Source of the DNA: a virus
Reading direction: 5' to 3' (one strand)
Length of the DNA stretch: 21,458 bases
IMG/VR virus record: IMGVR_UViG_3300031623_000061
Location: 1 to 21,458 of that record
A model generated the notes under the pieces. That model searched no databases. It was not told the DNA's origin and saw only the letters and a program-made list of their open reading frames with translations. The position numbers were made by a program, and so were the translations under genes. Shown here in pieces: positions 1 to 21,458 of the stretch (position 1 is its first letter; each line of letters starts with the position of its first letter).

Positions 1-1346
1 GTAGCCTCCTCGAGTTTCTTCTTTTTGGTGGAGCCAAAAAACTCACCTACGAGCGGATCGAATATATCTCGGACTTCCTGCCCAGCACCCTCTAGGCGCT
101 TATACCGCGCATCTGCAGCGGCGAGATCACTCGCCGCTGCACTGGCAAACGTGTTCCCAGATGGGGCAGAGTTCTGCGCCGCTGACATATACTGCAGTCG
201 CTTGGCCTCGGCCTCTTGGCGACCACGATCATACCCACTGAGCCGTGATTTATCTAGGGCATTGCGCTGGGTCTGCGCGAGCCGCGCACCCGTGCTGCTT
301 GGGTTGATGCCACGGAGGCCAGCCTGCTGCGCCCGGAGTAAGCGGTTCTGCTCCTCAGTGAGCGCCTGCTGCCCGTAATATTCCGGATTGATGTTGGCGG
401 CAGCCTGCACATACTGCTGGGAGACCTTCTGCTTCTGATCGAGAAGCCCCTTTTGGGTAGCCCGTGCCGCCTCAAGATCAGCCATACGAGCTTTCTCTTC
501 GTTGGACATATCGGGCTCATCACCGGTCAAATAATTGCTGAGCCCCTGCGTAACCAACTTACCGGCTGCCTGCTGCGCACCTTCGGACGACAAGAACTTG
601 CCTGGGAGTTCACCTAGGAAGTTCCCAGCCTTGGTGAGGAGGGAAGGTGCGGGTGCAGGAATGGAACCGCCCCACAAGTTCGGATTGAAGTTTGCGGTCC
701 CTGCACCTGTCGCTGTGTTGAGGCCAGCCGATGCTGCGGTGGTACTACCACTACTGAGCAAGCCGCCCGAAGAAGTGGCAGCCGTCGGGGCATTATACAC
801 GCCTGCAAAACTTGGTACAGTAACACCGCTACCGGCACCTGGAACAAAGCTACCGGCACCTGAGGCAGCATTTAGAAATCCGCCGCTCGGCACAAGGACG
901 GCACCGGCACCGGCTAGACCTGCAGTAGCGCCACCTACTGGCACCGACCCAGCTGCTGGCATTGCTAGAGTACCCACACCTGGGCCAGTGAAGTTGGGAG
1001 TGCTGATACTTGGCGCAGCCCCACCAATAGGAGCGTTAAACCCACCTATGCCGCCACCGATACCACCACCGATAGCGCCCATTAGCGGATTGCCGCCAGT
1101 AGCGGCAGCAACACCCGCACCCAGAGCCGCACCGACCATTGCGCTGCCCACAGTCATAGCTGTGGCAGTGGCAGCAATGCCCATAGAAGCCATTAACGAA
1201 CCGGCGATCATTGGCGCTGCGAACGGGATAGCGATAGATGCGACAATGCCGATAAGGCTAGCGATGCCGCCCTTATGCTGGGTGGGGGTCAATGCGGTGC
1301 TGCTTAGCAGCTCACTACGCAGGCGTGGGATGGTGATGGCGGTCAT
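1..1346 (-). CDS. Putative internal virion / DNA ejection protein, 3' end beyond window
   Basis: The frame stays open from an ATG at 1346 to the left edge (448 codons), so the C-terminus is missing. The start follows a good ribosome site (ACGGAG) and lies 1 nt past the stop of the upstream gene. Residues about 26-108 form a long hydrophobic stretch ending in a glycine-zipper pattern (repeated GGGI/GGGIGG near 92-102). A Gly/Pro/Ala/Ser-rich linker follows to about residue 270. From about 275 the protein is hydrophilic and predicted helical, rich in Gln, Ala, Glu and Arg, as in podoviral ejection proteins that form a channel across the host envelope. Position after the tail and GNAT-like genes also fits. 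I recognise the architecture, not a named family, so the role is inferred. Confidence 0.6.
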   Translation of the reverse strand, partial: MTAITIPRLRSELLSSTALTPTQHKGGIASLIGIVASIAIPFAAPMIAGSLMASMGIAATATAMTVGSAMVGAALGAGVAAATGGNPLMGAIGGGIGGGIGGFNAPIGGAAPSISTPNFTGPGVGTLAMPAAGSVPVGGATAGLAGAGAVLVPSGGFLNAASGAGSFVPGAGSGVTVPSFAGVYNAPTAATSSGGLLSSGSTTAASAGLNTATGAGTANFNPNLWGGSIPAPAPSLLTKAGNFLGELPGKFLSSEGAQQAAGKLVTQGLSNYLTGDEPDMSNEEKARMADLEAARATQKGLLDQKQKVSQQYVQAAANINPEYYGQQALTEEQNRLLRAQQAGLRGINPSSTGARLAQTQRNALDKSRLSGYDRGRQEAEAKRLQYMSAAQNSAPSGNTFASAAASDLAAADARYKRLEGAGQEVRDIFDPLVGEFFGSTKKKKLEEA

Positions 1347-1347
1347 A

Positions 1348-1845
1348 TCATATCTCCGTGAGGTCCATACGCATGGTGATGTATGTCTGGTTAAAGCCGT
1401 ACCGCGATAGGATACGAGCCATAGCGGGCGAGACGGAAGCCTGCAGCGTACGCACTCCATTGAGGAACGCCCAGCTGCAAACGTGGCCCCAGAACCTACT
1501 CTTTAAGAGATTAAGCTCCCGCCCACCAAGGGCAACGATGTTCAACACAGTGAACTGCGGGTATGCTACGGTTTCGAGGATTAAGGCGAGTGCCACATCA
1601 GGCAACTCACCGGAGGGATTTTGTGCGACAAGGGCGTACATACGCCCAGCCTTTACGTGATTGTAGATGTCGTCGAGTGTCATCTCACCATGCATGGCTT
1701 TGTCCACACACCGGGTCAACACAGCCGCGACCTGCGGCCAGTAAGCATCCAGCAGCTCGACAGTGCTCAGCAACAGAGGCTCATACCCCTCAAGGGTATC
1801 ACGCTCCGCAACACGTTCCACTAATTTAAGCGCTGGCTTTGTCAT
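1348..1845 (-). CDS. GNAT-like acyltransferase-fold phage protein
   Basis: 165 aa from the ATG at 1845. A TTG three codons upstream is possible but has no better ribosome site. The gene overlaps the end of the upstream gene by 20 nt. The pattern TLDDIYNHV, then a strand-rich core (ALALILETV, FTVLNIVALGG), a helix with CSWAFLNG, and a final LSRYGFNQTYITMRMDL strand resembles small GNAT-fold proteins in podovirus structural modules. T7 gp13 is a known virion-assembly protein annotated with an acetyltransferase-like fold. No clear acetyl-CoA pyrophosphate loop (Q/RxxGxG/A) is visible, so enzymatic activity is doubtful. A structural or assembly role beside the ejection protein is more likely. The family call is by pattern only. 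Confidence 0.5.
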   Translation of the reverse strand: MTKPALKLVERVAERDTLEGYEPLLLSTVELLDAYWPQVAAVLTRCVDKAMHGEMTLDDIYNHVKAGRMYALVAQNPSGELPDVALALILETVAYPQFTVLNIVALGGRELNLLKSRFWGHVCSWAFLNGVRTLQASVSPAMARILSRYGFNQTYITMRMDLTEI

Positions 1846-2554
1846 CTTTCCCAATCATCTTGTCGAAGAAGTCCGTGCCCTTTGCGCGAACAACATGCTC
1901 GGGGATCATATACTCCCCCTTATGGGCGTTGATAGCAATGCTGCCGTCTGCGTTCCGACTCTCAGGCATAGGACCACCGGTGGCCATCGTCGCCTGCGGC
2001 GGCTGACCCTGAGACTGCGGGATGCCTCCTTGCGGGGCTCCTTGCGGGGCTCCTTGCGGGGCTCCTTGCGGGGCTCCTTGCGAAGCCTTGGCAGCTAGGA
2101 GGAGAACGAACACCAAGCCCTGGTCGTACTCCTGCGGCAAGTCCTGTTCCCCGGCCAGCCCCTGCTGGATAGCGAACTGGCGCAACTGCGGCCAGAGCTG
2201 GGGGTTCTGCGCCGCTGCAGTGGCGAGCTGGACAGCCATGTTAAGCTCCTGCGGAGTAAGCTCCCCGGACTGAAGCCCAGCCTGTATGACTTGTGTGATC
2301 TTCGCGATCTCCTGGGGATGCTCCTTCATCATCCGCTGCAACTCCTGCTCCAGCATCTGGGGCGGAACCTGCTGCTGTGCACCCTGCGGGGCGAGGCCCG
2401 CCTGCTGTGGTCCGGGGATCGCGCCACCTGCTGCGAACGAAGGACGAAGCATAGGCTGACCGGCGAGATCACGTTGCTCCACACCAGGTTGGGGTGAGTC
2501 AAACGAGGGGTCTGTCGCCATGGTGATCAGCTCCTCTAGGTATCCTTGCGGCAT
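1826..2554 (-). CDS. Gln/Pro-rich virion-associated protein with KGxDFFDKM C-terminal motif
   Basis: 242 aa from the ATG at 2554, chosen because AAGGAG sits 8 nt upstream (2563-2568). An ATG at 2584 has a poorer site, and an ATG at 2521 is another option. The middle is rich in Gln, Pro and Ala with helical segments, and carries four GAPQ units. The C-terminus has the segment HKGEYMIPEHVVRAKGTDFF, matching a motif of the form GEY(V/M)IPxxVVxxKGxxFFDKM that recurs at the ends of phage virion or tail-associated proteins. Its function is not established to my knowledge. Neighbours (tail protein upstream, GNAT-like and ejection proteins downstream) suggest a minor virion or ejection-complex component. 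Confidence 0.55.
   Translation of the reverse strand: MPQGYLEELITMATDPSFDSPQPGVEQRDLAGQPMLRPSFAAGGAIPGPQQAGLAPQGAQQQVPPQMLEQELQRMMKEHPQEIAKITQVIQAGLQSGELTPQELNMAVQLATAAAQNPQLWPQLRQFAIQQGLAGEQDLPQEYDQGLVFVLLLAAKASQGAPQGAPQGAPQGAPQGGIPQSQGQPPQATMATGGPMPESRNADGSIAINAHKGEYMIPEHVVRAKGTDFFDKMIGKDDKASA
2029..2082 (-). repeat. 12-bp tandem repeat (GAPQ coding), about 4.5 units
   Basis: Four perfect copies of the plus-strand unit cttgcggggctc at 2029, 2041, 2053 and 2065, plus a half unit to 2082. On the coding strand they give successive Gly-Ala-Pro-Gln repeats. The copies are identical at the DNA level, which suggests recent slippage expansion within the reading frame; unit loss or gain would not break the frame. 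Confidence 0.95.
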
Positions 2555-2591
2555 AGTACTATCTCCTTGGGCGGGGTCAAACATCAGCTCT

Positions 2592-2942
2592 CTACGCTCC
2601 TGTTATATTGCGGATCAATAGGTCTAGCGCCCGCCGGGTGTTATACACATCGTTCGCCAGCGCCTGCACATCGTTGCGTAGATCAAGGAAGGAGTCGAGG
2701 GGGGCGCAGTTACTAAACGCAACTGGTGTAAGATTATGGCTGGTGTTGATGCTATTCATCGACTGCGCCCCGACCTGCCGGACGGAGATATCCCCCCGCA
2801 CAATGGCCATACTGGCGAGGTCACCTTCCCCCCGAGTACCTGTCAGAAGCTCCACGTTCTCCTTGATAGCGCTGAACAGTACCCCCTGCCAGTCGAGTAG
2901 CGTGACTGGGACTTCGGGGGTTGCTACGTGCCGCCTTACCAT
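2592..2942 (-). CDS. Small structural-module protein of unknown function
   Basis: 116 aa. The ATG overlaps the stop of the large tail gene by one base (TAATG), so translation is probably coupled. The N-terminus contains the segment VTLLDWQGVLFSAIKENVELL and GTRGEG. The C-terminal third (LDLRNDVQALANDVYNTRRALDLLIRNI) looks like a short coiled coil. Similar small proteins sit next to tail tube/nozzle genes in other podovirus-like phages, but I do not know a function. It may be a minor tail component or chaperone. Confidence 0.6.
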   Translation of the reverse strand: MVRRHVATPEVPVTLLDWQGVLFSAIKENVELLTGTRGEGDLASMAIVRGDISVRQVGAQSMNSINTSHNLTPVAFSNCAPLDSFLDLRNDVQALANDVYNTRRALDLLIRNITGA

Positions 2943-5767
2943 TACGCTTTCCTCAATCCGTCGGGCGTCTCACCCAGGTGGATAGCCCGAACCCGCGCAG
3001 ACCCAGACACCGCCACCTCGAATGTATCAGATTTGTATCCCGCTGGACAGCGAAAGATACTGTCGTCAGTGATGACCTGCGTGAACACTAAGTTCTTATC
3101 TTGCCACAACTGGAACACCATCGCGTAAACTGACGGTGCAGTACGGGTCGTGCGGGTCTGGCTATCCCCGTGGACAACGGTGCTGTTAAGCTCCCCAAAA
3201 TTATAAGTCGGCACCGACCCCACCAGATAATCTGTTGGGCCGTTGATCGTGTCGAGCTGCTGAGAGTTGGCCCACACAGTCACATTGTGCGTTGTTACGC
3301 CGTCATTATAGGACGTGTATGCCGCTGCGTCCTCGGTCGTTATATCGTAGTCTGCGATGATACGGGCCGCCCCGATGTTAAGATAGTTCTTGGTGATAAC
3401 CGCCTTAGACTTCCACTCCATCGGGCGCAAAGGCCAAGTGGAGCTGCCCCACTGCGTAATGTTACCTAGCTCATCACTGGAAGTGTACACCGCGTTGTCA
3501 GAGGGGTCAGTCCAGGCACTATTAGACTTATGCCCAGCGGTCACATAGAACCCACCGACTGTCTTGTCACTCTCGAATAAGAATGACCCAGCAGAATGTG
3601 CGCCAAAGTACTTGTCATTGTAGAAATGCCCGACGATAGTGGTGGGGTCAATGCCGTCATCCCACGTATCCCAGTCGTGAATATACTCAGTGGCCAGCGA
3701 CAACCCCGTGGAAGCAGACCACATGGCCAGGCCGCCGTATGTCGCGAATAGCACGCCGTAGCCCATGTTGACGACTGAGCGCTTGGAGAGGCAGGGGTAC
3801 GGCGTATCCACCTTAACGATACTCAGTGTGGCCGGGTCATTACCAGCGACGCGGTAAGCATACTCCCCGGTGAGCACGATGAGCGCCCCACCGAAAGACT
3901 CAATCGCCACGATATCATACTCAAAGGTGGTGCGGTAAGCTAGCGGCCAGGCCCAGGGCTTGCCCGGCTCAGCGAAGCACAACTGGTTGTCGAAGAACCC
4001 AGCGACCATATTATTCTGCGCCAGGATTATCCCGGTCATGGTCGCATCCGGTGCGTCGTAGTCATCGGAGAGCAGGATATCGACCAGGTTGAGATAGTCG
4101 AAGTCATCGGTGTAGCTGTCGTTGGTAACGATGCCCGTTGTATCAGCCGTGCTGGTATCGTCACGCTGACACCGGCCTGTCGTGTCAGCGGTAGTGCCCA
4201 CATCGCCAGCAGTCTGGGCGTATGTAAAGTGAGTGGTGTCCGTGACCGTTATTACCTCGTCCTCGCTATCGAAGGTCGAGTCTGTCATCAGTTTCATCGT
4301 GACCACATCACTTGTGGTAAAGCCATGCGCCACCGCTGTGGTTACAGTGACCACATTTGTGGCGCGGGCAACGGTGGACACCGCGATCCCGCCCAGTGAA
4401 GTGTACGCGAGTGTCGTCGTGCTACCCACCGCAGTAATCGCTACCGCTGTGGGCTCATCGTACGAGGCGTCAGCCATACCAGACACTGTGATCTTCTGGT
4501 TGACCAGCAACCCATGCGCCGTCGCCGTGGTCAGCGTTACCACGCTGGTGTTGCGCTCGACCAGGGTAGGCTCAATGCTATCATCCCCCCAGTAACGCGA
4601 GGTATTAGCTGGAAGCTCAGCGACGTCGTGATAGAGCGTACCGGTAGTGTCCGCCACCGAAGCAATATCGGCGTTGACCAGCGCGTAGCTGAAGGCCGTG
4701 TCGCTATCGACAACTGTGACTTCACCATCGACGATATCAAATGTACTGTCGGTGCACCCGCTCAGCTTGAAGCGATCACCCACGATGAAGTTATGGTGCG
4801 AAGCCATAGTGACAGTCGCGACATTGGAAGTCAGCGCCACGGAAGCCGTAGCCTGCGGGAACCAAAGCGTGGACAGCAGATAGAACTCAGTCCCCGAGGC
4901 GGACGCCAGCGTGCGGTATAGCTTCATCCCCTCGATGAAGTTGTTCCCAGAAGGCTTAGCAGTGGGGAGTCCGCTGACGATAACCGTCGTCCCCTCCTTC
5001 ATAAATAGCGTCTCCGAGGGGACAGCGCCAACAGACTCCTCACCCCAGGGCGTGTACCAAGTGTAGGTGTAGTCCCGCGTAATGGTGCCGCCGGACAGAT
5101 CAACCCGCCCATTAGTGTCAGCAGTGGATGCCTGAGTGGAGCCAGCGTTGTAGTACTCAAACGTTGTGGTACTTGTTACAGTGATCCGGGTGTTGGTCAC
5201 ATTGAAATCTTCGGCGGGCGATCCAGTGAAAGCCCGGACAGTAACCACGTTGCCATCGCGCAGCCCATGTGCCGCTGCCGTGGTGATAATAGCAGTGTTG
5301 CCGGAGTCTCGTTCGTATGACGCTGTCGTTGGTGAAGCGAAAGCCACTGCAGCTGTGGTCGGCGTCACCGCTGGGAGCGGCAGCCCTAGATCATAATACC
5401 CGCTCGTCGCGGGATACGGCTCTGATCCAGCGGTGGCTAGCGCGTACGTCGTAACCTTGGGCACCCCATCCCCGGTGTAATAGAAGCGCTGCTCGGCATC
5501 CGTGGTGGCTGAAATTGTGGTGATGTCTACATCGGCTAACCAAGTAAGCCAATCGATGGCAGCACCGGCGGAGGCGCGCATACCGAACAGCGTCTGCAGT
5601 ACTCCCAGGCGCGGAACACTGTTGATAACGGCGGGTTCGCTATATGGAATAAGGTCGCCAGAATACAGCTGCAGATTATAGGCAATCTGCCCAGCACCGT
5701 CTGGAAGAAGTTCTGGAGAAATCTTAGGCGCGGTGCCCAGAAACTTCTGTAGTTTGATAGCAGCCAT
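2942..5767 (-). CDS. Large tail protein, tail tube/nozzle-like, with four internal beta repeats
   Basis: 941 aa, ATG at 5767 with AGGA about 7 nt upstream and only 1 nt after the preceding stop. The N-terminus (FLGTAPKISPELLPDGAGQI, then LYSGDLIPY) matches the start of large podoviral tail proteins annotated as tubular or nozzle proteins. Four copies of a roughly 65-residue beta module occur at about residues 150-222, 308-377, 403-463 and 467-532. Each has a core like VVTVTTAxAHGF, a central TDSTFD or equivalent, and an end like TFxYxxxxxxxxxTADTTG. Between copies 1 and 2 is the conserved-looking segment RDYTYTWYTPWGEESVGAVP. Residues about 580-941 form a non-repetitive beta-rich region. This is probably the tail nozzle at the distal end of a short tail; the repeats may be Ig-like decorations. 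The fold assignment is inferred. Confidence 0.65.
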   Translation of the reverse strand: MAAIKLQKFLGTAPKISPELLPDGAGQIAYNLQLYSGDLIPYSEPAVINSVPRLGVLQTLFGMRASAGAAIDWLTWLADVDITTISATTDAEQRFYYTGDGVPKVTTYALATAGSEPYPATSGYYDLGLPLPAVTPTTAAVAFASPTTASYERDSGNTAIITTAAAHGLRDGNVVTVRAFTGSPAEDFNVTNTRITVTSTTTFEYYNAGSTQASTADTNGRVDLSGGTITRDYTYTWYTPWGEESVGAVPSETLFMKEGTTVIVSGLPTAKPSGNNFIEGMKLYRTLASASGTEFYLLSTLWFPQATASVALTSNVATVTMASHHNFIVGDRFKLSGCTDSTFDIVDGEVTVVDSDTAFSYALVNADIASVADTTGTLYHDVAELPANTSRYWGDDSIEPTLVERNTSVVTLTTATAHGLLVNQKITVSGMADASYDEPTAVAITAVGSTTTLAYTSLGGIAVSTVARATNVVTVTTAVAHGFTTSDVVTMKLMTDSTFDSEDEVITVTDTTHFTYAQTAGDVGTTADTTGRCQRDDTSTADTTGIVTNDSYTDDFDYLNLVDILLSDDYDAPDATMTGIILAQNNMVAGFFDNQLCFAEPGKPWAWPLAYRTTFEYDIVAIESFGGALIVLTGEYAYRVAGNDPATLSIVKVDTPYPCLSKRSVVNMGYGVLFATYGGLAMWSASTGLSLATEYIHDWDTWDDGIDPTTIVGHFYNDKYFGAHSAGSFLFESDKTVGGFYVTAGHKSNSAWTDPSDNAVYTSSDELGNITQWGSSTWPLRPMEWKSKAVITKNYLNIGAARIIADYDITTEDAAAYTSYNDGVTTHNVTVWANSQQLDTINGPTDYLVGSVPTYNFGELNSTVVHGDSQTRTTRTAPSVYAMVFQLWQDKNLVFTQVITDDSIFRCPAGYKSDTFEVAVSGSARVRAIHLGETPDGLRKA

Positions 5768-5768
5768 T

Positions 5769-6302
5769 CTACTTTCCTAACAGACCTATACCGAGTACCA
5801 TAAATCCGTAGCTCATTCTACCATATTCTTCCGCTGTGAAAGGACCAGATAATGACCCCAGACGCAATTCAAGTTTCGATAGACCAACATAAGTGGAAGC
5901 TACAATGGCTCCGCTCACGGCGAACGGCACTGTCCATAGAGATAACCCAGCAAGAAGACTGTATAAAGACGCTGCAAGGAGAGTTGGAAGCGCGAAGCCT
6001 AAAAGCATCCCCGAACGTCGTTGGCCGCTTTGGTCCCGGTTTGGCAGCCAGTACTCAAACCCAGGCATCCCGCGAGTCAGAAGCCATGATGTCACTCCTA
6101 CAGGCAGCAGGAGAGGCCACCCCTGCTGCAATACGAGAGCAAGAGTGGTGGAATATGCGAGCGGCTGGAGTGCTACAAGACCGGCGGTCAGGGATAGAGT
6201 GGCGGCGTATAGATTGGAGTGACTCCAGCGCCGATCCGAGCCGTCGTAGTACCGCCAGACGGAAGCTAATACCCCAAGAGCCGCAGAAAATAAGATAGTC
6301 AC
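5769..6302 (-). CDS. Multispanning membrane protein, unknown function
   Basis: 177 aa from a GTG at 6302 that overlaps the upstream TGA (GTGA junction), with AAGGGG 8 nt before it. A longer start at ATG 6374 (201 aa) would extend the first membrane segment but has no ribosome site and overlaps the upstream gene by 76 nt. Several hydrophobic stretches are visible: MTILFSAALGVLASVW; a Leu/Ala-rich region around LTAGLVALQPLAY; WPLLLPVGVTSWLL; MLLGFALPTLLAASLYSL; and VPFAVSGAIVAS. The C-terminus has another (YGFMVLGIGLLG). It follows the lysis genes and ends one base before the large tail gene. No family recognised. It could be a superinfection-exclusion or lysis accessory protein; that is a guess from topology and position. 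Confidence 0.6.
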   Translation of the reverse strand: MTILFSAALGVLASVWRYYDGSDRRWSHSNLYAATLSLTAGLVALQPLAYSTTLALVLQQGWPLLLPVGVTSWLLTRGMPGFEYWLPNRDQSGQRRSGMLLGFALPTLLAASLYSLLAGLSLWTVPFAVSGAIVASTYVGLSKLELRLGSLSGPFTAEEYGRMSYGFMVLGIGLLGK

Positions 6303-6682
6303 AATTCCGGCCCCTTGAAAAACATATCGGACACGTCGATTAGTTTTGTCCCGCTCGTTATCATGCAGGCCCACACTGCCGACCCCTTCGGCTGCGAAGA
6401 AAACGTAATAGTAAAGCTGCTATGGCCGTCCTCAGTCGTCCAAATTTCTGTAATGCCTGATCCTGATATGCCAGCCCACCGTGGCTCTTCACCGTGCTCT
6501 GATTTCAGCCACGCTGCGACGGTCGTCCTATAGCCACATTTCGGAATCGGGACCGGCACCTTTATGCCAGGAGGTGGGACTTGTTGCGGGAACGGCTCAG
6601 CCGCGTGACAAGCGCCCACGGCGAGGACAGAAATTAACAGAACTGCAAACCCAACAACCATATTTTTCACATACTTCATCAT
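6299..6682 (-). CDS. Exported protein with signal peptide, lysis-module neighbour
   Basis: 127 aa from ATG 6682, which overlaps the lysozyme stop (ATGATG context) and has AGGAGAAG immediately upstream. The alternative ATG at 6679 changes one residue. Residues 1-27 are a typical signal peptide: Lys near the start, a core of VVGFAVLLISVLAV, then GACHAAEP. Signal peptidase I could cut after A27 or A28. VGAC at 22-25 is an imperfect lipobox, so a lipoprotein is possible. A proline-rich linker (VPPPGIKVPVPIPK) follows, then a beta-rich domain with Cys residues (KCGY and WACMI) that could form a disulfide. Small exported proteins of this kind recur in phages and Alphaproteobacteria without known function. 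Position after the endolysin makes an outer-membrane or spanin-like lysis role conceivable but unproven. Confidence 0.6.
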   Translation of the reverse strand: MMKYVKNMVVGFAVLLISVLAVGACHAAEPFPQQVPPPGIKVPVPIPKCGYRTTVAAWLKSEHGEEPRWAGISGSGITEIWTTEDGHSSFTITFSSQPKGSAVWACMITSGTKLIDVSDMFFKGPEL

Positions 6683-7191
6683 ACTTCTCCTGCGAAAAGT
6701 TGTCTTTCGGCTTCTCTGCGTCGGATAAGACCTTTGAGTTTCCGACCACCGGCGAACACCCATCTGGAAAACTGTCCTTCGGCGGAGCCTAGGTCATGGC
6801 GTAATATCAGTCTTCTGAGCGTGGACGCCTTGAACGATCCACTACCTAAGTTATAGACGAAGCTGACGCAGGCCGAGAATTGGTTGTTGTTCAGAATATC
6901 AGTTCCGACCAGACGCCGACACGCTCTCCCTGAATTGGCGACTTCGCGCCTGAGAAGAGCCTGGGCCGTAAGTTTGGATATCGTCTGGTGATCGCCCGTA
7001 ACTCTCTTACCGTCCATCCCCCAAATACTCCCGAAGCCAATGGTCCATATCCCGATTGGATCGCGATACGCATCAGGCGAGTACCCTTCAAACGACTTGA
7101 TGAGTGCAAGGCCATCCTGGTTGATCTCTCCGTTCGATGGCAAGCCGCCGCCAAGGTTGTGGTCTTCAATTAGGGTGTCATGCAGGGTCAC
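6679..7191 (-). CDS. Endolysin, GH24 (T4-type) lysozyme
   Basis: 170 aa, starting at ATG 7191 inside the end of the upstream zinc-finger gene (14-nt overlap). It hydrolyses the beta-1,4 bond between N-acetylmuramic acid and N-acetylglucosamine in peptidoglycan. The GH24 catalytic motif is complete: E35 in SFEG, then eight residues to D44, then five to T50 in the segment DPIGIWTIGFG. The later FSACVSFVYNLGSGSF and RRREAERQLF stretches are also typical of the family. Length matches T4-type lysozymes (about 150-170 aa). A 25-residue N-terminal extension precedes the domain. No signal-anchor sequence is present, so release should depend on the holins encoded just upstream. The substrate-level assignment is from family knowledge. 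Confidence 0.95.
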   Translation of the reverse strand: MTLHDTLIEDHNLGGGLPSNGEINQDGLALIKSFEGYSPDAYRDPIGIWTIGFGSIWGMDGKRVTGDHQTISKLTAQALLRREVANSGRACRRLVGTDILNNNQFSACVSFVYNLGSGSFKASTLRRLILRHDLGSAEGQFSRWVFAGGRKLKGLIRRREAERQLFAGEV

Positions 7192-7378
7192 TGGATATTT
7201 CCTGGCCAGTGTTGATGACCAGCCCGACCACTTGACACGCTGCGTGAGGACACTCTAAACGGTTCAGCAGATTTTCTTCTGGCATAACCGCGATCCATCG
7301 ATGGTGACACGACAGGCACACCGCCTCGAAAACAACGTGAGGTCTGTGTTCGTCGATGTGGATAATGTCAGCGGTCAC
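7178..7378 (-). CDS. Small zinc-finger-like protein of the lysis cassette
   Basis: 66 aa from GTG 7378, overlapping the holin stop as GTGA and overlapping the lysozyme start by 14 nt. A longer reading of this frame runs back to 7609 but would lie inside the holin gene. The protein has C21-x2-C24 (CLSCHHRW) and C43-x4-C48 (CPHAAC), a likely zinc site. The sequence between reads IAVMPEE, and the tail reads GLVINTGQE. Small proteins with this CxxC...RWIAVMPEE...CP pattern occur beside holin and lysozyme genes in other phages. Their function is unknown to me. Confidence 0.75.
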   Translation of the reverse strand: MTADIIHIDEHRPHVVFEAVCLSCHHRWIAVMPEENLLNRLECPHAACQVVGLVINTGQEISSDPA

Positions 7379-7845
7379 TTGTAAGCCTGCCCTATCCGTT
7401 TCTCCTGGGTTCTGTTTCCAAACCAGTAGGCTACGATAGCCGAAAACAATATCATAAAGTCCTCGTTGAGAATTTGCTGTAGCGCCTCGATTGTAACGCC
7501 ATCGCGCTGCATGATTAGGTAGGCGATGGACCAGGTTACAACTAAGAACTCCGCTACAAAAAGGTAGGTAACAATAGGACGAATAGAGCCAGACAAGTTG
7601 GCTAACCAACGGCTACCCTTGCGTATTGTAGCAGACTGCTCTTTATGAGCTGCCTCGATCTCTCGGATATCCCCGTCCACGATGGCAGCTTCAAGTTTCT
7701 GCTCCCCCATCTTCAATTGGATTTCGGCCTGCTTGACCATCATGTTGATCTCATGCGTGTTGTCCTCCTTCGCCTGGAAGAAGTTAAGCACACTCGGCAA
7801 GAACGATGTTCCAAATCCGAGTAGCGTGGATAATAATGTGAACAT
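7375..7845 (-). CDS. Holin, 3-TM (GTA holin-like, PF11351 type)
   Basis: 156 aa, start overlapping the upstream stop (TGATG) with AAAGGTGG as ribosome site. Three hydrophobic segments: about residues 3-23 (LLSTLLGFGTSFLPSVLNFF), 88-112 (SIRPIVTYLFVAEFLVVTW and onward) and 128-142 (FMILFSAIVAYWFG). Between the first two is a charged helical region with many Glu, Lys and Gln (about 26-80). The order membrane segment, charged helix, SGSIRP, membrane segment, then FSAIVxxWFG and a basic tail fits the 3-TM holin family first described for gene-transfer-agent release. It would permeabilise the inner membrane and let the downstream GH24 lysozyme reach peptidoglycan. Confidence 0.8.
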   Translation of the reverse strand: MFTLLSTLLGFGTSFLPSVLNFFQAKEDNTHEINMMVKQAEIQLKMGEQKLEAAIVDGDIREIEAAHKEQSATIRKGSRWLANLSGSIRPIVTYLFVAEFLVVTWSIAYLIMQRDGVTIEALQQILNEDFMILFSAIVAYWFGNRTQEKRIGQAYK

Positions 7846-8153
7846 CAGCTACCACCTTTCATGCTCAGCGCAGCCCAGAGCATCGATGCCATCCCGGCGA
7901 TACCAGCGCCTATGACCAGTTTCTTGGCGTGGGCTTGCATATTCTCTGCAGACTTCCTGGAGCGTCTCAAGTAAGCGAAGTCAACTTGCGCCTGGATGAT
8001 ATGGTCAGTGTCAGCGGTATTTATACCGAGTTCCTGAAACGTCTCCTTGACGACTGCGTGGCCGGTTTCTCTGGCTATCTGCATCGCTTGCGACTTGGTG
8101 CAGTACTCATCGCCATCGTTGCGCCGTCTGCTGTCTTCGTGATCTTCAGCCAT
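7845..8153 (-). CDS. C-terminally anchored small membrane protein, holin-associated
   Basis: 102 aa. The N-terminal half is charged and helical: YCTKSQAMQIARETGHAVVK and FQELGINTADTDHIIQ, then YLRRSRKSAENMQAHAKK. Residues about 79-97 form one membrane segment (LVIGAGIAGMASMLWAAL). Short phage proteins with a CTKSxA motif, an LGIxxxD motif, an LRRxRKS motif and one C-terminal membrane helix are common immediately upstream of holins. They may be holin partners, antiholins or pinholins; the sequence does not say which. The stop abuts the 3-TM holin start. Confidence 0.65.
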   Translation of the reverse strand: MAEDHEDSRRRNDGDEYCTKSQAMQIARETGHAVVKETFQELGINTADTDHIIQAQVDFAYLRRSRKSAENMQAHAKKLVIGAGIAGMASMLWAALSMKGGS

Positions 8154-8158
8154 GTCTA

Positions 8159-8794
8159 TTACCTAGCTCTTGCTTGTGAAACGCCGCCGCCGCCGGACGG
8201 AAATTCTGCCCAGGCCGCGTAGATATATGTCTCAGCTACGTTGGGGTCAGTTGCGATCCGTAGCTTAAAGCCGTTGCTGAGAAGGTCGATGTTGTTGGCG
8301 GTTAGTTCAACCCCGGTTGTAAAGAATAGCGAGTCGTTATCGACGTTGTATCCCTCACGCTCACTATCGTAGATGTACCATTCGCAAGTGCTATCTATTG
8401 ATCTACAAATAATCATCTTGGGGCGAAACCCACAATACACAAATGTACCGTCAGCCGCGCCATTGCCTTCATAGTTCCCCAGTTTGCTAAACCCCTCGAC
8501 GCTGTGGAAGGCAGAGAACACATGGGCTTCCCCAGAAGCGTTGGGTCCACTGGTACTGAGAGAGATCAACGTGCTGGATGGTAGTGTAGAGTTCCAATAG
8601 CTCGCAGCGGACGCTGCCGCCGCATCTAGTCGGTCATCGAATGAGTTTTTATCCTTGTTAGACTTAGAAACAAATTGACTCAGGTCTTGCATGACGCGGG
8701 CTAGCTGCTGCTTAACGACAGCATACCCACCAGCGATAGTGCAGACAAGGATTGCAATCTGCACTATCGCTGGTGGGTATGCTGTCAACTCCAC
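8159..8794 (-). CDS. N-terminal membrane segment fused to DUF7483-like tail-fibre domain
   Basis: 211 aa from GTG 8794. GGGAG lies 7 nt upstream, within the end of the preceding gene. The frame extends back to ATG 8842, but that lies inside the preceding gene and lacks a ribosome site. Residues about 7-27 are a membrane segment (PPAIVQIAILVCTIAGGYAV), followed by a short polar helix (KQQLARVMQDLSQFVSKSNK). From about residue 75 to 199 the sequence matches the DUF7483 pattern as I know it from phage tail fibres: VEGFSKLGNYEGNG, ADGTFVYCGFRPKMIICR, WYIYDSEREGYN, LLSNGFKLR and ETYIYAAWAEFP. A GGGG linker and SQARAR tail end the protein. DUF7483 normally sits on large fibre proteins, so attachment to a membrane anchor is odd. 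The coding region for the membrane segment is a perfect inverted repeat. The call is by pattern, not by search. Confidence 0.65.
   Translation of the reverse strand: MELTAYPPAIVQIAILVCTIAGGYAVVKQQLARVMQDLSQFVSKSNKDKNSFDDRLDAAAASAASYWNSTLPSSTLISLSTSGPNASGEAHVFSAFHSVEGFSKLGNYEGNGAADGTFVYCGFRPKMIICRSIDSTCEWYIYDSEREGYNVDNDSLFFTTGVELTANNIDLLSNGFKLRIATDPNVAETYIYAAWAEFPSGGGGVSQARAR
8717..8786. repeat. Perfect inverted repeat: 29-bp arms, 12-nt loop
   Basis: Positions 8717-8745 are the exact reverse complement of 8758-8786, checked base by base; the loop is 8746-8757. Both arms lie in the coding sequence of the DUF7483-like gene, starting 8 nt after its GTG codon (8792-8794). The arms are in the same register on both strands, so each strand reads TAYPPAIVQ at one arm and CTIAGGYAV at the other. 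There is no T-run after it, so it does not look like a terminator. Confidence 0.97.
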
Positions 8795-8798
8795 TGCC

Positions 8799-8972
8799 TT
8801 ACTCCCGCAGCATCTGCACAATCCTGAAAACCAAGAATGCAATGGTCAGCAGGCCGACACTGATGCCGATCACCTGATTTATATAATCAAGCGCACCAGC
8901 CCAGGTGGTCACCGACCCCCCTAAAATAATCGATCCCTCTTTGACATTATCAGCAAAGGCTTGACTGATCAT
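8799..8972 (-). CDS. Small single-span membrane protein, holin candidate
   Basis: 57 aa, ATG 8972 overlapping the stop of the upstream gene (ATGA junction), TAA at 8799-8801. The N-terminus is polar (MISQAFADNVKEGSIILGGS), followed by VTTWAGALDYINQ. A membrane segment covers about residues 31-52 (INQVIGISVGLLTIAFLVFR). The C-terminus is short with positive and negative charges (QMLRE). Size and topology resemble class II/III-type small phage holins such as those of T7-like phages, and it begins a run of membrane protein genes leading to the 3-TM holin and lysozyme. No specific family recognised. With two further membrane proteins downstream, it could be the holin proper or an antiholin. Confidence 0.6.
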   Translation of the reverse strand: MISQAFADNVKEGSIILGGSVTTWAGALDYINQVIGISVGLLTIAFLVFRIVQMLRE

Positions 8973-9454
8973 ACCAGTGTCGCTCTGAGCACCTGGATCT
9001 GCTCATCTAAGTCTTTAATTTTTTTCTTGGCGAAAGCAATGTCACTTATAGCGATGTCTCCGAATTCCTCTCCACGTCGCATCTCGCGCAAGGAGCGAAG
9101 AGTTGATAACTCAAGGACAGCGATCTGCCGTAGGATAGGGTGGTTTGTCCGCTCTTTGATACTCGCAGCCGACTCAGCCTCCAGGGTGCGTGTCACGGTA
9201 ACCGTATCGGCGGCAGCATCAAACACTGGGTCACTGGTTGAGGCAACGACAGTGCCGGAGCCTGCATCCATCTCAGTGACCGTGTAGACTTTGAAATTTC
9301 CTGCCGAGTCACCAGCCGATGCTGCATGAATTTCTGACTTAGGGGTGGTTGGCAGAAGGATACGCATCTTGCCGGGGACGCCATCAAACACAAGAGATGT
9401 CGTATCTCTTTTTAGGACAACTTGCGCCGTGTCTGTATTTACTAATGAAAACAT
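8969..9454 (-). CDS. Appendage-module protein with beta N-terminal and helical C-terminal half
   Basis: 161 aa; AGGAG lies 6 nt before the ATG at 9454. Residues 1-95 are beta-rich (QVVLKRDTTSLVFDGVPG, VVASTSDPVF, DTVTVTRTL). Residues about 95-161 are charged and helical (SIKERTNHPILRQIAVLE, FAKKKIKDLDEQIQVLRATL), ending in a likely coiled coil. It lies directly downstream of the fibre-type genes and its stop overlaps the 57-aa membrane protein. I do not recognise a family. It may be an attachment or trimerisation factor for the appendages. Confidence 0.6.
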   Translation of the reverse strand: MFSLVNTDTAQVVLKRDTTSLVFDGVPGKMRILLPTTPKSEIHAASAGDSAGNFKVYTVTEMDAGSGTVVASTSDPVFDAAADTVTVTRTLEAESAASIKERTNHPILRQIAVLELSTLRSLREMRRGEEFGDIAISDIAFAKKKIKDLDEQIQVLRATLV

Positions 9455-9463
9455 TTTAAACTC

Positions 9464-10120
9464 CTATGCTGGACCGATAGACGCGGTAACACCGGCTGAT
9501 GCCGACCCCGTCCCGCCTGTCCGTACAGATGTAATAGCAAGTGGCGTTGACGCCGTGGCATTGGCGAGAGATGCACCAGAGGATAACACTGCATATTCCA
9601 TATTTGTCTCGTCATCCTCTGTGATGCCGGTCCATGCAATAGCTGTAGCAGTATTAAACGTGGAATATCCTATCGTTATTCCCCCCGCAACCGTGTTTAC
9701 ATTCAGCGTCATAGTCCCAGTAGATTCAGACGTTGCTGTGTCATTGGCTGTCGAAGATGCACCGTAAGTCGCCCAAACAGCGATAGCGCAGCCGTCATGC
9801 TGACCCGTTAGAACGATATCAGCAGTAGTGCCTGTTGGAACTGACGCGATCCATAACTCAGCATCAGCCGTGTCAGCAGCATTGAATCGTACCAACGCCG
9901 TCGCACTGACACCCCCTACCGTCACAGCGGTTAGTACACCGGATGCGTTATTATGCGCCGTAAAGCCCACCACCACTTTTCGGTTTGCAGCAGCCGTGCC
10001 TATAGCCTGGGCTGAAAAGGTAGTGGAACTTGATGCAGCAGGGTCAATAGCCGACGCTGTAAACGTCACCGTGGCTGCGGCGATACTAGCGGGAACCTGG
10101 AATATCTGGCCTAAACTCAT
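9464..10120 (-). CDS. Thr/Ala/Ser-rich beta protein, probable virion appendage
   Basis: 218 aa; ATG overlaps the tail-fibre stop (ATGA), so it is probably made with the fibre. The composition is dominated by small residues (Ala, Thr, Ser, Gly) with alternating hydrophobic positions, for example RKVVVGFTAHNNASGVLTAV then VTVGGVSATALV, ELWIASVPTG and IAVWATYGASS. This suggests an all-beta fold. Proteins with a VTIGGVSAT-like core recur in appendage regions of environmental phages, without known activity. A receptor-facing or decoration role is likely from neighbours; unproven. Confidence 0.55.
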   Translation of the reverse strand: MSLGQIFQVPASIAAATVTFTASAIDPAASSSTTFSAQAIGTAAANRKVVVGFTAHNNASGVLTAVTVGGVSATALVRFNAADTADAELWIASVPTGTTADIVLTGQHDGCAIAVWATYGASSTANDTATSESTGTMTLNVNTVAGGITIGYSTFNTATAIAWTGITEDDETNMEYAVLSSGASLANATASTPLAITSVRTGGTGSASAGVTASIGPA

Positions 10121-11550
10121 TGGAGTGCCGTGATATGCAAGTGTGAAAACCCATTGATGCGATTGCAGTACAACATGAAGTCGTCGGCGTTCGTCGTCGT
10201 CAGACTGTCACCCGTAACAATCGTCCAGCCGGAAGTTGTCACCGCGCCCGCTGAAGCGTTATTCGTCAATTGAATAACCAAGCTCGAACTCTCCGCCATA
10301 GGGGCGAGGGTGAACGCGCCCCCGTTGACTGCCTTCTTGCCGTTGCCGCCGCTGTAGATCGGAGTGTAGCTGCCGCTCGACTTGGTTCCGTCATCGTCGT
10401 CGGTCAGACCGAAGCCAGCCGTTAAGACATCATCGACATCGGATATTAGATTGTCGGCGTCGTATGCCTGCACGTTGGTGCCTATGACCAGTCCAGTTAT
10501 TACGTTGCCATTCAAATCCAGATCGCCGCCAAGCTGCGGGGTCGTGTCGTCCACGACGTTGGCCATCCCGCCACCGGTGGCACCAATATCTCCGGTACGT
10601 GAGAACATAACACGGATGCTATCGGTGTCTGCGAATGTACTGTTGCTGTCCACATGAGTGACCGCAAGCTCCGTCCAGCCTGCATTATCGGTGAGCCCGG
10701 TGATGTCGAACACCGCATAATTAGCCGGGGTGCCCGGCTCCACAATGCGCAGATACCCTTTGACAGTACTCGAACTATCATCCCAGGAAGCAATCCACGC
10801 GGCGATATCTGGGTTGCCCGCATCAGCAGTGGTGTCATCGATTGCAATGGCGGTCACGCTAGCCACGGTCGCGTTGTTGTACCGCAGGATACCCGCGCCT
10901 GGGTCAGCCATAGCAGTGGTCGTCGAAAACGTGAACTTAGGCTGCGCAGCTGAGGCTTCCCCGGTGGACGTAACGACATCCGCGTTGGTGGAGACAACAT
11001 CCGCGTTGGTGGAGACAACATCTGCGTTGGTGGAGACAACATCTGCTGCCGTATCAATAGCGTCCTGCGTCGTCGTAGCAGCATCGGCGTTTGTCGTGAC
11101 GACATCCGCGTTAGTGGAGACGACATCCGCTGCCGTAGCCGTAGCGTCAGCATCAGCGTTGGACTCGCTGGTCGCAGCATTGGTCTCGCTGGTCGCAGCA
11201 TTGGTCTCGCTGGTCGCAGCGTTGGTCTCGCTGGTCGCAGAGGCAGTGACAGTCTCGGTGAGCCCAGCGGCGGTTACACGCAACTCAATGCGGTCACCAG
11301 CAGAATACGCCCGGCCAGTCGTGCTCTCCTGCGCCCGAACAATGGTAAGTGTATCCGTGGAGCGAGTGGTGCACTTGATGATCTCTAAGTTATTCGAGGT
11401 GTCGATGAGCGTAGCGTAGAAGAAGTCACCGCCAGTGGGTGACGGATACCGTGTACCTTCTCCAGCGGCCACAGTAGCCGTCGTGGCAACATCCGTGATG
11501 CCGCTAGCAAGCGTGCTGTACGCGTTGTTCGTAAATAGCGCGGTTCCCAT
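10117..11550 (-). CDS. Tail fibre protein with heptad-length tandem repeats
   Basis: 477 aa; GAGGAG lies 7 nt before the ATG at 11550. Residues about 1-95 form an N-terminal domain (LFTNNAYSTLASGITDVAT, GGDFFYATLIDTSNNLEII, TIVRAQESTTGRAYSAGDRI), the type that attaches fibres or appendages in many phages. Residues about 104-195 contain two families of 7-residue repeats, TSETNAA and ADVVSTN. These are typical of trimeric coiled-coil or triple-beta shafts. The C-terminal part (about 200-477) is mostly beta, with DTTPQLGGDLDLNGNVITG, a motif widespread in phage fibre tips, near residue 340. A trimeric fibre used in host binding is the most likely role. The DNA repeats allow shaft-length change without frameshift. 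Confidence 0.85.
   Translation of the reverse strand: MGTALFTNNAYSTLASGITDVATTATVAAGEGTRYPSPTGGDFFYATLIDTSNNLEIIKCTTRSTDTLTIVRAQESTTGRAYSAGDRIELRVTAAGLTETVTASATSETNAATSETNAATSETNAATSESNADADATATAADVVSTNADVVTTNADAATTTQDAIDTAADVVSTNADVVSTNADVVSTNADVVTSTGEASAAQPKFTFSTTTAMADPGAGILRYNNATVASVTAIAIDDTTADAGNPDIAAWIASWDDSSSTVKGYLRIVEPGTPANYAVFDITGLTDNAGWTELAVTHVDSNSTFADTDSIRVMFSRTGDIGATGGGMANVVDDTTPQLGGDLDLNGNVITGLVIGTNVQAYDADNLISDVDDVLTAGFGLTDDDDGTKSSGSYTPIYSGGNGKKAVNGGAFTLAPMAESSSLVIQLTNNASAGAVTTSGWTIVTGDSLTTTNADDFMLYCNRINGFSHLHITALQ
10981..11043 (-). repeat. 21-bp tandem repeat in tail-fibre shaft, 3 units (ADVVSTN)
   Basis: Three units of 21 bp starting at 10981, 11002 and 11023. Units 1 and 2 are identical and unit 3 differs at its first base. 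Diverged copies lie further along near 11095-11130. Each unit encodes seven residues, read on the minus strand as ADVVSTN. Confidence 0.9.
11158..11241 (-). repeat. 21-bp tandem repeat in tail-fibre shaft, 4 units (TSETNAA)
   Basis: Four contiguous 21-bp units starting at 11158, 11179, 11200 and 11221, differing at only a few bases. Each encodes a seven-residue step of the type TSETNAA, with the outermost copies diverged. It lies about 115 bp from a second, unrelated 21-bp repeat array in the same gene. Confidence 0.9.
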
Positions 11551-11561
11551 AAGTTAGCTCC

Positions 11562-12212
11562 TCAAGCCCATGCTACTTGGCGAACAGTGGCGGTCGCCCT
11601 GCCTGCGCCTAGGGTGGCTCTAGCCCTCCGCTCAGTAACCTTAAATATGAATTGCTTTGCGTGGTAAGACGCCAGCTCGTTGTCGCTCCACGTACGCTCA
11701 GGAAGCGTCAGAAGATGTTGTAGAGCGCCGTGCATGATAACAGCCTCGAGATCGTCCATCACAGCCTCGTTCATGCCGGTAGCCGCGTGAGTGGGCTTCT
11801 GCGCTACGAACATCTCAATGGTGTCAGTGCTGTTATCCGGAACCAAGGCCACGTACAATGTGAGCGGGCTGACCTGGAGGATATACCGTGGCGTCGCACG
11901 CTCTGCGGCCACACTAGAGGGGTACTTGGGGTACATCTCATGCATCTGCTCTAGCGTGACGGGGGTCAGGAAGCTGCCGTTGATGTTGGCGGTAAGGATA
12001 GTGTGCACCTCCGCCCCTGCCTCTGGCACGAATGCGTACTCGTAGGTGCCCGCGACCATAGTGACGGTAGCGTGCTTATATCGCCATGCGCTGGTGCGCT
12101 CACAGACGTCAATCGCAGCATCACGGATGTAATTCACGATAACAGGTTGCGGGCACCCAGGCACACTAGGAGCGATCCGGTTTACGAGATCAGAGAATAA
12201 CCGAGTCGCCAT
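11562..12212 (-). CDS. Head-tail adaptor-like protein (second of two)
   Basis: 216 aa; ATG at 12212 overlaps the upstream TGA (TGATG). An N-terminal helical part (LFSDLVNRIAPSVPGCPQPV, IVNYIRDAAIDVCERTSAWR) is followed by a beta middle (HTILTANINGSFLTPV, TLYVALVPDNSTDTIEMFVA) and a C-terminal helical part (VMDDLEAVIMHGALQHLL, SYHAKQFIFKVTERRARATL). This helix-beta-helix layout with a P-x-x-T/L strand pair matches adaptor proteins that form the ring between portal and tail. Position just before the fibre gene agrees. The fold is inferred by pattern. Confidence 0.65.
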   Translation of the reverse strand: MATRLFSDLVNRIAPSVPGCPQPVIVNYIRDAAIDVCERTSAWRYKHATVTMVAGTYEYAFVPEAGAEVHTILTANINGSFLTPVTLEQMHEMYPKYPSSVAAERATPRYILQVSPLTLYVALVPDNSTDTIEMFVAQKPTHAATGMNEAVMDDLEAVIMHGALQHLLTLPERTWSDNELASYHAKQFIFKVTERRARATLGAGRATATVRQVAWA

Positions 12213-12859
12213 CAGACCACCTCGATCTTGAGCGGCTGCCCAGCGTTCTCGGTATCTGTTACGGGGAGGGATGCAACGGTGGCCCCAAGCTCTGCCATGA
12301 ATAAATCCTTGTACATCTTGGCCCGCCCATTAGTCACATGCTCGTTGTCAATGGACTCTGCCAGAAACACTACAACATCTACCAGCGCAGGTACATAGGC
12401 ATCTGGGAGGAGGGTAACCGTAGTCGTCCCGTCGTACGTGGCTGGCACCTGCGAATACTCGATGTTAAGCGTCTGCGCTGCGGGAGCCTGCGGGTAGATG
12501 AAAAACCTATTGGGGTTGCGGACATGGCGCATCCAGTTAATGGCTGCAGCCTCAGTGTCGTTCGGCCATGTCGGGATGGTCTGATCCAGCACCTCCCGGT
12601 CTGCCTCCACCAAGCCAGTACCGCCAACGATAGAGTACACCTCGATGATACGAAGTGAGTCCGTGGGCGCAGTCTGGATAACCTCTCCTTGCGTGCACAA
12701 CACGGTGTCAACATAGGAGAAGAGATCAGGACGCAGGAGCTGTATCCGCTTCAGCCCTTGGTTACACAAGTCCAAAAGGAACACATCACTGTAGCGATAT
12801 GTGACCGTCTCATCCTGGATGATCCGACGTACCGCTGTTATGATGTCGTTCAGGATCAT
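12212..12859 (-). CDS. Head-tail adaptor-like protein (first of two, DUF6682-like)
   Basis: 215 aa; ATG at 12859 overlaps the upstream stop (ATGA). The N-terminal helices read IITAVRRIIQDETVTYRYSD and LLDLCNQGLKRIQLLRPDLF. A beta middle has LRIIEVYSIVGG and RFFIYPQAPAAQTLNIEYSQ, followed by VPATYD. The C-terminal helices have LPDAYVPALVDVVVFLAESI and GRAKMYKDLFMAELG. The pattern (helix pair, FxIYPxP strand, LPxxYxxxLVD helix, AxxYxxxF helix) is that of phage adaptor proteins next to portal and capsid genes. I connect it with the DUF6682 adaptor family from memory, which a profile search would settle. Confidence 0.7.
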   Translation of the reverse strand: MILNDIITAVRRIIQDETVTYRYSDVFLLDLCNQGLKRIQLLRPDLFSYVDTVLCTQGEVIQTAPTDSLRIIEVYSIVGGTGLVEADREVLDQTIPTWPNDTEAAAINWMRHVRNPNRFFIYPQAPAAQTLNIEYSQVPATYDGTTTVTLLPDAYVPALVDVVVFLAESIDNEHVTNGRAKMYKDLFMAELGATVASLPVTDTENAGQPLKIEVV

Positions 12860-13131
12860 TTGGGTAAGCCCTTGGACGCGTCCGCTGAAATAGCAGCCTT
12901 ACCGGCCTTGGACTTCTTGGGCTTCGCCGCCTCGACAACATCCTCGTCAGTGGACAAGTCCAGCTTTGACTGCCGCCCTACCTGACTGGCAGGGATGTGC
13001 TTCTCCGGGAATGCAATCTCCGCAGAGACTTCTTCCACAGCGGGGTTCTTCGCGAGGATATCGTTGTGCCCGTAGATTGTACCGTTTGTTTTGTGCCGGA
13101 GCCAGCGGCCCGGCGTAGCGAGGGTAACCAT
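12856..13131 (-). CDS. Small Lys/Ala-rich structural-module protein, unknown
   Basis: 91 aa from ATG 13131, preferred over ATG 13179 because GGAGGAGGA lies just upstream and the longer form would start within the terminator. The N-terminal half has VTLATPGRWLRHKTNGTIYG then NDILAKNPAVEEVS, possibly a small beta domain. The C-terminal third is rich in Lys, Ala, Asp and Ser (KPKKSKAGKAAISADASKG) and probably disordered. It lies between the internal terminator and the adaptor genes. No family recognised. Confidence 0.65.
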   Translation of the reverse strand: MVTLATPGRWLRHKTNGTIYGHNDILAKNPAVEEVSAEIAFPEKHIPASQVGRQSKLDLSTDEDVVEAAKPKKSKAGKAAISADASKGLPK

Positions 13132-13143
13132 GCTATCCTCCTC

Positions 13144-13173
13144 CAGAAAAGAAGGGGGGCTGCTTAACCCCCC
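13144..13173 (-). terminator. Rho-independent terminator after the capsid genes
   Basis: On the minus strand, six G (complement of 13168-13173), an 8-nt loop and six C (complement of 13154-13159) form a hairpin. It is followed at once by TTCTTTTC (13146-13153). It lies 12 nt after the TAA of the 160-aa gene and before the next ribosome site. It probably gives partial termination, lowering expression of adaptors relative to capsid. Confidence 0.8.
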
Positions 13174-13184
13174 AACCAATCAGC

Positions 13185-13667
13185 TTACTCCGGACCGGAG
13201 CAATCGATCATAACAGCCCAGACACGAACGACAGCAGTGTCGCACGCGTTGACCTGAACCAAGTCAATCGTATCGGCAGCACTGTAGTACTTGCCTTTGC
13301 CGAGGCCGATGATGACGTTCGGCGCGCCTTCAGTAAGCACATGCGTCGGGCTGTAGCCCGCAACAGCGTTACCATTGACACCATCGAGGTAGCCATCAGG
13401 GTCAGTGCCGTCGCCCAGATCGAACGTCTGGGTGGCACCTTCCGCCGTGGTGACATCGATGCCAGCCGAGATAACGAACGTCTTAGCTGGGACATGGATA
13501 GCCTGCAGGATATCAGTAGCACCAAGCGCCGTAGCACCAGCCGCCAAACGAGCTGCAGTAATAGCTGCGAAATCCATCTCAACCGTAGCGCAATAAGCCG
13601 CGCTGGTGTTGGCGTTATGGCTCGCAGAGCCTTTGTTATACCCGAGGGTATCAGTGTAGGTAGCCAT
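13185..13667 (-). CDS. Capsid-associated protein (possible decoration protein)
   Basis: 160 aa, with one of the strongest ribosome sites in the window (AAGGAGGA 8 nt before ATG 13667). It lies 20 nt after the major capsid gene and before a terminator, which suggests high expression together with capsid. The sequence is beta-rich with Gly/Ala/Thr (ATALGATDILQAIHVPAKTF, GIDVTTAEGATQTFDLGDG, then KGKYYSAADTIDLVQVNAC). No enzymatic motif is seen. A head decoration or stabilisation protein is the simplest reading from position and expression signals; no family was recognised by name. Confidence 0.6.
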   Translation of the reverse strand: MATYTDTLGYNKGSASHNANTSAAYCATVEMDFAAITAARLAAGATALGATDILQAIHVPAKTFVISAGIDVTTAEGATQTFDLGDGTDPDGYLDGVNGNAVAGYSPTHVLTEGAPNVIIGLGKGKYYSAADTIDLVQVNACDTAVVRVWAVMIDCSGPE

Positions 13668-13687
13668 GATCTAATCCTCCTTCAGGA

Positions 13688-14608
13688 CTAAGCGATGGTG
13701 ACAATGCCAGCAGTCAGGGCAGTCGGCTGAACGACCTTGTACCCATAGACCTGCAGACCACGAATGATGTCCCCGAAGGTGGACTCGGCACGCAGAGTTT
13801 CCATGTTGGTCATCTGCGAAGCGAAGGTCAAACCCTTCTTGTGGCCGGAGTAGATGGTGAACTCACCAGCAGCACCGGTAGCGGACAGAGGCAGGTTGTG
13901 CGACACGTAGATCATAAAGCGATCAATCATGCCAAGCCGACCATTACGCAGCGGCGAAGAGCCGTCGCCCGTGATGGAAGCATCCTTGAGGTCGGACTGC
14001 TTGATCAGGCCAGCCATCTTGGCGGGGATGACCATGAAGCGATCCTGCTCAGGGATGTTGGCTTCATCAAGAACCGTACCGTGGTTGATGATTTCAGCCA
14101 GCACATTGGAGGTGGTCAGGGCGTTCGGAGTACCCGTGACACCAAGATCGATGGCGAGAGTCTGCGCACCGGCGGTAAGCCCCGTGTTCGTAGCAGCGAT
14201 GTCGGTGACGAGGTTGGTCAACACATCAGTGTCGATGACAATCTTCATCTGCTCGGAGGCGTCTTTGGACCACATGTCCATCATCTGGATGTCCGACTGG
14301 ACTTGATCGACGTCGTCTTCGACACAGGCGAAGTACTTGCCCTTGTCGATGAGCAACTGCAGCTTCGGGCTGTCGGGGTTCTCAGTCGTCAGGGTCTGAC
14401 CTTTGACGTAGTCCCGGATGTTGATCGTCGGCGTGGTGCGGATGTTGACCGTATCACCGTGGGCCTTGATCTCGCCTTCGTAGTCGGTGTTGGAGATAGC
14501 GGACAACACGGTGGCGTCGTAGAAGTTCTCGATGAGTTTTCCGCTCCAGATTTCCGGAATGAAATTCCCAGTGTAGGCCGGGTGGCCGGGGGAGGTAGCG
14601 TATGCCAT
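13688..14608 (-). CDS. Major capsid protein
   Basis: 306 aa; AAAAGGAG lies 7 nt before ATG 14608. The N-terminus (GNFIPEIWSGKLIENFYDAT, VLSAISNTDYEG) followed by GDTVNIRTTPTINIRDYVKG matches the start of phage major capsid proteins of podovirus-like genomes, where a P-E-I-W-S motif precedes the core. The rest shows alternating helices and strands (YFACVEDDVDQVQSDIQMMD, RFMVIPAKMAGLIKQSDLKD, FMIYVSHNLP), and ends with LRAESTFGDIIRGLQVYGYK. An HK97-like fold is expected. Placement directly after the scaffold gene and before a decoration-like gene supports the call. Confidence 0.88.
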   Translation of the reverse strand: MAYATSPGHPAYTGNFIPEIWSGKLIENFYDATVLSAISNTDYEGEIKAHGDTVNIRTTPTINIRDYVKGQTLTTENPDSPKLQLLIDKGKYFACVEDDVDQVQSDIQMMDMWSKDASEQMKIVIDTDVLTNLVTDIAATNTGLTAGAQTLAIDLGVTGTPNALTTSNVLAEIINHGTVLDEANIPEQDRFMVIPAKMAGLIKQSDLKDASITGDGSSPLRNGRLGMIDRFMIYVSHNLPLSATGAAGEFTIYSGHKKGLTFASQMTNMETLRAESTFGDIIRGLQVYGYKVVQPTALTAGIVTIA

Positions 14609-14628
14609 GATATGGCTCCTTTTGTTAA

Positions 14629-15627
14629 CTACGCGTTGACGATGCGGCCATCTTGCTGTGCAGCAAAGATGTCCCGCTCGATGTTATTCCGCTCATCTTC
14701 CTTGCCTGCGAACCCGCCCGTCCGGACCTTCTCAAAGAAAGCAGAGATGTCCTTGGGTGTGTATGTGCGGGCTTCGCCTGTTGGGGTAGCGCCGCCGCTG
14801 CGGCTCTTCCCCGGAGAGACTTGTTTCTCAAGCTCGGAGGTAGAAGCGGACCGATTAGGTTGAGCTAACGCGGCACCAGTAGCCGACTGCCAAGAAGAAA
14901 AGAAACTTGCTACCCGTGTGACGTCCAGATTGCGCTGGGCGTCGTCGAGGTATGTCTGCCGTGTCAACCCGGACAATGGGTCAGTCTCCAACAGCCAGGA
15001 CTGAAAATCCTGATTATCATTGATCGCCCGCCAATCCGGCATTTGCGTAGACAAGGTAGACCAGAAATTCTGCTCGGCACTCTGCGCTTGCTGGCTAGCA
15101 ATCTGCTCAACACGGGGGACAACCTGCCCCTGTAGCTGTTGGACTGTACCCTGAAGGTCGGCAATCTGCTGCTGGTACTGAGCAGCAACTTCCTGACTGA
15201 CCTTACGCATGATGTCGATGGACTCACCGTACTCATCCACCTCTTCCGCCGTAAGCGAACTAGGTGCCGGAGCTGCGGGGGCAGCCGCAGGAGTCGCCTG
15301 CACGGTAGCGATAAGCTGCTCCATGCTCTGCAACCTGCTGTTCAGCGCTTGGTTCTCCGCGTTCAGGCGGGGGACGTCCACGTTGTACATGCCCTGAAGA
15401 GTCCGATATTTCTGCTCAAACGTTTCGTCTTGCGCACCGGCACCCTGCTCATCAGGCGCTGGCGCTTGCACAGGTTCGACAACACGGTTGGCCTCGCTTT
15501 GCTGTGGGGCAATGGCCACAACCTCCGCCGTTTCACCATTCTTGGGCGACTCGGTGCTGGGGTTGAGATCACTGTACAACTGTTGCACGGCCTCAGTCTG
15601 TTTACGAACTTGCTCTGGTACTGACAT
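14629..15627 (-). CDS. Scaffolding protein
   Basis: 332 aa; AGGAG lies 6 nt before ATG 15627. The protein is acidic and Gln/Glu/Ala/Pro-rich. A disordered N-terminal part (STESPKNGETAEVVAIAPQQ) is followed by coiled-coil segments (FEQKYRTLQGMYNVDVPRLN, AENQALNSRLQSMEQLIATV and AAQYQQQIADLQGTVQQLQG). A final region with DISAFFEKVRTGGF and RNNIERDIFAAQQDGRIVNA is likely to bind the coat. This composition and location between portal and major capsid gene are those of scaffolds that guide procapsid assembly and then leave or are degraded. No protease motif was seen. Confidence 0.85.
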   Translation of the reverse strand: MSVPEQVRKQTEAVQQLYSDLNPSTESPKNGETAEVVAIAPQQSEANRVVEPVQAPAPDEQGAGAQDETFEQKYRTLQGMYNVDVPRLNAENQALNSRLQSMEQLIATVQATPAAAPAAPAPSSLTAEEVDEYGESIDIMRKVSQEVAAQYQQQIADLQGTVQQLQGQVVPRVEQIASQQAQSAEQNFWSTLSTQMPDWRAINDNQDFQSWLLETDPLSGLTRQTYLDDAQRNLDVTRVASFFSSWQSATGAALAQPNRSASTSELEKQVSPGKSRSGGATPTGEARTYTPKDISAFFEKVRTGGFAGKEDERNNIERDIFAAQQDGRIVNA

Positions 15628-15664
15628 CTTACGCTCCTATCGGTATGCGTAGTTAAGGAAGAGG

Positions 15665-15874
15665 CTATCCATGGCTAGGTGCCTCGCTCAGAAGATTACA
15701 AATCTCCTTTAGAACCTGACACCGCCCGGAAGCGAGCGCCTGGCTATTACTTGCTGTATCGGGTAGGCGATCTACCTCAGTGGTCCGCCACTGAGTAAGG
15801 AACGCCCCCACGCGAGGCACATTCTGCGCCACATGAGCAAATGCTTTCATGGTGTCTGCATCGGGCTTAATCAT
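15665..15874 (-). CDS. Small portal-adjacent protein, unknown function
   Basis: 69 aa; ATG 15874 overlaps the portal stop (ATGA), so it is translationally coupled to the portal. It is helical in appearance (ADTMKAFAHVAQNVPRVGAF, then LTQWRTTEVDRLP), with a C-terminal segment SGRCQVLKEICNLLSEAP. Short proteins with a motif like VGAFLxxWR...G..QxLxEI are frequent between portal and scaffold genes of podovirus-like phages. No function is known to me; a portal or scaffold partner is possible. Confidence 0.65.
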   Translation of the reverse strand: MIKPDADTMKAFAHVAQNVPRVGAFLTQWRTTEVDRLPDTASNSQALASGRCQVLKEICNLLSEAPSHG

Positions 15875-17931
15875 GCTTGCCCCGTGAACTGGTTAGACAC
15901 TTCATTGGTTCCGCCTGCTGGGTTGCCAGCCTGGTCGATAGTCTTGGGCTGCTCACCAGTGCGCCCGCCATTGGGCGGTGTAATTGATGGCTGCGCCTCA
16001 CTCTGAGCGGCGCGCTTGTTAAACGCAGCCTTCTCGCGAGTAGGCACGATCTCATCCTCAGGCATCTGGAGTCCCTTAGCAACTTCCCGAAGGATAGCTG
16101 CGCGTCCGTCCTGACCGATGATCTCCATATCGAACTCATTTGCCGTCGCCTGTAAGAACTCAACCCGGCGGGTATTGACCGTGTCCTTGACCGCCAAGTT
16201 AATCGCACCACGGGGGATAATCTGTGCATCCCCTTTAATGCTCTCGTCTTTGTCATACCGCATGTTATACACAAATTGACGATGCACAACAAGTTTCAGT
16301 ATGTCGCTGTCAATATGCATGACAACCTGGCGGATGCTTTTGCCCGCCGAACCCATCAACATGCTGAGCCCAGAAGCCGTGCGACCAGCGCCCTGCACGT
16401 TAAGATCGCCGTGGAGATATGACGGCACACCGGAGTGCTCGTCTGCCAGCTGACTGAACTGGCTGTAGACTGCCATCAGAGAAGCGGAATTATCATCAGG
16501 CTGATTGAACCTAACTGCAGGAGCAGAACCGCCGAGCGGGTCGTTGAGAACCTGCCAAATGCGCCACGGATGCATCTGGGTAATGTCCTCGTTCGGTGGG
16601 ATACGCTCAAGATTAACCTCAACCTGAGGACCAGAAGCGATACCCATATTATTAACCAGCGAGCGCGCAGCCGCGTTGCAAATATTCTGCACATCCTCAA
16701 TGATCTCCGGAATACCCTTGCCCCAGAACGCACCAGGGGACTTGATGAACGACGTAACGGCGTAAGGCTTCTCTCCCAACGGATCATAATTGAGAATGGC
16801 CTTGATAACGTAGTTGCCGACGATCCACACATTGGCATCGTACTCCTTGGCAGGGTCCGTCACCTCTTCTTCGGAGAGCCCCCACTCCAGTAGCATCTTA
16901 CCGCTTATCTTGCCCCAGAACTCGAGGGCATCAAAAATCTCTGTCGGGCGCTGCTCAGTGCTGTGCTTGCGCTCCAGCTCGTCCTTCTCCAAATCCTTAG
17001 ACGCATTGATCCAGCTCTGGCCATTACCAATGCTGAGGATTTCACGAATGGCGTCGTCGTCATAACCCGGCACCCCGATAAGCTCGGACAGTAGCATCCG
17101 TGTAAGGGGGTGATGCTCGAACACATAGCCGTCGTTGACCCGCGTGATGCCCGGCTCGGGGAAGAACCTAAATGGATCGACCCGCTCGAACTCAGGAGCC
17201 AGCTGCTCATCTGCTACAGCGATGGTGTTACCCTCGTCGTCCGTGCTCCACGACAACTTGCGCTGCCGACGGACACATGGCCCTTTGAGGATGGCGACGG
17301 GGAAAGTCACAAGGTCAGTGAGGAACTCATTGAACGCATCTGCGAACCCACCCTCGGCAAACTGATCACTGATCTTGGTCTTCATCTTCTTCGCACGGGT
17401 GGCCGCGCTCTGTAACACTTTGAACCGTAGCTCCTGCGCGATGACCTCTTTGAACTCCGCGATCTCCGCTTGAGTCGGAGCCTGGCCAATCTGCTCGATC
17501 ATGCTGGTAACCCGCTCACCAAGCATCTGGTCGATAGCCTCATCAGTCGCTTCCGGAAGATCAGGGTTGGGCGTCGGCTGAAGGTCCCACGGGGGTGAGC
17601 CCGTGTCCATGAGGATATCACGCAGCCAGCTCTCGGCGGCCCGACACTTCACCTCGGTGAGCATCATGTAAATCTCGGAGCCACCCTGCTTCTGGATGCT
17701 GGATAACTTGGATGGCTCGTACTCACCGTTGCGCTGCCGCAAGGCAGTGAGCATGGCCCGCTCGATTGGGTCTTTGGATCGCTTGGCCGCGTCGAACGCA
17801 GACCGTAGATACCCCGACAGCCCGACCATAAGAGGCGCAGCTTGGCGCTCCGCGACAGCCCGACGAGTCTCAGTCTCCTGCTTAACGAGAGTTGCGTTAT
17901 CGACGACACGGAGGAAGGAGAGTCCTGCCAC
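15871..17931 (-). CDS. Portal protein (head-tail connector)
   Basis: 686 aa from GTG 17931, directly after the upstream TAG. The dodecameric portal forms the vertex for DNA entry and exit. Supporting stretches include a central FERVDPFRFFPEPGITRVND region, WGKISGKMLLEWGLSEEEV, and KSPGAFWGKGIPEIIEDVQN. Near residue 513 is GAGRTASGLSMLMGSAGKSI, a motif strongly typical of podoviral portals. It is followed by the long helical stem region and a Q/P/G-rich C-terminus. Length fits podoviral portals (roughly 530-770 aa). Position between terminase and scaffold supports it. Confidence 0.92.
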   Translation of the reverse strand: MAGLSFLRVVDNATLVKQETETRRAVAERQAAPLMVGLSGYLRSAFDAAKRSKDPIERAMLTALRQRNGEYEPSKLSSIQKQGGSEIYMMLTEVKCRAAESWLRDILMDTGSPPWDLQPTPNPDLPEATDEAIDQMLGERVTSMIEQIGQAPTQAEIAEFKEVIAQELRFKVLQSAATRAKKMKTKISDQFAEGGFADAFNEFLTDLVTFPVAILKGPCVRRQRKLSWSTDDEGNTIAVADEQLAPEFERVDPFRFFPEPGITRVNDGYVFEHHPLTRMLLSELIGVPGYDDDAIREILSIGNGQSWINASKDLEKDELERKHSTEQRPTEIFDALEFWGKISGKMLLEWGLSEEEVTDPAKEYDANVWIVGNYVIKAILNYDPLGEKPYAVTSFIKSPGAFWGKGIPEIIEDVQNICNAAARSLVNNMGIASGPQVEVNLERIPPNEDITQMHPWRIWQVLNDPLGGSAPAVRFNQPDDNSASLMAVYSQFSQLADEHSGVPSYLHGDLNVQGAGRTASGLSMLMGSAGKSIRQVVMHIDSDILKLVVHRQFVYNMRYDKDESIKGDAQIIPRGAINLAVKDTVNTRRVEFLQATANEFDMEIIGQDGRAAILREVAKGLQMPEDEIVPTREKAAFNKRAAQSEAQPSITPPNGGRTGEQPKTIDQAGNPAGGTNEVSNQFTGQA

Positions 17932-18234
17932 CTAGTATCCCCTATCCCTATCTATGCTGCCGTGAACCACGAACTCCGCCTCGCGTGCGACGTCTCGCGC
18001 AGCACTATAAAGGGACTCTCCTTTACCGACTAGCGCAGCAATCTTTTCGAGGGACTCCATATCAGTAATGGTAACCCCGCACTCCAACCCAGCGTGCTGC
18101 GCAGCGAGACGAATTTCACCCCCTGGAACAACTGGACCAGTAACCTTCTTATACTTACCACCCATATACAGCTCAGTAGTCTCGCGCACAGAAAGGCCAC
18201 TGCGGTCCATCTTTGGGTTATCAGAAAACCGCAT
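17932..18234 (-). CDS. Small protein before portal, unknown function
   Basis: 100 aa from ATG 18234. An in-frame ATG exists at 18249, but the GGAGGGG ribosome site at 18241-18247 lies 6 nt before 18234 and inside the longer version. Visible features: SVRETTELYMGGKYKKVTGP, GGEIRLAAQHAGLECGVTIT and a helical DMESLEKIAALVGKGESLYS. It has its own promoter and starts the head operon. No family recognised. The stop abuts the portal GTG. Confidence 0.7.
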   Translation of the reverse strand: MRFSDNPKMDRSGLSVRETTELYMGGKYKKVTGPVVPGGEIRLAAQHAGLECGVTITDMESLEKIAALVGKGESLYSAARDVAREAEFVVHGSIDRDRGY

Positions 18235-18265
18235 GTGCTTCCCCTCCATTAAAACTCGGAACTTC

Positions 18266-18294
18266 CTTATACCTCACAGGAACAACTTGCACAA
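18266..18294 (-). promoter_or_regulatory. Sigma70-like promoter for head/portal operon
   Basis: On the minus strand, TTGTGC (complement of 18289-18294), a 17-bp spacer, and TATAAG (complement of 18266-18271). It lies between the terminator after the large terminase and the 100-aa gene. Spacer length is ideal; the -35 matches at 4 of 6 positions. Confidence 0.5.
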
Positions 18295-18299
18295 TAGGG

Positions 18300-18336
18300 A
18301 AAAGAACCCCCGCTGGGGGTGGGGCCAGCGGGGGTT
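18300..18336 (-). terminator. Rho-independent terminator after large terminase
   Basis: Arms 18305-18316 and 18325-18336 are perfect 12-bp complements around an 8-nt loop. On the minus strand the stem ends in GGGGGTT followed by CTTTTCCC. It lies 43 nt after the large terminase stop. Confidence 0.85.
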
Positions 18337-18379
18337 AGTCTGGAAGGACGACAGGGAGCAATCCTCCTAGGGAGACGGG

Positions 18380-19765
18380 CTATGTCCAGCCCGCAGCGGA
18401 GTGACTCTTAATCTCTCGACGCTGCATAATTATAGCACCGTCTGAGATAGATGCAATATGTAACATGAGATATTGTAAAGCCTCAGCCACATGGCTGTGT
18501 TTATTTTTGTCAATAGCCCCAGTACGGGAATGGAAGCGATACCCCCCCATCATGGCAGACTTGAGCGCCGTGCAGCTGGGATCGACCAGAAATGCACTGT
18601 CGCCGTCAGCGTGTCGCATGAGGAAGTCGTCCACCGCGCCTAACCTTGCAGTGACGTTGTTGGTCTTGGCTGCGATAACTTTAAGCCCCTCGGCTCGGAT
18701 GACGTCGATGGCGCTGCGCTCATCAGTCTGCGCCCGCTGCACACCGGCAGGGTCAACGACCACCATGATAGTCGCCCCCGAGAACCTTTCCTGGATGAGT
18801 GGCTTGAGCACGGTCCGGACGAAGCGTTGCACCCCCATGTCGAAACTCACAGCTTCGGCGTATATGAGCGCCCGCCCCCGCGCATCCAACTGCCCAAAGA
18901 CCGCCGCTGGCGTGAGCCCCAAGTCCATACCGATGATAAGAGGGCGGATGCCATTAATGATAGGACTAAGGCGCTCACTGGCCATATGATAATCAGGACG
19001 AAAATACTTATACACAGGCTGCCCAGCAGAACTGAGCCCATACTCCCCGTCGATGTAGACCCTGATGTACCCCTCGCTACGCCCCTGCGTCTCATAATAT
19101 CCCTCCGGTAAGTTCTCGACATTCTCCGCCAAGTCACTCCGCCCACTGGGCTGCTTGTAGACCGCCCACCCGTTGTCGTTGGGGCTGACTCCGTCCTTGG
19201 GATCGATGTGCTCCATCTGGTAGAACCACCAGGAGTCCATCACCGGCGGGTTAGTGTCCCCCCACATGCCATGCCACGTCGGCCCCCCATCCTTCTTGGA
19301 CGGATAGCGCCCAATGCGCTTGGACATCGCATCGATGATGTCAGGATGGATATCACGACACTCGTTGAACCACGCGAAGGTCAGCTCGAGCGAGTTAAGG
19401 TTCGCCACATCGTCCGCATCATCGAGCGCACGAAACATAATTTCGCATTGGATGTCACCGACCTCGAAGAAGTAAGTCTTCGTAGTCCGCATATAGCGTC
19501 CACACACCCCCGGCGGAAACCAGTCCAGAAATGTTTTGATTGTGGTGTCCATGAGTTGGCGCGCCGTCTCGCGGACGACTGCCGCCCGCGTCTTGCGAAT
19601 GCCCTGCGCATTAGGCTCTTGCTCCCCTGCCCGGCGAATGACCTCAAAACTGCTTGTGACACTCTTGCCCGAACCTACACACCCCATGAGCACACGCATC
19701 TTAGCGTCGTCAGCCATGAACTGACCGCACACGCGGGATGGCGTGAAGTCAATGTTATAGCCCAT
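18380..19765 (-). CDS. terL: Terminase large subunit (packaging ATPase and nuclease)
   Basis: 461 aa, ATG 19765 overlapping the zinc-ribbon gene by 11 nt. The N-terminal ATPase has a Walker A at residues 28-35 (GCVGSGKS) and a Walker B with catalytic Glu at 128-135 (LTFAWFNE). The C-terminal RNase H-like nuclease shows LIIGMDLGLTPAAVFGQLDA, TIMVVVDPAG and a final KNKHSHVAEALQY motif, all consistent with a metal-dependent nuclease site. It drives genome translocation into the procapsid through the portal and cuts concatemers. Length is in the usual 450-600 aa range. The gene is followed by a terminator. Confidence 0.95.
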   Translation of the reverse strand: MGYNIDFTPSRVCGQFMADDAKMRVLMGCVGSGKSVTSSFEVIRRAGEQEPNAQGIRKTRAAVVRETARQLMDTTIKTFLDWFPPGVCGRYMRTTKTYFFEVGDIQCEIMFRALDDADDVANLNSLELTFAWFNECRDIHPDIIDAMSKRIGRYPSKKDGGPTWHGMWGDTNPPVMDSWWFYQMEHIDPKDGVSPNDNGWAVYKQPSGRSDLAENVENLPEGYYETQGRSEGYIRVYIDGEYGLSSAGQPVYKYFRPDYHMASERLSPIINGIRPLIIGMDLGLTPAAVFGQLDARGRALIYAEAVSFDMGVQRFVRTVLKPLIQERFSGATIMVVVDPAGVQRAQTDERSAIDVIRAEGLKVIAAKTNNVTARLGAVDDFLMRHADGDSAFLVDPSCTALKSAMMGGYRFHSRTGAIDKNKHSHVAEALQYLMLHIASISDGAIIMQRREIKSHSAAGWT

Positions 19766-19883
19766 AGTTCACCCAGGTAGCGTAGAGAAGCTGGCACCGT
19801 GGACAGCTTGTCGGCCCCGGCTCGTTCTCCCACTCATGCGCGCACTTCCAACAACGGAACTTGGCCTTCTTAATTTGCGACAT
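19755..19883 (-). CDS. Micro-protein with zinc ribbon (42 aa)
   Basis: ATG 19883 to TAA 19755-19757; it overlaps the 55-aa gene by 14 nt and the large terminase start by 11 nt. It has C11-x2-C14 (CWKCAHEWENE) and C27-x2-C30 (SCPRC), a four-Cys zinc ribbon or rubredoxin-like knuckle pair, and a basic start (KKAKFR). The close CxxC pairs with conserved spacing and tight overlaps argue for a real gene despite the size. A DNA or terminase-binding role is possible; not shown. Confidence 0.7.
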   Translation of the reverse strand: MSQIKKAKFRCWKCAHEWENEPGPTSCPRCQLLYATWVNYGL

Positions 19884-20037
19884 CGTCGTCTGCCTCCCGT
19901 GCATCGTTGTGGACCCACACGTTGTCGCCCGCATCCACCGGTCTGCACCAGCAGCTGGAGGCCGGGATATGCTCTACCCACTCGTTGGTCTCGATGAGGT
20001 GAACCCCACCGATATCGTCGTACTGCGTATCAATCAT
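19870..20037 (-). CDS. Micro-protein, acidic, with CWC motif (55 aa)
   Basis: ATG 20037 to TAA 19870-19872, overlapping genes on both sides. The sequence has EHIPASSCWCRPVDAGDNVW then VHND and an acidic tail. Small phage proteins with a CWC...P...VWVHN/H pattern near packaging or replication genes are common, with unknown role. The overlap with neighbours and the recurrent pattern support coding. Confidence 0.7.
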   Translation of the reverse strand: MIDTQYDDIGGVHLIETNEWVEHIPASSCWCRPVDAGDNVWVHNDAREADDDVAN

Positions 20038-20176
20038 ATATCGTCACCCGCACCTGCATGGGCCTGCGCAACCGCTTGCGGTAAGTGACAATGCGTAGGG
20101 AGAAGGAAAGCCCCAACCGCTCCGCCTTGGCAGTTACCATCTGTGCTGCACGCAGGGAGTCGAATAGCTTAGTCAC
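20030..20176 (-). CDS. Micro-protein, basic (48 aa)
   Basis: GTG 20176 overlaps the stop of the small-terminase-like gene (GTGA), stop TGA 20030-20032. The frame is open further back to 20305, but that part lies inside the upstream gene. It is strongly basic (RIVTYRKRLRRPMQVRVTIY) with a helical start (LFDSLRAAQMVTAKAERLG). A nucleic acid-binding role is possible. No family recognised. Confidence 0.55.
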   Translation of the reverse strand: MTKLFDSLRAAQMVTAKAERLGLSFSLRIVTYRKRLRRPMQVRVTIYD

Positions 20177-20631
20177 GGAATATGCTCGATGGTGGGGAGC
20201 TCTGTAGCTTGTTGTGGAGTGCTCGGCAAGTTGATCTGGATTGTCACGCCACCACCACTGCCATCCAGGGCAGTAACATCGCCCTTGGGCTCCAGGCCAC
20301 CCCACTTGACTGTGGACTTGATGAGGTCGGCCTTGACCGAGGCACTGACGTCGGCGCTGTGAATGAGTGTCCAGCTGGTGGTAAGGAGTTCCTCAGCCTG
20401 GGCCTTCGCCTTGAGGCGGAAGGTCATGCCCTTCTCACGCACCTCGTCCCGTAGATGCATCACCTTCTTGAGGAACATACTGTCCTGGTTGAACTCAGCG
20501 AGCATGTCGGGGGAGATGTTGTGGCGGAGTAGGATGTCAGCGAACGCGTCACCGCTACCCTCTAAGGCAAGCGCGATGTCCATCGCGAGACGGTCCGACC
20601 AGGGGTGATATTTGAGCGGCAGCGTGTCCAT
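20173..20631 (-). CDS. Small terminase-like protein
   Basis: 152 aa from ATG 20631. No clear ribosome site precedes the ATG. The N-terminal segment has RLAMDIALALEGSGDAFADI, LLRHNISPDMLAEFNQDSMF, then a helical arm (VMHLRDEVREKGMTFRLKAK, AEELLTTSWTLIHSADVSAS) and VKADLIKSTVKWGGLEPKG. This helix-turn-helix-like start plus long helical arm and a disordered C-terminus fits small terminase subunits, which recognise phage DNA for packaging. It lies upstream of the large terminase. I consider the role likely but not certain. Confidence 0.65.
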   Translation of the reverse strand: MDTLPLKYHPWSDRLAMDIALALEGSGDAFADILLRHNISPDMLAEFNQDSMFLKKVMHLRDEVREKGMTFRLKAKAQAEELLTTSWTLIHSADVSASVKADLIKSTVKWGGLEPKGDVTALDGSGGGVTIQINLPSTPQQATELPTIEHIP

Positions 20632-20664
20632 GGCTGTGGATTGTGGGGTAAGTTGCTGGGCGTG

Positions 20665-21288
20665 TCAAGTGGGGGGCTTATACTTGAGAAGGTATTTTGC
20701 GGCCTCGAGCATACGCTTCGGGCTGTCCCCAAACAACCCAAGCCCGGTATTACACTTGGCACACACCACCCCCCTAACTTTCCCTGTGGTGTGGCAATGG
20801 TCCACGGCGAGTCTCTTTCTGCTAGCAGAAACCCCGCATATAGCACACCCACCACCTTGTAGAGCAATAATCTCATCGTAGTCCTCAGCGGTCACCCCGT
20901 ACTTTGCTTTTATCGCCGCAGCCCACGTATGGTCCTTATCATATACTACCTGGCACTCCCCACATAAGAACCCACGCCCCGGCTTCTGGTGGTGCACCCC
21001 GCACTCAGGGCACACTCGATCCCTACCGAAAACGCGCTGCTCAAAATTTTTCCAGCGTAAATCCATGGGGTCACTCCCAACAAACTTAAACTCGAACCGC
21101 TCGGGCTGCCGCTTGGTCATATGCACAACAGCGACTTTCCGGGCATTAACCTGTTTCCCGGCATGCTGTAGAATAACGCGGCTGTCCCGCCTCTCAATAT
21201 AGCAAGGACGCATTGTGGACAACCGCGTGATAACCCCAGTCTCAGGGCTGTATGAAAACAGGGTTAAAATTTCTTCGGTGCGTAACAT
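20665..21288 (-). CDS. Endonuclease VII-family nuclease with extra N-terminal region
   Basis: 207 aa, ATG 21288 with a GGGGGG ribosome site. The C-terminal domain is Endonuclease VII-like: C148-x2-C151 (CAICG), DHCH at 163-166, and C176-x2-C179-N180 (CAKCN). These correspond to the zinc and active-site residues of T4 gp49. T4 gp49 resolves Holliday junctions and branched DNA. A second CxxC pair lies at 93/96 (CPEC) and 109/112 (CGEC), probably another zinc site. The first 85 residues (FSYSPETGVITRLSTM, then an RWKNFEQR end) resemble the N-terminal part of HNH homing nucleases whose own His-rich core is missing. It could clear branched DNA before packaging or be a free-standing homing-type nuclease. 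Confidence 0.85.
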   Translation of the reverse strand: MLRTEEILTLFSYSPETGVITRLSTMRPCYIERRDSRVILQHAGKQVNARKVAVVHMTKRQPERFEFKFVGSDPMDLRWKNFEQRVFGRDRVCPECGVHHQKPGRGFLCGECQVVYDKDHTWAAAIKAKYGVTAEDYDEIIALQGGGCAICGVSASRKRLAVDHCHTTGKVRGVVCAKCNTGLGLFGDSPKRMLEAAKYLLKYKPPT

Positions 21289-21293
21289 AAGAC

Positions 21294-21331
21294 CCCCCTA
21301 TAAATTATTTCACTATAAGCATTATAGGGGG
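21294..21331. promoter_or_regulatory. Dyad symmetry overlapping promoter -10 box and ribosome site
   Basis: 21294-21303 (ccccctataa) is the exact reverse complement of 21322-21331 (ttataggggg), 18 bp apart. One arm overlaps the -10 box, the other the GGGGGG ribosome site. It could be an operator; no repressor gene is in the window. Confidence 0.5.
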
Positions 21332-21349
21332 TAGTTATAAAAATTGCAA
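21321..21349 (-). promoter_or_regulatory. Strong sigma70-type promoter for packaging operon
   Basis: On the minus strand, TTGCAA (21344-21349), a 17-bp spacer, and TATAAT (complement of 21321-21326). The -10 is consensus and the spacing ideal. The expected start of transcription is about 25 nt before the ATG at 21288. Confidence 0.8.
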
Positions 21350-21458
21350 GCCGAAAGAGAACTCGCCTATCCTAGAGGGGCGCGAAATATTTTGAAAGCC
21401 ATGTCCCCCCCGTCGAGCCTCCGCGACACGCTGAAGCCCGGAAAGCTCAATGGTTTCA
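21350..21458. other. Right-edge segment, no assigned gene
   Basis: Three short open frames run off the edge: two minus-strand frames that would end near 21367 and just inside the promoter, and a plus-strand ATG at 21401 with no ribosome site. None shows a recognisable motif. It may hold the last codons of an upstream minus-strand gene. Confidence 0.3.

Follow-up and report, generated by a model that had tools for sequence, protein, structure and literature searches.

A perfect 29-bp inverted repeat at the start of a viral gene as the probable footprint of a template switch

The start of one protein-coding gene in the viral DNA analysed here – IMG/VR record IMGVR_UViG_3300031623_000061, positions 1 to 21,458, a stretch of 21,458 nucleotides referred to below as the window – carries a perfect palindrome, which, judging from comparison with related sequences, is very probably the trace of a single, short intrachromosomal template-switch mutation within coding sequence. 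The features concerned are as follows:

8159 to 8794, minus strand: 211-aa ORF with a GTG start and an SD-like GGAG 7 nt upstream, its TM and coiled-coil N-terminus joined to a DUF7483 part
8717 to 8745, minus strand: native arm, on the 3' side in the gene, encoding ..CTIAGGYAV; conserved in 60 homologous N-termini and the putative template of the copied arm
8746 to 8757, minus strand: loop of 12 nt
8758 to 8786, minus strand: new arm, on the 5' side in the gene, reverse-complementary to the native arm throughout; its product reads TAYPPAIVQ, as against TASHAIQ in most relatives
8799 to 8972, minus strand: upstream hydrophobic ORF of 57 aa, its stop 12 nt before the first arm

The two arms are complementary at 29 of 29 positions and, with the 12-nt loop between them, make up an element of 70 bases, just as an earlier note on this DNA had described. 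Its dismissal of chance was also sound, given that only about 1e-11 such perfect repeats would be expected in this window at its base composition, even with loops of up to 100 nt allowed. A scan of 771 kb – the window together with phage loci, the loci partly overlapping – found no second perfect inverted repeat in which the arms measure at least 15 nt and lie at most 80 nt apart. The element lies within the start of the minus-strand ORF running from 8794 to 8159, and its first arm begins at nucleotide 9 of that ORF; the distance of 8 nt after the GTG given in the note is correct when counted from the first base of the codon, whereas only 5 nt separate the arm from the codon's end. The spacing of 12 nt between the TAA of the 57-aa ORF and the first arm stands as the note gave it, and this stop falls 4 nt before the GTG. 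Both arms are translated, the reading being V E L T A Y P P A I V Q I A I L V C T I A G G Y A V V K.

The gene that carries the palindrome is itself composite. Residues 1–57 of its product form an N-terminal TM and coiled-coil module that aligns with 116-aa proteins beginning MELT; beyond residue 57, the gene departs from this family, and what follows is the final stretch of DUF7483, 150 positions long (residues 57–199; PF24299, E 1.2e-40, profile positions 181–330 of 330). This in-frame fusion of a TM/coiled-coil N-terminus with the C-terminal portion of DUF7483, the latter at 8159–8624 on the minus strand, is shared, among the homologues compared, only by a twin contig discussed below. In other loci, DUF7483 occurs in separate proteins, which are tail-fibre-like or virion proteins and mostly larger, and in two of these loci (L087 and L088) the small membrane gene has a DUF7483-like gene on its upstream side; the literature searched yielded no mention of DUF7483. 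The start codon is GTG in the window and ATG in the homologues listed. The membrane helix has been retained, the mean hydropathy of its best 19 residues being 2.2 as against 1.5–1.7 in three relatives. Together, the fused C-terminus, the GTG start and the template-switch scar could point to relaxed constraint or to a remodelled protein.

Of the neighbouring ORFs, the upstream one of 57 aa has no family match and no relative found in IMG/VR, and a protein search with another, of 161 aa, likewise found no relatives. Elsewhere in the window, a 477-aa minus-strand protein (10117–11550) contains 21-nt tandem repeats at 10934–11258, encoding heptads of the TSETNAA / SADVVST type. This marine, palindrome-bearing phage also encodes, at 20665–21288 on the minus strand, a protein matching endonuclease VII (PHROG 307, E 5e-33), a family of enzymes that cut junctions and hairpins.

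The origin of the palindrome can be read from the relatives of the N-terminus. Searches with its first 60 residues, and then with a small alignment of them, returned 113 relatives in viral contigs, 80 of which were kept; removal of duplicates left 60 distinct N-termini, which come from marine viral contigs and do not include those of the window and its twin. Most of these relatives are proteins of 112–120 aa and consist of a single hydrophobic helix at the N-terminus, a coil-like central part and an H-N-G-K-H-P-like C-terminal end, a typical start being MELTASHAIQGVMLLATIAGGYAVVK. A genome-contig search with the N-terminal profile gave no match, and phage records contained none to the N-terminus. 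The palindrome is absent from all 60 N-termini, in which the longest perfect arm within the first 130 nt measures 4–9 nt as compared with 29 nt in the window. The nearest homologues are only about 50–59% identical over the N-terminus, and searches with a 24-mer and a 20-mer from the flanks, which returned only the twin contig, found no close relative carrying a pre-mutation allele, so that the ancestral sequence is reconstructed rather than seen.

The two arms fare very differently in this comparison. The native arm, which comprises the family's conserved (T)IAGGYAV codons, matches the collinear segment of the 60 homologues at a mean of 19.6 of 29 positions (range 16–24). The new arm, even at its best placement in the 5' region of the homologues, reaches 11.6 of 29, as against 12.2 of 29 for a shuffled control. 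With the 3' arm conserved and the 5' arm at the shuffled level, the new arm can be recognised as a reverse complement of the old one that replaced the original bases. What it replaced is also apparent: in the large MELT/MEVD group, the codons for S H A I (12 nt) stand between the LTA-type codons and a conserved Q, and at this position the window has Y P P A I V (18 nt), an in-frame gain of 6 nt. The flank on the start side is intact – VELT corresponds to MELT, and the upstream gene is present – which implies that copying returned to the right place.

Alignments that allow a template switch agree with this pattern. Aligned in this way rather than linearly, the window gains a mean of 18.6 against its homologues, with inverted-segment scores of up to 18, while the background among pairs of homologues is a mean gain of 9.7 and inverted-segment scores of at most 8. 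With most references, the inferred switch points fall at ORF nucleotides 8–9 and 29–37, in agreement with the two ends of the arm. Five references (L085, L104, L115, L141 and L132) place the best switch points elsewhere, as is to be expected at this divergence, and they lend the reading weaker support. A template switch had been mentioned in the earlier note as an alternative to regulation, and it now emerges strongly supported, one arm being homologous and the other not, and the inverted-segment alignments being the better ones.

From these data we infer the path of the polymerase, the direction of replication, the exact seed pairing, the number of events and their recency. In the ancestor, the L-T-A codons near the start could have paired by chance, over a few bases of the GACAGC/GCTGTC type, with the A-V codons further on. 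With the conserved TIAGGYAV segment already copied, the polymerase would then have folded back on the nascent strand, copied some 20–29 nt of the segment as a reverse complement and rejoined its proper template where the complementary LTA codons lie. Such a return point would be a natural one, because the T-A (ACA GCx) and A-V (GCT GTC) codons are partly complementary and each of the two is present, singly, in homologues at these positions; the two blocks are complementary over a stretch of at most 6 nt in any one homologue, a figure for the homologues and not for the true ancestor. The outcome would be the change from four codons (SHAI) to six (YPPAIV), with frame and membrane helix kept and a perfect 29-bp stem created. 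That the arms match perfectly suggests either a young event or later homogenisation, and more than one event may have been involved.

The same 70 bases are found, without a single difference, in the twin contig, IMGVR_UViG_3300031605_000183 (L083), which is 100% identical to the window over 5162–8829 and stops 43 nt past the element; its end at 8829 may reflect a drop in coverage caused by the hairpin. Elsewhere, the two contigs differ by 15 substitutions, between 993 and 1218, and by an indel of one 12-nt repeat unit. The substitutions are packed into 226 bp, mostly at multiples-of-three spacing, in contigs that are otherwise identical over 8.8 kb, and the patch looks recombined or rapidly diverging. 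The indel amounts to one unit of a 12-nt tandem repeat (CTCCTTGCGGGG) at 2026–2085 of the window.

These observations bear on the possibility that the palindrome is a foldback chimera, which the earlier note had raised for DNA amplification and assembly and which might also arise in library preparation. Amplification is known to generate perfect inverted repeats, the break in the twin contig so close to the element may mark poor coverage there, and the identity of the two contigs over 5162–8829 would be consistent with their coming from one sample. For the last of these reasons, the presence of the element in the twin, different as that contig is elsewhere, is only moderate evidence on its own. 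The anatomy of the element is stronger evidence than the second contig: a foldback chimera would run on as an inverted copy, whereas here the start codon and the upstream gene follow after 29 nt, as they should, and the frame is kept despite the 6-nt change, both of which argue against an assembly foldback. An artefact thus appears very improbable.

Still less probable is that the palindrome represents a mobile or repeated element of the REP or MITE kind, or a signal acting in cis in the phage, for instance in replication or packaging. Its compact 70-bp form would fit such an element, but the window record holds a single copy, the arm sequence occurs in no IMG/VR contig other than the window and its twin, a search of 50,697 phage records gave no significant match, and one of the arms is ordinary conserved coding sequence.

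Three further candidates were rejected. A conserved RNA element does not accord with the stemless state of the 60 homologous N-termini, and Rfam returned only sub-threshold, microRNA-shaped matches, such as any long hairpin would give. An intrinsic terminator, with a stem followed by a run of U, had been discounted in the earlier note, and no terminator-like site was found. Bypassing of the hairpin by ribosomes is at odds with a frame that is open through the hairpin and with the conserved TIAGGYAV residues inside it.

At the RNA level, the hairpin alone is predicted to fold with -60.1 kcal/mol, in line with the earlier expectation of a very stable hairpin in mRNA, and a 141-nt region containing it with -79.1 kcal/mol (z = -8.7 relative to shuffles). 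The stem begins at ORF nucleotide 9, inside the area that a ribosome covers at initiation, and stems of this length can attract RNase III; in the mRNA, it would likely lower initiation on the gene or serve as a candidate RNase III target. On the strength of these predictions, the hairpin may slow expression in this one lineage, where even a marked effect would be physically plausible, and the short distance between the upstream stop and the GTG makes translational coupling to the upstream ORF possible.

Whether the hairpin was selected in this lineage for such effects – to limit ribosome entry, to couple translation to the upstream ORF or to provide an RNase III site – is a different matter, and we consider it unlikely. 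The perfect match of the arms, the energy and position of the stem, the proximity of the upstream stop and the GTG that replaces the homologues' ATG would all be compatible with selection. Against this, the start region has a predicted energy of -71.7 kcal/mol in the window and of -32.6 ± 5.7 kcal/mol in 59 homologues, the two copies found, in the window and its twin, are identical and show no compensatory change, and no Rfam family reaches its gathering score. The predicted opening of the SD and the start codon, at 0.60 and 0.54, is moreover not lower than in homologues (0.50 and 0.47). The earlier suggestion that the stem throttles or couples translation is therefore left without comparative support: the relatives are stemless and the start-side arm is unrelated to the homologous loci, in which no pairing is seen, so that a conserved regulatory role is not supported. 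A version combining both ideas, in which one template switch instantly produced a regulatory hairpin that was then kept for restraining the newly fused TM-DUF7483 protein, or for exposing its message to RNase III, strikes us as similarly doubtful. On the preferred reading, that of a template-switch footprint, the stem is probably a tolerated by-product.

Mutations of this kind are already known. Template-switch mutations are well established in Escherichia coli, the earliest observations having come from yeast CYC1 and phage T4 rIIB (PMC7202029). The quasipalindrome mutations of E. coli lacZ and thyA and of T4 rIIB share with the event proposed here the use of the nascent strand as template and the making of a perfect inverted repeat, although most of them amend a few bases of an imperfect palindrome that was already there (PMC7202029), whereas here, with arms of at most 4–9 nt in the homologues, the stem was mostly made new and 6 nt were gained in frame. 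That a single switching event can create a perfect RNA hairpin de novo, as a reverse-complement repeat, has been described for microRNA and rRNA genes (PMC8794818); the hairpin in the window differs in lying in phage coding sequence beside a start codon. In the coding DNA of Saccharomyces cerevisiae, multinucleotide, amino-acid-changing footprints likewise occur at inverted repeats within genes, but they alter up to five neighbouring amino acids (PMC8604942), as compared with four codons turned into six and a 29-bp stem in the window. Perfect inverted repeats in coding genes, with frames open through both arms, are also found in the mitochondrial genes of Nematomorpha, where they are numerous, reach 284 bp and encode conserved residues in both arms (PMC6649704); the palindrome in the window is single and encodes conserved residues in its 3' arm only.

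Against this background, the window offers an unusually clean and legible case: a natural phage example of a whole perfect stem placed inside a gene, apparently in one mutational step, whose source, target and frame can be read from relatives. It illustrates that a striking palindrome can be the scar of a mutation rather than a regulator, and it provides a comparative test for coding palindromes in viral metagenomes, namely to ask whether one arm is homologous to relatives and the other is not.
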